From positions 2,543,501 through 2,607,500 of the forward strand of contig NC_019680.1 of assembly GCF_000316685.1 (NCBI RefSeq): a DNA stretch of 64,000 nt, in the 5' to 3' direction. The stretch is from Synechococcus sp. PCC 6312 (GTDB lineage: Bacteria > Cyanobacteriota > Cyanobacteriia > Thermosynechococcales > Thermosynechococcaceae). Position numbers and translations under genes: made by a program. Below the pieces are notes generated by a model. It made no database searches. It was given only the letters and a program-made list of their open reading frames with translations, and was not told the origin of the DNA. Shown here piece after piece: positions 1-64,000 of the stretch (position 1 is the first letter of the stretch; the number at the start of each line of letters is the position of its first letter).

Positions 1-1674
1 TTTATTAATCAACAGCAGCGGATCAATGCCATTATTCGAGGATTTTGACATTTTCTTGTTGTTTTCATCCCGCACCAGGCCATGGATATAAACATCAGAA
101 AAAGGCATTTTTTTCGTGAAATATCCGGCCATTAAGGTCATCCGGGCGACCCAGAAAAAGATAATGTCAAACCCTGTAACGAGGGTGGCATTGGGATAAT
201 AGGTGTCAAAATCAATGGTTTTCTCGGGCCAACCTAATGTGGAAAACGGCCAAAGTCCTGAAGAAAACCAGGTATCTAGCACATCGGGGTCTTGTTCGAG
301 GGTAATGTCATTACCAAATTGAGCTTTAGCTGTTTTTTCCGCCTCGGCCTGACTCTTGGTGACAATAAAGGGAGTGTGATCTGTAATTTCCCCATTAGTT
401 TCACTAACCACATACCAGGCCGGGATTTGATGCCCCCACCACAGTTGACGAGAAATACACCAATCTTTTAAGTTGACAAGCCAATCCCGATATACTTTTG
501 TCCAGCGTTCTGGAATAAACCGAGGGGAGTTATTGTCATCTAATTCATGTAGCGTGTGATCGGCTAAGGGGCGAATTTTAACAAACCATTGGGTTGATAA
601 GAGTGGTTCAACCGGAACTTTGCCCCGATCACTGTAGGGAACGGTATGCTTATAATCTTCAACTCGAACTAAAAAGCCTTGCTGTTCTAATGCTTCAACG
701 ACTTTCTTCCGAGCGACAAACCGATCTAAGCCGACAAACTCTCCAGCGTTTTCATTCAATGTGCCATCTTTATTGAGCAAATTAATCATCGGTAAATTGT
801 GGCGTTCACCCATGGCAAAATCATTGGGATCATGGGCCGGTGTCACCTTGACACAACCTGTCCCAAAACTCGGATCCACATAACTATCGGCAATGATCGG
901 AATTTCCCGGTTCATCAACGGCAAGATCAATGTTTTTCCGACTAATTGGGTATAGCGGGTATCCTCAGGATTCACTGCCACCGCCGTATCCCCCAACATC
1001 GTTTCCGGCCGGGTTGTTGCCACTTCTAAATAGCCAGAACCATCAGCCAACGGATAGCGAAAATGCCACAAATGCCCCGCTACTTCGATGTTTTCTACTT
1101 CTAAATCGGAAACTGCGGATTGACTGGCCGGACACCAGTTGACCATGTATTGCCCCCGGTAGATCAGGCCATCCTCATAAAGCTGGACAAACGCCTCTAA
1201 TACCGCCGCTGACAGGCCCGCATCCATCGTGAATCGCTCCCGACTCCAATCCACGGAGAGGCCCAGCCGCCGCAGTTGCCCGACAATCGTCCCACCCGAT
1301 TCTTCTTTCCAGGCCCAGGCCCGCTCTAAATATTTTTCCCGACCAACATCCTCCCGAGCTTTCCCCGCCGCCGTTAATTCCCGATCCAAAATCGTACTCA
1401 CGGCAATGCTGGCATGATCCGTTCCCGGCAACCAAAGCGTATTGCGCCCAATCATCCGGTGATAGCGAATCAGAACATCAATCAAGGCGTGTTCAAAGGC
1501 ATGACCCATGTGCAAACTGCCCGTGACGTTTGGCGGCGGAATCACAATACAGTAGGGTTCACCGGGATGGTTTGGATCCGCTTGAAAGGCCTGGTGAGTT
1601 TCCCAGAGGGTTTGCCATTTGGCTTCCGTGGCCTGGGGGGTGTATTGACTGGGCAGAGGGGCAGGTGTGGTCAT
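1..1674 (-). CDS. valS: Valine--tRNA ligase, partial (C-terminal part outside window)
   Basis: Class I aminoacyl-tRNA synthetase that charges tRNA-Val in the cytoplasm. The minus strand reads [20 protein letters not shown] from the ATG at 1672-1674, followed by [19 protein letters not shown] (the HIGH signature as HMGH) and [10 protein letters not shown]; at the very start of the window it reads [14 protein letters not shown], the KMSKS loop. About 558 codons are present; the anticodon-binding domain and C-terminal coiled coil lie beyond position 1. The frame is open throughout. Extra fragments of this gene's 5' end occur upstream at 2380-2501, 3607-3644 and 4356-4396, so the region ahead of valS has been rearranged repeatedly. 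Identity is certain from the two signatures. Confidence 0.97.
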
Positions 1675-1887
1675 GGAGGCGGCAAACTCAATAATGCTCA
1701 CCTATTTTACCTGGCGGCCGCTGGCCTGGTTGGGATTGGGAGGCTTAGGTGACTCACCGATCCTTTTACTTTGTTAGTTTTTGGAAGAATGTTGAGTCTT
1801 TTTGGGGACTGGGTTAGAGTCAGGACAGTCGTTTTCCATCCGATCAGGCCTGGGCTGAAGACCCCGCAAGAATTTGGTCATTAATTT

Positions 1888-2370
1888 ATGGTTGCTAACC
1901 CTTCACGATCTCCAGCAGAGCTAACATCTGTCCCATCGTTATATGAGCAAGATTATCTGATCTGGCTTGAAAAAACAGTCCGTCAACTAGAGTCTCAGGT
2001 CTTTTCAGAACTTGATTTAGAAAATCTAATTGAGGAAATTAGCGATTTGGGTAAAAGTCATAAAAATGCTGCGGCTAGTTATCTCATGCGGATTTGCGAA
2101 CATTTACTCAAGATCAAATACTGGGATTCGGAGCGGGAGCATTGTTATCCTGGGTGGCGGCGGGAAATTAGAAACTTTCGGATTGAGCTTCACAAATTAT
2201 TGGAAAATAGCCCAAGTTTAAAACGATTTCTGGAATCTGAATTTAATACCCAGTACCGGAATGGACGTGACCTTTTCCTGGATGCTAGCAATTTACCCGC
2301 CGTGTTAGTTCCTGAAGAACCCAAATTTACCCTCGACCAGGCCCTTGATGCAGACTGGTTGCCCATCTAA
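1888..2370 (+). CDS. DUF29 domain-containing protein
   Basis: A 160-residue protein of the DUF29 family, which is abundant and often multicopy in cyanobacteria and has no established function. The typical features are visible: YEQDYLIWLEKT near the start, DLENLIEEISDLGKS, a Lys/Tyr/Trp-rich centre (LLKIKYW, then CYPGWRREI) and the late segment YRNGRDLFLDAS. The start is the ATG at 1888. It sits alone, divergent from valS, between the native valS 5' end and a duplicated valS 5' fragment (2380-2501), so it probably arrived as an accessory cassette. No toxin or nuclease motif can be assigned. Confidence 0.85.
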   Translation: MVANPSRSPAELTSVPSLYEQDYLIWLEKTVRQLESQVFSELDLENLIEEISDLGKSHKNAAASYLMRICEHLLKIKYWDSEREHCYPGWRREIRNFRIELHKLLENSPSLKRFLESEFNTQYRNGRDLFLDASNLPAVLVPEEPKFTLDQALDADWLPI

Positions 2371-2379
2371 TTGGAAGGC

Positions 2380-2501
2380 TTGGTGGGTTCCCCAGAGTTC
2401 TTACCATTTGGCTTCCGTGGCCTGGGGGGTGTATTGGCTAGGTAGAGGGGCAGTTGTGGTCATGGAGGCGGCAAACTCAATAATGCTCACCTATTTTACC
2501 T
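2380..2501 (-). repeat. Duplicated 5' fragment of valS (copy 1)
   Basis: 122 bases that align without gaps to 1591-1712, the valS leader plus the first ~28 codons, with about 11 mismatches counted by eye (~90% identity). The copied start codon is at 2461-2463. The frame runs about 20 codons ([20 protein letters not shown]) and then hits TAA where native valS has CAA (Gln). It is therefore a decayed duplicate, not a gene. Same orientation as valS, about 790 bp upstream of it. Confidence 0.9.
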
Positions 2502-2544
2502 AGCTGCCGGGGAATCAATTATCTTCTGTGGAGGAGCGATTGCG

Positions 2545-3366
2545 TTATATAGATTCTTTAAGGCTTATAGTCTCTTCTGTGAGAGAAAGAATGTATTGAT
2601 CACCCTTACGAAACATCCATCTTGAAGTTTTAAGAACTTTATTGCAAGTTTCTAATATTTGCTTCTTAGGTGACGATGAAATATGCAGCCCCGCAAGCAT
2701 AGTTGGCTTATTATCTTCAAGTTTAAAGGTAACCAACATAGGTTCGACACTCATTATACGAACATAACCTTCAGGACAGTCATCAGTAGTCCATCCGTAT
2801 ACATCGAGGGGTAATAGCTGGCTCAATGTGAGGATACATTGATGTAGCCAAGTACCTATTTCGTGATTTTTTGCCCTGTCAAAAATGTTTTTAGCTTCAT
2901 AAGGCATTAATCTATCTACATGAGCTGATAACCGATCTCTCACACCCCGAATGGCACTTGTTTTATCAAGAGGGACAACTTTTAGGAAATCTTCAAGAGT
3001 TTTATTAATCGTTTTCATCTGAGCTTTATTAGATTTACTTCTCATCTCAGGTGCAGATTGCAAATAGTTACATAAATCTCGAATTGATACACAAAGTGAG
3101 TATAAAGGAGTTACTAATAATTTGGCTCGGCGGCGAGATTGTTCTGCGTCCTTTAGAATAGCGGTAGGCATTAATAGATTATTAATATCTTCTAGCGCAT
3201 CAAAGCATCGCCAAAGATGTAGGGCAGGAGTATTTGATGGATGCCAATCATTAATCTTTGCTTCTTCTGTTGCCAAATTAGAAAGCTTTCGTTTAGCTTT
3301 ATCTAAATATATGGGAATACCCTTTTGATCTTCCACAGCACTTACTACAGACTTTAACGTGATCAA
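2545..3366 (-). CDS. Unrecognised 273-residue protein (AT-rich accessory gene)
   Basis: No family is recognised. The product is mostly helical and soluble, with no signal peptide or membrane segment. Residues ~25-60 contain a Trp/His-rich stretch (INDWHPSNTPALHLWRCFDA), and around residue 145 is GVRDRLSAHVDR, which resembles the Arg-x(4-6)-His motif of HEPN ribonuclease domains; this likeness is weak and may be chance. The C-terminal third looks like an alpha/beta segment. The assigned start is a TTG at 3366 and is uncertain, since no good ATG exists near the N-terminus. Base composition is more AT-rich than neighbouring core genes and it lies between two valS fragments, so horizontal acquisition is likely. 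It could be a defence or stress protein, but this is not shown. Confidence 0.6.
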   Translation of the reverse strand: MITLKSVVSAVEDQKGIPIYLDKAKRKLSNLATEEAKINDWHPSNTPALHLWRCFDALEDINNLLMPTAILKDAEQSRRRAKLLVTPLYSLCVSIRDLCNYLQSAPEMRSKSNKAQMKTINKTLEDFLKVVPLDKTSAIRGVRDRLSAHVDRLMPYEAKNIFDRAKNHEIGTWLHQCILTLSQLLPLDVYGWTTDDCPEGYVRIMSVEPMLVTFKLEDNKPTMLAGLHISSSPKKQILETCNKVLKTSRWMFRKGDQYILSLTEETISLKESI

Positions 3367-3409
3367 GTCAACCTATTTTAGCAAACCCAGTTAAGGTAGG
3401 GACTTCTTA

Positions 3410-3567
3410 AGAATCATTAGCCAAGCCACGCGCAAATTGGATCGCCTTAAAAAGGCTTGGATGGTTTTTCTGATTCTTTCTTGTTTGACTTGCCAATCAC
3501 CACCAGGCCTGGGGCGAACATGATAGGTTGGATTTTCTTTTGTGGGACTGCTATTTTTCTTGGTCAT
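3410..3567 (-). pseudogene. Broken duplicate of the DUF2188 antitoxin gene
   Basis: The minus strand from the ATG at 3565-3567 reads MTKKNSSPTKENPTYHVRPR and continues PGGDWQVKQERIRKTIQAFL, a close copy of the intact gene at 3990-4310. A small deletion after QAFL then shifts the frame: the bases that encode AIQFARGLA in the intact gene are still present but read in another frame. The similarity ends near 3410, so the C-terminal half and the toxin partner are missing. The duplicated unit also carries the antitoxin leader and a short valS fragment (3607-3644), so a whole module was copied. Confidence 0.8.
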
Positions 3568-3606
3568 GGGTCTTTGTGGGCTTACTTAGTTACTTATTCT
3601 AACGGG

Positions 3607-3644
3607 CCTGGTGCGTTTCCCAGAGTTGTTACCATTTGGCTTCC
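3607..3644 (-). repeat. Short valS 5' fragment (copy 2)
   Basis: About 38 bases matching valS codons near position 20-32 (native 1590-1628; shared core CCAGAG..GTT..CCATTTGGCTTCC as read on the plus strand). It lies just upstream of the broken DUF2188 copy, in the same orientation as valS. It is shorter than copy 1 and ends before the valS start codon. Confidence 0.75.
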
Positions 3645-3682
3645 ATTGATCCATTTGTTCACTGCAATACCCAGGAAAGCGC

Positions 3683-4012
3683 TTATAAATCTAACCAACT
3701 TCGTAACGATGCCCCAAGATGCCTCATATCAGCTTCTCCTAATTGACCAATGACCTTAATAACTAAACTTTTATGTACCGTATAAATACCTCTTTTTACA
3801 GCAGTCACAACATTCAACCCAGCTAATGACCATTCTTGAAGGATAAACTCTCCCGCAAGGAGTGATGCTATTTTGCTCGTGAGTGGAGTAATAAAAATAT
3901 CCTGAGATAGATTTGGTGGGCTGATAACAACTGCAGGCCTTACCTTAGAACTCGTCAAATCTGAAAATGGATAGCGTACCAGGATGACATCATGTTTCGA
4001 GTAATTTGGCAT
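3683..4012 (-). CDS. Type II toxin of the PemK/MazF family
   Basis: Probable mRNA-cleaving endoribonuclease toxin of about 109 residues. The MazF/PemK N-terminal pattern is clear: KHDVILVRYPFSDLTSSKVR followed by PAVVIS, and TPLTSK further on, matching the family's GDVV-V-FPF-D-KRPALVIS pattern. The start chosen is the ATG at 4012 (MPNYSK), which gives the usual family length and overlaps the upstream antitoxin gene (end 3990) by 23 bp, the coupling typical of toxin-antitoxin pairs. Upstream in-frame ATGs would add up to 18 residues. Regulation is expected to be autoregulatory through the antitoxin, which is inferred from the family. Confidence 0.85.
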   Translation of the reverse strand: MPNYSKHDVILVRYPFSDLTSSKVRPAVVISPPNLSQDIFITPLTSKIASLLAGEFILQEWSLAGLNVVTAVKRGIYTVHKSLVIKVIGQLGEADMRHLGASLRSWLDL

Positions 4013-4310
4013 AGACATCATCCTCGTCATTATCCCAAACTGCATCCAGCGATGTCTGACTAGCACCTAACCAAAACTCAGCATTATTCTTAGGTAATTT
4101 ACCAGGAACTTTTTTTCGGTGATGGATATCCACTCGTCCACCTACTTCATGGGCCAGGCCACGTGCAAATTGAATAGCCTCTTTCTGGGTTAAAAAGGCT
4201 TTAATAGTTTTTCTAGTTCCTTCTTGTTTTACCTGCCAACCACCACCAGGCCTGGGGCGGACATGATAGGTTGGATTTTCCTGAGTGGAAACGCTATTTT
4301 TCTTAGTCAT
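3990..4310 (-). CDS. DUF2188 antitoxin fused to a MazF-binding-type tail
   Basis: A 106-residue protein. Residues ~14-62 are a DUF2188 domain (TYHVRPRPGGGWQVKQEGTR, then AIQFARGLAHEVGGRVDIHH). The C-terminal ~30 residues (LDAVWDNDEDDVYAKLLE) resemble the acidic toxin-wrapping tails of small antitoxins. It overlaps the MazF-like toxin by 23 bp, with the antitoxin gene first, so it is very probably the cognate antitoxin. DUF2188 proteins are usually short and unannotated; their use as the DNA-binding or anchor part of an antitoxin is inference. The start is the ATG at 4308-4310. A broken duplicate lies at 3410-3567. Confidence 0.75.
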   Translation of the reverse strand: MTKKNSVSTQENPTYHVRPRPGGGWQVKQEGTRKTIKAFLTQKEAIQFARGLAHEVGGRVDIHHRKKVPGKLPKNNAEFWLGASQTSLDAVWDNDEDDVYAKLLET

Positions 4311-4355
4311 GTGTCATGTAGGAAATTAATAGCTGATTTATTCTAACTGGCCCGG

Positions 4356-4396
4356 CCTGGTGAGTTTCCTAGAGTTGCTGCCATTTAGCCTCCGTG
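4356..4396 (-). repeat. Short valS 5' fragment (copy 3)
   Basis: About 41 bases beginning CCTGGTGAGTTTCCTAGAG on the plus strand, matching native valS bases 1590-1630 with a few changes. It lies about 45 bp upstream of the intact DUF2188 gene, at the same relative place as copy 2 has to the broken DUF2188 gene. Same orientation as valS. Confidence 0.7.
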
Positions 4397-4600
4397 TCGG
4401 TGAGACTGAAATCAAAACGACTTTCGGATACTTGCGGCTTGAGTATGCGTTTCCTCTGGATAGTTGACATAGAAAATACGACCAAGATCGGAATCTATGG
4501 AGATCCCAAACAATCTTTACAAAACTTAAATAAACTTAAGAGTTTTCTGCTCGACGATTAGATTTGGATAGACTGAGTGAAGTCAGGGAAATTTTAAGAG

Positions 4601-4674
4601 GGCGAACGATGGGACTCGAACCCACGAGTGGTGGAACCACAATCCACTGCCTTAACCACTTGGCTACGCTCGCC
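4601..4674 (-). tRNA. tRNA-His (anticodon GTG)
   Basis: The minus strand folds as a 74-nt cloverleaf: acceptor GGCGAGC pairing GTTCGCC (one G-T pair), anticodon stem GTGGA/TCCAC with loop TTGTGGT (anticodon GTG), and T-arm GTGGG-TTCGAGT-CCCAT. The base after the acceptor is C, the C73 discriminator expected for tRNA-His. The base before G1 is C rather than the usually encoded G-1. No CCA is encoded. It marks the right border of the rearranged valS upstream zone. Confidence 0.95.
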
Positions 4675-4714
4675 GCAGATGTTGCTAATCTCTGATTATA
4701 CCAGATACTTAATC

Positions 4715-5137
4715 ATGGATCGTCCTTCACTTATTTCTGCTCATCCCCTACCGCCGCGGCAGTCTCGTCCCAAAAGCTTGGCCTGGGTGGTCGTGCTGAG
4801 CTTGGGTCTGGTTGGATTTAGTGTGGTTGCAACACTGACAAACCCGGATCAAGCTGCCTATGAAACCTATCTCAGTCACCAGGCCCTGAGTCAGTTAGAA
4901 ACTCAATTTTGCTCGCCAACCTCAACAACCGATCGTTTGGGGCTAGGGCAGTTTGTTCAACAAGGCTGTCAATCCCTCCTTCAACAAGGGCAACACCCCC
5001 TCAAGGAACTGATTGGCTACCATACAACGCGCCATAATCTTGGCCTGGTGAGTCTTTATACAACAGAGTTGCCAGCGGTAACCCGTAAAAAGATTTGGGC
5101 CATTGGCTTTTTGGGACAGATTTATTTACTGCAATAA
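4715..5137 (+). CDS. DUF4359-type membrane-anchored protein
   Basis: About 140 residues from the ATG at 4715; an upstream in-frame start at 4628 lies inside the antisense of tRNA-His and is rejected. Residues ~20-40 form one hydrophobic anchor (LAWVVVLSLGLVGFSVVATL). It is followed by NPDQAAYETYLSHQAL and a single Cys in LETQFC, the pattern of the cyanobacterial DUF4359 family, then a variable domain ending AIGFLGQIYLLQ. Likely a plasma- or thylakoid-membrane protein with its bulk outside the cytoplasm. Function is unknown. It is convergent with tsaC. Confidence 0.75.
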   Translation: MDRPSLISAHPLPPRQSRPKSLAWVVVLSLGLVGFSVVATLTNPDQAAYETYLSHQALSQLETQFCSPTSTTDRLGLGQFVQQGCQSLLQQGQHPLKELIGYHTTRHNLGLVSLYTTELPAVTRKKIWAIGFLGQIYLLQ

Positions 5138-5145
5138 TTCCTATC

Positions 5146-5748
5146 CTATACCTGAAGGAATTTTTCACCGGGAATGCTACCTTGCCGCAAGCAAACCCAG
5201 CCAGTGCCGTTCCATTTAATCACCGTTGAAGGTATCGCTGCTTCTGGGGCAGGTGGCCAGGAGTCCTCGGATACGGTAAAAACCTGGGGAAAGTGTTTCT
5301 GAATTTCTAGGTAGGTTAATAAGGGAGGCTGCCCAGAACGATTGATGCTGGTGGTTGCCAAGGGGCCAGTCTGGTTAAGAATATCTCGAGCCATATCTGA
5401 ATTGGGAATCCGCAGGCCAATGGTGGTTGGATTTTCCGGGTTCATGGCTGGGGGTAAGCGAGGGCTAGCAGGGAGAACAAGGGTTAACGCGCCTGGCCAA
5501 TAGGTTGCTGCAATGGATTGCCAAATCTCCCAGGCCTGGGGACTCCCTTCAACATAGGGCCACAAACTTTCTGGAGACGCTCCCATGAGAATGAGAGGCT
5601 TATCGGACTGGCGTTGCTTGGCCTGGTAAATTAATCCGGCTTGATCTGGACGGCAGGCCAAGGCAGGCACCGTATCTGTCGGAAAGCTAATCAGGTGTTC
5701 ACCGGAGCGCACCGCAGCGATTAGAGCCAAAAAAGAAATTGTAGCCAT
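5146..5748 (-). CDS. tsaC: L-threonylcarbamoyladenylate synthase (YrdC/Sua5 family)
   Basis: Makes threonylcarbamoyl-AMP from threonine, bicarbonate and ATP, the first step of t6A37 modification of ANN-decoding tRNAs. The 200-residue product is a stand-alone YrdC domain with the expected motifs: GEHLISFPTDTVPALACRPD (nucleotide-binding entry), YQAKQRQSDKPL, the segment YWPGALTLVL, IGLRIPN, and GPLATTSINRSGQPP. It lacks the Sua5 C-terminal domain, so it is the TsaC-type short form. Start is the ATG at 5746-5748. It is convergent with the DUF4359 gene, with stops 8 bp apart. Confidence 0.9.
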   Translation of the reverse strand: MATISFLALIAAVRSGEHLISFPTDTVPALACRPDQAGLIYQAKQRQSDKPLILMGASPESLWPYVEGSPQAWEIWQSIAATYWPGALTLVLPASPRLPPAMNPENPTTIGLRIPNSDMARDILNQTGPLATTSINRSGQPPLLTYLEIQKHFPQVFTVSEDSWPPAPEAAIPSTVIKWNGTGWVCLRQGSIPGEKFLQV

Positions 5749-6228
5749 GATTGCCCTTAAGCAGAGTCAAAAAAACCGTCCGTTTTGTGGCGGAGTCAGT
5801 GACTAAAAGGATACTAGGAAAGAAATAATTAAGGAAACAATCAAGGCACAAGCCGTCAAAAACAGGGAAGACTTCAAGGATTGAGTGTACATAGACATAG
5901 GACAACGATGAATAATATAGGATTGGGTTGATTGAGTTCTTTTCAGGCTGCGGCAATTGTGGCTAGCAATAGTTTCCGTATCTGCTTTGTTAGCCGTATC
6001 ACAAATTTTAGCGTAGAGATTAGTGTAATTGTCAGCTTCTGATGTATCCGGCCGTTCCAGAAACTCCTACCCCCTCAAGGCGCAAGTCGGTGGAGCAATT
6101 CTATGATCTCAACTAAAATTAATCGTCACCTAGGTGATTCACCCAAATCAGGTTCCCCATTGCGCGCGGGGCCTAATCCCTTGTAGATATGGGATGTGAA
6201 AATTTGATTAAGGGCGGCAGAAACCACG
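5749..6228. other. Intergenic region between divergent tsaC and dxr
   Basis: 480 bases with no convincing gene; the only open frame (5699-5956, minus) overlaps the tsaC start out of frame and has no family resemblance. It must contain the promoters of both tsaC and dxr. No strong sigma-70 pair, riboswitch or repeat could be recognised by eye. Confidence 0.5.
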
Positions 6229-7413
6229 GTGAAAGCAATTACACTTTTAGGCTCAACTGGCTCGATTGGCACTCAAACCCTGGATATTGTTGCCCATCAC
6301 CCAGATAAGTTTCGGATCGTTGGCCTGGCGGCTGGTCGGAACTTAGAGTTATTCATTCCCCAGGTACGGCAGTTTTGTCCAGAAATCATTAGCATTGCTG
6401 ACCCCAACCAAAAACAAGACTTGTTAGATGGACTCGTAGGTTTAGATTCCTTACCCAAAATTGTTTTTGGAGCCGAGGGGATTGCCGAAGTGGCCGCCTA
6501 TGGCGATGCCCAGGCCGTGGTGACAGGAATTGTTGGCTGTGCCGGATTATTACCCACAATTGCGGCGATTAAGGCGGGAAAGGATATTGCTCTGGCGAAT
6601 AAAGAAACCCTGATTGCCGGTGGGCCAGTGGTGCTGCCTTTGATTGAGGAGTATGGTGTCAAGCTACTGCCAGCGGATTCGGAACATTCGGCCATTTTCC
6701 AATGTTTACAAGGGGTTCCGACCGGGGGCTTACGGCGGATCATCCTGACAGCATCGGGGGGGGCATTTCGGGATTGGCCGGTGGAAAACCTGAGTCAAGT
6801 CACTGTCGCCGATGCCCTCAAACATCCCAACTGGTCTATGGGGCCCAAAATTACGGTGGATTCAGCAACCCTTATGAACAAGGGCCTGGAAGTCATTGAG
6901 GCTCACTATTTATTTGGGGCCAGTTATGACCAGATTGATATTGTGATTCATCCCCAAAGCATTATTCATTCCTTAATTGAGTTACAAGATACCTCGGTAT
7001 TGGCTCAGTTAGGTTGGCCAGATATGCGCTTGCCATTGCTCTACGCCTTGTCTTGGCCGGAGCGAGTTGCTACAGATTGGTCTCCCTTAGATTTGGTCAA
7101 GTCTGGAGATTTAACCTTCCGAACTCCCGACCACCAAAAATACCCCTGTATGAACTTGGCCTATGGGGCTGGCCGAGCTGGAGGAGCAATGCCCGCGGTG
7201 CTGAATGCGGCCAACGAACAGGCAGTAGCTCTATTTTTGGATGGTCAAGTTGATTTTCTAGATATTCCTCGCTTAATTGAACTAACCTGTAGCCAATTTG
7301 AGCACCAAAACATCCAAGCTCCAGGCCTGGCAGATATTCTCCATGCCGATCAGTGGGCCCGGGCCACGGTGCGGGATAAGGCCAAAACAGCCAAACCCCC
7401 GGTACTGATTTGA
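6229..7413 (+). CDS. dxr: 1-deoxy-D-xylulose 5-phosphate reductoisomerase
   Basis: Second step of the MEP isoprenoid pathway: rearrangement and NADPH reduction of DXP to MEP, in the cytoplasm. The 394-residue length is normal. Seen: N-terminal NADPH-binding [16 protein letters not shown], the linker [13 protein letters not shown], the metal and substrate segment [39 protein letters not shown], and the mobile flap area GWPDMRLPL. The start is a GTG at 6229 placed just before [13 protein letters not shown], where family members begin. The gene stands alone downstream of a 480-bp gap. Confidence 0.97.
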
Positions 7414-7508
7414 GGCTTAGCCCAAAACAATAAGGGAGATAGCCACAGCCAGATTGTTCTCAAACCAAAGCTTTCTCCCCTAGATTTGGAGTTTGTTGCC
7501 GAGGCTTC

Positions 7509-7976
7509 CTAGAAGCGGGCGGGCACAGGCCGGGCAGGGGGTTGATAGACAGGTGGATAATATACTGGTGGGGGTGGGGTCATGGGGGGTTGCACAGAGA
7601 CTTGGCAAGGGGGCATTTGACCCGCCATGGTTTCGCAGAAGGGGGTATCTAAATCAGGAGTCCGGGCAATACTCGGTGAAGCTTGCTGACGCAAAAGATC
7701 ACGATAGAGGGCATTGACCCGTTTGCCTGTCCAGAAAATATCGTTATCTTTGTAGGTTGGGGCTCCAAACACAAAGATGGCATCCCCTTCCAGAGTGGCG
7801 ACATCATCCCAAAAGGTTGTTTCTCCATCGATCCGGGTTGCCGCTTCGGGGATAATCGGTTGATTGATGGGTATTTCCGCAGGATTAAAATTACGGCTTT
7901 GGGCCTGGGCGACAACGGTGCTCCCACTCCAGGCCAAGAGTGCCGTGGCTAATACTGTGGTCAATCTCACACCCAT
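7509..7976 (-). CDS. Secreted proline-rich protein of unknown function
   Basis: About 155 residues from the ATG at 7976; an upstream start at 8030 is possible but places extra residues before a normal signal peptide. Residues 1-25 (MGVRLTTVLATALLAW, ending near VVAQAQS) are a Sec signal peptide. The mature part has a compact central region (FWDDVATLEGDAIFVFGAPT) and two Cys residues (TPFCETMAGQMPPCQ), probably a disulfide. It ends in a Pro/Tyr-rich tail (PPPPVYYPPVYQPPARP). Similar small exported proteins are common in cyanobacteria without known role. Convergent with dxr. Confidence 0.7.
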   Translation of the reverse strand: MGVRLTTVLATALLAWSGSTVVAQAQSRNFNPAEIPINQPIIPEAATRIDGETTFWDDVATLEGDAIFVFGAPTYKDNDIFWTGKRVNALYRDLLRQQASPSIARTPDLDTPFCETMAGQMPPCQVSVQPPMTPPPPVYYPPVYQPPARPVPARF

Positions 7977-8184
7977 GATCTTGCTCCTTTGGTAGGGGGC
8001 GACTAAGAACAATACAACTAAGTACCCCATGTTGAGCTTAATAGCGGCCCAACTCTAGGCTCCATTTTTACTTTAGAAGTCAGACATAGAAATATGCGGA
8101 TTGGATGTGCAGGTTTATAATTGACTTTTAATCCGGCCCAACTGGCATAGGCTGGCCACTTTTATGCCGTCATTTAATCTCCAG

Positions 8185-9000
8185 TTAATCATCAATAATT
8201 TGCCGCAAAATATCTTGAACCATAGCCTGCTGTTCTAAGGAGGGGCGGGTAGCCAAATAGTCCAGTAAATCTGCCTTAGCCTCACGCCAGCGACCCAAGT
8301 GGTAGGACAAAATCCCCCGATCTCGCAATTCATCCACGGACTGGGGAGACACGAGGAGAATCCGCTCCACTGCCCCTAGGGATCGTTCCAAATCTCGCCG
8401 CTCCAAATAGATCCGCTTCAGGTTACTGAGCAGGCGAATTAAGAATTGCTGAGGAGTGACGACCTGGAAAAATTCTGGGCGCAAGGGAACAGCCTGTTGA
8501 AAAATTTCCTCCAAGCGGGCCTGGCAATCCTGGGCAAACAAAATTTCGCCGTTATTAAAGACATCAATATGGATTTCGACATCGGGCAGATCGGGGCGAA
8601 TTAAAAAATGTCCCGGAAATCCGACTCCCACCATGGGAAAATCAACGCGGCGGGCAACGTCTAAATAGACTAACGCCAAGGTAATGGGGATGCCCGTTCG
8701 CTGCTCTAGGACACGGTTGAGAAAACTATTGTCCGGGTTGTAATAGTCGGCGGTATTACCAGAAAAACCTAATTCACCATAAAGATAGTCATTAATCGCG
8801 CCAATAATCCGCAGGGGATAACGTTCTGTGGGGAGGCGTTTTTTAACTGATTGCCCCATAGATTCGAGTTGATCAACGTAGTCTTCAATGACTAGATTGG
8901 GATATTCTTCTTGTGCAATGTATAGGGCGGCTGTGACTAAATTCAGGGGAGACTGATGAAGAGTGCGAAAAAAGTGGCGACGAGTGGGTGAAAGTTCCAT
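8185..9000 (-). CDS. SirB1 family protein (transglutaminase-like plus TPR)
   Basis: A 271-residue member of the SirB1/transglutaminase-like family, with the segments NDYLYGELGFSGNTADYYNP, FLNRVLEQRTGIPITLALVY and GVGFPGHFLI that define it, followed by a C-terminal TPR-like helical part (VERILLVSPQSVDELRDRGI, RWREAKADLLDYLA). The precise biochemical role of bacterial SirB1 proteins is not established. The start is the ATG at 8998-9000. It lies 5 bp downstream of the pentapeptide gene on the same strand, so the two are probably cotranscribed. Confidence 0.88.
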   Translation of the reverse strand: MELSPTRRHFFRTLHQSPLNLVTAALYIAQEEYPNLVIEDYVDQLESMGQSVKKRLPTERYPLRIIGAINDYLYGELGFSGNTADYYNPDNSFLNRVLEQRTGIPITLALVYLDVARRVDFPMVGVGFPGHFLIRPDLPDVEIHIDVFNNGEILFAQDCQARLEEIFQQAVPLRPEFFQVVTPQQFLIRLLSNLKRIYLERRDLERSLGAVERILLVSPQSVDELRDRGILSYHLGRWREAKADLLDYLATRPSLEQQAMVQDILRQIIDD

Positions 9001-9005
9001 AGTCT

Positions 9006-9662
9006 CTAGGGGTAAAGGCGACCATCAGGCATCGTTGCACCCCGAAAACTAGTCTTCTCGATTTCGGCATGACTGAGATTGGCCCCCCGAAAGTTGGCCC
9101 GACAGGCATTGGTTTTAATCAGGTTGGCTTCCACGAGAATGGCATTTGTTAGGTTGGCATCAATCAAGCTGGCGGACTCTAGAACGGCTTCAGTTAGGAT
9201 GGACTGGCTGAGGTTGGTTTGCATCAGGTTGGCCTGGAGGCAATTAGCTCGCGTCAGATTGGCCCGTTCTAGGGTCGCGGCGGATAGGTTGGCGCGGCGA
9301 ATTAAGGCTCCAACTAAGTTGGCATCCCGTAAATCCGCTAAGGAAAGGTCAGCCCGATAGAGATCGCTGCCCGCCAAGGTGGCCCAGGCCAAGCAGGCCC
9401 CACTTAAATTGGCTTCAATCAGGTCAGCCATGTAAAGATTGGCGTGGTAGAGGTAGGCTGAGGCTAAGTAAGCTCCCCGGAGATCGGCCCCCGCCAGTAA
9501 GGCTGATTCCAGATTGGTATGACTCAGATTAAAACAAGCGAGGTCAGTCCCGGTCAGATCAGCTTGTCCTAGATCCGGCTTAACCCCTGGAGATTGCTCT
9601 CGCCAATGGTTCCAGGCCTGGCATCCTTGCTCCAAAATGTTGAGATGCTCAGCGTTCGGCAT
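9006..9662 (-). CDS. Pentapeptide repeat protein
   Basis: About 218 residues. After an N-terminal cap (MPNAEHLNILEQGCQAWNHW) the protein is an almost unbroken run of A(D/N)LxX pentapeptides from residue ~35 to ~205 (for example ADLTGTDLACFNL, ANLYMADLIEANL, ANLTRANCLQANL), predicting one right-handed quadrilateral beta-helix of roughly 8-9 turns. There is no signal peptide with the ATG at 9662; a TTG at 9713 would add a hydrophobic stretch but is less likely. Function is unknown; some pentapeptide proteins mimic DNA and protect gyrase, but nothing here shows that. First gene of a pair with the SirB1 gene. Confidence 0.85.
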   Translation of the reverse strand: MPNAEHLNILEQGCQAWNHWREQSPGVKPDLGQADLTGTDLACFNLSHTNLESALLAGADLRGAYLASAYLYHANLYMADLIEANLSGACLAWATLAGSDLYRADLSLADLRDANLVGALIRRANLSAATLERANLTRANCLQANLMQTNLSQSILTEAVLESASLIDANLTNAILVEANLIKTNACRANFRGANLSHAEIEKTSFRGATMPDGRLYP

Positions 9663-9926
9663 GGCTGGGGATGAAAGACTAAACAGTACTGCTAAGTTGA
9701 CGAAAAGAGACAAATCAACACATTAATGGTTGAGTTAGAACCACGTCAACTCTTAATTTTGCCATCATTATGGAAGTCTGAGTCAGTTCTCCACCCGGAT
9801 ATGTAGGGTGACGGAGGCGGATTTTAGTTCAGTAGTTCTCTGGCTATTGATAAGCAAATTTAAATTGGGACATTGAATAAAGCCGCTAAGATTGTAGTCA
9901 CCTGTGCTGAGTCTTCTGTGTAATCG

Positions 9927-10646
9927 ATGTCCACCTCTGAACATCCCCAGGCCCCGGAAACCGAGATGTCCCCCTTGGAGCCACTCACGTTTCGGACAAG
10001 TTTCAAAGGCTGGATGGAAATGTATGCCCCAGTCCCAGAGGTTGAGGCCTATTTAGATGCCCATCAGGGATGGTTTGTCCGCTGTGCCCACCCGATGCAG
10101 GCCGAACCGATTGGTCAGACGGGCTATATCCTAACCATTGGCCGGTTTGGTTCCTTTGGTTATACCGTCGAGCCGAAAATTGGTTTGAATCTTTTGCCGG
10201 AAAATGATCGGGTGTATCGGATTCAAACTATTCCAGTGCCGGATCAGCCCTATTTGAATTATGAGGTGGATTTCCAGGCCGCGATGCTGCTGATTCCCCG
10301 CTCAGTTGATGCCCATGATCAGGAATTGCTAGCGTTGAATGTACGGGACTATACCCATGTGACCTGGGATTTGGAGTTGGGGGTTGAGATTGTTTTTCCC
10401 CGGTTTATTTATCACTTGCCGCAGCGGTTGTTACAGTCCACTGGGGATCGGATTTTGGCCCAAATTGTCAAACAGGTCTCCCATCGCCTCACGGCTAAGG
10501 TTCAGGATGATTTTCACAACACCCTGGGCTTAAAACTGGCTAAACGTCCCCATCGGCAACGGTTTCATGCAACTCACCTGCCCTCCCCAAACGGGTCTGC
10601 AGTTGCACCGCTAATTGATAAATTGCCGCCCAATCCTGATCTATAA
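9927..10646 (+). CDS. DUF1997 family protein
   Basis: A 239-residue protein of the DUF1997 family found in cyanobacteria and plastids, probably a START-like ligand-binding fold. Recognisable segments are FRTSFKGWMEMYAPVPEVEA, GWFVRCAHPMQAEPIGQTGY, TIGRFGSFGYTVEPKIGLNL and the late IVKQVSHRLTAKVQDDFHNT. Substrate is unknown. Start is the ATG at 9927. The last ~36 codons (from 10540) overlap antisense with the 3' end of the KDPG aldolase gene, so the tail RQRFHATHLPSPNGSA is constrained by, or derived from, the opposite gene. Confidence 0.85.
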   Translation: MSTSEHPQAPETEMSPLEPLTFRTSFKGWMEMYAPVPEVEAYLDAHQGWFVRCAHPMQAEPIGQTGYILTIGRFGSFGYTVEPKIGLNLLPENDRVYRIQTIPVPDQPYLNYEVDFQAAMLLIPRSVDAHDQELLALNVRDYTHVTWDLELGVEIVFPRFIYHLPQRLLQSTGDRILAQIVKQVSHRLTAKVQDDFHNTLGLKLAKRPHRQRFHATHLPSPNGSAVAPLIDKLPPNPDL

Positions 10647-11196
10647 CTAAGTGTTTCGGAAATAAACTACTGGATAAACCGACAGCAATGGCCCCGGCCT
10701 GGAGAAAGTCTTGGGCATTGTCTAGGTTCACCCCGCCGGTGGGAATTAAGGGAATATGCCCCAATGGCCCTTGTAAGGCGCGCAGGTAATTCACTCCCCC
10801 CACCGCCTGAATTGGAAAAACTTTGACACAGGTGGCCCCCGTAGCCCAGGCCTGGATAATTTCACTGGGGGTTAAGGCACCGGGAATGATTGGAATTTGG
10901 GCGGCACAGGCTTGCTGGATCAGGGTCCTATCAACATGGGGGGTAAAAATAAACTGACTCCCAGCGGCAACAGCATCCCTTAACTCATCGGCTTGCAAGA
11001 TCGTCCCTGTCCCAATCTGACACCTGGGTAATCGGGCCCGCAGTTGGCTAATGACCTGGGGGGCCTGGGGGGTGTTCCAGGTAATTTCAATCAGTGTCAG
11101 ACCAGCTTGGGCAACGGTTTCGGCCATTTGTTGGGCCTGGTGGGGAGTTTCAGCCCGAATCACAGCAATCAACGGTTGTTGGGGAAAGGAGGACAT
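10540..11196 (-). CDS. eda: KDPG/KHG aldolase
   Basis: 2-dehydro-3-deoxy-phosphogluconate aldolase, which splits KDPG into pyruvate and glyceraldehyde 3-phosphate in the Entner-Doudoroff route. The 218-residue length fits the class I TIM-barrel family. Visible: PLIAVIRAETPHQAQQMAET, LIEITWNTP (base Glu), GTGTIL, FIFTPHVD, IPIIPGALTPSEI, and ATCVKVFPIQAVGG with the Schiff-base Lys; IPLIPTGGV binds phosphate. Start is the ATG at 11194-11196. Its 3' end overlaps the convergent DUF1997 gene by 107 bp, unusually long for two conserved genes. No 6-phosphogluconate dehydratase gene lies nearby. Confidence 0.93.
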   Translation of the reverse strand: MSSFPQQPLIAVIRAETPHQAQQMAETVAQAGLTLIEITWNTPQAPQVISQLRARLPRCQIGTGTILQADELRDAVAAGSQFIFTPHVDRTLIQQACAAQIPIIPGALTPSEIIQAWATGATCVKVFPIQAVGGVNYLRALQGPLGHIPLIPTGGVNLDNAQDFLQAGAIAVGLSSSLFPKHLVIDQDWAAIYQLAVQLQTRLGRAGELHETVADGDV

Positions 11197-11314
11197 GGAC
11201 GAGGGGGTTGGGATGGGAGAACAATCTCGCGCCGGTAAATTAGACGCTTGACTGCTGAAAACAAGTTAGGAGGACGGTCTTAATTTTTTAGTTATAGGAA
11301 TAGCCAAGGGGAGA

Positions 11315-11824
11315 TTACTCATCCTCATAGGCCTGGAGATACAGAGGAGATTGGTTTTGTAAGAGTCGCTCGGCCTGGCGGACTTGGGTTTCGTTCCCCG
11401 TCACCACAATCAAATAATTCCCCTGGAGTAATCGCGCCTGAAAGGGAGTCCCCGATTTGCCGCTTAGGATAACTTTTAAGCCCCCCCCAACGGTTAAACT
11501 GCCCAGGCCCCCGGCAATTGCGCCAAAAATTCCGCCGATGATGCTGTTATCTAAGGCACTGAATCCTTCAAGAATTTGAATTTGGGTGACTTGGTTAAAA
11601 GTAAATCCTGCAAAGAAGCCAAAGGGGACTAACCAGACCAGCATTCGTTGCATTTCCCGCCGTGCCCCTAAAAAAGGATCATAGAGGGCCTGGAGTTGAT
11701 CAATAGTCTTGTACCCGCCCCCGTAAACACTAACGCGCTCTTGGGGATAATCAGCCAATTCAAGGGTGGTATAAGCAGCTTCAGCAGAAAATCGCTCTGG
11801 AAACGTAGCCACAAGATAATTCAC
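11315..11824 (-). CDS. Small membrane protein of the stress/low-temperature-induced type
   Basis: A 169-residue protein that starts with a GTG at 11824 preceded by an AGGAG ribosome site. The N-terminal ~50 residues form a soluble module (FPERFSAEAAYTTLELADYP, then VYGGGYKT) like the heat-/general-stress 17M-type domain. Two hydrophobic helices follow (MLVWLVPFGFFAGFTFN and the Gly-rich IIGGIFGAIAGGLGSLTVGG). The C-terminus (NYLIVVTGNETQVRQAERLL) resembles a second small alpha/beta module. Cyanobacterial homologues are often labelled low-temperature-induced proteins. Role unproven. It is divergent from the cyclase gene. Confidence 0.65.
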   Translation of the reverse strand: MNYLVATFPERFSAEAAYTTLELADYPQERVSVYGGGYKTIDQLQALYDPFLGARREMQRMLVWLVPFGFFAGFTFNQVTQIQILEGFSALDNSIIGGIFGAIAGGLGSLTVGGGLKVILSGKSGTPFQARLLQGNYLIVVTGNETQVRQAERLLQNQSPLYLQAYEDE

Positions 11825-11983
11825 AAACAGGTCACTCCTACAATCACGATAAAACTCTACTCACAGACCATCCTCTAAAAAACTCGGCCGATGACTCTCT
11901 TATTCTTGCAAACTGAGTTTAGGGTAGTGTCATGGAAAATCGTTAAAAAATCATCATTTGTATTGATCCTGAGGTAGGTTCCC

Positions 11984-13981
11984 TTGACTTGGCGGTTGAA
12001 ATTGTCCCATGTTACTCAACGCCTTTCTCCGGCGGATTGGGGACAACTGCTGTCTGGTCTGGTGGTGCTACTGGCAACGGTGATTTCAACTGGATTGATC
12101 GTGGGAGTCCGGGGCCTGGGCGGTTTGGAGTCTTTGGAGTTGGCTGCCTATGACCGGCTGATGCAACTGCGCCCTGAGCCTGTGCCTGACCCTCGCATTC
12201 TTGTCGTTGGCATTACAGAAGCCGATATTCAAGCCCAAAAAACCTGGCCCTTACCGGATCAAGTTTATGCCGAGCTATTAGCGAAATTACTAGTTGCCCA
12301 ACCCCGAGCGATTGGCTTAGATATTTATCGAGATCTTCCCCTCCCCCCAGGCCACACTCAACTCAACCAAATTTTCCAAGACTCCGACCGAATTTTTGCC
12401 GTCACAAAAATTGGTGATGAAACCCATCCCACCATCAACGCCCCCAGCGGCCTATCCCCCCAACAAGTGGGCTTTAATGATGTGATTGTGGATGCAGGCG
12501 GCATTGTCCGGCGGAATATCTTGTTCTTGGGAGGTGAATCGGGAACTTTATTTTCCTTTTCACTCCGGTTAGCCTTGCGCTATCTCCAAGATGAACAAAT
12601 TCGCCCCCAGGCCAACCCCCGTAACTCCCAAGAAATGCAACTGGGGCAAACCATTTTTGTAGCACTCCAACCTAACTCCAGTGCCTATGTCCAGGCCGAT
12701 ACTCAGGGCTACCAAGTCATGCTCAACTATCGGGGGAATAATGCGGCGATCACTTGGGTCTCTCTGGGGGATGTCTTGGCAGGGCGGTTTGATCCCAGCT
12801 TGATCCGGAACCGCGTGGTTTTAATTGGGACATTGGCTGAGAGCGGGAAAGACTTTTTTTACACCCCCTTTAGTTCTGCCCTACAGGATGAGCAACGGAT
12901 GCCTGGGGTCGTGATTCATGCCCAAATGGTCAGTCAATTTCTCGATGCCGGAGCCGGAAAAAAAGCTACGTTTTGGTATTGGTCATGGCCGGTTGAGCTA
13001 GTCTGGATTGCTCTTTGGGCCGGTTTGGGGTCACTCCTGGCCTGGGGATTTCGACAACCGTGGTTGATTGGATTTGGGGCCGTCCTCAGTTTAGGGAGTT
13101 TGTTTGGGATTGCCTATGGGCTGTTTTTGCACTTGGGCTGGATTCCCCTTGTTCCCCCGGCCTTAGCTTTTATCATTTCTGGGGCCAGCGTGATTACCTA
13201 CACCGCCCAACAGGCCCAGCAACAACGGCAAATGGTGATGCGACTCTTGGGGCAAAGTACTTCTCCTGAAATTGCGGCAACGCTTTGGCAACGGCGAAAT
13301 GAACTCCTCCAAGATGGTCGCTTACCGGGGCAAAAACTGGTGGCCACCTTGCTATTTACAGATCTCAAAGGCTTTAGTACCATTTCCGAGACCATGGCCC
13401 CAGAAGACCTCTTACCTTGGCTGAATGACTATCTGGAAAAAGTTGCGGATATTGTCCAGGCCCATCAAGGGGTGATTAATAAATTTACCGGTGATGGAAT
13501 TATGGCTGTGTTTGGGGTCCCGATTCCCCGTACCACCGAGGCTGAGATTGCCCAGGATGCAAAAAACGCGGTGGATTGTGCCTTGGCTTTGGGGGAATCC
13601 TTAGGGGAATTAAACCAGGCCTGGAGCCGTCAAGGGCTACCCCAAGTGGGAATGCGGATCGGAATTTTTACTGGGCCCATTGTGGCGGGCAGTTTGGGGA
13701 GTAAAACCCGCTTGGAATATGGCGTAATTGGGGATAGTGTGAATACCGCCTCTCGTTTGGAAAGTGTGGATAAACATCGCCATCCTACCCCGTGTCGGAT
13801 TTTAATTGCGGCTGAAACCTTGGCCTATGTCCCGGATCGCTATCAAGTCGAGGCCTGGGGAGCATTGGAACTTAAAGGTAAGGAACATAAAATTCAGGTC
13901 TATCTGGTTCAAGGGCATCGCCACCCCCAATCCAGGCCTGGTTTAGTAAGCACCCCAAATGCGCAAGGACATATCAATTGA
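11984..13981 (+). CDS. CHASE2-domain adenylate/guanylate cyclase
   Basis: A 665-residue receptor-type class III cyclase. Residues ~20-40 are a first membrane helix; ~45-310 an extracytoplasmic CHASE2 sensor (AAYDRLMQLRPEP, RAIGLDIYRDLP, and later VVLIGTLAESGKDFFYTPFS); ~330-405 hold three hydrophobic helices; ~450-640 form the catalytic domain. That domain has intact metal aspartates (LLFTDLKGFSTISE and KFTGDGIMAVFG) and the transition-state region YGVIGDSVNTASRLES. It should therefore make cAMP or cGMP; the sequence does not settle which. The start is a TTG at 11984, chosen because it precedes the first membrane helix and no ATG is nearby. Confidence 0.92.
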   Translation: MTWRLKLSHVTQRLSPADWGQLLSGLVVLLATVISTGLIVGVRGLGGLESLELAAYDRLMQLRPEPVPDPRILVVGITEADIQAQKTWPLPDQVYAELLAKLLVAQPRAIGLDIYRDLPLPPGHTQLNQIFQDSDRIFAVTKIGDETHPTINAPSGLSPQQVGFNDVIVDAGGIVRRNILFLGGESGTLFSFSLRLALRYLQDEQIRPQANPRNSQEMQLGQTIFVALQPNSSAYVQADTQGYQVMLNYRGNNAAITWVSLGDVLAGRFDPSLIRNRVVLIGTLAESGKDFFYTPFSSALQDEQRMPGVVIHAQMVSQFLDAGAGKKATFWYWSWPVELVWIALWAGLGSLLAWGFRQPWLIGFGAVLSLGSLFGIAYGLFLHLGWIPLVPPALAFIISGASVITYTAQQAQQQRQMVMRLLGQSTSPEIAATLWQRRNELLQDGRLPGQKLVATLLFTDLKGFSTISETMAPEDLLPWLNDYLEKVADIVQAHQGVINKFTGDGIMAVFGVPIPRTTEAEIAQDAKNAVDCALALGESLGELNQAWSRQGLPQVGMRIGIFTGPIVAGSLGSKTRLEYGVIGDSVNTASRLESVDKHRHPTPCRILIAAETLAYVPDRYQVEAWGALELKGKEHKIQVYLVQGHRHPQSRPGLVSTPNAQGHIN

Positions 13982-13982
13982 C

Positions 13983-14056
13983 ATTCCGCTATCCTATATC
14001 GTGTGCCTAACAGGACGGGGGTTTAGACCCCAGAATTTTGATAATTGATAGGATAG
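13983..14056. repeat. Interspersed repeat / hairpin element (copy A)
   Basis: The first ~61 bases match 32188-32252 on the opposite strand (shared cores ATCCTATA, TGTGCCTAACA and AATTTT.GATAA). Outer arms CTATCCTAT (13989-13997) and ATAGGATAG (14048-14056) are perfect inverted repeats, and an inner hairpin GGGG-TTTAGA-CCCC lies between them. Copy B lies beside an IS200-like transposase relic, so this may be the end of such an element. As placed, it could also act as a terminator for the cyclase gene. Confidence 0.6.
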
Positions 14057-14110
14057 AGAAATTACACCAGACAAATTATTGGCTTTCAACACTAAAATTA
14101 GAAATAAGAC

Positions 14111-14566
14111 ATGCTGAGCTTCTTTGCTCTTCTGCCTCGTGCGTTAACGACCTTTTTTTATGCAATTGCAGCATTATTAAGATTCTATGGCAACTCCAGC
14201 GCAATCCTCATCCCCTGGTTCAGCCTTACCCTCCTCGACTAGAGCTTCGTGGCATTCATCGCTGGGACAATCTCTCTCATGGTTAATCTCGGCCTTGAGT
14301 GGAACAGTGGAAATCGAAGCCGAGACCAAGCGATTGAGGCAAGAAACCGCGCAGATGAAGCTGGAGAACGAGGAAATGAAGCTAGAGAGCGAGAGATTAG
14401 ACGAGATTTATTGGCAGACGAAGAGAGACAACGAGCGGCTCGCCAAGCTAGAATTCAAAATCAATTCATTATTCTCCAAATACGACATCAACTCGAACCA
14501 AGCCCCCAAACCAAAGAAGCCCTAAAAGATTTCTTGGTATTTTTAGGAGAGTATCAAGATCCATGA
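14111..14566 (+). pseudogene. Small membrane/coiled-coil protein gene interrupted by an in-frame TAG
   Basis: From the ATG at 14111 the frame reads MLSFFALLPRALTTFFYAIA and continues ALLRFYGNSSAILIPWFSLT before a TAG at 14240-14242. The same frame resumes at once with SFVAFIAGTISLMVNLGLEW, then a charged helical stretch (SRDQAIEARNRADEAGERGN) and ends FLVFLGEYQDP at 14566. Hydrophobic segments on both sides and a sensible C-terminus suggest one ~151-residue protein: two or three membrane helices plus a cytoplasmic coiled coil, broken by a single CAG-to-TAG type change. A competing ORF in another frame (14187-14525) also exists. No family is recognised. Confidence 0.5.
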
Positions 14567-14622
14567 GTCGGATTGTCAAACCCTCAAGGCTCAAGGTCGT
14601 GTCATCAATGTGAGGCGATGGG

Positions 14623-15975
14623 TTAGCGATCTCGGGCTAGATTTTCAAAGCGAGTAAATTGGGGATCAAAGAGTAGCTTGACTGTACCAACCGGGCCGTT
14701 GCGGTGTTTAGCCAAAATCAACTCACAAACCCCTCGATCTGGTGTGTCAGGGTTATAGTATTCATCGCGATATAGTAGTATGACCAAGTCAGCATCTTGT
14801 TCGATTGAGCCTGATTCGCGTAGATCTGACATCAACGGACGTTTGTTTTGCCGTGCTTCCACACCCCGACTTAACTGGGATAGGGCAATCACAGGCACAT
14901 TCAACTCCCGGGCCAGGCCCTTGAGGGAACGGGTAATTTTTGATAACTCCTGGACGCGCCCTTCATTGCCGTCATCACTGCCCATCAGTTGTAAATAATC
15001 CACCAGAATCAACCCCAGGCCCCCTGGATGTTCAGCTTGGAGGCGGCGGGCATTAGAGCGAATTTCTCCCAAACTGGGATTAGGCGAATCGTCTATATAG
15101 ATTGAAAGCTGGGAAAGAGTGCCAATAGCGCGACTCAGGGGTTCCCATTGATGTTGGCTGATCCGCCCGGCCCGTAAATAGTTACTGTCAATGCGGGCTT
15201 CACTAGCCAAGAGCCGTTGAATGAGTTGCTCCTTAGACATTTCCAAACTGAAAACCGCGACCCCTAATTTATGAATTTCAGCAATTCGCTTGGCAATTTG
15301 GAGGGAAATCGCCGTTTTGCCCATCGACGGCCGCCCAGCAATAATCACCAAATCCGAGCGTTGAAAGCCTTGGGTTAAGTTATCGAGGTCATAAAAATTA
15401 CAGGATAGGCCAGGAAGAATATTACCAATCGAGCGTTGTTCTAATTCCGCAAAGGCACTGGCAAGAATTTCTTCAGTGGCCACTAGCCCCTGCTGGACGC
15501 GATCTTGGGTGACACTAAAAATCTGCTGCTCGGCCTGATCCAAAATCGTATCCAGACGAGTAGAGGTGTCATAGGCAGCCTGGGCAATATCGTTGGCAGA
15601 TTGGATCAGCTTGCGGCGGAGATATTTATCTTTAACCAGGCCAGCATATTGATCAATATTGACGGCACTAACAGTCCGATCCACCAATTCTGCCAGTTTA
15701 TTTTGCCCACCCACTTTTTCCAGTAAGCCCTGATCCTGCAACCAGGCCGTCAGACAGAGTAAATCCGTAGGACTGCCCCGCGCGTGGAGGGTTAGGGCCG
15801 CTCGGTAAATATCTCGATGCGCGCTCAGATAAAAGGCATCCACAGGCAACAAGTCCGCAATCCGACTAATCGCCTCTGGATCCAGCAAAATTCCCCCCAA
15901 AATAGACTCCTCAGCTTCGAGGTTCTGGGGCGGAATGGGCGAAAAATCGGGACGGAAACTGGGTTCCTGTACCAT
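14623..15975 (-). CDS. dnaB: Replicative DNA helicase DnaB
   Basis: Hexameric 5'-3' helicase of the replisome. The 450-residue protein has the N-terminal DnaB domain (PPQNLEAEESILGGILLDPE) and a RecA-like C-terminal domain with Walker A AGRPSMGKTA, Walker B region LGLILVDYLQLM, and the conserved VPVIALSQLSRGVEARQNKR and SDLRESGSIEQDADLVILLY. No intein is present; the length is normal and the frame continuous, which is worth noting because cyanobacterial dnaB often carries one. Start ATG at 15973-15975 lies 6 bp after the rplI stop, the classic rplI-dnaB arrangement. Confidence 0.97.
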   Translation of the reverse strand: MVQEPSFRPDFSPIPPQNLEAEESILGGILLDPEAISRIADLLPVDAFYLSAHRDIYRAALTLHARGSPTDLLCLTAWLQDQGLLEKVGGQNKLAELVDRTVSAVNIDQYAGLVKDKYLRRKLIQSANDIAQAAYDTSTRLDTILDQAEQQIFSVTQDRVQQGLVATEEILASAFAELEQRSIGNILPGLSCNFYDLDNLTQGFQRSDLVIIAGRPSMGKTAISLQIAKRIAEIHKLGVAVFSLEMSKEQLIQRLLASEARIDSNYLRAGRISQHQWEPLSRAIGTLSQLSIYIDDSPNPSLGEIRSNARRLQAEHPGGLGLILVDYLQLMGSDDGNEGRVQELSKITRSLKGLARELNVPVIALSQLSRGVEARQNKRPLMSDLRESGSIEQDADLVILLYRDEYYNPDTPDRGVCELILAKHRNGPVGTVKLLFDPQFTRFENLARDR

Positions 15976-15981
15976 AGGAGA

Positions 15982-16440
15982 TTATTCAGGCACAACCAAA
16001 ACCGTAATCGTAGCTGTGACTTCAGGATGGAGTTTAATTTCAGCCGTGTGACTCCCCAACTTGCGAATGTCAGGCATGGTAATTTCCCGCTTATCCACAG
16101 TTTCCTGGGCAATGGCTTTAATGGCATCGGCCACATCTTGGTGGGTAACGCTGCCAAACAGGGCATCTTTTTCCCCAGCCGGCATCGCAATCGAGAATGT
16201 GCCAATGGTCTCTAAGGTCGCTTTTTGTTGCACAGCCACGAGTTTTAACTCAGCAAAGCGTTGCCGCTCTTGTTCTTGCAGCCGGGCCACTTGTTTTAGG
16301 GCCCCAGGAGTGGCGGGTTGGGCCAGACCCCGAGGGAGTAAATAATTCCGGGCATATCCGGGAGCAACTTCGACAATGGAGCCGACCTTACCCAGTTTGT
16401 AAATATTTTCATTCAGCACCAACTGCATCCGTTTGGCCAT
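15982..16440 (-). CDS. rplI: 50S ribosomal protein L9
   Basis: Two-domain 23S rRNA-binding protein of 152 residues. N-terminal domain: [20 protein letters not shown] followed by [20 protein letters not shown], the L9 signature; then the long connecting helix ([20 protein letters not shown]) and the C-terminal domain ([20 protein letters not shown]). Start is the ATG at 16438-16440 (MAKRMQLVL). It is the first gene of the rplI-dnaB pair. Confidence 0.97.
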
Positions 16441-16503
16441 GACGATCCTACACTCTTAGAATTTGACTAAAATTTGACAGTATTCTTGATTCTAACCTTT
16501 CTC

Positions 16504-16911
16504 TTAGCTTTGCTGCGCTCCGACAGGGGGAAAGGGAATCACCTCAGCATGGCCCCAGAAGGCCTCAAGGTTGTAATATTCCCGCTCTTTCGGTAGCAAA
16601 ATGTGGGCAATCACATCCCCGTAGTCCAACAAAATCCAGGTACAGTCAGATAATCCTTCCGTGCGGCCTGGTAGGCGTTGATAGTGGAGTTCTGTCGCAG
16701 CGGTGATGGCCTGGGCAATGGCCCGCACTTGGGTTTTAGAGTGACCCGAAGCAATCACAAAGTAGTCAGCTAAATAAGAGACATTGCCCACGGCCAGAAT
16801 TTGAATGTCAACGGCTTTGCGATCATCCGCCGCTTCGGCCACCGCATAGGCCAAGTCAAGGACTGAATCCGGGGGATAGGCAGGGGCAGTAGCTAAGTTA
16901 TTCAAACGCAA
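16504..16911 (-). CDS. rsfS: Ribosomal silencing factor RsfS
   Basis: Binds L14 on the 50S subunit and blocks subunit joining when nutrients are short. The 135-residue protein shows the RsfS core: VDIQILAVGNVSYLADYFVI, ASGHSKTQVRAIAQAI, and the signature TEGLSDCTWILLDYGDVIAH followed by YYNLEAFWGHAEVI. The annotated start is a TTG at 16911 and is uncertain; no ATG lies between it and the conserved core. It is followed at ~60 bp by rplI and preceded by yqeK, the usual cyanobacterial and Gram-positive yqeK-rsfS neighbourhood. Confidence 0.93.
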   Translation of the reverse strand: MRLNNLATAPAYPPDSVLDLAYAVAEAADDRKAVDIQILAVGNVSYLADYFVIASGHSKTQVRAIAQAITAATELHYQRLPGRTEGLSDCTWILLDYGDVIAHILLPKEREYYNLEAFWGHAEVIPFPPVGAQQS

Positions 16912-17002
16912 ATCTTCAAGGGGTGGTGGAATCTAGGTCAATCGGGAATGAGCAAGGCATAAAAGGCATAACTTTAACAGGGATGATATTCCTAGGATAG
17001 CG

Positions 17003-17632
17003 TTAAGATTTTGATTTGTTCTTGGGGCCTGGCGAGAGTTGCAGGGCCCAATTTCGGGTCGCAATCATCCGGGGATGAATCAGACGTTGATGGTTGATCA
17101 GATGTTGGAGGGTACAATCACAAGTTTGCCAGACAGCCTGATAGAGGTCGGTTTCGGCAAGTTTGCGTAAAGCGTTAAGTTCTGGGCTATTCCCCCGGCC
17201 AGGTTCCAAGCTATCGGCTAAAAAAACCACACAACTGAGCAAACCCATGCCCGGCCGCCCTAGGGTATGGTCCGCCACCGCTGATAAAATCTCCGCATCC
17301 GTCACCTGAAATTCCTGTTGAGCAACCAAGACACTGACATCCGCATGGAGGAGATGAGGATCGGCCCGATCCACATCCGTGATCTCTAAACGACCAACTT
17401 CTGCCATCTTGAGGAGTTTTTCAGGGGGGAAATATTTAGCTAAATCATGGAGTAACCCGGCCTGGGCTGCTTTCTCGGTATCTAAATTATGCTGATGGGC
17501 CAGGGCCTGGGCCATCTCCTCAACCCGTAAAATGTGCTGTTGGCGCGAGGCTGGAACGTGCTGCTTCAGCCAGGCCAAGACCTGCTGCCGATCTAACATT
17601 TGGCTTGAGGAGGATACAGACATCGCAACCAT
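17003..17632 (-). CDS. yqeK: HD-domain hydrolase YqeK (Ap4A hydrolase type)
   Basis: A 209-residue HD-superfamily metal-dependent phosphohydrolase; characterised YqeK proteins split diadenosine tetraphosphate symmetrically. Motifs are present in order: RQQHILRVEEMAQALAHQHN, the HD pair LLHDLAKYFPPEKLL, DPHLLHADVSVLVAQQEF, AVADHTLGRPGMGLLSCVVF and LADSLEPGR. Start is the ATG at 17632; a second ATG at 17623 is equally possible. It is upstream of rsfS on the same strand with a ~90-bp gap. Confidence 0.9.
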   Translation of the reverse strand: MVAMSVSSSSQMLDRQQVLAWLKQHVPASRQQHILRVEEMAQALAHQHNLDTEKAAQAGLLHDLAKYFPPEKLLKMAEVGRLEITDVDRADPHLLHADVSVLVAQQEFQVTDAEILSAVADHTLGRPGMGLLSCVVFLADSLEPGRGNSPELNALRKLAETDLYQAVWQTCDCTLQHLINHQRLIHPRMIATRNWALQLSPGPKNKSKS

Positions 17633-17991
17633 GACATTTTTAACAAAACCTTAAATAAATTTAAACTCATTTTTTAGAACTGTCAGCTGCTTAATCTAGC
17701 TAAAGCATGCCCAGCAGAAAACAATTTAAGTTAAACCCTACTTGACCAGGTTGTCGTTCCTGAAGTAGCCCCTTAATAGACCATAATAGGGTAGGTTTTG
17801 TCCTAAAAACTTCAGACTGCGGCGGCAACTCGTTCAACATCCGGTAACAACTTCCGTAATTTTACGGATATGTCACTTTCTTCAAGAGAGAGTATCGTAT
17901 AAATACGGAAATCGCTGTCAGTTTTGCCCCCAGGGTTTAGGCTCTCGGCAGTTCAGCGTCATTTTGCTCAACTACTTGTATCCCCAGGCTT
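17633..17991. other. Intergenic region between divergent yqeK and the Ser/Thr kinase
   Basis: About 360 bases without a gene. Besides the palindrome at 17854-17867 (listed separately), nothing is recognised. It should hold the promoters of both flanking genes. Confidence 0.5.
17854..17867. promoter_or_regulatory. Palindrome upstream of the Ser/Thr kinase gene
   Basis: CCGTAA-TT-TTACGG: perfect 6-bp arms with a 2-bp centre, 124 bp upstream of the kinase ATG. It resembles the TACCGTA/TACGGTA palindrome in front of sbpA at 36032-36048. A binding protein is not known; the size suits a dimeric repressor or activator. Confidence 0.35.
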
Positions 17992-19656
17992 ATGAGTTAC
18001 TGCTACAACCCTGCCTGCACAAATCCAGCTAACCCTGATGATGCACCCCTTTGCCAGGCCTGTGGAACAAACCTTCTTCTTCATAGTCGCTATCGCTGTA
18101 CTAAAATTCTTGGTCGGGGGGGATTTGGGACAACCTTTTTAGCGGATGATATGGTTCTCCCTGGCAAGCCCAACTGTGTCATTAAGCAACTCCGCCCCGC
18201 TGCCTCTGCTCCCCACATTTTAGAAATGGCCCGGCAACTCTTTCAACGAGAAGCCACCACCCTGGGTAAGGTTGGTAATCACCCTCAAGTTCCGCGCCTG
18301 TTGGATTATTTTGAACTGGAGCCAGAGTTTTATCTAGTCCAAGAATATGTCAGTGGTCTCACTCTCCAACAAGAAGTCAAACGCAACGGACCCATGTCTG
18401 AAGGGCAAGTCCGACAAGTGATGTTAGAGGTATTACCAATCCTCGACTACCTCCACAAAATCGAAGTTATCCATCGCGATATTAAACCCGCCAACCTCAT
18501 CCGGCGCGAGATTGATGGCAAATTGATCTTGATTGACTTTGGGGCTGTTAAGGATCAAGTCAGCCAGGCCATGATGGCAAACCCCCAGGACTACACAGCC
18601 TTTACGGCCTTTGCGGTGGGAACCCCTGGTTATGCGCCGCCAGAACAAATGGCTATGCGCCCTGTCTATGCCAGTAATATTTATGCCCTAGGCGTAACTT
18701 GTATTTACCTGCTCACCAGCAAATCTCCCAAGGATCTGGGTTATGACAACACCACGGGGGAATTTATCTGGCGCAGTCGGGTCAACATCAGTAATGACTT
18801 GCAGAACGTGCTCGAGAAAATGACGGAAGTGTCCATCAAACATCGCTATCAAACCGCTCAAGATGTTCTCCAGGATTTGCAATTAGTCCAAAAGCGACTC
18901 GATCTGCAACAATTTTCCAGTCCATCATCTGCAGATAGCGACATCAGTCAAGGCCTGGCAGCTGGGCCACTCCACTCCCGCCATCAGCCCAATGCAAAAC
19001 CAACAGCCGGCCCGCAATCTACTGGCAGTTTGCCCACAACTGTTTCTCCCACAACCCGTCATGCTGCCAATGCCGCTCGCTCTCAACAGGCCCGAGCTGG
19101 TCTGCAACCCAATTACTCACGCTTCACCCCCCCATCAGTGAGGCCGCCCAATCGCGTTGGTGGTGTCGGACAGGGTTCCCTCAGTCAGGTCAGTCGTGAA
19201 AATACTCTCCAAAGCGAAGGTGGTCGCCTTTCTCTCCAGGCCTTGGTCGCTGCTTATAACCGGGGTGAACGAGACTTTTCTGAATCTCGGCTTGACAATA
19301 TTGTTTTGCGTAAGGCTAATCTATCCGATGCCCGCTTTGTCCAGGCCTTTCTGCAAAAAGCGGATCTACGGGGGTGTGTGATGATGAATGTGGACTTCGG
19401 GCGGGCCAACTTGGGGGGAGCAAATTTACGGGATTGTGACTTGCGGGCCTCGTATTTTGTCAATGCTGACCTGCAAGGGGCTAATTTACAAGGGGCTAAC
19501 CTGCGGGAAACCAGCATGACCAATGCCAACTTGCGGGGAGCGAATCTCCAAAACGCAGATTTGACAGGTTCCAATATCACGCCCAATCAAATTGCCCAGG
19601 CTCGCACAAACTGGTTTACGATTCATCCCAATGGAAAACGAGGCATCGGTATCTAG
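17992..19656 (+). CDS. Ser/Thr protein kinase, Zn-ribbon N-terminus and pentapeptide C-terminus (SpkB-like)
   Basis: A 554-residue Hanks-type kinase. Residues 4-24 hold a four-Cys knuckle (C4, C9, C21, C24) like that of Synechocystis SpkB. The kinase domain runs from ~33 to ~300: glycine loop LGRGGFGTTF, VAIK-equivalent NCVIKQL, catalytic loop VIHRDIKPANLI, DFG segment LILIDFGAVKD and GTPGYAPPEQM. A ~110-residue Ser/Pro/Ala-rich linker follows, then pentapeptide repeats from ~430 to ~535 (RKANLSDARFVQAFLQKADL and onward). All catalytic residues are present. The Cys knuckle suggests redox or metal control. Its stop overlaps the nblS stop by 4 bp, in convergent orientation. Confidence 0.92.
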   Translation: MSYCYNPACTNPANPDDAPLCQACGTNLLLHSRYRCTKILGRGGFGTTFLADDMVLPGKPNCVIKQLRPAASAPHILEMARQLFQREATTLGKVGNHPQVPRLLDYFELEPEFYLVQEYVSGLTLQQEVKRNGPMSEGQVRQVMLEVLPILDYLHKIEVIHRDIKPANLIRREIDGKLILIDFGAVKDQVSQAMMANPQDYTAFTAFAVGTPGYAPPEQMAMRPVYASNIYALGVTCIYLLTSKSPKDLGYDNTTGEFIWRSRVNISNDLQNVLEKMTEVSIKHRYQTAQDVLQDLQLVQKRLDLQQFSSPSSADSDISQGLAAGPLHSRHQPNAKPTAGPQSTGSLPTTVSPTTRHAANAARSQQARAGLQPNYSRFTPPSVRPPNRVGGVGQGSLSQVSRENTLQSEGGRLSLQALVAAYNRGERDFSESRLDNIVLRKANLSDARFVQAFLQKADLRGCVMMNVDFGRANLGGANLRDCDLRASYFVNADLQGANLQGANLRETSMTNANLRGANLQNADLTGSNITPNQIAQARTNWFTIHPNGKRGIGI

Positions 19657-21614
19657 GCTTTGGCAGTGGCAGCTTCAGCTAACATTACATCCAACGTTTC
19701 TGGGATGTGAACAGGTAAATCGAACCAAAATGTACTCCCCACCCCCACTTCACTGATCACATGGACTTGGGACTCGTGTTTTTGGACAATATCATTGACG
19801 ATACAGAGGCCCAGTCCAGTCCCTTCTAAGGTATGCACCCGGTTTTCAACCCGGACAAAGCGTTCAAAAATCTTGGGTTGATCTTCTGGGGCAATGCCCA
19901 TCCCCGTATCTGCCACTTCAATCCGCACGGCCTGGCCTGCCAAATCGGCCTGGGGATGCAGATGATAGGCCCGAATCGTTACCTTCCCACCTTCGGGGGT
20001 AAATTTAAGGGCATTGCCCACGAGGTTTGTGAACACCTGTAGGAGTAAATCATAGTTCCCTCGAATCAGAGGGAGATCGGGTGTTGACTCTTTAACCAAA
20101 CTAATTCCCTTATTCTGGGCATTGAGTTGATAGGTGCGTAGGGTTTGTTCAATGGCCTGGCTGAGATCTATCGCCTCAAACTGATAGGAACGTCCCGATT
20201 CCAAACGGGCTAAATCCAAGACATCATTGACCAAGCGCGTCAGCCGATCCGTCTCTTGATTAGCCGTCATTAAAAATTCTTGCTGGCTTTCAACCGACAA
20301 ATTATTCCCAAACTCCTGAATAGTCTCAATAATGGACTTGATATTAAACAGGGGCGTGCGGAGTTCGTGGGAGACATTACTAATAAATTGACTTTTAGCC
20401 TCATTCAGTTCCGTTTCACGGGTAATATCCTGCACCGTAATCGCAATCCCCTTGGGTGTATCGCGACCATCTAAGACTGCTGCCAATAAAATTCGTAGGG
20501 TGCGCTGATTGGGTTCGCGCAGTGTGACCCGGAATTCTCCCCCCTCACTTTCCCCACTAGCGGCCTGGAACAGGGGACAAGTTAACCGTTCTGTGACGGC
20601 AGCAGGTAAATAGTAAAGGGCATTGCCCCCGAGGACAGACATCCCTTCCCAGTTAAATAACCGCTGTGCGGCCGGATTCACCAAAATAATCCGCATTTGG
20701 GGATCCAGTAGAATTGCGCCATCGGCAATGGTGGATACCAGGGTTTCTAATTTTGCTTTTTGGGCCGTCAGTTCCTCAATGTTGTGTTCTTCATAGACCT
20801 CTAAGCGTTCCGCCATCTCATTAAAACTAGAAATTAATTCCCCCAATTCACCCCCAAAGGGCAAATCAATTCGTTGCTTAAAGTCTCCAGCCGCAATTTT
20901 CTTGACCCCTAGCACCAGTTCCTTAATGGGTTGGGTAATGGTCAAGGCATTAAAGACACCCCCTAAAATCACCATCACCCAAATTGCCACAAAGACAGCC
21001 ACGGTTACATTTCGAGTCAAGGCGGCTGATGCGACTATGGTGGGATTAGGATTGATACCAATGGCCAACACCCCCAAGTACTTTTCTTGATAGACCAAGG
21101 GGACAAAGACATCAGCAACTGTGCCATCGGGGGTCGCGTGCTGTCGAACTAGGGGTTCTTTACTCTGGGCATAGCTAGGGGGCAGTTGCATCCGCCGCCG
21201 TAATGCGAGGGCGCTATTTACGGGTGGGGCCGTATAGGGTATGCCGTAGTAGATATCCCCATCACTGTCGGCATAGAGCATATAACGAATACTTGAGCTA
21301 CGACTGTAGAACTCCTGAGAAAACTCTGCTACCAGAGAGTAGTCTCCTTGGGCAACCAGGGGGGCCACATCAGCAGCCAAGAGAATCCCTAAGTCGCGAC
21401 CGTAGCGGGTATCGTTGAGCCGGGCTTCTTGTTGAATACTGTTGACCGCCCAGAAGGTGACCGCACTGGTCATTACCGAAACAATTAGCGTAACGGCTAC
21501 CAGGAGACGGGTTTGAATCTTAAACTCCGACCACCAGCGTGTAATCTGGTTTTGCCAGGAGGGAATAATTTCTGGTTCGGCTATCTGATTGGGATCAAGC
21601 TGGGGAGGGGTCAC
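19653..21614 (-). CDS. nblS: Membrane sensor histidine kinase NblS/Hik33 (DspA)
   Basis: 653-residue sensor kinase that in studied cyanobacteria controls light-, nutrient- and cold-stress responses with RpaB. Order: membrane helix ~35-55, extracytoplasmic sensor ~60-200 (RYMLYADSDGDIYYGIPYTA), helix ~205-225, HAMP (NALTITQPIKELVLGVKKIA), PAS (STIADGAILLDPQMRIILVN), HisKA with [16 protein letters not shown], and HATPase with N, G1 and G2 boxes (LVGNALKFTPEGG, VADTGMGIAPED, EGTGLGLCIVNDIV). The resemblance in both sensor and HAMP regions is to NblS/Hik33 rather than a generic kinase. Start ATG at 21612-21614. Confidence 0.92.
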   Translation of the reverse strand: MTPPQLDPNQIAEPEIIPSWQNQITRWWSEFKIQTRLLVAVTLIVSVMTSAVTFWAVNSIQQEARLNDTRYGRDLGILLAADVAPLVAQGDYSLVAEFSQEFYSRSSSIRYMLYADSDGDIYYGIPYTAPPVNSALALRRRMQLPPSYAQSKEPLVRQHATPDGTVADVFVPLVYQEKYLGVLAIGINPNPTIVASAALTRNVTVAVFVAIWVMVILGGVFNALTITQPIKELVLGVKKIAAGDFKQRIDLPFGGELGELISSFNEMAERLEVYEEHNIEELTAQKAKLETLVSTIADGAILLDPQMRIILVNPAAQRLFNWEGMSVLGGNALYYLPAAVTERLTCPLFQAASGESEGGEFRVTLREPNQRTLRILLAAVLDGRDTPKGIAITVQDITRETELNEAKSQFISNVSHELRTPLFNIKSIIETIQEFGNNLSVESQQEFLMTANQETDRLTRLVNDVLDLARLESGRSYQFEAIDLSQAIEQTLRTYQLNAQNKGISLVKESTPDLPLIRGNYDLLLQVFTNLVGNALKFTPEGGKVTIRAYHLHPQADLAGQAVRIEVADTGMGIAPEDQPKIFERFVRVENRVHTLEGTGLGLCIVNDIVQKHESQVHVISEVGVGSTFWFDLPVHIPETLDVMLAEAATAKA

Positions 21615-21782
21615 TGGCTACTATTGCCCTAAACTGTAAACAATCTAATTAAATTATGAAGGTTTATACGATTAGACAGCCTGTTCTACGTTGGTAGAAG
21701 TCTCTAAAGCCTGGTAGATCAGAAAAATTGACTGACAACATTGATAGAGAACCCACTGTAAGTTAATAAAACTTTATTACCT

Positions 21783-23024
21783 TTATGTCCTTGTTAGATT
21801 CTCCCAACAGGCCTGGGCAATGGCCCAATCCTCTTGGGTATGGATCACTAGCACCCGGATATGAGAATGAGTCATAGCAATATCCTGATCACGGGGTTGT
21901 TGGTCATTGAGGGTTTCATTGAGGTCTAATCCCAACCAGGTCAGGCCATGACAAACATCTCGCCGCACTTGGGGAGAATTTTCACCCACACCAGCCGTAA
22001 AGACTAAGGCATCTAAGCGGCCCAGAGCTGGAATTAAACTGGAAATTTTTGCTTGCAGGTGATAAATATACAGGTCATAGGCCAGTTGGGCCTGGGAATT
22101 CCCAATTGCGATGGCGGCCAACACCTCTCGGAGATCGCTACTGATCCCAGACACGCCCACCAGGCCTGACTGACGATTAATCAACTCATCTAAGGCCGTG
22201 GCGGAATAGCCTTGGCGCGCCAAATAAACTAAGATTCCTGGGTCTAAGTCTCCACAGCGCGTCCCCATCATTAACCCGGCCGTTGGCGTAAACCCCATGG
22301 TCGTATCCACACAGCGGCCATTTTTAACTGCTGCCAGGGAACAGCCATTGCCCAAGTGACAGGTAATCAGGGCAAGATCATGGAAATCATGGTTGAGAAT
22401 GAGGCTGGCCTGGTGGCTGACATAGGCGTGACTGATGCCATGAAACCCATAGCGTTGAATCCCCTGTTCAAAAAGGGCATAGGGGAGGGGATAGATTTTG
22501 GCGACTGGGGGCATCTGCCGATGAAACGCCGTATCAAATACCGCAACTTGGGGGACTGTTGGGCCTAAGAGTTCCGCCATGACCGTCATTCCGTTGAGAT
22601 TGGCTGGATTGTGGAGAGGGGCAAAGGGAATGGCGGCCTGAATTTCCGCTTTGATGGTTGGAGTAATACGCTCTGGGCGGGTATAGGTGGGGCCACCATG
22701 AACGACGCGATGCCCCACACTAGTAATATCTTGCACAGAGGCAATAACGGCGGTTGGGCCTGACCAAAGGGTGGCAATGAGGGCCTGGATAACCTTGGCT
22801 GGGGAGGGTTCCGCTAAACTCCAGGCCAGACTAACCCCAGCTTCTCCAGATCCCTCCGGGTAGGACTGAACCGTTAATTCCGCCTGATCGTCATAATGGC
22901 CCCAATCACCATAGCCAGACCAAAGGGGGGGAATCGGTTTTCCTGGCCAAGGTGCATCTTTAGGAAGGTGGTAAAGGCAACATTTCTGACTACTAGAGCC
23001 AGCATTGAGGACTAGGATATTCAC
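21783..23024 (-). CDS. ackA: Acetate kinase
   Basis: Interconverts acetate plus ATP with acetyl phosphate. The 413-residue protein begins at a GTG (23022-23024) giving (M)NILVLNAGSSSQKCCLYHLP, exactly where acetate kinases start; the frame stays open upstream to 23096 but would add 24 unrelated residues. Signatures: VLNAGSSSQK, VGHRVVHGG, PLHNPANLNGMTVM, AVFDTAFHRQMP, YGFHGISHAYVS, LGNGCSLAA, DTTMGFTPTAGLMMGTRCGD and FTAGVGENS. No phosphotransacetylase gene is adjacent. The gene sits 89 bp before the alpha/beta hydrolase gene on the same strand. Confidence 0.96.
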   Translation of the reverse strand: MNILVLNAGSSSQKCCLYHLPKDAPWPGKPIPPLWSGYGDWGHYDDQAELTVQSYPEGSGEAGVSLAWSLAEPSPAKVIQALIATLWSGPTAVIASVQDITSVGHRVVHGGPTYTRPERITPTIKAEIQAAIPFAPLHNPANLNGMTVMAELLGPTVPQVAVFDTAFHRQMPPVAKIYPLPYALFEQGIQRYGFHGISHAYVSHQASLILNHDFHDLALITCHLGNGCSLAAVKNGRCVDTTMGFTPTAGLMMGTRCGDLDPGILVYLARQGYSATALDELINRQSGLVGVSGISSDLREVLAAIAIGNSQAQLAYDLYIYHLQAKISSLIPALGRLDALVFTAGVGENSPQVRRDVCHGLTWLGLDLNETLNDQQPRDQDIAMTHSHIRVLVIHTQEDWAIAQACWENLTRT

Positions 23025-23113
23025 AAATTCATTCTCAACCCCAAAGGCAAGCAACCCCATATTAGCTTTGGCCAGGCTGGGGGGAAGCAGACCCAATCCT
23101 CAGGTGCTCAACA

Positions 23114-24031
23114 TCAGGTGGGCGATTCGGTCAGTCCCCTAATCCAACCGTCAATGATCCGATTGACTTCTGCAGGTCGCTCGTCATGAGGGCAATGCCC
23201 CGCATCTACCCACTCCAATTGAGCTTCGGGGTAATAGGTTTGGAGTTTTTCCGCCTTTTTCGCTGACATCCACGGATCGGCCTGGCCCCAAAGGAGGAGA
23301 AGCGGGGTTTGCAATTGGCCAAGCAGCACATCCAAGGCCCGGCCGGGGGGAGACTTAAAGACTGCGCCAAAAACTCCCAAAGCCCCTGGGTCAAAGGCCG
23401 GACGATAAATTTCTTCCACTAGTCGATCGGTCACTGCGGTCGGATCTTTGTAAACCTTGAGTAACACCTGACGAATTTTGGCCCGTTGCCGCATTTGCAG
23501 GAAGAGGAAGAAGCTGGCAATTTCAATCACAAAAGGAAGTTTTAGAATCGCCCGTTGCAGGTTAAATTTTTCGGGCTGTTGTTCATCACTGAAGGGGCCG
23601 GCACAGTTAAGAAGAATCAAACCCTTGGCCCAATCTGGACAATCTACAGCAAAGCATAAGGCCCCATAGCCCCCCAGGGAATTTCCGGCAATCACCACCG
23701 GAGCTTGAATCACCTCTTGGCAAAAATCGCACAACTGATCCCGCCAGAGTTCGCCCGTATAGGTCAGTGCAGGTTTCTCGGAGCGACCAAACCCCAACAA
23801 ATCAATGGCCCAAACCCGATAGTGCTGCGACAATTCGGCAATATTTTTTCGCCAGTGATCCGTGGATGCGCCAAACCCATGTACCAGTAAGAGATGAGGC
23901 CCAGTGTCTCCTTTTTGGACATAGTGAATCTTGTACGACCGCCAGGCCCAGTCCTGAGACTCAAGCTGAATATCGTACTTGTCCAAATCCTCAGAAACCT
24001 GTACCGCCGTTGTCATAATCCCTATTTCCAT
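23114..24031 (-). CDS. Alpha/beta-fold hydrolase
   Basis: A 305-residue serine hydrolase. The catalytic triad is visible: nucleophile in VIAGNSLGGYGAL, acid in LLLWGQADPWM, histidine in VDAGHCPHDERPAEV. The oxyanion region is LLLVHGFGASTDHWRKN and the family segment AIDLLGFGRSEKP follows. Closest general resemblance is to the chloroplast and cyanobacterial pheophytinase-like or esterase group, but the substrate cannot be told. Two starts are possible: ATG at 24031 or ATG at 24016 (MTTAVQ), the latter with an AGGG site upstream. It lies 25 bp downstream of lepB and is probably cotranscribed. Confidence 0.85.
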   Translation of the reverse strand: MEIGIMTTAVQVSEDLDKYDIQLESQDWAWRSYKIHYVQKGDTGPHLLLVHGFGASTDHWRKNIAELSQHYRVWAIDLLGFGRSEKPALTYTGELWRDQLCDFCQEVIQAPVVIAGNSLGGYGALCFAVDCPDWAKGLILLNCAGPFSDEQQPEKFNLQRAILKLPFVIEIASFFLFLQMRQRAKIRQVLLKVYKDPTAVTDRLVEEIYRPAFDPGALGVFGAVFKSPPGRALDVLLGQLQTPLLLLWGQADPWMSAKKAEKLQTYYPEAQLEWVDAGHCPHDERPAEVNRIIDGWIRGLTESPT

Positions 24032-24056
24032 GCTTTATAAATTTATGTTAAGGGAT

Positions 24057-24719
24057 TTAAGGATTTTTGACGGCCTCCACTTGGTTGCCATCGGGAATCA
24101 CTGACCAACGACTGGGGGGCCAAAACCGAACGGCGGCCCGACCAATAATGTGATCTCGAGGGACAACCCCCCAGCAGCGACCATCCAGACTATTACCCCG
24201 ATTATCTCCCAGAACAAGATATGAATTAGCCGGAATAACTTGGGGTTGCCCTAAAAAAGGAGTCATTCCCGCACAGGTGTCTATGGTCGTAAAGACGGAA
24301 TTGGGCAGATAGGGTTCGGGAAAGGGTTGCCCATTGATGAAGACACGCCCGGCCTGGATCGCCACTTTATCCCCTGGCATCCCGATAATTCGTTTAATAA
24401 AAGCATCTCGGAAGCCCACGGCCTGGAGGGTATCCGTTGGATTAAAGACGACAATATCGCCGCGATGGGGGGGATGAAAGTAGTAACCAATTTTTTCAAC
24501 AATCAAGCGGTCGTTAATTTCTAAGGTCGGCTCCATGGATCCAGAAGGGATGTAGCGAGCTTCTGCCACAAATGTCCGAATCCCAAATGCCAAGATTAGA
24601 GCGAGTCCCAAGGTTTTAAGAACTTCGACCCACCAGGCCTCAGATTTTTCCGGTGGAGTGGTTTGCAGGTTCAAATCAGAATGATCCTTATCTGTCGGCT
24701 GGAGGCCACCATCAGTCAT
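24057..24719 (-). CDS. lepB: Signal peptidase I
   Basis: Cleaves Sec and Tat signal peptides at the membrane. The 220-residue protein has a cytoplasmic N-terminus, one membrane helix (VLKTLGLALILAFGIRTFVA), the catalytic Ser in YIPSGSMEPTL, the Lys of the dyad in FIKRIIGMPGDKVAI, and box E GDNRGNSLDGRCWG. It is the single-anchor type common in cyanobacteria. Start is the ATG at 24717-24719. Confidence 0.95.
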   Translation of the reverse strand: MTDGGLQPTDKDHSDLNLQTTPPEKSEAWWVEVLKTLGLALILAFGIRTFVAEARYIPSGSMEPTLEINDRLIVEKIGYYFHPPHRGDIVVFNPTDTLQAVGFRDAFIKRIIGMPGDKVAIQAGRVFINGQPFPEPYLPNSVFTTIDTCAGMTPFLGQPQVIPANSYLVLGDNRGNSLDGRCWGVVPRDHIIGRAAVRFWPPSRWSVIPDGNQVEAVKNP

Positions 24720-24895
24720 AGTTATTTTCCGTTATAGGAGTATAAGCACGAGAATTACGGGTGTGACCTGTCAGCAGCGAACATATCGGTCACAAAAATT
24801 CATAAACTAATTCTATCAACTAGACCAGCAGGATTAATGGTAGGTAAGGATCGCAGCCCAAAGACAGGAACAACCTATCGGCTCAAGGAAACATC

Positions 24896-26179
24896 ATGGG
24901 TTATTACTTAGGCCTAGACTTTGGCACATCGGGGGCAAGGAGCATTGTCATTAATTCAGGCCAAGAGATTTTGCACCAGGCCCAAGTCAGTCATCCGATC
25001 AATGCCAGTCCAGCATCTTGTTCACTTTGGCAAACTCAACTGGATCAGCTTTTGCAGCAAATTCCCGGCGATCTTAAAGGCGGCCTGGAACGAATTGCCA
25101 TAGATGGGACTTCTAGTACGGTGTTAATCTGTGATGACCAGGGATATCCCCTCAGAGAGCCGCTTTTGTACAACAGCAACCAGGCCTGGGACACTCTCAA
25201 CACCCTTAAGGTCATTGCCCCCGCCGATCATGTTGTTATCGCCGCCACCTCCAGTTTGGCCAAGTTACTTTGGTTCCAAGCCCAACCGGAATTTCCAGCA
25301 GCACGATATTTCCTCCACCAGGCCGATTGGTTAGGGTTTTTGCTGCATGGACAACTCGGAGTGAGTGATGATCACAATGCCTTAAAACTGGGCTATGACC
25401 CGGCCCGTGAACGCTATCCCGATTGGTTCCAACATCCAGTTTTAGCTCCACTTCATCCCCTCTTGCCACAAGTTGTTACCCCTGGAACAGTCATTGCCTC
25501 CATTAGTCCTCAGGCCGCAGCCCGATGGGAGATTAACCCTAGCTGTCAAATTTGTGCCGGGACAACCGATAGCATGGCGGCATTTCTCGCCTCTGGGGCA
25601 ACAGAATTGGGTACAGCCGTTACCTCCTTGGGGTCAACCTTAGTCCTAAAACTGATCAGCTCTATCCCAATCCAGGCCAGTGCTTACGGCATTTATAGTC
25701 ATCGCTGTGGAGATTACTGGCTTGTGGGGGGGGCATCTAATTGTGGTGGAGCCATTCTTAAGGAGTTTTTTACGGAGCCGGAATTAGAGTCTCTCAGTGA
25801 TGGCATTAACCCAGATATTCCCAGTGAATTTGATTATTACCCCCTCCCTCAGGCCGGTGAGCGTTTCCCAATCCGTGACCCAGATTTACAGCCCCGCCTC
25901 GACCCAAAACCTGAGCATCCCCAAGACTTTTTACATGGCTTGCTGGAGAGTTTAGCCCGGATTGAAGCCCAGGGATACCAGTTATTAGTCCGGTTGGGAG
26001 CCAGTCCGCTGAAAAGGGTCTATACGGCTGGGGGTGGGGCCAAAAACAGGGCCTGGACAAAGATTCGCACCCGAGTTTTAGGTGTACCAGTTCAAGTATC
26101 TCCCCATACTGACGCCGCCTATGGTACTGCTTTACTTGCTTTGCAGGGCCTGGCAGCCTATAAAAATGCCAATAGATAA
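24896..26179 (+). CDS. FGGY-family carbohydrate kinase (D-ribulokinase-like)
   Basis: A 427-residue sugar kinase of the FGGY/ASKHA fold. The N-terminal ATPase motif is YLGLDFGTSGARSIVI; the second domain shows CAGTTDSMAAFLASGATELG and TSLGSTLVLKL, and the adenosine site VYTAGGGAKNRAWTKIRTRV. Cyanobacterial and plant short FGGY kinases of this kind (the XK-1 group) have been shown to prefer D-ribulose. By that resemblance the product is likely ribulose 5-phosphate, linking to the Calvin and pentose phosphate pools; xylulokinase activity cannot be excluded. Start is the ATG at 24896. It is convergent with the DUF2752 gene. Confidence 0.85.
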   Translation: MGYYLGLDFGTSGARSIVINSGQEILHQAQVSHPINASPASCSLWQTQLDQLLQQIPGDLKGGLERIAIDGTSSTVLICDDQGYPLREPLLYNSNQAWDTLNTLKVIAPADHVVIAATSSLAKLLWFQAQPEFPAARYFLHQADWLGFLLHGQLGVSDDHNALKLGYDPARERYPDWFQHPVLAPLHPLLPQVVTPGTVIASISPQAAARWEINPSCQICAGTTDSMAAFLASGATELGTAVTSLGSTLVLKLISSIPIQASAYGIYSHRCGDYWLVGGASNCGGAILKEFFTEPELESLSDGINPDIPSEFDYYPLPQAGERFPIRDPDLQPRLDPKPEHPQDFLHGLLESLARIEAQGYQLLVRLGASPLKRVYTAGGGAKNRAWTKIRTRVLGVPVQVSPHTDAAYGTALLALQGLAAYKNANR

Positions 26180-26184
26180 TTACC

Positions 26185-26655
26185 TTAAAAGTATTGGGTT
26201 ATGAGTTGAAATGGATGAACATAAAAGTTACCAACCTGGATCAAGCTGGCAATCCGTAATCCGTAATAAAGCAAATAAATCAAAAAGATATATTTCCAGG
26301 TGGCAAAATAGGTAAAGCGGCGAAAAGGGGTTTTAATTAATTTGCGATTGTGACTCAGTTCTAACCCCATACAGACGGCAATCCCGATAAATGTGATGAA
26401 AAATAGGGGGCCAAAAAGATGAAAGCTGAGGGCCTGGTGAAGATCTCCCCGGACTAGGGCCATAAATGAGCGACTTAAACCACAACTGGGGCAAGGAATT
26501 CCCGTCCAATTTAACATCGGGCAAATGGTAAACCCGGGTTGTAACCCGAAATTTAAGATGACAGCCCCTGCGATTGGAAATGTGGCCAGGCCCAAAAATC
26601 CCCATCGGGTTCGCTTTTCTTGAGGGCTTAAAACCGCAGTGGCAAAATCGAACAT
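26185..26655 (-). CDS. DUF2752 membrane protein
   Basis: About 156 residues with the DUF2752 signature CPMLNWTGIPCPSCGLSRSF (CPxCGxTR-type) and HLFGPLFFITFIGIA. Three or four membrane helices are visible (LATFPIAGAVILNFGL, FGPLFFITFIGIAVCMGL, YIFLIYLLYYGLRIASL). The function of the family is unknown; the conserved Cys pair next to a membrane helix suggests metal or thiol chemistry. The ATG at 26655 is preferred over a TTG three codons upstream. It is 15 bp downstream of the HAD gene, likely cotranscribed. Confidence 0.85.
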   Translation of the reverse strand: MFDFATAVLSPQEKRTRWGFLGLATFPIAGAVILNFGLQPGFTICPMLNWTGIPCPSCGLSRSFMALVRGDLHQALSFHLFGPLFFITFIGIAVCMGLELSHNRKLIKTPFRRFTYFATWKYIFLIYLLYYGLRIASLIQVGNFYVHPFQLITQYF

Positions 26656-26670
26656 TGTGATCAAGCACTC

Positions 26671-27369
26671 CTAAACACAGGCCTGGGCTAAGGGCAATAA
26701 TTCCCCCAATCGAGCATCTGTAAAATCTTGAATACAGACGGCAGCCCCTTTCTCAATCAATTCTGCCGCAGAATGTAAGGTTAACACCCCCCAACAGGCC
26801 ATCCCGGCCCGCCAAGCTGCTTCCACCCCGGCCACTGCATCTTCAAAAACTAGGCAATCCTTTGGCTCCACCCCCAACCGTTCTGCCACTAATAAATAAC
26901 ACTGTGGATCCGGCTTTCCCCGCTGGACATCCACTTCCGTCACCCGTACCGGGAAGAAATCCCCCATATTTTCCCAGGCCATGATCAAATCCACATTCTC
27001 TTGACTGGCCGAAGTCCCCAGACCCAGCTTCAATCCAGAGGCTTTAGCGCTCTTAAGAAACTCTAAAACTCCAGCTAATCCCATTAACTCTGGGGTAATC
27101 AACTCCCGAAAGATAGCATCCTTACTCCGACCCAATTCATCAACCTCAGCCTGACTGACCGGTCGCCCCAATAATTCCGGTAATAGCTCACAGTTACGTT
27201 TGCCCCCCATCGTGTGCAGTTTGGCCCAATCAACCCCAGCCAAGGCCGGAGTGCACTGAATGTAAGTATCCCAGGCCCGCACATGATAGGCCATCGTGTC
27301 ACACAGAACCCCATCCATATCAAAAATCAAGGCCTGGGGCTGAGGACAAACGTGGGGCGCAAAAGCCAT
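26671..27369 (-). CDS. HAD-superfamily hydrolase, beta-phosphoglucomutase-like
   Basis: A 232-residue HAD subfamily IA phosphatase or mutase. Motif I is FDMDGVLCDT (nucleophile Asp and acid Asp), the cap domain follows with VDWAKLHTMGGKRNCELLPE, motif II is GLGTSAS, motif III Lys in VQRGKPDPQCYLL, and motif IV LVFEDAVAGVEAAWRAGM. The cap resembles beta-phosphoglucomutases and sugar-phosphate phosphatases; the substrate is not determined. Start is the ATG at 27367-27369. Confidence 0.87.
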   Translation of the reverse strand: MAFAPHVCPQPQALIFDMDGVLCDTMAYHVRAWDTYIQCTPALAGVDWAKLHTMGGKRNCELLPELLGRPVSQAEVDELGRSKDAIFRELITPELMGLAGVLEFLKSAKASGLKLGLGTSASQENVDLIMAWENMGDFFPVRVTEVDVQRGKPDPQCYLLVAERLGVEPKDCLVFEDAVAGVEAAWRAGMACWGVLTLHSAAELIEKGAAVCIQDFTDARLGELLPLAQACV

Positions 27370-27867
27370 GAATTACACCTCAAAAAATTAGAATTGGGCC
27401 ACAAAGGCAGACTGGTTATGCCAGGACGGATGTATTATCCCATCTCTTGGTTAAGATTTGTTTCAACTTGGCCTGAATACTGTTTTTAAGTTCCTTGTTC
27501 TGGATTTAGGAGTTTTATTTTTGCAAGATATTAGATAGAAGGTGGTACCAAATAAAAGACTGCTCTAAACTTTGTGGTAATGATTCTGGGGGCTAGATTT
27601 AGCACTCTGATGCGATCAATTTTTGCCAATTCGCTTGCTCTGTGGATGTGATCTTCTCAATTGCCCTATCTAAATCGCTTCCAATCAGAGGCTTAACCGG
27701 TTTCTGCATTAGATAAATCAGACCCAGAATCGTGATGTTCTGCTGCAAAGCCTCTGCTCACAACCCAACTAAATTCAGCAATGAGACTATAACGTGCGAA
27801 GCAAGATTAGCTCTGGGAGTAATTCATTAATGCCGACACACTATTCCTGTCGCAGATTTGTTACATC
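27370..27867. other. Intergenic region left of the ECF42 operon
   Basis: About 500 bases without an intact gene. It contains the promoter of the HAD gene on one side and a possible 50-codon gene remnant (27599-27757, listed separately). The rest shows no repeat or RNA structure by eye. Confidence 0.4.
27599..27757 (-). pseudogene. Possible C-terminal gene remnant
   Basis: The minus strand stays open for ~52 codons, reading QQNITILGLIYLMQKPVKPL and then DRAIEKITSTEQANWQKLIA before a TAA at 27599-27601; an in-frame TGA bounds it upstream. The sequence has protein-like composition but no start codon with a ribosome site and no recognised family. It lies just beyond the imported sigma-factor operon, so it may be a fragment carried in with it. 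Confidence 0.25.
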
Positions 27868-29100
27868 TCAAGCATCCGATCCAAAAGACTGAGCCAGAAG
27901 GAACTCGCGTATAGCCGAGTTTTCTGTCAAACCGATCGCCCTCGAATAGGCTTGTTGAGCGGCAGATTGATGCCCTAACCGCCTGAGTAAGTGAGCTTTT
28001 AGAGCCCAATAGGGTTGGTAATTCTTCACGCCTTCGGGAGGGAGTGTTTCGAGTAGTTGTAAGCCACGGTCTAATCCTTGCGTTTCGACAATTGCCGCAG
28101 CATGGCTCACCAATGCCCCTAGAGTCGGTGAAAGCTGAATCAACCCCTCATATAACAATGCCAATGCATGCCAATCAATTTGCTGAGTAACGATCCGTTG
28201 AGCGTGGATGGATTGAATGGCCGCTTCAAGCTGAAAGCGTCCTAATTCCTTAAACGTGGCCGCATGAGACAATTCCCGCTCGGCTTCAGCAATCATCGGC
28301 TGTGACCAGAGGGTCAGATCCTGCTCTAACAGCGGCACATAGCCACCCCAATCATCGCAACGAGCTTCACGGCGGGCTTCGCAGTAGAGCATTAATGCCA
28401 GCAGTCCTCGTGCTTCTGGTTCTGTCGGCATGAGTTGAACACATAGACGCGCTAACCAAATTGCTTCTGTAGTGAGTCCCCTGAATCCTGGATCGCTGCC
28501 AGCCACCGTCTCCCACCCCGTCGTGTAGGCGGCATAAATGGCTTCGAGCACCGCAGACAACCGCAACGGTAATTCCTCTGTTGTAGGCAATTCAAAGCCA
28601 ATGCCCGCATCTCGAATTTTTGCCTTTGCCCGTACCAGTCGCTGCCCCATTGTAGTGGGTGCTACCAAAAAAGCTGAGGCAATCTGAGCCGCATTTAGAC
28701 CAAGAACCGTTTGCAGCATCAAAGGCGTATGGAGCGATGCATCAATAGCAGGGTGGGCACAGACAAAGAGTAATTTCAGACGATTATCCGGGAAGGCAAC
28801 ATCTTCTAGAACACGGACAGATTGGTCTTCCAGCCCTGATTCTGCCAAAACATGGAGGACGCGATTTTGAACTTGGCTGCGCCGCGCGGTATCAATCAAT
28901 CGATTCCGCGCCGTTACGAGCAGCCATGCTTCAGGATTTTCAGGGATGTTGCTCTCTGACCAGGTTTTTAAGGCAGCCAGAAAAGCGTCGCCAAGGGCAT
29001 CTTCTGCCGCCCCAATGTCCTGGGATCGCGCTGCCAAATAGGCAACAAGACGACCATAGGAATTGCGTGCGGCTAATTCTGCTGCTTGACGTGCATCCAT
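27868..29100 (-). CDS. ECF42-type RNA polymerase sigma factor with C-terminal extension
   Basis: 410 residues. Sigma region 2 occupies ~5-80 (SYGRLVAYLAARSQDIGAAE, then FLAALKTWSESNIPENPEAW and TARNRLIDTARRSQ), region 4 ~125-175 (LGLNAAQIASAFLVAPTTMG, QRLVRAKAKIRDAG). A long helical, TPR-like C-terminal domain (DUF6596 type) continues to the end with LPPEGVKNYQPYWALKAHLL. This architecture defines the ECF42 group, whose genes typically sit beside YCII/DGPF proteins, as here; no anti-sigma factor is expected and the extension is thought to control activity. Start ATG at 29098-29100, 8 bp after the GST gene. Confidence 0.93.
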   Translation of the reverse strand: MDARQAAELAARNSYGRLVAYLAARSQDIGAAEDALGDAFLAALKTWSESNIPENPEAWLLVTARNRLIDTARRSQVQNRVLHVLAESGLEDQSVRVLEDVAFPDNRLKLLFVCAHPAIDASLHTPLMLQTVLGLNAAQIASAFLVAPTTMGQRLVRAKAKIRDAGIGFELPTTEELPLRLSAVLEAIYAAYTTGWETVAGSDPGFRGLTTEAIWLARLCVQLMPTEPEARGLLALMLYCEARREARCDDWGGYVPLLEQDLTLWSQPMIAEAERELSHAATFKELGRFQLEAAIQSIHAQRIVTQQIDWHALALLYEGLIQLSPTLGALVSHAAAIVETQGLDRGLQLLETLPPEGVKNYQPYWALKAHLLRRLGHQSAAQQAYSRAIGLTENSAIREFLLAQSFGSDA

Positions 29101-29108
29101 CCGTTTTA

Positions 29109-29726
29109 TTAGCCTCCCGGTGCGGTTTTTTCCCAGGCGGGTAACTGCTCAATGCGAGTATACCAACTGCGAATGTGAGGATAATTCTCTAAAGGAAAGC
29201 GACCTGGTATGGCATAGGTTAAATCACTGGCCACCGAAAAGTCAGCCAAGGTCAGGCTATCGTTCACTAAGAATTTGCGTTCTGCCAGATGAGCATTCAG
29301 TGCGATCGCCGCTTTGTGGAATGGCTCTGTTGCCTGTTCAATCACATGGGGATCAGGATCGCCCAGTTGCAGCAGGGGTTTGACAAAGTTCTCATATTGC
29401 AACGGCTGACAGACGGGATACCAGTGAGCCAGTTGCCAGCTTTGCCAACGCATGATATCTGCACGGCTCCTCCAATCCCCAGGCCAAAGCGTGTTCGGGA
29501 GCAGACTCGCCAGGTATTGCATGATCGCGGTCGATTCCCAGAGGATAAAGTCACCATCTTGTAAAACCGGAGTCCGCCCCGTAGGATTTAATCCGAGAAA
29601 TTCTGATGTGCGCTGTTCGCCTTTCTCCAAATTCACTAACTGAAGTTCCAGGGGAAGTTCTAGATAAATGGCGACGGCATGAACTTTGCGCGTGTTGGGA
29701 GAGGGGGGAAAGTAATATAATTTCAT
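29109..29726 (-). CDS. Glutathione S-transferase family protein
   Basis: 205 residues. The thioredoxin-like N-terminal domain reads KLYYFPPSPNTRKVHAVAIY, with GLNPTGRTPVLQDGDFILWE and STAIMQYLA for the glutathione site; the helical C-terminal domain includes FLVNDSLTLADFSVASDL. A Ser or Tyr near residue 8-11 is the likely catalytic residue. Middle gene of the YCII-GST-ECF42 operon, with gaps of 16 and 8 bp. It contains the HIP1 octamer GCGATCGC (about 29304), which is rare in the rest of the window, consistent with transfer from another cyanobacterium. Confidence 0.9.
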   Translation of the reverse strand: MKLYYFPPSPNTRKVHAVAIYLELPLELQLVNLEKGEQRTSEFLGLNPTGRTPVLQDGDFILWESTAIMQYLASLLPNTLWPGDWRSRADIMRWQSWQLAHWYPVCQPLQYENFVKPLLQLGDPDPHVIEQATEPFHKAAIALNAHLAERKFLVNDSLTLADFSVASDLTYAIPGRFPLENYPHIRSWYTRIEQLPAWEKTAPGG

Positions 29727-29742
29727 TGGAGTTTTCCTGGCA

Positions 29743-30081
29743 CTAATTCATGGGCAATAAAGGACGGACTTCCACAGCGCAGTTGCTCGCGGCGGGACAG
29801 CGGGCGGCCCAATTCAATGCGGCATCTAGATCAGTCACATCGATAATAAAGAAGCCGCCGAGTTGCTCCTTGGTATCGGCATAAGGGCCATCTTGCACAT
29901 TCCGTTGTCCGTTTTGGAGACGAACGGTTGTACCTGTGTGACTGGGGTGGAGTGCTGCCCCTCCGACCATGACCCCTGCTGCGGCAAGAGCTTGCGAATA
30001 GGCATTGTAAGCAGGCATGTGCATTTCGCGATTGGCGACATCTTGCTCGGTCTCGTAAACCAAAATGGCATATTTCATCAT
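29743..30081 (-). CDS. YCII/DGPF-domain protein
   Basis: 112 residues of the YCII-related family: MKYAILVYETEQDVANREMH at the start, then a central DGPYADTKEQLGGFFIIDVT, the DGPF/DGPYADTKE signature, and a final AARCPAASNCAVEVRPLLPM. These proteins are small dimeric alpha/beta barrels whose genes accompany ECF42 sigma factors; they are probably the main targets or partners of the sigma factor. First gene of the operon; start ATG codons at 30081 and 30078 are both possible. Confidence 0.92.
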   Translation of the reverse strand: MMKYAILVYETEQDVANREMHMPAYNAYSQALAAAGVMVGGAALHPSHTGTTVRLQNGQRNVQDGPYADTKEQLGGFFIIDVTDLDAALNWAARCPAASNCAVEVRPLLPMN

Positions 30082-30649
30082 TAAATCCGTCTTGGGTTGA
30101 CTGATCGCACAGAGGTTTTCTATGCGCTCTATCTCTATAACGGATGAAGCCTAGCCATTTCGACAGGAATCAAGATTTTGTGGGCCGATTGATTTTTGAT
30201 TAGATTGCCGCTTGGCCGGGGATGATGTTCAACTTACCGATTTTCGAGCAAGATGACTTTCCCAATCGCTGGACATTGATAACTCTTGTCATCCACCGAT
30301 CCTATTTAGCTGCTCCGGTGCATCGTGGTGGTTAGATAGATCACCGTAGTTTGGTTTCATGCACTTTCCCTTTACCGAGCGCTTCTGAAGTTCTAGCTTG
30401 GACACTACTGATCGAAATAGCTTAATCTCAGACCAGGCATAGTTTTCAGATTTTTAGAGATGTCTTGTGTACTAAAATACTACGGACAGGTAATTCTAAA
30501 TAATTGCATTCGATTCAGGGATAAATTTAAGGCTGCAAAAGTTTCATCAATCGACGTGAAAGAGAACCTTCTTTATCTTGATGTAAAGCTTTACTGCCTT
30601 ATGTTTTAAACTGGGCTACTGTAGCTTCGTGTTTCTAAGGTAGGAAGAC
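30082..30649. other. Intergenic region upstream of the ECF42 operon
   Basis: About 570 bases without a gene. It must include the promoter of the YCII-GST-sigma operon near its left end and the 3' flank of the peroxiredoxin gene at its right end. All three reading frames on both strands are broken by stops and no repeat or RNA was recognised. Confidence 0.4.
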
Positions 30650-31198
30650 TCAGGTGCTCTGTAACTCATCTAAGCGAGCTAAGACTTCCCGACTATGACT
30701 GGCGGGGTGAACATCCACAAACCGATTTCGCAAAATACCTTGGGGATCAATTAAAAAGCTATGACGCAGAGACACAAACCCCAGCCACGATCCATAGGCC
30801 TTGCTCACTTTGCCATCCGCATCGGACAAGAGCGGAAATTTCAAACCTTCGGAATCACAAAACTCGGCGTGGGAATCTACTGAATCTGCACTTACCCCAA
30901 TAATTGCCGTATTCCGGGTTTGATATTCCGCCAAATCCTTTTGAAAGCGTTGGGCTTCTAGGGTGCAGCCGGATGTAAAGTCTTTGGGATAGAAGTAGAG
31001 CAACACCCATTGTCCCCGAAGGTCTGCTAGAGAAATCTCCCCATCACCAGTGTTGGTCGGTAAGGTGAAGGTGGGCGCAGGTTGATCCAACTCTGGGAGT
31101 TTGCCGCCGAGGGCATAGGCTGTTTGATTCCAGGCCAAGAAACTCCAGGCCAAAACTACCCCAAGCAAACCCATAATCCACTGGCGGCGCGTTGGCAT
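30650..31198 (-). CDS. Peroxiredoxin, PrxQ/BCP type, exported
   Basis: Thiol peroxidase of about 182 residues. Residues 1-30 form a signal peptide (MPTRRQWIMGLLGVVLAWSF, cleavage near TAYA), so it acts in the lumen or periplasm. Mature protein: PAPTFTLPTNTGDGEISLAD, then FYPKDFTSGCTLEAQRFQKD with the peroxidatic Cys, and GVSADSVDSHAEFCDSEGLK. The second Cys usually five residues after the first (CTxEAC) is replaced by Gln; another Cys lies in AEFCDSEG. The ATG at 31198 is chosen because a GGGAG site lies 8 bases upstream; ATG 31204 is too close to it. Confidence 0.88.
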   Translation of the reverse strand: MPTRRQWIMGLLGVVLAWSFLAWNQTAYALGGKLPELDQPAPTFTLPTNTGDGEISLADLRGQWVLLYFYPKDFTSGCTLEAQRFQKDLAEYQTRNTAIIGVSADSVDSHAEFCDSEGLKFPLLSDADGKVSKAYGSWLGFVSLRHSFLIDPQGILRNRFVDVHPASHSREVLARLDELQST

Positions 31199-31357
31199 GA
31201 TCATTACTCCCACAAAACCCTGATTAACATAAGCCTCTTTTGTTATAGCAAGATCACTCCATCCCGGGCAGGGGCCTGGACAATGGCAACTACTAGGCAA
31301 AACTCAGTAATTTAGCTAGTCTGGAAGAGATGCTCCTCATTGCAAGGAATCGTTGGT

Positions 31358-32152
31358 ATGGGACTTTTTGATCGAATTAGCAAAGTCTTCAGTTCTAATA
31401 TCAATGCGATGGTCAGTGCGGCTGAAGACCCAGAAAAAATGCTGGAACAAGCCTTGATTGACATGAATGAAGATTTGGTGAGTTTACGCCAGGCCGTTGC
31501 CCAAGCTATCGCCTCCCAAAAACGCTTAGAGCAGCAGTACAACACCAATCAACAACAAGCCAGTGAATGGGAACGCCGGGCCAAGCTGGCTCTCACGAAA
31601 GGGGATGAAGCCCTCGCTTTAGAAGCCTTGAACCGGAAGAAAACAAACACCGAAACTGCCTTAGCCCTGAAAGCCCAACTCGAGCAATCTGCTGCCCAAG
31701 TCTCAACCCTTAAGAAAAACATGACAGCCTTGGAGGGTAAGATTTCCGAAGCGAAGACCAAGAAAGATATGTTGATTGCCCGCGCTCGTGCTGCCAAGGC
31801 CAGCGAGCAAATCCAGAAGGTGGTTGGTAATATTAACACCAGTAGTTCTGCTGCCTTGTTTGAGCGGATGGAAAATAAGGTTTTAGAACAAGAAGCCCGC
31901 TCAGAAGCTATTGCTGAACTCAGTGGTAGTGCTCTGGAAAGCCAGTTTGCCCAACTTGAAAGTGGCGATGTCAACGAAGAATTAGAAGAACTGAAACGGC
32001 AGATATCTGGTACACCATCAACGACTGGGGCTTTACCCTCTGCGAGTTCGCCATTTCCTGTAGATGCTTCTTCCTCTCAAGCCTCGTATCAATCTACGGC
32101 TCCCAGCGACCCAGATATTGATGAAATCAGAAGAGCACTAGAAAAAAATTAG
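31358..32152 (+). CDS. vipp1: VIPP1/IM30 membrane-remodelling protein (PspA family)
   Basis: ESCRT-III-like protein needed for thylakoid biogenesis and membrane stress protection. About 264 residues from the ATG at 31358 (MGLFDRISKVFSSNINAMVS), the invariant amphipathic helix 0. Long coiled-coil helices follow (DPEKMLEQALIDMNEDLVSL, KALALEA-type repeats, EGKISEAKTKKDMLIARARA), then the linker with Ser/Pro-rich residues and a final helix DPDIDEIRRALEKN. The C-terminal extension beyond the PspA core is the feature separating VIPP1 from PspA. An in-frame upstream start at 31340 is less likely. Confidence 0.93.
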   Translation: MGLFDRISKVFSSNINAMVSAAEDPEKMLEQALIDMNEDLVSLRQAVAQAIASQKRLEQQYNTNQQQASEWERRAKLALTKGDEALALEALNRKKTNTETALALKAQLEQSAAQVSTLKKNMTALEGKISEAKTKKDMLIARARAAKASEQIQKVVGNINTSSSAALFERMENKVLEQEARSEAIAELSGSALESQFAQLESGDVNEELEELKRQISGTPSTTGALPSASSPFPVDASSSQASYQSTAPSDPDIDEIRRALEKN

Positions 32153-32187
32153 CATCTACTAGCAAGATTCCAGGACAAGTCTCTTAT

Positions 32188-32252
32188 TTATCGAAAATTT
32201 TGGGTTTAAAACCTCGTCTTGTTAGGCACACAAGCTATAGGATGGCGGAGTG
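32188..32252. repeat. Interspersed repeat (copy B)
   Basis: About 65 bases that match 13983-14043 in reverse orientation (shared ATCCTATAG, TGTGCCTAACA, and a palindromic centre GGTTTTAAACC in place of GGGG-CCCC). It lies ~100 bp from an IS200-like transposase relic, so it may be the conserved end of that element. Confidence 0.6.
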
Positions 32253-32352
32253 CCAACTTGTGAGTGAACCCTCGCCTCCACAAGCTGAGGAGGTATTGGT
32301 ATCAAGAAATGCTCAGTTGCCGATCTTGATGTAACTACATATATTCTTGTCC

Positions 32353-32475
32353 TTAATTTTTAACATAGTTGGCAATCATTCTCTCATCACCATATTTATA
32401 AACTGTACTGGCAAAATATCCATCACTGGAAAACTCTCCTCTCCAGAACTGATGTTTGATCTGGGGGCATCCCTA
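32353..32475 (-). pseudogene. IS200-like transposase (TnpA) C-terminal relic
   Basis: The minus strand reads GCPQIKHQFWRGEFSSDGYF followed by ASTVYKYGDERMIANYVKN and a stop at 32353-32355. This is the C-terminal signature of IS200/REP-associated Y1 transposases (FW-SDGYF-ATVG---VI-YV). An in-frame TAG precedes it, and the upstream part, with the HUH motif and catalytic Tyr, is not present in any continuous frame. It is a dead fragment. The plus-strand ORF at the same place is its shadow. Confidence 0.75.
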
Positions 32476-32605
32476 TCCTGCCTTGATAAAGTAACGCCAT
32501 ATTTACGCAACTACTCTATGAAATCTATAAAAAAGAACTGAAGAGAGAGTCTCCAGTCCTGCATTGATCTTCTTTGGAATGTTTAAGAAATTCAGAAGAG
32601 TAAAC

Positions 32606-34468
32606 CTAAAATTGGAACGTTGTCCGTACCACTCCTAGGACAATCGGAGCATTAGCCGAGTTGTTGTTGGGGTTGAAGATACTAATGATTCCAGGGGATA
32701 GAGAAATATTCCTACTCAACTGAAAGCGGTAGAAACCTTCCAAGTGATAGGTATTGAATGGGGTAATATTTGGGTTTCCAGCAGGAGTGAAGTTAGTGCT
32801 AATGGTTTGGGGAGGTTGCCCAAAGATCAAACCAGCCACATCACCCTTCTGCCATAAGTCAGGTGCAGCAGCCGTGATTGCCCAGTTTAGCAGTGAAGCA
32901 CTCCGTCCAACTTGAGCCGGAGTTCCTTGGGTTTGGTTGACGCTAGAATAACCCACCCAACCTGAAAGGGTAAATTGCGGAATCACTAAATAGGTAAATT
33001 GAAACCCAAAGTTATCTGAAGCAACGTTCCCCACGCCGCCACTCAGGCCAGCAGAGCCAGTGGGGTTGTTTGCAGCTCCATTATAACCAGATGTTCCGGT
33101 ACCACCGCTGGGGTCAACACCAAAGGCCCGGACGTAGGTTACCCCCAGAGCAAGACTTTTAACTGGACGAACATTAAACTGCGCTAAGGCACTGTAGGAA
33201 TCCCCAATAAAACCACCAGGCGGGGATGGGTTCCCAGGGCTACGATCAAACGTTACGGGGCCTGAAGCGGTGTTAGTTCCACCCCCTAAGTAGCCAAGGG
33301 TAAAGTCAACGCTGGTGCCGGCTTGTTTGTTCTCAGCAAACTTGTAGTTGAAGGTCACACCTGCCGCACTGGTTCCATAAATCCGATAGATCGGATTAAA
33401 GCGTCCAAACCGAGATAGGGCACCCGTTTCCCCAGACGAGAAATAGGGGTTGAACGTAAAGGTGTTATCTTCCCACTGACCGGCATTGGCATCAGCGAAG
33501 ACTGTTAGGTTCTTAATCGGGGAGAACCGATAGAATAATTTCTGCAATTGGAAAGCATTTTGGCTATCCCCGTCATAGGCTAACCGGCCTGCGTTAGTTC
33601 CAGTAATTGAGGAATAGTTGACAATGTTCCCCGCTTGTAAACGAATCCGCAGTAAGTCGGTTCCAGTAAAACTTGTGTCAAAGTTAAGACGAGTCCGGCT
33701 GCTGACAATCAAGTTATCGACAATGTTTGGGCCAGCAGTATTCACACCTCCAGGCCCAGGCGGGTTAGCCCGTTGTCCACTCAAGACATCAGAAGTATTA
33801 ATGACGATGTTACCCGCTAGCTTGGTTAATGTTGCGAATTGGGTTGCTTCTAGGTTGGTAGTCCGGGCTTCCAGGTTATTGACTCGACCTTTGATAACAG
33901 CTAACTCACTCGCAAATTCTTGAGCTAAGCGTTGGACGGCGGCCAAGTCTTCTTTGGTGGCAAATCGATCACTGATGACATCTAAGCAGGCATTGAGAGC
34001 CGCTGCGAGTTCAAACCGAGTTGCTGCCCGATTACCGCGAAAAGTGCCGTCAGGATAGCCCGCAATACAGCCATATTTTTCAACTAAGGAAGCTAAGGCT
34101 TGATAGGCCCAGTCGGTGGGGCTGACATCGGACAACTGGCTGACAGAAGTGACTTGGGGGATTGACTGCTGAGCGCGTGAGCCAATAGCTGATTGTGCTT
34201 GGGGTTGAGTTGATGAGGAAACAGGTGGCAATCCACCGGCTAATGGGTCGGCTTCCAAGGATGAGACTGAAGGGGCTGAACGCATTGCTGGCAGGCTTTG
34301 AGCCACATTAACCAGAGGCTGTGCTGGCAAGGTGGATAGACCGGAGTTTAATTCCCCAGAGGTTAGTTGTAACAAACTTGAATTAGATTGACTGCCGTAA
34401 GCACTGCTACCCACACTTAGGGCAAGAATTGGAGTTGTGGCTATTAGCTTCCACAAAATACGGGACAT
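32606..34468 (-). CDS. Outer-membrane porin with SLH domain (SomB/OprB type)
   Basis: About 620 residues. Signal peptide 1-25 (MSRILWKLIATTPILALSVG); Ser/Gln/Pro-rich region to ~100; one SLH domain ~105-165 (VSQLSDVSPTDWAYQALASL, GCIAGYPDGTFRGNRAATRF) for peptidoglycan-linked polysaccharide binding; a coiled-coil segment (ASELAVIKGRVNNLEARTTN); then a 16-strand-type OprB barrel ending in the C-terminal aromatic VRTTFQF. Family members form the major cyanobacterial porins, some used for iron or inorganic ion entry. The ATG at 34468 follows an AAGGAGAA site 8 bases upstream. Divergent from the sulfate operon, so it may serve its uptake, but this is inference. Confidence 0.92.
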   Translation of the reverse strand: MSRILWKLIATTPILALSVGSSAYGSQSNSSLLQLTSGELNSGLSTLPAQPLVNVAQSLPAMRSAPSVSSLEADPLAGGLPPVSSSTQPQAQSAIGSRAQQSIPQVTSVSQLSDVSPTDWAYQALASLVEKYGCIAGYPDGTFRGNRAATRFELAAALNACLDVISDRFATKEDLAAVQRLAQEFASELAVIKGRVNNLEARTTNLEATQFATLTKLAGNIVINTSDVLSGQRANPPGPGGVNTAGPNIVDNLIVSSRTRLNFDTSFTGTDLLRIRLQAGNIVNYSSITGTNAGRLAYDGDSQNAFQLQKLFYRFSPIKNLTVFADANAGQWEDNTFTFNPYFSSGETGALSRFGRFNPIYRIYGTSAAGVTFNYKFAENKQAGTSVDFTLGYLGGGTNTASGPVTFDRSPGNPSPPGGFIGDSYSALAQFNVRPVKSLALGVTYVRAFGVDPSGGTGTSGYNGAANNPTGSAGLSGGVGNVASDNFGFQFTYLVIPQFTLSGWVGYSSVNQTQGTPAQVGRSASLLNWAITAAAPDLWQKGDVAGLIFGQPPQTISTNFTPAGNPNITPFNTYHLEGFYRFQLSRNISLSPGIISIFNPNNNSANAPIVLGVVRTTFQF

Positions 34469-34863
34469 AAATTTCTCCTTGAAATTCCTCACACACAAAT
34501 CTCAAAACTCAGTCAGAGACATGATGCTCCGTAGAAATCCGGCTAAGCGCAACAGGGAAATACTGTTCATGAAACCGTAATACACCTAGAAAGGCGTTGG
34601 AACATGAATGATGCAAATAAGACCGGTATCTTGACTAAGTATGTGTACTATAAATGAGGAATTCAGATTTTGTCTAGGGCTGGCGCACTTTTTGTGATTA
34701 TTTACTCCGGTTTAAAAATCCTGAAAATACTTTTCTAGAATTCATAAAAAGAAAAAAATAGCTCTGGAGAGGCTTTAATCTCTTATATTTGTGGAGTTGA
34801 TCTATCTTCATAAGTACGGTAACTTGATAGACTATATTGACTTTGCAGTAGAGAGCCAGGCAA
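34469..34863. promoter_or_regulatory. Divergent promoter region between the porin and cysA
   Basis: About 395 bases, AT-rich, with no gene. It holds the porin ribosome site on the left and, on the right, the 7-mer TACGGTA at 34815-34821, 43 bp before the cysA ATG. The same 7-mer is one arm of the palindrome 40 bp before sbpA (36032-36048), so it is a candidate half-site for the sulfur regulator. No other structure was recognised. Confidence 0.45.
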
Positions 34864-35877
34864 ATGGGCATTCAGATTCAAAACGTGTCTAAGCAGTTTG
34901 GTAGCTTCCAGGCCCTCCATCAAGTTGACCTCGAAATTGGCAGTGGGTCGCTGGTGGCCTTATTGGGGCCATCGGGTTCGGGTAAGTCCACCCTGTTGCG
35001 GTTAATTGCCGGTTTGGAATCTCCCGATACGGGGCGGATTTTACTCACGGGCAAAGATGCAACCCATCAAAGTGTCCAGGATCGGAATATTGGGTTTGTG
35101 TTTCAGCATTATGCCCTGTTTAAACACATGAATGTCCGCAAAAATATTGCCTTTGGCCTGGAGCTAAAGAAAACTCCCAAAGCCAAGGTAGAAGCTCGTG
35201 TGGATGAATTACTGGAATTAGTTCAGTTGGGGGGGCTGGGGAATCGCTATCCGTCCCAACTTTCGGGGGGGCAACGGCAACGGGTGGCTTTGGCGCGGGC
35301 TTTAGCGGTTGAACCGGAAGTTTTACTGTTGGATGAACCCTTTGGGGCCTTGGATGCCAAAGTCCGTAAAGACCTCCGGGCCTGGTTGCGGCGGCTCCAT
35401 GATGAAGTTCATGTGACGACGGTTTTTGTCACCCATGACCAGGAAGAAGCCATGGAAGTTGCAGATGAAATTGTTGTCATGAATCATGGCAAGGTGGAGC
35501 AGGTGGGGTCGCCCCCGGAAATTTACGATAATCCGGCCAGTCCGTTTGTGATGAGCTTTATTGGCCCAGTGAATGTGGTCTCCAATGTAGCTGGCTTATT
35601 TCCCAAGCAAGATGCCCCGCCGGAGTCTGAGTTATTTTTGCGGCCCCATGACATTAAAATTTCTGCCTCACCCAATGGAACTACGGTACCCGCCAAAGTT
35701 GAGCGGATTATCCATCTCGGTTGGGAAGTTCAAGTGGAGTTAGGGCTAGACGATGGACAGGTGATTACGGCTCATTTATCGCGGGAATCCTACGACCAAC
35801 TCAATCTCACGCCCAAGCAACGGGTTCATATCTCCCCCAAAGGAGCAAAAACGTTCCCCCTCTTCTACTCGATCTGA
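34864..35877 (+). CDS. cysA: Sulfate/thiosulfate ABC transporter ATP-binding protein
   Basis: 337-residue ATPase that drives sulfate import. Walker A is [15 protein letters not shown], the Q-loop [18 protein letters not shown] signature [17 protein letters not shown], Walker [20 protein letters not shown] and switch His in [10 protein letters not shown]. The C-terminal TOBE-like part ([20 protein letters not shown]) fits the CysA group. Start is the ATG at 34864. First gene of a plus-strand sulfur operon: cysA, sbpA, cysT, cysW, sbpA2. Confidence 0.95.
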
Positions 35878-36031
35878 GGCAATTTCCCCAGGATGGCTTG
35901 AGCTTCAACCTATGAGGATGATTGTGGGTCAGGTTATTTTGGACCGCCTCCTCATGGGGCTTAGATGTGACGTTTATTAACGTTTTTGAGATTTCTCAGA
36001 CCTGAGCTTGACAGGTATTGATTATTCTTTG

Positions 36032-36048
36032 TACCGTAATCTACGGTA
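36032..36048. promoter_or_regulatory. Palindromic operator candidate before sbpA
   Basis: TACCGTA-ATC-TACGGTA: perfect 7-bp arms around 3 bp, 40 bp before the sbpA ATG. A second perfect palindrome, AAATCTATAGATTT, follows directly at 36048-36061. The arm TACGGTA also occurs alone 43 bp before cysA. Likely a binding site for the sulfur-responsive Crp/Fnr regulator encoded at 40494-41075 or for another dimeric regulator; which one is not shown. Confidence 0.5.
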
Positions 36049-36087
36049 AATCTATAGATTTTTTAGACTTAATAAAAGGAGAGACAG

Positions 36088-37113
36088 ATGTTACAGCGGC
36101 GGTACGTATTACTGGGAATGGCAACCTTGGCAGCCATTGCGATCCCAGCTTTCCCCTTTCAACCTGCCCAGGCCCAGCAGTCTGTTGAATTAACCTTAGT
36201 CAGCTATGCGGTGGCAAAACCTGTCTTTGCAAAATTAATACCGGAATTTCAAAAGGAATGGAAAGCTAAAACTGGGCAGACGGTGACCTTTAAGGAGTCC
36301 TATGGTGCTTCTGGGGCCCAAACCCGAGCGATTTTAGCGGGATTAGAAGCCGATGTTTTAGCCCAAAACCTCCAGACCAATGTTACTCCTCTCGTTGAAA
36401 AGGGCCTGGTGAAGCCCAACTGGGAGCAACGTTTACCCAATAAAGCTGTTCCGGCCTACAGTGTGATGGTCTTAGTGACCCGGCCTGGGAACCCTAAGCA
36501 GATCCGGAATTGGTCAGACTTAACTAAACCGGATGTGGGCATTATTGCGATTAATCCCAAAACATCAGGGAATGCCCGCTGGGGTGTTCTGGCCGGTTAT
36601 GGGGCTATTTTGAAAACTCAGGGACAGTCCGCAGCCCAGGCCTACTTGAATGGATTTGTCCGCAATATTAAGACCTTGGTTAACTCTGGGCGGGAAGCCA
36701 CTGACACCTTTGTCAAAAATCGGGTTGGCGATGCTCTACTGACGTTTGAAAGTGAGATTATTTTCACCAATGAGGCAATTCCCCGGGACTTTCCCTATGT
36801 CGCCCCTTCGCCCAATTTACAAGTAGATTTCCCTGTGACTGTGATTGATCGCGTTGTTGATAAACGGGGCACGCGGAAAGTGGCCGAAGCATTTACAAAA
36901 TTCTTATTTTCTCCCACTGGTCAAAAGATTTACGCAGAACTTGGTTATCGCCCCTATAACCAGCAAGTGCGGAATCAGTTTGTGCGGCAATATAAACCCG
37001 TGAACAAGATTTTCACGATTGCTGATTTTGGCGGCTGGACCAAGTTGGATCAACAAATCTTTGCGGATGGAGGATTATTTGATCGGGCCCAACAAGCGGC
37101 GGCCAAGCGTTAG
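36088..37113 (+). CDS. sbpA: Sulfate-binding periplasmic protein
   Basis: 341-residue solute-binding protein. Sec signal peptide 1-29 (RRYVLLGMATLAAIAIPAFP, cleavage after AQAQ). The mature part has the sulfate-binding family segments VELTLVSYAVAKPVFAKLIP, KESYGASGAQTRAILAGLEA, VLVTRPGNPKQIRNWSDLTK, INPKTSGNARW, SGREATDTFVKN and TVIDRVVDKRGTRKVAEAFT. It captures sulfate for CysTWA. Start ATG at 36088 with AAGGAGAG upstream; it is followed directly by cysT. A second copy of the family lies at 39033. Confidence 0.95.
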   Translation: MLQRRYVLLGMATLAAIAIPAFPFQPAQAQQSVELTLVSYAVAKPVFAKLIPEFQKEWKAKTGQTVTFKESYGASGAQTRAILAGLEADVLAQNLQTNVTPLVEKGLVKPNWEQRLPNKAVPAYSVMVLVTRPGNPKQIRNWSDLTKPDVGIIAINPKTSGNARWGVLAGYGAILKTQGQSAAQAYLNGFVRNIKTLVNSGREATDTFVKNRVGDALLTFESEIIFTNEAIPRDFPYVAPSPNLQVDFPVTVIDRVVDKRGTRKVAEAFTKFLFSPTGQKIYAELGYRPYNQQVRNQFVRQYKPVNKIFTIADFGGWTKLDQQIFADGGLFDRAQQAAAKR

Positions 37114-37119
37114 TTGCGG

Positions 37120-38025
37120 ATGAGTTCTTTATTCCAGGCCAGCCAATCACGACTTTACCGGTGGCTCTTGGGTTGGCAGTGGCATCTGAATCAACGGGTG
37201 ACCCAGGCCTTGGTTTGGGTTTACTTGCTCTTTATCCTGGTTTTGCCCTTAAGTAGCCTGTTCTGGAAAGCCAGCCAAGAACCACTGACCGATCTCTGGA
37301 CGGCCATTGCAGCCCCCGCGGCCTGGGATGCTTACAAACTAACTCTGACCACAGCCCTAATTGCCGCAACGATCAATACTGTCTTTGGCTTGATCTTGGC
37401 CTGGATTTTAACCCGTTATAGCTTTCCGGGAAAACGAATTGCTGATGCCCTAATTGATTTACCCTTTGCCTTGCCGGGGGTGGTGGCGGGGATTACCTTA
37501 GTGGCCTTGTACGGGCCGGGGGGGATTATTGGGCAGGTGTTTGATCCGGGAAATCCCCTGGGAGACTTGCTTGAACAGCTTGGGTTACTGGAGGTCAATT
37601 TAACTGCCTCGGTGATTGGGGTAACCTTTGCCCAAGTCTATGTGACGTTGCCCTTTGTGGTGCGAATTCTCCAACCAGCCCTGTTAGCCATTGAGCCGGA
37701 AGTCGAAGAAGTAGCAATGACTTTAGGAGCGCGCCCTCGGCAATTGTTTTGGCGCATTATCTTACCGCAGTCTCTTAACTCCCTTTTGACTGGATTTGCC
37801 TTGGTCTTAGCTCGAGCAATTGGGGAGTATGGGGTCGTGGTAATTCTATCTGGGAATATTCCTTATCAAACCCTGGTTTCAACGGTCTATATTTACCAAC
37901 GGATTGAGGAGTTTCAGCTGAGCCAGGCCACGGCGGTCGCAATTGTGTTGTTGATCATGTCGGTGCTCTTGCTAGCAGTGGCGAATTGGTGCCAGGGGTG
38001 GAGTCGGCCTTGGGATGCTGAATAA
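37120..38025 (+). CDS. cysT: Sulfate ABC transporter permease CysT (CysU)
   Basis: About 301-residue inner-membrane permease with six helices (for example QALVWVYLLFILVLPLSSLF, LTTALIAATINTVFGLILAW, DLPFALPGVVAGITLVALYG). The EAA loop is EVEEVAMTLGARPRQLFWRI followed by ILPQSLNSLLTG, which docks to CysA. It pairs with CysW. The ATG at 37120 lies 4 bp after the sbpA stop, suggesting translational coupling; a TTG at 37114 is less likely. Confidence 0.95.
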   Translation: MSSLFQASQSRLYRWLLGWQWHLNQRVTQALVWVYLLFILVLPLSSLFWKASQEPLTDLWTAIAAPAAWDAYKLTLTTALIAATINTVFGLILAWILTRYSFPGKRIADALIDLPFALPGVVAGITLVALYGPGGIIGQVFDPGNPLGDLLEQLGLLEVNLTASVIGVTFAQVYVTLPFVVRILQPALLAIEPEVEEVAMTLGARPRQLFWRIILPQSLNSLLTGFALVLARAIGEYGVVVILSGNIPYQTLVSTVYIYQRIEEFQLSQATAVAIVLLIMSVLLLAVANWCQGWSRPWDAE

Positions 38026-38069
38026 CCATTTGTTCTGAAGATATTAATCTCGATGGAGTTAAGGCCTGG

Positions 38070-38909
38070 GTGAATGCAAACCGGACACGTTACCAAAAAA
38101 CTATCTCGGCTTGGGACTGGCTCTGGATTGGCCTGGGGTTAGGTTTCCTCGCCCTGGTAGTGGGATTGCCCGTGATCAATATTTTTTATCAGGCTTTTAA
38201 CAAAGGATTATTAGCCTATTGGCAAGGCATTAATACCCCCCAGGCCTGGCACGCCATTGGCTTAACCCTAACAGCAGTCGTGATTGCAGTTCCCTTAAAT
38301 ACTCTATTTGGGATTAGCGCGGCCTGGGTGATTGCTCGGCAACAATTTTGGGGGCGGAAACTCCTGCTTCAATTAGTAGATTTGCCATTAACGATTTCCC
38401 CGATCATTGTCGGCCTGATGTTTGTGTTGCTTTATAGTCCGCTCGGTAGTTTGTTTGAGTATTGGGTGAACCAGTGGAATGTAAAAATTATTTTTGCCTT
38501 GCCCGGCATTGTCCTCGTTACTGTTTTTGTCACCTTACCCTTTGTTGTCCGAGAAGTATTGCCCGCATTACAGGATCTGGGGCGTGAACAGGAAGAGTCA
38601 GCCAAAACTCTAGGGGCCAATAGTTGGCAAGTCTTTTGGCAAGTGGTGTTACCCAATATTCGTTGGGCAGTTTTGTATGGGGTCTTACTCTCAACGGCGC
38701 GGGCACTGGGGGAATTTGGGGCCGTTTCGGTGGTTTCCGGCAAAATTATTGGCGAGACGAATACCTTAACGCTCCATGTGGAACGGATGTACTTGGAGTA
38801 TGAAACCATTGCTGCCTTTGCTTGTGCATCTCTACTTGGATTAGTCGCACTGCTCACTTTAATCTGCCAAGAGCTTTTGCGCCGCTTCGATAATCGTATT
38901 GCCAGTTAA
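38070..38909 (+). CDS. cysW: Sulfate ABC transporter permease CysW
   Basis: 279-residue permease partner of CysT. Membrane helices include WLWIGLGLGFLALVVGLPVI and IVGLMFVLLYSPLGSLFEYW; the EAA loop reads EQEESAKTLGANSWQVFWQV followed by VLPNIRWAVLYG; ALGEFGAVSVVSGKIIGETN is the conserved CysW stretch. The start is a GTG at 38070 with GGAG upstream; it lies 44 bp after cysT. Confidence 0.95.
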   Translation: MNANRTRYQKTISAWDWLWIGLGLGFLALVVGLPVINIFYQAFNKGLLAYWQGINTPQAWHAIGLTLTAVVIAVPLNTLFGISAAWVIARQQFWGRKLLLQLVDLPLTISPIIVGLMFVLLYSPLGSLFEYWVNQWNVKIIFALPGIVLVTVFVTLPFVVREVLPALQDLGREQEESAKTLGANSWQVFWQVVLPNIRWAVLYGVLLSTARALGEFGAVSVVSGKIIGETNTLTLHVERMYLEYETIAAFACASLLGLVALLTLICQELLRRFDNRIAS

Positions 38910-39032
38910 GCCTTGTTGAAAAGGACATTAATTCAAGGTCATTTTTCCAATCACCTTAAACTAATCCTATTGCATTTTTACAAAGTCTATGTGATTCTTA
39001 TATTAAACAACTACTTAATCACTACAGGTTTT

Positions 39033-40118
39033 ATGGACTTTATGAGGTTATCAAATTCTTCTCTGCCACAAAAATTTTCTATTCCTCTTGGCTCCAGTTC
39101 TCGGCGCGCCTTCCTGGGCTTGAGTGGCTCTGCCTTGCTCCTTACGACTGGCCTGGGTTTAGCCCAACCTGTTTTTGCTCAAAATAAGCCAGTCAAGCTG
39201 ACCCTGGTCTCCTATGCTGTCACTAAATCTGCCTATGAGCGAATTATTCCCAAGTTTGTGGCGCTTTATAAAAAACAGACCGGCCAAACCGTGGAATTTC
39301 AGCAGAGCTATGGGGGATCTGGCTCCCAAACTCGAGCCGTGATTGATGGCTTAAATGCTGATGTGGTGCATTTAGCATTAGGTGCCGATGTAGATCAATT
39401 ACAGTCGGCCGGCCTGGTTAAACCCGGTTGGGAAAAGCGGGCCCCCAACAATGCCATTGTTCAGCGCTCGGTCATTGCCTTTATCACCCGTGATGGGAAT
39501 CCTAAGAAAATTACTAAGTGGACAGACCTAATCAAGCCAGGGGTCAAGGTAATTACGGCCAACCCCAAAACCTCTGGTGGTGCCCGGTGGAACTTCTTGG
39601 GGTTGTGGAGTTCTGTCCTGCAAACTGGTGGGAATGATGCCAAAGCTCGGCAGTTTGTCTCCCAAGTGCTGAAAAATGCTCCAATCTTGCCGAAGGATGC
39701 TCGGGAAGCAACAGATGTGTTTGTCAAACAAGGGCAGGGAGATGTATTGCTCAATTATGAAAATGAGGTTCTTCTGGCGCAATCTAAAGGAGAAAAAGTC
39801 GACTTCACAATTCCATCTGTCAACTTTTCTATTGATACTCCTGTAGCTGTAGTGGATCGGAATGTGGATCGGAATGGCTCCCGTAAAGCAGCTGAAGCAT
39901 TTGTGAAATATCTTTTCACTCCCGAAGCTCAAACGGAATATGCCAAGGCCTTCTTCCGGCCTGTTAATCCGACTGTCGCTAAACAATTTAGCAAGCAATT
40001 TCCAGCAGTCACTAACCTGAGTAATATCAACAAGTTTGGTGGTTGGGATGTTGCTCAGCAGAAGTTCTTTGCCAATAATGGACTCTTTGATCAAATCTTG
40101 CTGGCAAACCGTCGTTAA
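39033..40118 (+). CDS. Second sulfate-binding protein, with Tat signal
   Basis: About 361 residues, a paralogue of the SbpA at 36088 (compare KLTLVSYAVTKSAYERIIPK, QQSYGGSGSQTRAVIDGLNA, ITANPKTSGGARWNF, DAREATDVFVKQGQGDVLLN). The N-terminus has a twin-arginine motif, SSRRAFLGLSGSALLLTTGL with cleavage near VFAQ, so this copy is probably exported folded by Tat, whereas the first copy uses Sec. The start ATG at 39033 has an AGG site 8 bases upstream; ATG 39042 is also possible. Last gene of the sulfate operon; a terminator follows at 40167. Confidence 0.93.
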   Translation: MDFMRLSNSSLPQKFSIPLGSSSRRAFLGLSGSALLLTTGLGLAQPVFAQNKPVKLTLVSYAVTKSAYERIIPKFVALYKKQTGQTVEFQQSYGGSGSQTRAVIDGLNADVVHLALGADVDQLQSAGLVKPGWEKRAPNNAIVQRSVIAFITRDGNPKKITKWTDLIKPGVKVITANPKTSGGARWNFLGLWSSVLQTGGNDAKARQFVSQVLKNAPILPKDAREATDVFVKQGQGDVLLNYENEVLLAQSKGEKVDFTIPSVNFSIDTPVAVVDRNVDRNGSRKAAEAFVKYLFTPEAQTEYAKAFFRPVNPTVAKQFSKQFPAVTNLSNINKFGGWDVAQQKFFANNGLFDQILLANRR

Positions 40119-40166
40119 GTTCCCTGTTGACTCCTCAACACTCCTTAGTCTGATACATAGTCCTCT

Positions 40167-40202
40167 TAGCCGTCTTTGCTTATAGGCGGCTATTTATTTT
40201 TG
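40167..40202 (+). terminator. Rho-independent terminator after the sulfate uptake operon
   Basis: Stem TAGCCG ... CGGCTA (40167-40172 with 40187-40192) around a 14-base loop, followed by TTTATTTTTGTT. It lies 49 bp after the second sulfate-binding protein gene, ending the cysA-sbpA-cysT-cysW-sbpA2 unit before the convergent regulator gene. Confidence 0.7.
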
Positions 40203-40493
40203 TTAAGGGTTAAAATTGCTTAAATTAACTCTCTTACTTGTGCCGTAGAGAATATCTACAGAGAGAAACAGCAAAAAACAATCATGTGTAGAAAAAAGTC
40301 TGAGAAAATCTCACAACGATATCCGTAAGAATGTCTTGATTTTAAGATGAATAAGTGTGTATAGCAAACACAGATGATTTGCGAGCACAGGAGAGCCTAA
40401 AAACTCGATTTCATAAAGATTCCTATCTCATGAATGAATCATTTTGCTATATGCAGGTTTTATATTAGGTTAGGACATTAACAGATTAAATAC
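40203..40493. other. Intergenic region between convergent sbpA2 and the regulator gene
   Basis: About 290 AT-rich bases beyond the terminator with no gene or recognised site. Confidence 0.4.
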
Positions 40494-41075
40494 TTAAATC
40501 TGATAATGCCAAACATCAGCTTCTCGTAAAATAATCCGTTGAGTTGAGAGTCGTTGCATAAATCCTTGTTGTTCCAATAACCCAAATGTGCGAGTAATCG
40601 TAACACGGGTTACACCTAAAATTTCAGCAATATCTTGATGGGTAAGCCTCAGCTCTAAAACTTGTCCCTGTTCTAAGGATTGTCCAAACCGTTGCCCTAG
40701 CCATTGCAATAGTTTAGTTACCATCAGTTCAACTCGCTTTTGAGAGCGAATGACTAAAAGTGCCTCTGCTTGTTTAAGATAGGCTGCATAAAGATGCTGT
40801 TTATTCGCGTAGGTAACCCATGCTGTTGAACGGGCCTGGACGGGTGTTATGGTTTCTAGATAAACAGGATGAATTGAGTAGAGGGCAGCACCAACTACTT
40901 CCCCAGGCCCCCAAATTCCCATCACGATTAAACTTCCCTCCTCAGTGTAAATATAGGAACGGACATAACCAGACTCGATCAGCCAGAGGCGGTTGGGGAC
41001 AGTCGGCAAGAAACTCCGAGAAGGGTATTCCACGAAGTTTCCGCCCGCGCCAAAATGGGGTAAAGACGCAACCAT
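40494..41075 (-). CDS. cysR: Crp/Fnr-family regulator, CysR-like
   Basis: 193-residue transcription factor: an N-terminal cNMP-binding-like jelly roll (RLWLIESGYVRSYIYTEEGS, VMGIWGPGEVVGAALYSIHP) and a C-terminal winged helix (LRLTHQDIAEILGVTRVTIT, RTFGLLEQQGFMQRL). CysR in Synechococcus elongatus is a Crp-type activator of the sulfate permease and sulfur-responsive plasmid genes, and lies among them; the same setting here supports the name. cAMP-contact residues are not conserved in an obvious way, so another effector is likely. Start ATG at 41073-41075 with TAGGAG upstream. Confidence 0.8.
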   Translation of the reverse strand: MVASLPHFGAGGNFVEYPSRSFLPTVPNRLWLIESGYVRSYIYTEEGSLIVMGIWGPGEVVGAALYSIHPVYLETITPVQARSTAWVTYANKQHLYAAYLKQAEALLVIRSQKRVELMVTKLLQWLGQRFGQSLEQGQVLELRLTHQDIAEILGVTRVTITRTFGLLEQQGFMQRLSTQRIILREADVWHYQI

Positions 41076-41563
41076 GGACTATACTCCTAAATCCTGACAG
41101 AATATTAGTAGTATATGTGAACACCTTGATAATTGCTAGATCACAGGAGCGTAGAGTGATGATTTTTTGCTCTAGCAGTTCCAGAATGGCAAGAACCTAG
41201 AGAATGAAGTTAGTGAATGGGCTTATAGAAGTATCATTTTCTAAAAACTAATAGTTATTTTTCAGCCTTCTTCAATCATTTTTGAGCATGACAATAAACT
41301 CTGGCCTATAGTCCTAAGCAAAACTGCACTCACCCCCCTCTAATACATATATTTTTCTCGATATTATTAAATGATCATAATCTACTAAAAACCTAGTATA
41401 TTTGTGTGGTTACTTGTATTGTAGGTAAGCAAAACAGACTCTCTGAGCTTTTAGTGATTTGTTAAGACCTGACTTAACCAAATAGTCACGCCAGAGCTTG
41501 AACGGTCTAAAGCTATTGCTTTTGAAAATTCAAAATTTATGTCTTGAGTGCCAAGAGGTGATT
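41076..41563. promoter_or_regulatory. Regulatory region between divergent cysR and cysK
   Basis: About 490 AT-rich bases with no gene. It holds both promoters. An AT-rich stretch TAGTATATTTGTGTGGTTAC (around 41394-41413) is a plausible regulator site, but no perfect palindrome like the one before sbpA occurs here. Being the leader of the cysteine-encapsulin operon, it is the place where sulfur control should act. Confidence 0.45.
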
Positions 41564-42553
41564 ATGGGGCTTACAAACAAGATTTTCTCGGACAATAGTC
41601 AAACCATTGGCGAAACCCCACTGGTACGACTAAATCGAATTCCAGGCCAGGCCCCGGCAACGGTCTTAGCCAAAATCGAAGGGCGTAACCCTGCTTACTC
41701 GGTTAAGTGTCGGATTGGGGCGGCCATGATCTGGGATGCAGAAAAACGGGGCTTACTCGGGCCTGGGAAAGAGTTAATCGAACCCACTAGCGGCAATACT
41801 GGTATTGCTTTGGCATTTGTGGCTGCGGCCCGGGGAATTCCTTTAACCTTGACGATGCCGGAAACCATGAGCTTGGAGCGGCGCAAACTCCTGACAGCCT
41901 ATGGAGCCAAGTTGATTTTGACTGAGGGTGTGAAGGGGATGACCGGGGCCGTTTTAACCGCCGAAGAGATTGCAGCGTCTGACCCAGAACGTTATGTGTT
42001 GCTGCAACAATTCCGCAATCCGGCGAATCCGGCCATTCATGAACAAACGACAGGCCCCGAAATTTGGGAAGCGACCAATGGCGAGATTGATATTTTGGTT
42101 TCTGGCGTGGGCACTGGTGGGACTATCACTGGAGTTTCCCGTTACATCAAACAGACCCAAGGTAAACCAATTCTCTCGGTGGCTGTCGAGCCGGAAAATA
42201 GTCCGGTGATTGCTCAAACCCGGGCGGGTCTCCCCCTCAAACCAGGCCCCCACAAAATTCAAGGGATTGGGGCTGGCTTTGTCCCCCAAAACTTAGATCT
42301 GTCCATCGTGGATCAGGTGGAAAGCGTCACTAACGAAGAAGCAATTGACTATGCTCGTCGTCTGTCGCGGGAAGAAGGGATTATTGCGGGAATTTCCTGC
42401 GGGGCGGCGGTGGCGGTGGCTGTCCGTTTAGCCAAACAACCGGAACATGAAGGCAAAACCATCGTTGTTGTCCTCCCAGACTCGGGTGAGCGTTATCTGA
42501 GTACGGTTCTTTTCGATGGCATTTTCAATGAAAAAGGGTTGGCCTTAGTATGA
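41564..42553 (+). CDS. cysK: Cysteine synthase (O-acetylserine sulfhydrylase), SrpG type
   Basis: About 329-residue PLP enzyme making cysteine from O-acetylserine and sulfide. Signatures: [16 protein letters not shown] Lys in [19 protein letters not shown] (the usual Asp after the Lys is Cys), [21 protein letters not shown] for the phosphate, and GISCGAAVA. The start is the ATG at 41564 with GAGGTG upstream; the frame opens earlier but without family similarity. First gene of an operon with cysE, encapsulin and cysteine desulfurase; its stop overlaps the cysE start by 4 bp. In S. elongatus the equivalent gene srpG is induced by sulfur limitation. Confidence 0.95.
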
Positions 42554-43512
42554 CGTACCTCTCCCCGAACTCGATTAAGTCCAGCTTTTCCGGTCGTTGG
42601 GGCCTGGATGATGTTGTTACAGCCCTGAGCCAAGCTCCATCGGATCAGCGACCACACCACAGTCTGGCTGAGCATTACTACCCTCTTCCTTCTCGGGAAA
42701 ATTTAACCGCTATTGTCCATAATCTCCGGGCGGTGCTTTTCCCACGACATTTTGGCGATCCAGAACTCTCCGATGAAACTACCCACTATTTTGTCGGCAA
42801 CACCCTGGATAAGACGCTGAACTTACTGAAAGAGCAAATCCAACGGGAACTCTGGCTGCAACAGCAATATGAAAACAATCCCGAGCATACTGAAGCTTCG
42901 ATTAGCCAATTAGCCGCAGACATCACACTCCAGTTTGCGAAAACATTGCCCGGAATTAAATTCATCCTCGATACCGATGTCAATGCAGCTTATCTGGGAG
43001 ATCCCGCGGCTCAATCCACTAGCGAAGTGCTGTTTTGCTATCCCGGTATTGCCGCGATCACGTTTCATCGCCTGGCCCATGCCCTCTACCGCTTGGATTT
43101 ACCCCTCTTAGCCCGAATTATTGCCGAGGTGAGTCATTCCGAAACGGGAATTGATATTCACCCGGGAGCTACCATTGGCCGCAGCTTTTTTATTGATCAC
43201 GGCACAGGCGTTGTCATTGGCGAAACCTGTGTGATTGGCGACCGGGTGCGGATTTACCAGGCCGTGACCTTAGGGGCGAAAAGCTTTCCCCGAGACGAAA
43301 CTGGCGCATTAATTAAAGGGCAACCTCGGCATCCGGTGATTGAAGATGATGTCGTGATTTATTCTGGGGCAACGGTTTTAGGCCGAATCACCATTGGCAA
43401 AGGCTCCACCATTGGCGGTAACGTCTGGCTAACGAAAGATGTGCCTCCGGGTAGCTTCATTTCCCAGGCCCGGATCCGCTCCGATAGCTTTGAAAACGGC
43501 GGCGGGATATAG
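42550..43512 (+). CDS. cysE: Serine O-acetyltransferase, SrpH type
   Basis: 320 residues; makes O-acetylserine from serine and acetyl-CoA, feeding CysK. N-terminal helical domain ([20 protein letters not shown]) and left-handed beta-helix with hexapeptides ([60 protein letters not shown]). The catalytic HPGA-DHG region is intact. It is the longer EpsC/plant-type form. Start ATG at 42550 overlaps the cysK stop in an ATGA arrangement, showing translational coupling. The encapsulin gene follows after 96 bp. Confidence 0.95.
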
Positions 43513-43608
43513 TCACGCAAATACACTGAGTTTTAGTATTTTCTTTCTTCCCTTGCTTTTGTTCTACAATTGAACTCAATATTTGACACATTTATCTGAG
43601 GAAGATTC

Positions 43609-44541
43609 ATGACGTTTAGTGCCTCAAACGAACCCCAGCAATTAGCCTTGGGGGATGTTGCAGCTCGCCAGTTAGCCAATGCCACGAAAACGGTTCCCCA
43701 ACTAGAAACGATTTCCCCACGATGGTTAGTCCGGCTTCTCCATTGGTTACCCGTAGAAGCTGGGATTTATCGCGTCAACCAAGTCCGTAATGCTTCAGAA
43801 ATTGAGGTGGCCTGCTCCAGCCGGGATGAGTCTGATGTGCCGGAAACCTTTGTGGACTACATCGAAAACCCCCGAGAGTATTTCCTCAGTGCCGTCAATG
43901 CCGTGGTGGATGTCCATACCCGGATTTCTGACCTTTACAGCAGCCCCCATGACCAAATTCGCGAGCAACTGCGCTTGACGATTGAGATCATGAAAGAGCG
44001 GCAAGAAAATGAACTGATCAACAACCCCGAATATGGCCTGCTCAATAATGTTGCTCCTAGCCAAATCGTTAACCCCCGTGGATCTGCTCCCACCCCTGAT
44101 GATTTAGACGAATTGCTAACGAAAGTGTGGAAAGAACCCGGTTTCTTCTTAGCCCATCCCCAAACCATTGCTGCCTTTGGCCGGGAATGTACGCGTCGGG
44201 GTGTGCCGCCTGCAACGATTTCTCTCTTTGGAACGCCGTTTATTACTTGGCGGGGTGTCCCCTTAATTCCCTCCGATAAAGTTGCAGTGGTGGAAGGTAA
44301 GTCGAAAATTATCCTCTTACGGGTGGGTGAAAGTCGCCAAGGGGTTGTGGGCTTGTATCAACCAAATTTACCGGGCGAACAAGGCATGGGTCTGTCGGTG
44401 CGGTTTATGGGGATTAATCGCAAAGCCCTGGCCAGCTATTTGGTTTCTCTCTATTGCTCCTTAGCGGTGTTGACCGATGATGCTTTGGCGGTGTTAGACA
44501 ACGTGGATGTGACCCAGTACCATACCTACCGCTATGAGTAA
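43609..44541 (+). CDS. srpI: Family 2A encapsulin shell protein (SrpI type)
   Basis: 310-residue HK97-fold shell protein. It matches SrpI, the sulfur-regulated encapsulin of Synechococcus elongatus: LALGDVAARQLANATKTVPQ, RWLVRLLHWLPVEAGIYRVN, FVDYIENPREYFLSAVNAVV, DVHTRISDLYSSPHDQIREQ, WKEPGFFLAHPQTIAAFGRE, ITWRGVPLIPSDKV and VTQYHTYRYE at the end. There is no cyclic-nucleotide-binding insert, so it is 2A, not 2B. Family 2A shells are T=1 nanocompartments enclosing cysteine desulfurase. ATG at 43609 with GAGGAAG upstream. Its stop overlaps the desulfurase start by 8 bp. Confidence 0.95.
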   Translation: MTFSASNEPQQLALGDVAARQLANATKTVPQLETISPRWLVRLLHWLPVEAGIYRVNQVRNASEIEVACSSRDESDVPETFVDYIENPREYFLSAVNAVVDVHTRISDLYSSPHDQIREQLRLTIEIMKERQENELINNPEYGLLNNVAPSQIVNPRGSAPTPDDLDELLTKVWKEPGFFLAHPQTIAAFGRECTRRGVPPATISLFGTPFITWRGVPLIPSDKVAVVEGKSKIILLRVGESRQGVVGLYQPNLPGEQGMGLSVRFMGINRKALASYLVSLYCSLAVLTDDALAVLDNVDVTQYHTYRYE

Positions 44542-46813
44542 TCCCAGTTCGTTTCCGAATATCCAGGCCCTGGCCAGTGCTGCCCAACAGGTCTTTAGTT
44601 CGAGTCAATTGAGTCAACTCACGCCCAACTCGGCCACGAATCCCCTATTGAACGAGGCGGCCTTAGAACAGTTGGTCAATGCGGTGGTGCAGGATCTCAA
44701 TCAAGTGTTAGCGGTTTCGCCCCAAGAGGTTCCCACTCCTGATGCCGTACCAGGGATACCCAGTCCGACTGGGGGAATTCCAAGTTCTGGATCAATTCCG
44801 GGAGTCTCTGGTCTAGGGGCCGCCGTCCCAATCCCTCATCCATCGAGTTCAATTCCCAGCTCTGGATTAATTCCCATTGTTCCGAGTCTGGTTCCGGCTG
44901 CAAATCCAGGCCTGCCTAATCCATCGGGATCAATTCCGAGTTCGGGAGCCATTCCTGTTGTGCCTGTTCCACCCACGGGAGTCCCAAATTCAGGTTCAAT
45001 TCCCGGCCTGGTCAATCCGGCTGGAGCCATTCCCAGTTCCGGGGCCGTTCCCGGCATTCCCAGTCTCTCGGCGGCTGCACCTACATCGGCTGCAAACCCA
45101 GGAATTCCTAATCCCAGTGGAGCAGTTCCCAATTCAGCCTCTATTCCAGGCCTACCGAGTCCCTCTGTCGTTGCGCCAACCTCAGCATCGGTTCCAGAAC
45201 TTCTCAATCCAACTGGGGTAATTCCGACTTCTTTGGGTCAAGGAATACCTGCTTCAGAACTGAATGTTCCGAGTTCACCGGGGCCTGGGATTCCAGATTT
45301 TACTCCCCCAGTTTTTCAGCCAGATTTGAAAACGGTTCCAGTTGATAGCGTTCCGCATCATTTTGATTTAGGCTCAGTTTCGCCAGCCCATTTGCCCACA
45401 TCTGCGGCACTGCCCCAAATTCCCCAGGCCCTAACTTCTTTTGAAACTGGGTTTGCCTTTATTGATGAGCAGCAACATTTCGCCCCATCTGCCCCAGCTC
45501 TCAATCCCCATTATTTGCAAGCTCACCCCGGCCATGATTTCCCGCTGACGGTGCCACAACTGGTGGGGCCACGGGTTGGTTCCAGTGTGGGATTTGATCT
45601 CCATGCGGTGCGGCAAGATTTTCCAATTCTCCAAGAGAAAGTTAACGGGCGGCCTCTGATTTGGTTTGACAATGCGGCCACCACCCATAAACCGAAAGCG
45701 GTGATTGATCGCCTGACCTACTACTACGAGCATGAAAACTCCAATGTCCACCGGGCGGCCCATGAATTAGCGGCGCGCTCCACCGATGCCTATGAAAAAT
45801 CTCGGGAACAGGTGCGGCGGTTTATTAATGCCTCTTCCACGAATGAGATTGTCTTTGTTCGGGGGACAACAGAAGCCATTAACCTCGTGGCCAAAAGTTG
45901 GGGTTCCCAAAATGTCCATGAAGGCGATGAAATTATCCTCACCCATCTGGAACACCATGCCAATATTGTCCCCTGGCAACAACTCTGTGCGGAAAAAGGG
46001 GCGCGGTTGCGGATTGTCCCCGTGGATGATCATGGGCAAGTTCGGCTGGATGAGTATCAAAAACTCTTGAGTGACCGGACAAAAATTGTTGCTTTTACCC
46101 ATGTTTCCAATGCCTTAGGCACCGTTACCCCTGCAGCGGAAATGATTGCCTTAGCCCATCGGTATGGAGCCAAAGTTCTCTTGGATGGGGCGCAATCGGT
46201 TTCCCACATGGCCATTGATGTCCAGGCCTTGGATTGTGATTGGTTTGTCTTTTCCGGTCATAAGGTTTTTGGGCCGACGGGGATTGGCGTGGTCTATGGC
46301 AAAGAGGATTTGCTCAATGCGACTCTCCCCTGGCAAACCGGCGGCAACATGATCGTCGATGTCACCTTTGAAAAAACGGTCTATCATCAAGCTCCGGGAC
46401 GCTTTGAAGCAGGGACTGGGAATATTGCTGATGCCGTGGGCCTGGGGGCAGCTTTGGAATATGTCCAGAAAATTGGCCTGGAGTCTATCTGCCGTTATGA
46501 GCATGAGCTTTTAGTTTACGGAACGGCTCTGTTGCAAGAAATCCCAGGCCTGCGGTTGATTGGTACGGCTCCTGAAAAAGCGGCGGTGTTGTCCTTTGTC
46601 TTGGAGGGCCACAGTCCAGAAGCGGTGGGAAGTGCCTTGAATCAAGAGGGAATCGCGGTGCGGGCCGGTCATCATTGCGCTCAACCGATTTTGCGCCGTT
46701 TTGGCCTGGAAGCAACCGTGCGTCCCTCTCTTGCCTTCTACAACACCCACGGGGAACTGGAAGCCCTCGCGACTGCGTTACGGCGGATTCAAGCGGGGGT
46801 AACGGCTAAATAA
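44534..46813 (+). CDS. Encapsulin cargo: cysteine desulfurase with long disordered N-terminal domain
   Basis: 759 residues. The C-terminal ~405 are a SufS-type desulfurase (FDLHAVRQDFPILQEKVNGR, FDNAATTHKPKAVIDRLTYY, HLEHHANIVPWQQL) with PLP Lys ~577 in FSGHKVFGPTGIG and catalytic Cys ~715 in RAGHHCAQPILRRFGLE. The first ~350 residues are a Pro/Ser/Ala/Gly-rich disordered region; residues ~75-260 repeat units like IPSSGSIPG, IPSSGLIPIVP, NPSGSIPSSGAIP and VPNSGSIPG. In family 2A systems this N-terminal part carries the shell-targeting motifs. It removes sulfur from cysteine as a persulfide inside the shell. Start ATG at 44534, overlapping the encapsulin stop. Cargo domain is longer than the ~225 residues known in S. 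elongatus. Confidence 0.95.
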   Translation: MSNPSSFPNIQALASAAQQVFSSSQLSQLTPNSATNPLLNEAALEQLVNAVVQDLNQVLAVSPQEVPTPDAVPGIPSPTGGIPSSGSIPGVSGLGAAVPIPHPSSSIPSSGLIPIVPSLVPAANPGLPNPSGSIPSSGAIPVVPVPPTGVPNSGSIPGLVNPAGAIPSSGAVPGIPSLSAAAPTSAANPGIPNPSGAVPNSASIPGLPSPSVVAPTSASVPELLNPTGVIPTSLGQGIPASELNVPSSPGPGIPDFTPPVFQPDLKTVPVDSVPHHFDLGSVSPAHLPTSAALPQIPQALTSFETGFAFIDEQQHFAPSAPALNPHYLQAHPGHDFPLTVPQLVGPRVGSSVGFDLHAVRQDFPILQEKVNGRPLIWFDNAATTHKPKAVIDRLTYYYEHENSNVHRAAHELAARSTDAYEKSREQVRRFINASSTNEIVFVRGTTEAINLVAKSWGSQNVHEGDEIILTHLEHHANIVPWQQLCAEKGARLRIVPVDDHGQVRLDEYQKLLSDRTKIVAFTHVSNALGTVTPAAEMIALAHRYGAKVLLDGAQSVSHMAIDVQALDCDWFVFSGHKVFGPTGIGVVYGKEDLLNATLPWQTGGNMIVDVTFEKTVYHQAPGRFEAGTGNIADAVGLGAALEYVQKIGLESICRYEHELLVYGTALLQEIPGLRLIGTAPEKAAVLSFVLEGHSPEAVGSALNQEGIAVRAGHHCAQPILRRFGLEATVRPSLAFYNTHGELEALATALRRIQAGVTAK

Positions 46814-47229
46814 CGATTGAACAGTTGCTGGAGAATGGGTTGTTGCGGGGGGACTCCGAGTTCTTTGGCTTTTTGGAACACTTCATTGTGGCCCAGATTT
46901 TCTTGGATGGCCAAGATCACAAGAACCAAAGCCGCCGCCCGGACTCCAGCCGCACAATGAATCAAGGTCGGTTTCGGTAATTTTTGAATTTCGGCTAAAG
47001 CTGCTTCGATAGCCACCGGATCAGGTTTGGTTGGACTCAGGGGCAAATGACAATATTCCAGGCCAGCTTCAGCCACCAACGCATCTTCATTCACCAAAAA
47101 CCCTTTTTCTAAAGGCAAACGTAAATTGATCACAGATTGATAGCCTTGAGCCACTAAATCTTGAAAATCACGGGGGTTGAGTTGATCGGCTGCGGCATAG
47201 TCTGGGCTAATTCTTGCAATGATGGTCAT
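46789..47229 (-). CDS. DUF442 sulfurtransferase/phosphatase-like protein A
   Basis: 146 residues of the DUF442 (beta-lactamase-hydrolase-associated, rhodanese/DSP-like) family: DQLNPRDFQDLVAQGYQSVI, NLRLPLEKGF, and the P-loop LIHCAAGVRAAALVLVILA with catalytic Cys and Arg (C-x4-R). Related DUF442 domains joined to persulfide dioxygenases act as sulfurtransferases, which fits a gene beside a desulfurase; a phosphatase role is also possible. Start ATG at 47227-47229. Its 3' end overlaps the desulfurase gene by 25 bp in convergent orientation. Paralogue of the next gene, with a similar leader. Confidence 0.8.
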   Translation of the reverse strand: MTIIARISPDYAAADQLNPRDFQDLVAQGYQSVINLRLPLEKGFLVNEDALVAEAGLEYCHLPLSPTKPDPVAIEAALAEIQKLPKPTLIHCAAGVRAAALVLVILAIQENLGHNEVFQKAKELGVPPQQPILQQLFNRYLAVTPA

Positions 47230-47384
47230 AAAACACCTAAATCACGAGCGATAAAGTGTACTATCTCAACTTTACCCCATGAACTGGACATTAAGGCAAA
47301 ATTTCCAGGCTATTTTGAGGGGAGTGATTTCCAGACTTGGACTTTCAGGATCGGGGAAAGAGAGGTGAGTTGCCAGCCTCAAAG

Positions 47385-47831
47385 TCAACTTGAAGCAGCA
47401 GGGGGTGCTGTGTATTTACTCAAAAACAGCTTTAAGTGAGGTTGTTCGGAGTTGATCCCCAGTTCCTCTGCCTTCTGGATAATCTCTGCATGGCTCAGAT
47501 GTTCTTCAATGGCAAGGGCAATTAAGGCCAAAGCCCCACCCCTGGCCCCCGCCCCACAGTGAAAGACAATCGGTTTGGGTAACTTTTTGACCTCAGCTAG
47601 AATAGCCTCAATTTCCCGATCCTCCGCAATTCCTGAATTAAGGGGAAGATGCCGATACTCCAGGCCAACTTCAGCCACCAGATCAGCCTCATTCTCCAAA
47701 AAACCGTTTTCTCCAGCAGAGCGGAGGTTAATCACAGACTGATACCCCTGCTCCACCAGCTTTTGAAAATCTGTAGCATTGGGTTGGTCGGCCCCAGCGT
47801 AGTCTTGATTAATTTTCTTGATCGAAGCCAT
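47385..47831 (-). CDS. DUF442 sulfurtransferase/phosphatase-like protein B
   Basis: 148 residues, tandem paralogue of the gene at 46789-47229: DQPNATDFQKLVEQGYQSVI, NLRSAGENGFLENEADLVAE, LEYRHLPLNSGIAEDREIEA and P-loop IVFHCGAGARGGALALIALA with Cys and Arg kept. It lies 155 bp upstream of the first copy. The leaders of both genes share a block containing GAGCGATAAA.TGTACTAT just before the ATG, so the promoter was duplicated with the gene and both may respond to the same signal. Start ATG at 47829-47831. Confidence 0.8.
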   Translation of the reverse strand: MASIKKINQDYAGADQPNATDFQKLVEQGYQSVINLRSAGENGFLENEADLVAEVGLEYRHLPLNSGIAEDREIEAILAEVKKLPKPIVFHCGAGARGGALALIALAIEEHLSHAEIIQKAEELGINSEQPHLKLFLSKYTAPPAASS

Positions 47832-47904
47832 AAATACTCCTAAAAGACGAGCGATAAACTGTACTATTTGATCTTACAACAAGGCCTGATCACCTTTGAT
47901 CGGT

Positions 47905-47998
47905 TCAAGCCGAGGTGGTTGTGAAGTTATGGCTTAAAAATGACTTGAGATAGGGTTGCTCTAGGTTAGTTCCCAGTTCTTGTTTTTTTGGCGCAATC
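47905..47998 (-). pseudogene. Relic of a third DUF442 copy (C-terminal end)
   Basis: The minus strand reads KKQELGTNLEQPYLKSFLSH and a stop near 47905, clearly matching KAEELGINSEQPHLKLFLSK at the end of gene B. The rest of the gene is absent; a MITE-like element begins at 48005, only a few bases away, and probably marks the deletion or insertion point. Confidence 0.7.
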
Positions 47999-48004
47999 TT
48001 CTTA

Positions 48005-48108
48005 TATAGCGTTAGGCAGACTGTTCTGAGAGAGTAGAAATCTTAAAAAACGCCCATAAAGAATTTTTCTGACTTGTCCTTGTCTAGCCCTAAATGAGTA
48101 ACGCTATA
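48005..48108. mobile_element. 104-bp MITE-like element with TATAGCGTTA inverted ends
   Basis: Perfect 10-bp terminal inverted repeats, TATAGCGTTA (48005-48014) and TAACGCTATA (48099-48108). The outer TA on each end fits the TA target duplication of IS630/Tc1-mariner elements. The 84-bp interior has no coding capacity. The 9-mer ATAGCGTTA also occurs at 48741-48749 on the other side of the DUF1993 gene. A decayed IS630 transposase lies at 51422, but its ends were not matched to these. Confidence 0.6.
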
Positions 48109-48195
48109 GCGGTTCAAATCAGCGGCGATAATAGTCTTAAATTCAGCATTAGTGGTGCTCGACCGTCTGCTGCATTTGATTGGAATAGTTAGACT

Positions 48196-48708
48196 TCATT
48201 TTTGTCTGACATATGGTACTAAGTGCATCATGTAATCCCGTTTTCCGATTGGCACACCAGCCATACGAAGAATGTTGTAGGCCGTAACCAGATGAAAGTA
48301 GAAGTTGGGAATCAAAAAATCATTCACATAGGCATTACCAGATAATTCGACATAGAGTCCCTGTCCCAAGTCAATATGTGTAACCTCATCTAGCTTTTCG
48401 TCTTCAACCCTCAAGTCCGCTAGGAGCTTTTTGGTATTTGATATGTGTGCAGATGCCTGCTGAAGAGAGAGAACATCTGGATCTAGATTATTCATCGGTT
48501 TACCGTCATACCACAGAGCAAAGTTGCGGGGCTGATTGCAGGTGAACACAATCTGTGTGCCAAAGGGAAGCATATCTGCCGTAATGCGCGTTTGAAGGAA
48601 AGAGTCGTTGTCACCAAAATGGGACTGAGCTGACATCAAGAGGTGCTCAAGAGTCGCTAATCGGCTTTGGAAAAGGTTTTGGAGAGAAGCTATACTCTGA
48701 CTTTGCAT
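48196..48708 (-). CDS. DUF1993 family protein (DinB-like fold)
   Basis: 170 residues: LFQSRLATLEHLLMSAQSHF, TRITADMLPFGTQIVFTCNQ, FALWYDGKPMNNL, LSGNAYVNDFLIPNFYFHLV and TAYNILRMAGVPIGKRDYM mark DUF1993, a four-helix DinB-like family without a known reaction. Start is the ATG at 48706-48708. Composition is more AT-rich than murJ next door, and copies of ATAGCGTTA lie on both sides, which suggests recent acquisition. Confidence 0.85.
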   Translation of the reverse strand: MQSQSIASLQNLFQSRLATLEHLLMSAQSHFGDNDSFLQTRITADMLPFGTQIVFTCNQPRNFALWYDGKPMNNLDPDVLSLQQASAHISNTKKLLADLRVEDEKLDEVTHIDLGQGLYVELSGNAYVNDFLIPNFYFHLVTAYNILRMAGVPIGKRDYMMHLVPYVRQK

Positions 48709-49017
48709 TTTTTAATCCCTCAAGACCCATTTTATGAAGCATAGCGTTATCTACGACAGCTTGCCGCCTAGCAGTTGCATTGAGCGGTGCAAACTAAGTT
48801 TTGATTTCATTAAAGCATTATATGTTTGCCTGTTTTAATTGGCGAGAATAATTAATTGTTGTCAGCTTATCTAGAAAATAGCTATTCATTCAGCGTGGAT
48901 TTAAGTCAGAATTTGTACGACAACAAATAAGTGCTTACTTGATCTCAAAAATTATTCCTGTTTGCTATATGTGTCCAGAGTCTTGATATTTTTTGTGACT
49001 ACAAACCTATCTCCCGC
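48709..49017. other. Intergenic region between DUF1993 and murJ
   Basis: About 310 AT-rich bases. It contains another copy of the 9-mer ATAGCGTTA at 48741-48749, followed by TCTACGACAGCTTGCC, possibly a decayed end of the same element family as 48005-48108. Otherwise no gene or RNA is recognised. Confidence 0.4.
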
Positions 49018-50700
49018 TCACCCATTTCTGCGCCAATTTGAGGGAAGAAATCGGTAGAGCTTGGCTAAGAAAAAATCCAGCTCTGTCAGCTTCATTGGCC
49101 AAATCATTAACCCAAACACAACTACTCCCGCCAGGCCAGCCACAGCTAGTTGCATTAACTGGTTCACTAACCCCTCAGTGCCCATAACCCCCTTCAACCC
49201 TTGCAATGCTCCCCAACACGCTCCACCACTAGCCACACTGGCCAACGCCACCCCCCCCAGGGGCCAAAGCAAATCTCGCCAAGGTAAGCCCCCCAGTCGC
49301 CGTTGCAATATCCACAGTAATGCCAGAAATGAGAGCAGATTTACCCCTACGGTAGCCATAGCCAGGCCGGGTGCGCCAAAGGAGCGAGTAAAGAAGAAGT
49401 TAAAACCAAAGTTAAAGGCGAGGCCCCAGAGGGTAATTTTGAGGGGTGTACTACCATCTCCTAGGCCATAAAACACTCGAACCAGAACATCTCGGGCCAA
49501 ATAGGCAAACATCCCCACCGCATACACCAACAACAGGGCGGCGACCAAACGAGAGGCGGCAAAGTCAAAGGCATAACGTTCATAGATGACCCGCACAGTT
49601 GGCAGTGCTAACGCCGCCATCCAGGCCCCCACAGGCATCATGCTTAAGGCTGTTAAGACTAGACTCTGGCGAATCCGTTGTTTCAACTCTGGCCAATCAG
49701 GAGGAGATGCTAGCCGGGAGAAAATGGGCATATAGGGAACTAAAATTACATTGGACAAGATTCCTAAGGGCGTTAGAAACAATAATTGGGCATATCCCAA
49801 GGCTGAGGCTGCCCCTGTGGGCAATTGTGAGGCAAAAAACAGACTGATATAAACGCTAATCAACAACATCCCCGATGACAGAGTTGCCGGGATCATTAAC
49901 TGACCCAATTCCCTCACTTCTGGCTGATTAAAGTCAAACCGCAGTCGGAGTCGCCCCATTCCTGCTTGCCATTGGGCCGGAATTTGGACAAACCATTGCA
50001 ACAGTCCCCCGGCCAACGTACCCCAGGCCAAGACCGCTGGCCCATAAAGATGACTAAAGAACCAAATCCCAATGATCACTGTCACGCTGGAAAGTAAGGG
50101 GCTTACGGAAGGCAACCAATACTGATCTGCAGCATTGAGAGTCCCAAAACCAATACCAATCAACCCTGATAAGACTGCCAAGGGAGCCATGATTTGGAAC
50201 TGTTCAGTAGCTATGGCCTGAATGTCTGGGGAAGCACCGGGAGCAATGATCTGAATCAGGGGCCTGGCGAATAGGATCAATAATCCTGTCAAAATTAATA
50301 GGAGTCCACCCACTAAGGTTGTTACTGTTTCTACCAAGGGAGCCGCTTTTTCTTTGGGATGCTTGAGGACAACGCTAATAATCGAACTGTGGAAAGGGCC
50401 GTTGATCCCACCCAGAAGGACAAATAAAAATCCCGGAATTACATAGGCGTAGTTATAGGCATCCACCGCTGCTCCAACTCCAAATTCAGCGGCAATGGCC
50501 TGTTGACGAACTAAACCAGCCAGCTTACTAATCAGGGTGGCGATGGCAACAATTGTGGCAATGGTCGCTAAAGACCGCACAGGTTTAGATGGATGGGTCG
50601 GAGTAGGCTGGGTTCCCAAATCCGTTGAGGTTATTCCGTCAGGATTATCTGTTGAGTTTGAGTCTTTAGGGGAGGGGGAAGGATCTGTTTTTTCCTTCAT
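49018..50700 (-). CDS. murJ: Lipid II flippase MurJ (MviN)
   Basis: About 560 residues with 14 predicted membrane helices; moves lipid II across the cytoplasmic membrane for peptidoglycan synthesis. The N-terminal ~45 residues are a Pro/Ser/Asp-rich soluble tail, then SLATIATIVAIATLISKLAG, LVRQQAIAAEFGVGAAVDAY, VLLGGINGPFHSSIISVV, GTLNAADQYWLPSVSPLLSS and RDVLVRVFYGLGDGSTPLKI, the MVF-family landmarks. The ATG at 50700 (MKEKTD) is preferred to a TTG at 50724. Confidence 0.95.
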   Translation of the reverse strand: MKEKTDPSPSPKDSNSTDNPDGITSTDLGTQPTPTHPSKPVRSLATIATIVAIATLISKLAGLVRQQAIAAEFGVGAAVDAYNYAYVIPGFLFVLLGGINGPFHSSIISVVLKHPKEKAAPLVETVTTLVGGLLLILTGLLILFARPLIQIIAPGASPDIQAIATEQFQIMAPLAVLSGLIGIGFGTLNAADQYWLPSVSPLLSSVTVIIGIWFFSHLYGPAVLAWGTLAGGLLQWFVQIPAQWQAGMGRLRLRFDFNQPEVRELGQLMIPATLSSGMLLISVYISLFFASQLPTGAASALGYAQLLFLTPLGILSNVILVPYMPIFSRLASPPDWPELKQRIRQSLVLTALSMMPVGAWMAALALPTVRVIYERYAFDFAASRLVAALLLVYAVGMFAYLARDVLVRVFYGLGDGSTPLKITLWGLAFNFGFNFFFTRSFGAPGLAMATVGVNLLSFLALLWILQRRLGGLPWRDLLWPLGGVALASVASGGACWGALQGLKGVMGTEGLVNQLMQLAVAGLAGVVVFGLMIWPMKLTELDFFLAKLYRFLPSNWRRNG

Positions 50701-50886
50701 GGGGTACAGCCAAGGCCTGGGCAAAGAGCAATAAAATCATACCCCGCTGTGTTGAGTTGTCAGGTTTTGAGTGGAAGGAGGGTGAATTCCCCTCGGCCTG
50801 GCCAAAAAGTCTGTCATCAGCCTGCCTTACTCCCCGAAATAAGTTGGTCACATTTGTTACGCGTCTACGCTACAATCATAATCCAC

Positions 50887-50968
50887 GGGCGAGTGGCGAA
50901 ATTGGTAGACGCGCTAGACTCAAAATCTTGTTCCGCGAGGAGTGTCGGTTCGAGTCCGACCTCGCCCA
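50887..50968 (+). tRNA. tRNA-Leu (anticodon CAA)
   Basis: 82-nt class II cloverleaf: acceptor GGGCGAG/CTCGCCC with A73, D-arm GTGGCGAAATTGGTAGACGC, anticodon loop CTCAAAA (CAA), long variable arm TTCCGCGAGGAGT and T-arm GTCGG-TTCGAGT-CCGAC. No encoded CCA. A possible -10 box TACAAT lies at 50871-50876. An integrase fragment begins 168 bp downstream, so the 3' end of this tRNA is a likely attachment site. Confidence 0.95.
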
Positions 50969-51135
50969 TCAAAAAAGAATATGAGACCGTCTGAGATTGT
51001 CTATAAACCATTACTGGTAAAGTATTACAGCCTTATCGATTGTCTGACTCAGTCTCATTTTATCTAGGGTAAGCTAGGGGTAAGTGGGAGTGAGTTTAAG
51101 GGTAATTCCCCCAACAGTGAAGGGAGCTACCCCCA

Positions 51136-51372
51136 ATGCTGACAGGGTTGGCAATTCGTAAGGCAAAGACTACTGAGAAAACCCAAAAGCTCTTTGATGG
51201 CGCCGAGCTTTATCTGGAAGTCCCAAAGAAGGGTAATAAACGATGGCGGCTCAAGTATCGCTACCAAGGCAAAGTAAAGCTAATCAGCTTAGGTATTTAT
51301 CCAACTATTACGCTGGCAGATGCGAGACAACGGCGGGATAAAGCTAAGAAACCTTTAGCGAACGGCATATAG
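51136..51372 (+). pseudogene. Truncated tyrosine integrase (N-terminal DUF4102 arm-binding domain only)
   Basis: 78 codons from the ATG at 51136: MLTGLAIRKAKTTEKTQKLF, DGAELYLEVPKKGNKRWRLK, YRYQGKVKLISLGIYPTITL, ADARQRRDKAKKPLANGI. This is the arm-site DNA-binding domain of P4-type integrases, which insert in tRNA genes. It breaks off exactly where the core-binding domain should begin (family: AxGIDP), just before an IS630 remnant, so the gene was probably cut by that insertion. The catalytic domain is absent. Confidence 0.85.
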
Positions 51373-51421
51373 TGATCGGTTTTTAGACATCAGATAATTA
51401 GAGCATAGTTTGAATCGTCTT

Positions 51422-51889
51422 ATGGATGAACTCAACCAATTTATTAATGCTTGTCTAGATTCAAGAGAGACTAAGCGGGCCTTAGCAGTAAAGATGACAC
51501 TAGAAGGATTTACGCATCAACAGATTATGAATATTCTTCGAGTTTCATCAGGATTTGTTACGAAATGGAAGCAAGCTTTTTTATTGTCAGGCGTTAATGG
51601 ACTAAAACTGGGCTACAAAGGTAAAGCTGCATATTTTACAGAGGTTGAAAAACAACAAGTCAATGGAGATAAGCCAGAACAAGAATGGCCTATTCACTAC
51701 ATCAAATTAGCCCCATACGCACCGAAACAAAATCTGATTGAAGCAGTGTGGTTGCAAGTTAAAAACTTCTTGAGGAATGAGTGGCACTTATTGAAAACAT
51801 TTAAGATTACTAAATGGCTGTTTGAACAGTTCTTAAGTCATTTTGTTCTCCATTCTTCTCATCTCAGTATGTATGGTACGTTGTCATGA
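51422..51889 (+). pseudogene. IS630-family transposase with internal deletion of the DDE core
   Basis: 156 codons. N-terminal helix-turn-helix part: FINACLDSRETKRALAVKMT, LEGFTHQQIMNILRVSSGFV, NGLKLGYKGKAAYFTEVEKQ. The frame then jumps to the C-terminal end: IHYIKLAPYAPKQNLIEAVW, LQVKNFLRNEWHLLKTFKIT. The ~180 residues between, carrying the first two catalytic Asp residues, are missing although the frame remains open. A full IS630 transposase is about 330-350 residues. It cannot transpose alone. Confidence 0.8.
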
Positions 51890-51903
51890 ATAATTCATGT
51901 TTG

Positions 51904-54786
51904 CTACAGTAAAAAAGTAGAATGATTTTGCTCAATCAGTAATCGAACTTCCTGTAATAGACTTTGCCGACTATAATTGCCTTTTTGGAGGACACTTTCA
52001 ACAGAACCGTGTAAACGCGCTCGATCTTTATCGGTCAATGTTTTGGCAGTAATCACAACAACGGGAATATCCTGCCATTGTTCATTTTGGCGTAACTGCT
52101 CAATTACCCCAAACCCATCCAATCCAGGCATCATCAAATCGAGCAGAATAAGGGCAGGGGTATATTGTCTTAAAATATTGAGAGCAGTAATACCATTCTC
52201 TGCTACTAAGACTTCCCAGCCATCCTTTTCTAATTGTCGTTGAATTAATTCACGATTATTCTCATCATCATCAACAACCAAAATAAGATTAGAAGTAAAT
52301 TTTTCTTGATATTTCTTCAATAATTTATCCAGTTGTTCTCGTTGAATAGGCTTGACTAAAAAATCAGTGGCTCCTAAGGTAATCCCCATACTTTTATCAT
52401 CAACAATCGTTGCCATGATCACCGGAATTAAAGATAAATCAGGGTCAGCTTTAAGCCTGGTCAAAACTCCCCACCCATCTATTTTAGGCATAATCACATC
52501 TAAGATAATCACGTGGGGGTGGTGATCCTTAGCAAGCTGTAAGCCAACTTCTGGATCATCAGCGACCATCACCTTAAAGCCCTTGGGTTCAAAATAATGT
52601 CGAATCAAATCATGGATTGCTAAGTCATCATCAATTACCAAAATTGTCTTGCCAGTCCAGATAGTACTTTCAAAAGTACCTGAGTCAGTTGTTTGACTGG
52701 AATTAATATTTACAAGGGTGTTAAGTATTGCTGGTAAACGAATCGTAAAGGTAGAACCAACACCATATTGACTATCAACATTTATTGTGCCACCTAGCAT
52801 TTGGCAAAACTTTTTTGTAATAGACAAACCCAGGCCAGTGCCACCAAATTTACGGGTTGTGGAAGCGTCGGCCTGGGTAAATGCTTGGAATAATTTTGCT
52901 TGTTGTTCAGATGTCATGCCAATTCCCGAATCTTTAACACGCATAATAATCCAATCCACATCACCTTCATTCGTTCGGTTAACAGTAAGACAAACCGTAC
53001 CATTATCTGTAAACTTACTTGCGTTACTAATTAAATTAAACAAACATTGACGAATTTTAGTAACATCAGAATGCATTGCCCCCAAATTATCAGACATTTC
53101 AACCTGTAAATTGTTATGATTTTTCTCAACTAAAGGTTGAATTGTCGCGATCACTTCCTGAATCATGGGGGCTAAATCGAAATCTTCAAGAAAAAGCTCC
53201 ATGCGCCCCGCTTCGATTTTAGATAAATCTAAGACATCATTGATTAGTCCAAGTAAATGCTTTCCTGCTCCTTCAATTTTTTTTAGATCATCAATTAAAT
53301 CATCTGCACCTACATCTTCAGCATCATCTTGGAGCATCTCACTATACCCAATAATCGCATTCAAAGGAGTTCTAAGTTCATGACTCATATTGGCCATAAA
53401 GGAACTTTTTGCTTTATTGGCAGCTTCAGCCTGCTCCATTGCTTCCTTAAGTTCATGGGTGCGCTCTTCAACCCGTACTTCCAATTCTTCATTAGATTGC
53501 TTAAGACAATTAAATGCATGACTTAGCTCTTGTGCCATTTGATTAAACAAGAAGGCTAGTCGTCCCAGTTCATCCCTGCGTTTAAAATCTAAGTTAACAT
53601 CTAAATTTCCAGATGCAATGGCTTCTGTGGCTTCAGTCAGTTGCAACAATGGAATTGAAACTTGACGGCGCATGATCAACATTAAAATTAAAATGATGGA
53701 AAGTAATAATAGAAGACCGATAATTATAAATATAAACGTGTGTCTAAAGATGTCGACCTGATAGAAAGATAAAGCTTTCGGAATAGTAGTGACCAAATAT
53801 TGATCTGAGGCATCAATTCTAGCAACTATCAAATATTGTTCATGATCATTATCATCAATAATTTGTTCTTTATCAAAATTATTAATCACTAGATTAAATA
53901 GCTCTATTAATTTTTTGTCTTTACTTTCTAAAATATTAAAATATTCATTGCGTTTGATGATATTTGCGTAGTCAGGATGTCGGATTAAAGTCCCATTTTG
54001 ATCAAACAAAATACTTTGTGTCTGGGAGCGGCTGGAATATAACTTTGAATTTCTAAAACGTTCAGAAAATAAATCAAAGCCCAAAACAATTTTAGAGCTA
54101 GAGTTGGTCGTCACTGGTGCTGCGTAAGTCACAACCCAGGCCTTAGAGTCCTGATCATAATGACCATCTGACCAAACTGTTAAACCTCGTTTCTGATTGA
54201 CTCTTTCATAATCATTAAAAAATTTCTCAATATCAATCTGATAGTGAGGCAAATAAATAATTAGACCAACCTTGGGAATTTCGATATATAGATTTGCAAA
54301 AATGGTCTGCCAGGCCGGCCCATAGTGACTCAGAACTTTATAGTAAGCAAGTAATTGCCGCTTCTCTTGAGTTGATAAGGCCGTATTTGGCTTAATAAAA
54401 ATTCGTGGCATCCAGCTTTGACGTGAAAACTCAGGGCGATTTTGCAGCGATCCATCTGGCATTTTTACAAATAAACGGTTAAACTCATCAACAACATTAC
54501 CTGCATGAGGAGTATTTAACTCACGTAAAATTGCTCCCTTAAGTATGGTTTGCTTAAATTTGGCATCCCTAAAGTTTTGTCCGTAAAGCTCTGCTTTTTG
54601 CTCAAGGTTATGAAGTTCTTGTTCGAGTATTTCTTCCTTAACATTATGGTAAGTGACAATATACCCAATTAGTGTTGAAAAAAATATTGCAACTGCGATA
54701 CCAGCACTCGTTTTTAGGAGAATGCTTCGCACAATGGAGTCTGAATAGTGAGATTTATTTTTGATAAAGTCCTTATCGTTTGCCAT
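51904..54786 (-). CDS. Hybrid sensor histidine kinase (Cache-HAMP-HisKA-HATPase-REC-REC)
   Basis: 960 residues. Membrane helix ~28-48, extracytoplasmic double-Cache-like sensor ~50-345 ([20 protein letters not shown]), helix ~348-370, HAMP ~370-420 ([20 protein letters not shown]), HisKA with [20 protein letters not shown], HATPase with [24 protein letters not shown] and [14 protein letters not shown]. Two receivers follow with Asp in [16 protein letters not shown] and [16 protein letters not shown]. All phospho-residues are present. Last gene of a three-gene signalling cluster transcribed leftward; AT-rich compared with murJ. The ligand is unknown. Confidence 0.93.
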
Positions 54787-54947
54787 GATTCTTTATGAAA
54801 TTTAAATAAAATTCACACTGAATAAAATAAGAAAGAAGTTTTATGAGGAAATTGAAAGTTATTTTCTGATCACTTTAATTTGAGTAATTTGATCCGACTA
54901 ATATTGTCATTAAAAACTGTAATCCCAAAAAGATCAAGGCTGTACAG

Positions 54948-56750
54948 TTAGGAAGAGCTTAGAGACTCTCTGCGGTGAATGGCGAGTAACGTAATATCAT
55001 CAAATTGCTCGGCAGTATCAATGTGCTTTAAGACGTTTACTTTAATCGTTTCTAGCAAATCTGCGCCAGAGTCAGCTGGTTGCTGGATGATTCGATATAG
55101 CTCATCTCTGGAAAAAAACTCCCCATCAAGATTTCTGGCTTCAGAAACCCCATCGGTATATCCCACTAATATCTCACCACGCTCAATTTGAGTATTAGCC
55201 ATCTTAAACGTAATTTTGGGCATCATCCCCACTGCTGGGCCAGTTGCTTTGAGTTGCTCTCTAATTTTTCCATCACTGGTAATAACCACCAAAGACTCAT
55301 GGCCGCCATTAATATAGGACAACTGACCCGTATTCAAGTCTAATATCCCATAAAACAAGGTTGCAAACATACTCAAATCCCCATGATGAATTGCCACATA
55401 ATCATTTGTCAAAGCGATAGCCTCCAAAATCTGCTCAGACTTTAATATTTGTAAGTCATTGAAGCTATCACTGCCCTGCGAGCAAGTTGCCTTGTAGTCT
55501 ATTTGAATCTGAAATGAAAAGATACGAATTAGACTCCGAAATAAAGCCATAAAGAGAGCTGCACCAACGCCTTTATCACAAACATCAGCGATGACAATTC
55601 CCACACGGTTTTCAGTTAATTCAAATAGGTCATAAAAATCTCCAGCCACCTGCCGCGCAGGCTTAAAGAATGCTGAAAACTGCCAACTTGGATGCTGCAC
55701 TAATTCCCGAGGTAAGAAATTAAGTTGCATCTGCCGCCCCATTTCCAGCTCTTTGGTCATTTTGGCAGAAAGAGATTCCACTTGCCGTAAGTAATCCTGC
55801 TCCCGATCTCGGAGTTGTTTTTTATCGAGTGTTGAAGTAATTCTAGCCCGTAGTAAAGTTGAATTTAAGGGCTTGGGTAAATAGTCCTCTGCCCCAATTT
55901 CAATGCAGCGAATAACTTGATCAATTTCATCATTAGCAGAAATCATAATCACTGGGATATGCCGCAATTTTTGATCAGACTTGAGGCGACTTAGAACCTG
56001 AAATCCGTTCAGTTCTGGCATCATATAATCTAAAAGAATTAAATCATACGCCCGATGTGACAGCTTTTCTAGGGCTTGATACCCATCAACGGCTGTATCA
56101 ACCTCATACCCTTGGCGTTGTAATTGTCGAGAGAACAAGACTCGATTATTTTCAACATCGTCAACAACTAATATGACTCCAAATTTCTGCTCTGAATCAC
56201 TCTTTAATCTGTCGTGAGGATTTTTATCTTGGACATTTTCAATACGGTTACTTTCGCCTCTAAATATGCAAAGAATATCCTCAGCCGAGGCAATCTTTAT
56301 CTGGGAAATTAAATTAATAATTTTCTTGAGATTTTTAGTTGAGCTTTCAATTTTGTCAATATCTGTCCCTGATGCCTTCAGTTGTTCTTCATGGTGAAGA
56401 GTTTCACAATCTTCAAAGATATTATCAATGATTGGAACGATGTCATGGGTCAGTAAATTAATAACAGTTATAAAATCAGATTCAAAATTATTGACTAACT
56501 CTGTAGAAAGCACTAGATGATTGTTGACACTCGTAAGTATCTTTTGTCCACAAATTTGAAGTGAGCTAAGCGCGTTGATAACAGTCTGATTTGACGACAA
56601 AAATTCATCACCTTCTAAATCATCCAAAATAATTTCGCTATAGCCCAAAATACCGTTAACTGGGGTGCGTAACTCATGTCTGAGCAATGACAACACCTCA
56701 GTCACCTGCTGATGAGAAGCGGAAAGTGAGTCAGATTCAGATGTACTCAT
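54948..56750 (-). CDS. HisKA-REC-PP2C (SpoIIE/RsbU-type) phosphatase
   Basis: 600 residues. N-terminal ~15-80 is a HisKA-like helix pair with LLRHELRTPVNGILGYSEII, but no HATPase domain follows; ~80-180 is helical and unassigned; REC ~190-310 (VILVVDDVENNRVLFSRQLQ, LILLDYMMPELNGFQVLSRL, EDYLPKPLNS); a coiled coil; PP2C/SpoIIE ~345-595 (FKPARQVAGDFYDLFELTEN, VGIVIADVCDKGVGAALFMA, INGGHESLVVI, GYTDGVSEARNLDGEFFS). Metal-binding Asp residues are present. A phosphorylation-controlled Ser phosphatase, probably fed by the neighbouring kinase; its target is unknown. No anti-sigma or STAS gene is adjacent. Confidence 0.9.
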   Translation of the reverse strand: MSTSESDSLSASHQQVTEVLSLLRHELRTPVNGILGYSEIILDDLEGDEFLSSNQTVINALSSLQICGQKILTSVNNHLVLSTELVNNFESDFITVINLLTHDIVPIIDNIFEDCETLHHEEQLKASGTDIDKIESSTKNLKKIINLISQIKIASAEDILCIFRGESNRIENVQDKNPHDRLKSDSEQKFGVILVVDDVENNRVLFSRQLQRQGYEVDTAVDGYQALEKLSHRAYDLILLDYMMPELNGFQVLSRLKSDQKLRHIPVIMISANDEIDQVIRCIEIGAEDYLPKPLNSTLLRARITSTLDKKQLRDREQDYLRQVESLSAKMTKELEMGRQMQLNFLPRELVQHPSWQFSAFFKPARQVAGDFYDLFELTENRVGIVIADVCDKGVGAALFMALFRSLIRIFSFQIQIDYKATCSQGSDSFNDLQILKSEQILEAIALTNDYVAIHHGDLSMFATLFYGILDLNTGQLSYINGGHESLVVITSDGKIREQLKATGPAVGMMPKITFKMANTQIERGEILVGYTDGVSEARNLDGEFFSRDELYRIIQQPADSGADLLETIKVNVLKHIDTAEQFDDITLLAIHRRESLSSS

Positions 56751-56801
56751 GACACAAAAACCATGAAAAATAAGCTAAACTCGAATCTCATTTCTTTTGT
56801 G

Positions 56802-57173
56802 TCAGTTCTGATGATGAAGATGTTGCTCAATTTTGCCCAGTAAACGAGGTAATTCGATGGGCTTTGTATCATAATCATCACATCCGGCGGCTAAGGCTTT
56901 CTCCTTGTCCCCGGCCATTGCATGGGCTGTGAGGGCAATAATGGGGATATGTTGGGTTTCGGGATTGTTCTTCAATGTTTGTGTTGCTGTCCATCCGTCA
57001 ATAATGGGTAAACTAATATCCATTAAAATAATGTCTGGCTTTTCGGAAATACCCAGATTTATCGCCTGAGAACCATCTACGGCAAAAATAATTTCATAGC
57101 CCTTTTTAATCAGGCGACGAGATAACATATCTCGATTCAGTTCATTGTCTTCGACGAGTAAAATTCGAGGCAT
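56802..57173 (-). CDS. Single-domain response regulator (CheY-like)
   Basis: 123 residues, one receiver domain: ILLVEDNELNRDMLSRRLIK, acceptor Asp in IILMDISLPIIDGWTATQTL, Thr in ALTAHAMAGDKEKALAAGCD and Lys in DDYDTKPIELP. This sequence type is the stand-alone receiver common after cyanobacterial hybrid kinases. First gene of the cluster (51 bp before the PP2C gene). It may shuttle phosphoryl groups between the hybrid kinase and the HisKA-REC-PP2C protein, which is inference. Confidence 0.92.
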   Translation of the reverse strand: MPRILLVEDNELNRDMLSRRLIKKGYEIIFAVDGSQAINLGISEKPDIILMDISLPIIDGWTATQTLKNNPETQHIPIIALTAHAMAGDKEKALAAGCDDYDTKPIELPRLLGKIEQHLHHQN

Positions 57174-57590
57174 CTAAAATCCCAAAGAGAATAGTCTCCT
57201 TTATACTTGCTGATCATAACGGAAATGCTTGAAAAATGGACAGATTAAAATACCTTATGCCCGATGTTGATAGCACGCTGACCTGAGTTCCATGACACAG
57301 CCCCTGAATCCTTTACTACCTATCAATTAGATTGGATTGCTTTACCCAGACTGTGCTGATTTATAAAAATCTTCATAATTCTGTCAGCAGGACACTTTTA
57401 ACTGCTCCCTAGCTACTTCGCTATCTTTACACTATTCCTCGATCTATCGGCTCATATCATTATTCCATTGATGCCCTAGTCAAGGTTCAATAAAAGGATT
57501 TCAGGGCTTGTTGAAACATCTCGATGACTGAGTTTTAATAAGCATCTAGACGTATGCCTATTTCTGATAGGTATCAATCATAACTTAATT
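57174..57590. other. Intergenic region between the signalling cluster and mltA
   Basis: About 420 bases; it should contain the promoter for the receiver-PP2C-kinase cluster near 57174-57300. A small hairpin CCTAT-TTCTG-ATAGG lies at 57555-57569, just past the mltA stop, but lacks a T-run. No gene recognised. Confidence 0.4.
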
Positions 57591-58784
57591 TTATTTTAAA
57601 AGTAAATAATAAAGTTCACCATCGGTATTGATCAGGCCTGCCCTCGCTTTGGCAGCATTTCCAGTGCCCATAAAAATATCCACTCGGCCAGGCCCCTTAA
57701 TAGCACTGCCCGTATCTTGATCTAAGACAAAACGACTGACGGGCTGCCCAGCGTTATGACCTTGTGCAGGCTTAGGAGGAATTACCGTATTGATAATCGC
57801 CAAAGCACCGGGAGGCCAGAGACTTTTATCCGTGGCAATGGAACGCTCGGCGGTAACTGGGACATTAATGCTCCCCTCAGCTTGCCCTCCTTGGGTGTTC
57901 CGAAAAAATACAAAGCTTTCATTCCGAGGAATATAATTGTCCATTTCTAGGGGATTGGCCTGGAAATAAGCGATCAAACGGGGTAGGGTCAACTCCTCGC
58001 GGGGAATTTTGCCATCCTTAATTAATTCTTGACCAATGCTGGTGTAGGGAAAATTAGTTTTACCCGCATAGCCGACAGTCATCATTTGCCCATTGGTGAG
58101 TTGTAACTGGGCTGAGCCTTGCACCTGAATTAAAAAGGCCTCCAGCCGATCCTTGAGCCAGGCCAACTCTAAGCCCTTTAATTTACCTTGGGAGCCTTGC
58201 AAACCGTCCTCGCCTTCCAACTCTCGCCGTGTGGGATGGGGATGGGGCCAATTCTGAAAATCGGCCGGCCGGCCATAAATGGGATAGCGATATTCAGGGG
58301 TAGATACCAAACTAGCGGCATAGACGGCTTCGTAATAGCCCGTAAAATGGACTGTCCCGGCCTGGTCATTGCCCACAGATTGATAAAAGGCAAACTCATT
58401 TTTAACCGCTACTTTGAGGGCCTGGGGATTGGGGCTGTGGATAACCAACTGGCGAAATCGCTGTAAACTTTGGATAACTCGTTGTCTGAGATTAGGGCCA
58501 AGGACTGCACCTGGCTGATTGGGGGCTGTATATTTTTTATAATCCGAGATGGCTTTCGGAGAGTTTAGGTAAGCCAAGCTCTGATCAATGGCCCGTAATA
58601 AGCCTGAGCGGTCATTCCCCGGCCCCCATAACCCCTGATCCAGGCCAGCCATTGGGTTGACTTCACTGCTTGGGACTGAACGAAAGGGAAGAGAGATTTG
58701 GGCCGGAACCACCATTTCCCCACTGAGGCCCAAGACTAGTGGAATCACGCCAACCCCAAGAATTTTCGAGAGCACAGACACCAT
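57591..58784 (-). CDS. mltA: Membrane-bound lytic murein transglycosylase A
   Basis: About 397 residues. Signal or anchor 1-30 (VSVLSKILGVGVIPLVLGLS); MltA barrel with FTGYYEAVYAASLVSTPEYR, YPIYGRPADF and LAWLKDRLEAFLIQVQGSAQ, LTNGQMMTVGYAGKTNFPYT, NESFVFF; C-terminal 3D domain GSAIKGPGRVDIFMGTGNAA with the three Asp pattern. It cleaves peptidoglycan glycan strands to 1,6-anhydro ends. The ATG at 58784 is preferred to a TTG at 58796. No lipobox Cys is visible. Confidence 0.92.
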   Translation of the reverse strand: MVSVLSKILGVGVIPLVLGLSGEMVVPAQISLPFRSVPSSEVNPMAGLDQGLWGPGNDRSGLLRAIDQSLAYLNSPKAISDYKKYTAPNQPGAVLGPNLRQRVIQSLQRFRQLVIHSPNPQALKVAVKNEFAFYQSVGNDQAGTVHFTGYYEAVYAASLVSTPEYRYPIYGRPADFQNWPHPHPTRRELEGEDGLQGSQGKLKGLELAWLKDRLEAFLIQVQGSAQLQLTNGQMMTVGYAGKTNFPYTSIGQELIKDGKIPREELTLPRLIAYFQANPLEMDNYIPRNESFVFFRNTQGGQAEGSINVPVTAERSIATDKSLWPPGALAIINTVIPPKPAQGHNAGQPVSRFVLDQDTGSAIKGPGRVDIFMGTGNAAKARAGLINTDGELYYLLLK

Positions 58785-58908
58785 CACTGAGATCAACTAA
58801 TAGCTAATGGGTAATTGCCAATGACACTACTTGCATCTTAGTTGAGGCCAGGACTGGGATGGGGGCAAAAAGGTTCCGATTGTGGCAGAGGTAGGGCAGA
58901 ACCAGAAC

Positions 58909-59424
58909 TTACTTGAGAGTGGCGGCACCAAAGGTGGCATTAAATTTCCGACACCAAATTCCTACAGATTTATAGTTTGCCAAATTGATATTTTCGGGAA
59001 TAGTGTAGGTCTGAGTTCCATTAAATTTCTGCAGCGGCGCAACCACCACATAATCTCCAGCTTTGAGAGCATAGGCCGGAGGTTTGGTAGAACCAATGAC
59101 ATTGTTGGCCCGATGGAGGATAACAACCAAGTCTGGCCCCATAGAGAAGGTACTAAATCCTTGATCCAGTTGAATCAACCGTTTATTGCCCTCCTTAAGG
59201 ATTTTGACTCCGCCTTTAGTGGGATGTTCTCCTGAGACAAATGTGCCAGAACTAATCACTTTTGGTGACTGGGCAAGGAGTTGGGTTGGATGAGTCGGAG
59301 ATAAAAACTCAGGGCTGGCGAAACTGGCATGAATACCCCCCACGAGTCCCAGGCCCGCCGCAGCTAAACCGACCATTACAGCGCGAACCGAAGACTTGAA
59401 TCCTGTTGCAGGCTGAATTCTCAT
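58909..59424 (-). CDS. Secreted DM13-domain protein
   Basis: 171 residues. Signal peptide 1-37 (SVRAVMVGLAAAGLGLVGGI, cleavage after SFA). DM13 domain ~55-165: SGTFVSGEHPTKGGVKILKE, FSTFSMGPDLVVILHRANNV, YVVVAPLQKFNGTQTYTIPE, YKSVGIWCRKFNATFGAATL. DM13 is a small electron-transfer or adhesion-like domain; a conserved Cys in VGIWCRKF is present. Function is unproven. Start ATG at 59422-59424; alone on the strand. Confidence 0.88.
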   Translation of the reverse strand: MRIQPATGFKSSVRAVMVGLAAAGLGLVGGIHASFASPEFLSPTHPTQLLAQSPKVISSGTFVSGEHPTKGGVKILKEGNKRLIQLDQGFSTFSMGPDLVVILHRANNVIGSTKPPAYALKAGDYVVVAPLQKFNGTQTYTIPENINLANYKSVGIWCRKFNATFGAATLK

Positions 59425-59610
59425 AACTTTTCCTAGTGACCGAAAACTTGATTTGTCTTTAGATCATGGGTTGTCGGCCTGATAATTACCTGAACGAAAT
59501 CTGAGAAAATGCTGAGGGTTAACTGGAAAGTTCTGACTACGCCTCTGTTCAGGGCTGAGAGGCAAGTTTACATTGCTAAATGTCTAGGTATTCTGGGTTT
59601 TGAGCAGAGT

Positions 59611-60609
59611 TTATTTTTTAAATCGGTTCATGAATGCCGTCACCCGTTGTCCCAAAGATAGGCCTGGTGCTGTGGCCTGGGAAACTATTGAATTTACGAA
59701 GGGAGGTTCTCCGGTAATGGCAGTAATTTCCACCAGGGTTAAATCTCCTCCGGTTCTCGCCAGGCGGCCCGTGCGTTGAGTCGTCACAGCATCTTTGACT
59801 TGCTGATGGGCATCTCCAGACACCAGCAGGCTTGTCCCAGCGTTTTTATTCGCAGCTTCAATCAAGGTGGCGACATTGACGGCTTCCCCAAAAGGGCTGA
59901 CAAATTCTGGACGGGTTGGATCCACAGGGACTAGAACTACGGGGCCAAAATGGACACCGATCGTAAGTTGCAAGGGTTGGTAGGACAGGGTATGGAGAAA
60001 ATGGTTTAGTTCACCCATCGCCGTTTGCATTTCTAAAGCTGCCCAAATGGCCTGGCGAGCCGAATCCTCATTTTCCTCCACACCAAAGGTAGCAATTGCC
60101 CGATTCCCCAAAAAGTTGTTGAGTGTACCCCCAAACTTGCTAACGACCTGATGGAGGCGATTAAAATAGCGGCTAATGACATAAACGACATCAAAGGGAA
60201 AATTGACCTCATCAAACTCCGCCTCACCCCGAATTCCAGCCACCAGGAGAGCCACATTTTTCTTTGCGCCAGTCCCCTGATGGGCTAATTGCTGATCCAC
60301 CAGGCCAATGTCATCTCGATCTAACACCATACGGCGAATTTCTACCTTGCCTTGGGAGACTTTGGTTTGGCAGGCCAGGCGAATATGAAAGGGAAAATCC
60401 AGCTTTTTGGCTAAGGCTAGTTCAGGCCCCGAAGGCAGCGTGCAATGCTCAATCCCATCTAAGACCATGATGCGACAGGTCGAGCAATTGGCATGGCCAC
60501 CACAGACATGGGTATGGTCAATATTGGCTCGCAACAGGGCATCCAGCACCGTCTCATTGGGGTTAATCGGCACTGTTTCGCCATCGGGACGGCAATAAAT
60601 TTCTGGCAT
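59611..60609 (-). CDS. 2Fe-2S ferredoxin fused to a degenerate class III cyclase domain
   Basis: 332 residues. Residues ~1-95 are a plant-type ferredoxin with Cys pattern HVCGGHANCSTCRI and later RLACQTK, four Cys able to bind 2Fe-2S. Residues ~120-310 follow the class III cyclase fold (FNRLHQVVSKFGGTLNNFLG, LTIGVHFGPVVLVP, FGEAVNVATLIEAANK). Both metal-binding Asp are lost: the FxDIxGFT site reads VAGIRGEAEF, and the GDG site reads GNRAIATFG. It is therefore probably not an active cyclase, or uses another chemistry; a redox-sensing regulator is likely. Start ATG at 60607-60609. Divergent from a peroxiredoxin-like gene. Confidence 0.9.
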   Translation of the reverse strand: MPEIYCRPDGETVPINPNETVLDALLRANIDHTHVCGGHANCSTCRIMVLDGIEHCTLPSGPELALAKKLDFPFHIRLACQTKVSQGKVEIRRMVLDRDDIGLVDQQLAHQGTGAKKNVALLVAGIRGEAEFDEVNFPFDVVYVISRYFNRLHQVVSKFGGTLNNFLGNRAIATFGVEENEDSARQAIWAALEMQTAMGELNHFLHTLSYQPLQLTIGVHFGPVVLVPVDPTRPEFVSPFGEAVNVATLIEAANKNAGTSLLVSGDAHQQVKDAVTTQRTGRLARTGGDLTLVEITAITGEPPFVNSIVSQATAPGLSLGQRVTAFMNRFKK

Positions 60610-60743
60610 AAAATTACTCCTTGGTCACTCTTCCAACGGTAACATTGCCAAAAAGATTTGCACCCACATGACGCTACTAGGCTGTGCTGACCATTGCCAG
60701 GTCTGGAGAGAGTATTGATCCCGATCTCAGGGTAAACTACTTA

Positions 60744-61334
60744 ATGAACGCGTGGTTGGGGTCACTGGTGAACGTGCAGCTACCCTTTTTTAGTTCCAAT
60801 AACTTTACAGGCCTGGTCAATGACCGCTTCTGGCAGAACTTTTTCCCCGTGCCAGCAACTAATCGCCTTGTCCTTGGGGGCCTGGTTCCCGATTTTGAAT
60901 TGCCCGTTGTCCAGCAGGGAGACCGAATTCGTTTAGCGAGTCTCTGGGTTGAGAAGCCTGTAGTGATTGCCTTTACCCGCATTTTCACCCAACATCAATA
61001 CTGCCCCTTTTGTTTGCCTCACATTAAAGACCTGAATCAACAATATGAGGCGTTCCAGGCCAAGGGAGCCGAGCTTTTACTCGTTACCAGTACCGACATT
61101 GGCCAAAGTCAAATGGTGGTCACAGACCTTCAACTCAAAATGCCCCTCCTCAGCGACCCGGAGTGCAAAACCTTCAAAAAATATCAAACTGGCCAGGCCC
61201 TCGGCGCACCCCTACCCGCCCAGTTCATCATCACCACCGCCGGACGACTTCACTACAAGCACCTATTTTCTTTTTTTGATCACAATTCAAGCGCCTCCCA
61301 ATTGCTGGCAGAACTCGATCAACTGCCTGTCTAA
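60744..61334 (+). CDS. Peroxiredoxin-like (AhpC/TSA) protein with CPFC motif
   Basis: About 196 residues of the redoxin family. Thioredoxin-fold segments: LGGLVPDFELPVVQQGDRIR, VVIAFTRIFTQHQYCPFCLP with a CxxC pair at the active site, GAELLLVTSTDIGQSQMVV, MPLLSDPECKTFKKYQ and LPAQFIITTAGRLHYKH. A CPFC pair is more like a disulfide reductase or the cyanobacterial peroxiredoxin-like group than a 1-Cys Prx. The ATG at 60744 is preferred; an in-frame GTG at 60684 would extend it by 20 residues. It shares a divergent promoter region with the ferredoxin-cyclase gene. Confidence 0.82.
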   Translation: MNAWLGSLVNVQLPFFSSNNFTGLVNDRFWQNFFPVPATNRLVLGGLVPDFELPVVQQGDRIRLASLWVEKPVVIAFTRIFTQHQYCPFCLPHIKDLNQQYEAFQAKGAELLLVTSTDIGQSQMVVTDLQLKMPLLSDPECKTFKKYQTGQALGAPLPAQFIITTAGRLHYKHLFSFFDHNSSASQLLAELDQLPV

Positions 61335-61433
61335 ACAACCCACTTCGGCTAGAATGATACGATTCGTAATATTCAATCGCTAGTATTGAGATAGGTTCGC
61401 ACTCAGGACACTAGATTAGGAAGCAGAAGCAGC

Positions 61434-62387
61434 ATGACCATTTCGGAACAATTCCTGCAACGGGGCGATTTGATTGGAACTCAGGTAATTACCCGGGATT
61501 CTGGTCGGAAACTGGGTGTAATTAATCAAGTCTGGGTGGACATTGATCAGCGGTCGGTGGTGGCCCTGGGGATGCGGAATACTCTCTTCACCGGGGAGCA
61601 ACGCTACATTTACCTAGACAGTATTCGTCAAATTGGGGACGTGGTGCTGGTTGATACTGAGGATTCCCTGGAGCCAGTCAATGTGTTTAACTACAGCACC
61701 CTGATTGACAGTGAAGTGATTACAGAAACCGGAGAACTCTTGGGTAAAGTCCGAGGTTTTAAGTTTGAGGTGGAAACTGGAAAAGTCACAGATTTAGTGA
61801 TTGCCTCCTTTGGCTTGCCTTGGATTCCCTCTCAGTTAATCAGCACCTACGAATTGCCCATTGATGAAATTGTCAGTACTGGCCCCGATCGGCTAATTGT
61901 TTTTGAAGGGGCCGAAAGTCGCTTAAATCAGTTAACTGTCGGTCTTTTGGAGCGGGTTGGCCTGGGTGCGCCCCCTTGGGAGCAGGAGGAAGATGAGTAC
62001 ATTCAACCCATGACCCCGACGAGCAATCAATTACCCGCAGGCAGTCGTACCCCCGTTTATCCCCCCGAACGCCGTTATGATGCTCCCCGCCGCCGTACCT
62101 ATGAACCAGAGCCGGAGTACGAATATCGGGAACCCCGCCCGGCCAAGGCCCCACAATATTACGAAGAAGATAATTGGGATGAAACACCACCAGCCCGGCC
62201 TTTGAGTCGCCCTAATTACCAAGCTACCCCGGAGACCCGCGCCTATCAAGAACCAACCATTGAATATGATGACGACCTTGAGCAGGATCCCTGGCGCAAT
62301 CAAGAGGATGAACCTTATAAAGCTCCTCGCGTCAATATTCCGAGTCCTGAAAAGGTTAAGAAAAAGGAAACTGAACCTGAGTATTAA
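61434..62387 (+). CDS. PRC-barrel protein with long acidic disordered tail
   Basis: 317 residues. Two PRC-barrel domains: ~10-80 (GDLIGTQVITRDSGRKLGVI, VVALGMRNTLFTGEQRYIYL) and ~90-165 (DSEVITETGELLGKVRGFKF, VIASFGLPWIPSQLISTYEL). From ~180 to the end a Pro/Glu/Tyr/Arg-rich disordered tail (YEPEPEYEYREPRPAKAPQY). No membrane helix or signal peptide. PRC barrels bind RNA or membrane/photosynthetic complexes; the role here is not known. Start ATG at 61434 with AGGAAG upstream. Confidence 0.88.
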   Translation: MTISEQFLQRGDLIGTQVITRDSGRKLGVINQVWVDIDQRSVVALGMRNTLFTGEQRYIYLDSIRQIGDVVLVDTEDSLEPVNVFNYSTLIDSEVITETGELLGKVRGFKFEVETGKVTDLVIASFGLPWIPSQLISTYELPIDEIVSTGPDRLIVFEGAESRLNQLTVGLLERVGLGAPPWEQEEDEYIQPMTPTSNQLPAGSRTPVYPPERRYDAPRRRTYEPEPEYEYREPRPAKAPQYYEEDNWDETPPARPLSRPNYQATPETRAYQEPTIEYDDDLEQDPWRNQEDEPYKAPRVNIPSPEKVKKKETEPEY

Positions 62388-62529
62388 CTAACTCATATAG
62401 AAAAATATTGGAGTCGTCAATCAGTCTGAACCTCAAAAGTTAGGCTTATGTTTTAAGGGCCACGATTTCACCAATTCACTGAGCCTTCTAAGAAGAACCT
62501 GGAAAAACTCTAACTTGGGTGTTAACCTA

Positions 62530-63087
62530 ATCGCCAAACTGAACAACGCAATCCTACGCCTTACCAAGCTCTTCTCAACAGTTCCCAAATCCATTGCGTG
62601 TATTTAGATGAACTTGAACTCGGCGCAGCCCCCTCTCTACCCCTACAACTGATCCAACTCACGGTAACTCAGACCGAAGACTCAAAAGAACTAGTCGAAA
62701 ATATCATCAAACAGGCCAAGCAGTATCCACCCCCAACAGAGCAAGCGATAATAAACCTAGCCACCACGATCATTGCCTATTAAATTTACCCATTTGAGTC
62801 GGCAGGAGGTTGAAGAGATGCTTGGATTTACGACCACAGAATTGCACAAGAGCCGTTTCTATCAAGAAATTAAACAAGAAATCAGGGATGAAGTACTTGA
62901 GGAAGGGCGGCAAGAAGGGGAGCAGCTTTTGATTTTGCGGCAACTATCCCAGGGATTTGGAGAACTCGACCCAGGCCTGGTGACTCAAATTACAGCCTTA
63001 TCGTTAGATCGCTTGGAGGAACTGGGGCTGGCCATTTTTGACTTTGAAACGGGGCAGGATCTCCAGGCCTGGTTGCAGCATGACTAA
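62530..63087 (+). pseudogene. Frameshifted, 5'-truncated Rpn/DUF2887-type nuclease gene
   Basis: The plus strand reads YQALLNSSQIHCVYLDELEL then LQLIQLTVTQTEDSKELVEN and IINLATTIIAY before a stop at 62781-62783. One frame over, FTHLSRQEVEEMLGFTTTEL, HKSRFYQEIKQEIRDEVLEE continues to 63087. In intact relatives Y is followed directly by KFTHLSR, so a single extra T at about 62779-62781 shifted the frame. The PD-(D/E)XK core at the N-terminus is missing. Intact members are recombination-promoting nuclease or transposase-like proteins common in cyanobacteria. It is upstream of proA. Confidence 0.8.
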
Positions 63088-63131
63088 AATTGTTCAAGTA
63101 TCAAGTTTATCGCCAGAGTAGCAAAGGAATC

Positions 63132-64000
63132 ATGACCGAAGCATTCACCCGGCCCCTCTTGGAAACCATTCAATCGGTGCACCAGGCCAGCCGCCAGGCC
63201 GCCCAACTCACCCCGGCCCAAAAAAATCAGGCCCTTGAATCTGTCGCCCAGGCCCTAGAAACCTTTGCCCCCGAAATTTTAGCGGCGAATCAACAGGACT
63301 GTGAACAGGCCAAACTCGAGGGATTACCGCCCCCCTTAGTTGCCCGCCTTAAACTGGATACCGATAAACTCCAAGGGGCGATTGCCGGAGTCAGACAAGT
63401 GGCGGAATTGGCGGATCCGGTTGGGGAGATTCAGATTAAGCGGGAACTGGGTGATGGGTTAATTTTGCAGCGATTGACCTGTCCCCTAGGCCTATTGGGG
63501 GTCATTTTCGAGGCCCGGCCCGATGCGGTGATCCAAATTTCAGCCTTAGGGATTAAATCGGGGAATGGGGTCGTTCTCAAAGGAGGAAAAGAAGCCTTAA
63601 ATTCTTGCCAGGCCATTGTCAAGGCGATTTATCAGGGACTTGCCCAAACGGATTATCCCCCAACAGCCATTGCCCTGCTCACCCAACGCAGTGAAATTCA
63701 ACAGCTTTTAGAGTTGGATCAATGGGTAGATTTAATTATCCCTCGCGGCTCCAATGAATTTGTCCGTTACATCCAAGACCATACCCGGATTCCCGTGCTC
63801 GGCCATGCCGATGGGATCTGTCACTTGTATATTGATCAAGCCGCAGATTTAGCCCAGGCCGTCGCCATTACCGTAGATTCCAAAACTCAATATCCAGCCG
63901 CCTGTAATGCGATTGAAACCCTTTTAATTCACGCCGAGATTGCCCCCAAATTCTTACCAATGGTTTGTGATGCCCTCCAGGCCAAGGGAGTCGAATTACG
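63132..64000 (+). CDS. proA: Gamma-glutamyl phosphate reductase, partial
   Basis: NADPH-dependent reduction of gamma-glutamyl phosphate in proline synthesis. The frame from the ATG at 63132 is open to the window edge (289 codons of about 420). It reads [20 protein letters not shown], then [79 protein letters not shown] and [20 protein letters not shown], which includes the catalytic Cys. Rich in the CAGGCC motif, as native genes are here. Confidence 0.97.

Follow-up and report, generated by a model that had tools for sequence, protein, structure and literature searches.

A conserved clade of cyanobacterial ferredoxin-linked cyclase domains that lack both metal-binding aspartates

Introduction

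CyaC of Sinorhizobium meliloti is a redox-regulated cyclase in which a ferredoxin domain is followed by a cyclase domain (PMC10463352; PMC4821796), and a cluster of ferredoxin-bearing cyclases has already been described (PMC4821796). CyaC and the related class IIIb cyclases of alpha- and betaproteobacteria, such as Q132R4 of R. palustris, consist of a diheme-b anchor with six transmembrane segments, a ferredoxin and a catalytic domain. Two active cyclases of cyanobacteria, the Synechocystis guanylyl cyclase Cya2 (2w01) and the Spirulina adenylyl cyclase CyaC (1wc1), have both metal-binding aspartates, and their solved parts contain no ferredoxin. In mammals, the C2 half of adenylyl cyclase is a class III domain that lacks the metal-binding aspartates and is kept by selection.

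Here we analyse a gene in a 64,000-nucleotide stretch of the Synechococcus sp. PCC 6312 genome (hereafter, the window) that encodes a ferredoxin domain joined to a class III cyclase domain. The nearest characterised relative of its product is S. meliloti CyaC; in proteins of the CyaC type, as in this one, a class III domain comes after a ferredoxin of adrenodoxin type, and the homology extends through both domains, with approximately 32% identity over 261 residues. Unlike CyaC, the window protein has no six-transmembrane heme anchor, as its ferredoxin match begins at residue 8 with nothing before it, and both metal-binding aspartates, which are kept by all eight outgroup proteins described below, are gone. 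The ferredoxin–cyclase architecture is already known; what is new, as judged from a search confined to open-licence papers in which we found no description of it, is a conserved, apparently non-catalytic branch of this family.

Gene, domains and metal-binding positions

The coordinates of the gene and its features are given in Table 1. The spacing between the AAGGAG sequence and the ATG of this reading frame is normal. Both the Fer2 and the Guanylate_cyc matches of the protein exceed the curated Pfam cut-offs, the latter covering residues 116–272 with 47 bits against a cut-off of 21.9 (PF00211, 3e-12).

Table 1 Features of the ferredoxin–pseudocyclase locus and related genes
Feature	Position	Strand	Basis
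Ferredoxin–pseudocyclase gene, 332 aa	59611..60609	-	ORF, Pfam Fer2 and Guanylate_cyc, 55 homologues
Ribosome-binding sequence AAGGAG, upstream of ATG	60617..60622	-	Sequence 5' of ATG
2Fe-2S ferredoxin domain, residues 8-84, adrenodoxin/ISC-type Cys spacing	60358..60588	-	Pfam PF00111, 1e-12
Class III cyclase-fold domain, residues 111-303, presumed non-catalytic	59701..60279	-	Pfam PF00211, 3e-12; model pLDDT 90.4
First metal-Asp position, Gly125 (codon GGA)	60235..60237	-	Alignment to 2w01
Second metal-Asp position, Asn169 (codon AAT)	60103..60105	-	Alignment to 2w01
C-terminal amphipathic basic helix (predicted), residues 319-331, after low-confidence linker	59617..59655	-	DSSP on model
Divergent AhpC/TSA-family thiol-redox protein with CPFC	60684..61334	+	Pfam PF00578, 4.5e-21
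Class III cyclases, candidate heterodimer partners	G000:C1:2556843 and G000:C1:842113

The ferredoxin cysteines are arranged as C36-x5-C42-x2-C45-x34-C80, a C-x5-C-x2-C pattern with a distal cysteine that we take to be of the adrenodoxin/ISC type, as distinct from the plant-type spacing seen in photosynthetic ferredoxin. The nearest NCBIfam model for this domain is ISC ferredoxin, with a score below its cut-off. An earlier note on this DNA, made from the letters of the window, had remarked that the four cysteines are kept, and the remark extends well beyond the window: Cys36, Cys42, Cys45 and Cys80 occur without exception in the 55 cyanobacterial homologues and in all eight outgroup proteins. 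A fifth cysteine of the ferredoxin domain, Cys56, is present in 55 of 55 cyanobacterial proteins and in only two of the eight outgroup proteins.

The same note had read the metal-binding aspartates as replaced by glycine and asparagine, and this was borne out at Gly125 and Asn169 by the alignment to 2w01 and by the codons; the SDLRG and GDG motifs of Cya2 correspond to AGIRG and GNR in the window protein. Of the two transition-state residues, Asn245 is kept and Arg249 is replaced by leucine.

To see how widespread this loss is among relatives, we searched 390 genomes of the same class and obtained 54 full-length relatives in 52 genomes, to which a 55th record was added from another collection (locus L021, whose protein is identical to that of L059). 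In the alignment of these 55 cyanobacterial homologues, 25 have both aspartates and the other 30 lack both, with no protein that has a single one; the eight outgroup proteins have both. Where the aspartates are absent, the first is replaced by Thr, Ser, Gly, Arg, Ala, Lys or Asn, and the second mostly by Val, Leu, Asn or Phe. The PF00211 model matches 18 of the 21 members of this aspartate-free group that we tested. Its 30 proteins span eight families and 15 genera, as coded in the genome set.

The aspartate-free form occurs in 29 of the 390 genomes, the intact form in 25 and both forms in two (G202 and G319). We considered whether the two forms exclude each other, but co-occurrence in two genomes is about what chance would give and carries no signal. 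The distribution of the gene or its intact relative is patchy: one or the other is carried by 2 of the 29 genomes of the family to which the window belongs and by 16 of the 38 genomes of the family of G051. A search of phages gave no match to the ferredoxin–pseudocyclase.

The 25 intact cyanobacterial ferredoxin–cyclases (for example, L075), the nearest relatives with both aspartates, share with the window protein their length, domains, five conserved cysteines and kind of C-terminal helix. They differ in having both aspartates together with Phe129, Gly170, Asn245 and Arg249 in 25 of 25 proteins, and in not having the Asp133, Phe137 and Tyr210 of the aspartate-free form. Their own substrate is uncertain, as position 165, at which adenylyl cyclases usually carry an adenine-selecting lysine, is Asn, Val or Ile and never Lys (0 of 25).

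Origin of the loss

In the unrooted tree, a single branch separates all aspartate-free proteins from the intact ones (support 100/98). We rooted the tree with eight proteobacterial and Bacteroidota ferredoxin–cyclases from plasmids of Rhizobiaceae, Tistrella, Cupriavidus and Hymenobacter, all of which have both aspartates. In the rooted tree, the aspartate-free proteins group as a single clade (100/100) that lies within the intact ones, with the intact protein L072 as its nearest sister (99/89), and the intact cyanobacterial forms are a paraphyletic set from which this clade split off once. Because the clade is nested among intact proteins, its ancestor would have had both aspartates, and the tree is most simply read as a single loss of both in a common ancestor, inherited across eight families.

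L110, from plasmid pRsp8C3c of Rhizobium etli 8C-3, has a 465-residue frame in which the ferredoxin and the intact cyclase domain are followed by a C-terminal Rieske-like CxH...CxxH pattern, an apparent ferredoxin–cyclase–Rieske fusion.

Selection on the aspartate-free domain

The existence of intact homologues raised the question, foreseen in the earlier note, of whether the window copy is merely decaying. In close pairs of aspartate-free proteins, the cyclase-domain dN/dS is about 0.04–0.19, compared with 0.04–0.11 in intact pairs, and the members have full-length frames with no internal stops. Purifying selection acts on the aspartate-free cyclase domain. The clade also has invariants of its own, Pro73, Asp133, Phe137 and Tyr210, each present in 30 of 30 members and variable or different in the intact relatives; Pro73 lies a few residues ahead of the fourth cluster cysteine, and the other three are in the cyclase domain. 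Given the low dN/dS, the intact frames, these invariants and survival in eight families, the aspartate-free form is a retained pseudo-cyclase and not a product of decay. Cys6, outside this set, is found in 27 of 30 members of the clade and in 0 of 25 intact proteins.

Other positions have moved in the opposite direction. The intact form is uniform at Phe129, Thr130, Gly170, Asn245 and Arg249, all of which vary in the aspartate-free clade; there, position 169 is mostly hydrophobic with Arg or Lys at 170, Arg249 is present in 20 of 30 members, and about one member in three lacks Asn245 and a similar share lacks Arg249. The extra divergence of the clade is confined to one domain: the median identity of the cyclase domain is 38% in the aspartate-free clade versus 63% in the intact form, whereas that of the ferredoxin domain is 59% versus 60%. 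Clade-specific invariants, a relaxed nucleotide site and greater divergence of the cyclase domain only make up the pattern expected, at the level of sequence, of a domain whose job has changed.

Two further explanations bear on these results. A cyclase domain that is a decaying relic, with only the ferredoxin (or nothing) of importance, would fit its faster divergence in this clade and the patchy distribution in the window's own family, but it is at odds with the low dN/dS, the absence of stops, the full-length frames, the new invariants and the survival in eight families; we regard it as highly improbable and already largely refuted. That the protein is still an active cyclase with other metal ligands seems barely credible to us. 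Asp133, invariant in the clade and eight residues past the lost first aspartate, is a conceivable substitute, but both aspartates have gone together with Phe129, Gly170 and often Arg249, and around position 169 the clade has gained no further invariant acidic residue.

Predicted fold and C-terminal tail

A structural model built from 48 aligned relatives has a mean pLDDT of 90.4 and a pTM of 0.83. Residues 111–303 of the model superimpose on Cya2 (2w01_D) with a Z score of 25.6 and an r.m.s.d. of 2.0 Å over 189 residues, and comparison with catalytic cyclases in general gives Z scores of 21–26 (24.3 for Spirulina CyaC, 1wc1). The aspartate-free domain is thus predicted to fold like Cya2, Spirulina CyaC and other active cyclases, and the view that it keeps the landmarks of the fold, already put forward from the sequence, agrees with both this model and the Pfam match.

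Past residue 300, the model consists of a low-confidence linker and then a short helix. A basic amphipathic C-terminal stretch is present in nearly all members, aspartate-free and intact alike. In the tails of L045–L097, a basic amphipathic or aromatic-rich helix follows a flexible linker in both forms. The helix is a possible peripheral-membrane or docking element and could stand in for the anchor that holds proteobacterial CyaC in the membrane. When the tails were compared with shuffled tails, support was uneven (individual p values between 0.00 and 1.00), and we put forward a membrane role only as a suggestion.

Proposed function

That the loss of both aspartates has been kept by selection suggests a redox switch that works through binding partners and not through cAMP. 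We put the chances at about even that we are dealing with a conserved pseudo-cyclase that responds to redox state and works through a bound partner instead of synthesizing a messenger, a reading that is in part inferred. In this mechanism, the adrenodoxin-type domain would carry a [2Fe-2S] cluster, as its invariant ligands indicate. The cyclase domain, with both aspartates absent from its sequence, would presumably make neither cAMP nor cGMP by the known two-metal mechanism, and its fold would have been retained as a platform for dimerization and partner binding. Reduction or oxidation of the cluster may then rearrange the domain dimer, as the quinone-driven redox change does in active CyaC, and the output would probably be an altered interaction with a protein partner in place of a second messenger. 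Redox control of the window protein is suggested by its intact ferredoxin and by analogy with its redox-regulated relative CyaC.

We also offer, tentatively, a more complete version: a [2Fe-2S] ferredoxin that steers a cyclase-fold pseudoenzyme, which regulates its partner by binding, possibly at a membrane by way of the C-terminal helix, so that a redox-regulated cyclase ancestor would have given rise to a messenger-free output. Pseudo-enzymes that are kept by selection point to regulation through binding. As one family contains intact sisters, the sensor domain and a loss that happened once, the change from cyclase to redox switch could be followed by comparing sisters. If correct, the proposal would add a ferredoxin-based regulator to cyanobacteria, in which electron flow is the central physiological signal.

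The earlier note had envisaged a redox-controlled, non-catalytic module that binds nucleotides or proteins. The non-catalytic part is well founded, given the conserved loss of the aspartates in a single clade, the purifying selection and the four invariant cysteines. Of the two kinds of binding, protein binding fits better, because the residues of the nucleotide site, namely the Phe and Thr of the phosphate loop, Gly170 and the Asn/Arg pair, are variable. Nevertheless, some lineages of the clade may keep a nucleotide-related role, as 11 of 30 members still have the trio Thr238, Asn245 and Arg249. A metal-free nucleotide sensor, whose pocket binds ATP, GTP, cAMP or another nucleotide without turnover, would be consistent with the retained fold and with Thr or Ser at position 238 in 22 of 30 members. 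Variation in the residues that hold the phosphates and ribose, together with the often bulky hydrophobic residue at 169 followed by Arg or Lys, makes such a sensor distinctly unlikely in our judgement.

Gene neighbourhood

The divergent neighbour with a CPFC motif had been taken to strengthen a redox link. The gene is real (Table 1), but gene order does not support the link: at related loci, an AhpC/TSA neighbour was found in only 1 of 54, as a distant 30% stretch near L061. Since the association is not conserved, this neighbour lends little support to a redox function. More generally, gene order around the ferredoxin–pseudocyclase gene is not conserved between genera, and no gene is a constant adjacent partner, which counts against the proposed partner-binding role. 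The downstream gene on the same strand in the window, approximately 190 bases away (58909–59424, − strand), encodes a DM13-domain protein (PF10517, 'electron transfer DM13'); its position relative to the ferredoxin–pseudocyclase gene is not conserved.

In Pseudanabaena (L053:2644-13167; L049–L059), the gene lies within a compact same-strand run in the order SDR, GMC oxidoreductase, glyoxalase-like protein, 276-residue protein with no Pfam match, ferredoxin–pseudocyclase, GMC oxidoreductase, 117-residue protein and glycosidase-like protein, with the second GMC flavin oxidoreductase gene starting 34 bp downstream of the ferredoxin–pseudocyclase gene. This run raises the possibility that the protein is an electron carrier with a scaffold, in which the ferredoxin donates electrons to an oxidoreductase or accepts them from it, and the dead cyclase domain serves solely for docking or dimerization, without signalling. 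The two GMC oxidoreductases, the SDR and the glyoxalase-like protein of the run are in keeping with such a carrier, as is the conservation of the ferredoxin domain, which equals or exceeds that of the cyclase domain. However, the window genome and several other genomes with the ferredoxin–pseudocyclase lack the GMC and 276-residue genes, which elsewhere occur as a pair without the ferredoxin–pseudocyclase gene; sustained selection on the cyclase domain and its new invariants would also be left unexplained by a pure carrier. We therefore think this explanation unlikely. The Pseudanabaena GMC oxidoreductase operon was rejected as a general partner because its genes are absent from the window genome.

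Other class III cyclases in the same genomes

Pseudo-heterodimeric cyclases are established in animals, and the aspartate-free protein could likewise be a C2-like half that pairs with an intact class III cyclase, contributes the opposite half-site without metals and tunes its partner by redox state. Candidate partners exist: at least one intact class III cyclase is encoded in each of the seven carrier genomes read for one (G000, G002, G032, G042, G062, G090 and G111), and in the window genome the class III cyclase domains number three, of which the two besides the pseudo-cyclase keep both aspartates in sequence (Table 1). The 11 of 30 members with Thr238, Asn245 and Arg249 would also suit this arrangement. 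The mammalian C2 half, however, still supplies its partner with substrate and transition-state residues, and any C2-like donor would have to provide the Asn and Arg of the transition state; the leucine at position 249 of the window protein, and the variable Asn/Arg pair of the clade, weaken this explanation. Furthermore, the aspartate-free form and an intact ferredoxin–cyclase occur together in only two genomes. On balance, a heterodimeric role, which with the electron carrier is one of the two main rivals, seems improbable to us, and the redox-responsive pseudo-cyclase that binds a protein partner is the reading that we prefer.

The window itself holds a second class III cyclase domain (13343–13912, + strand) within a 667-residue frame that keeps both metal-binding aspartates, and the N-terminal part of this protein resembles, by its sequence, an extracellular sensor with membrane helices.
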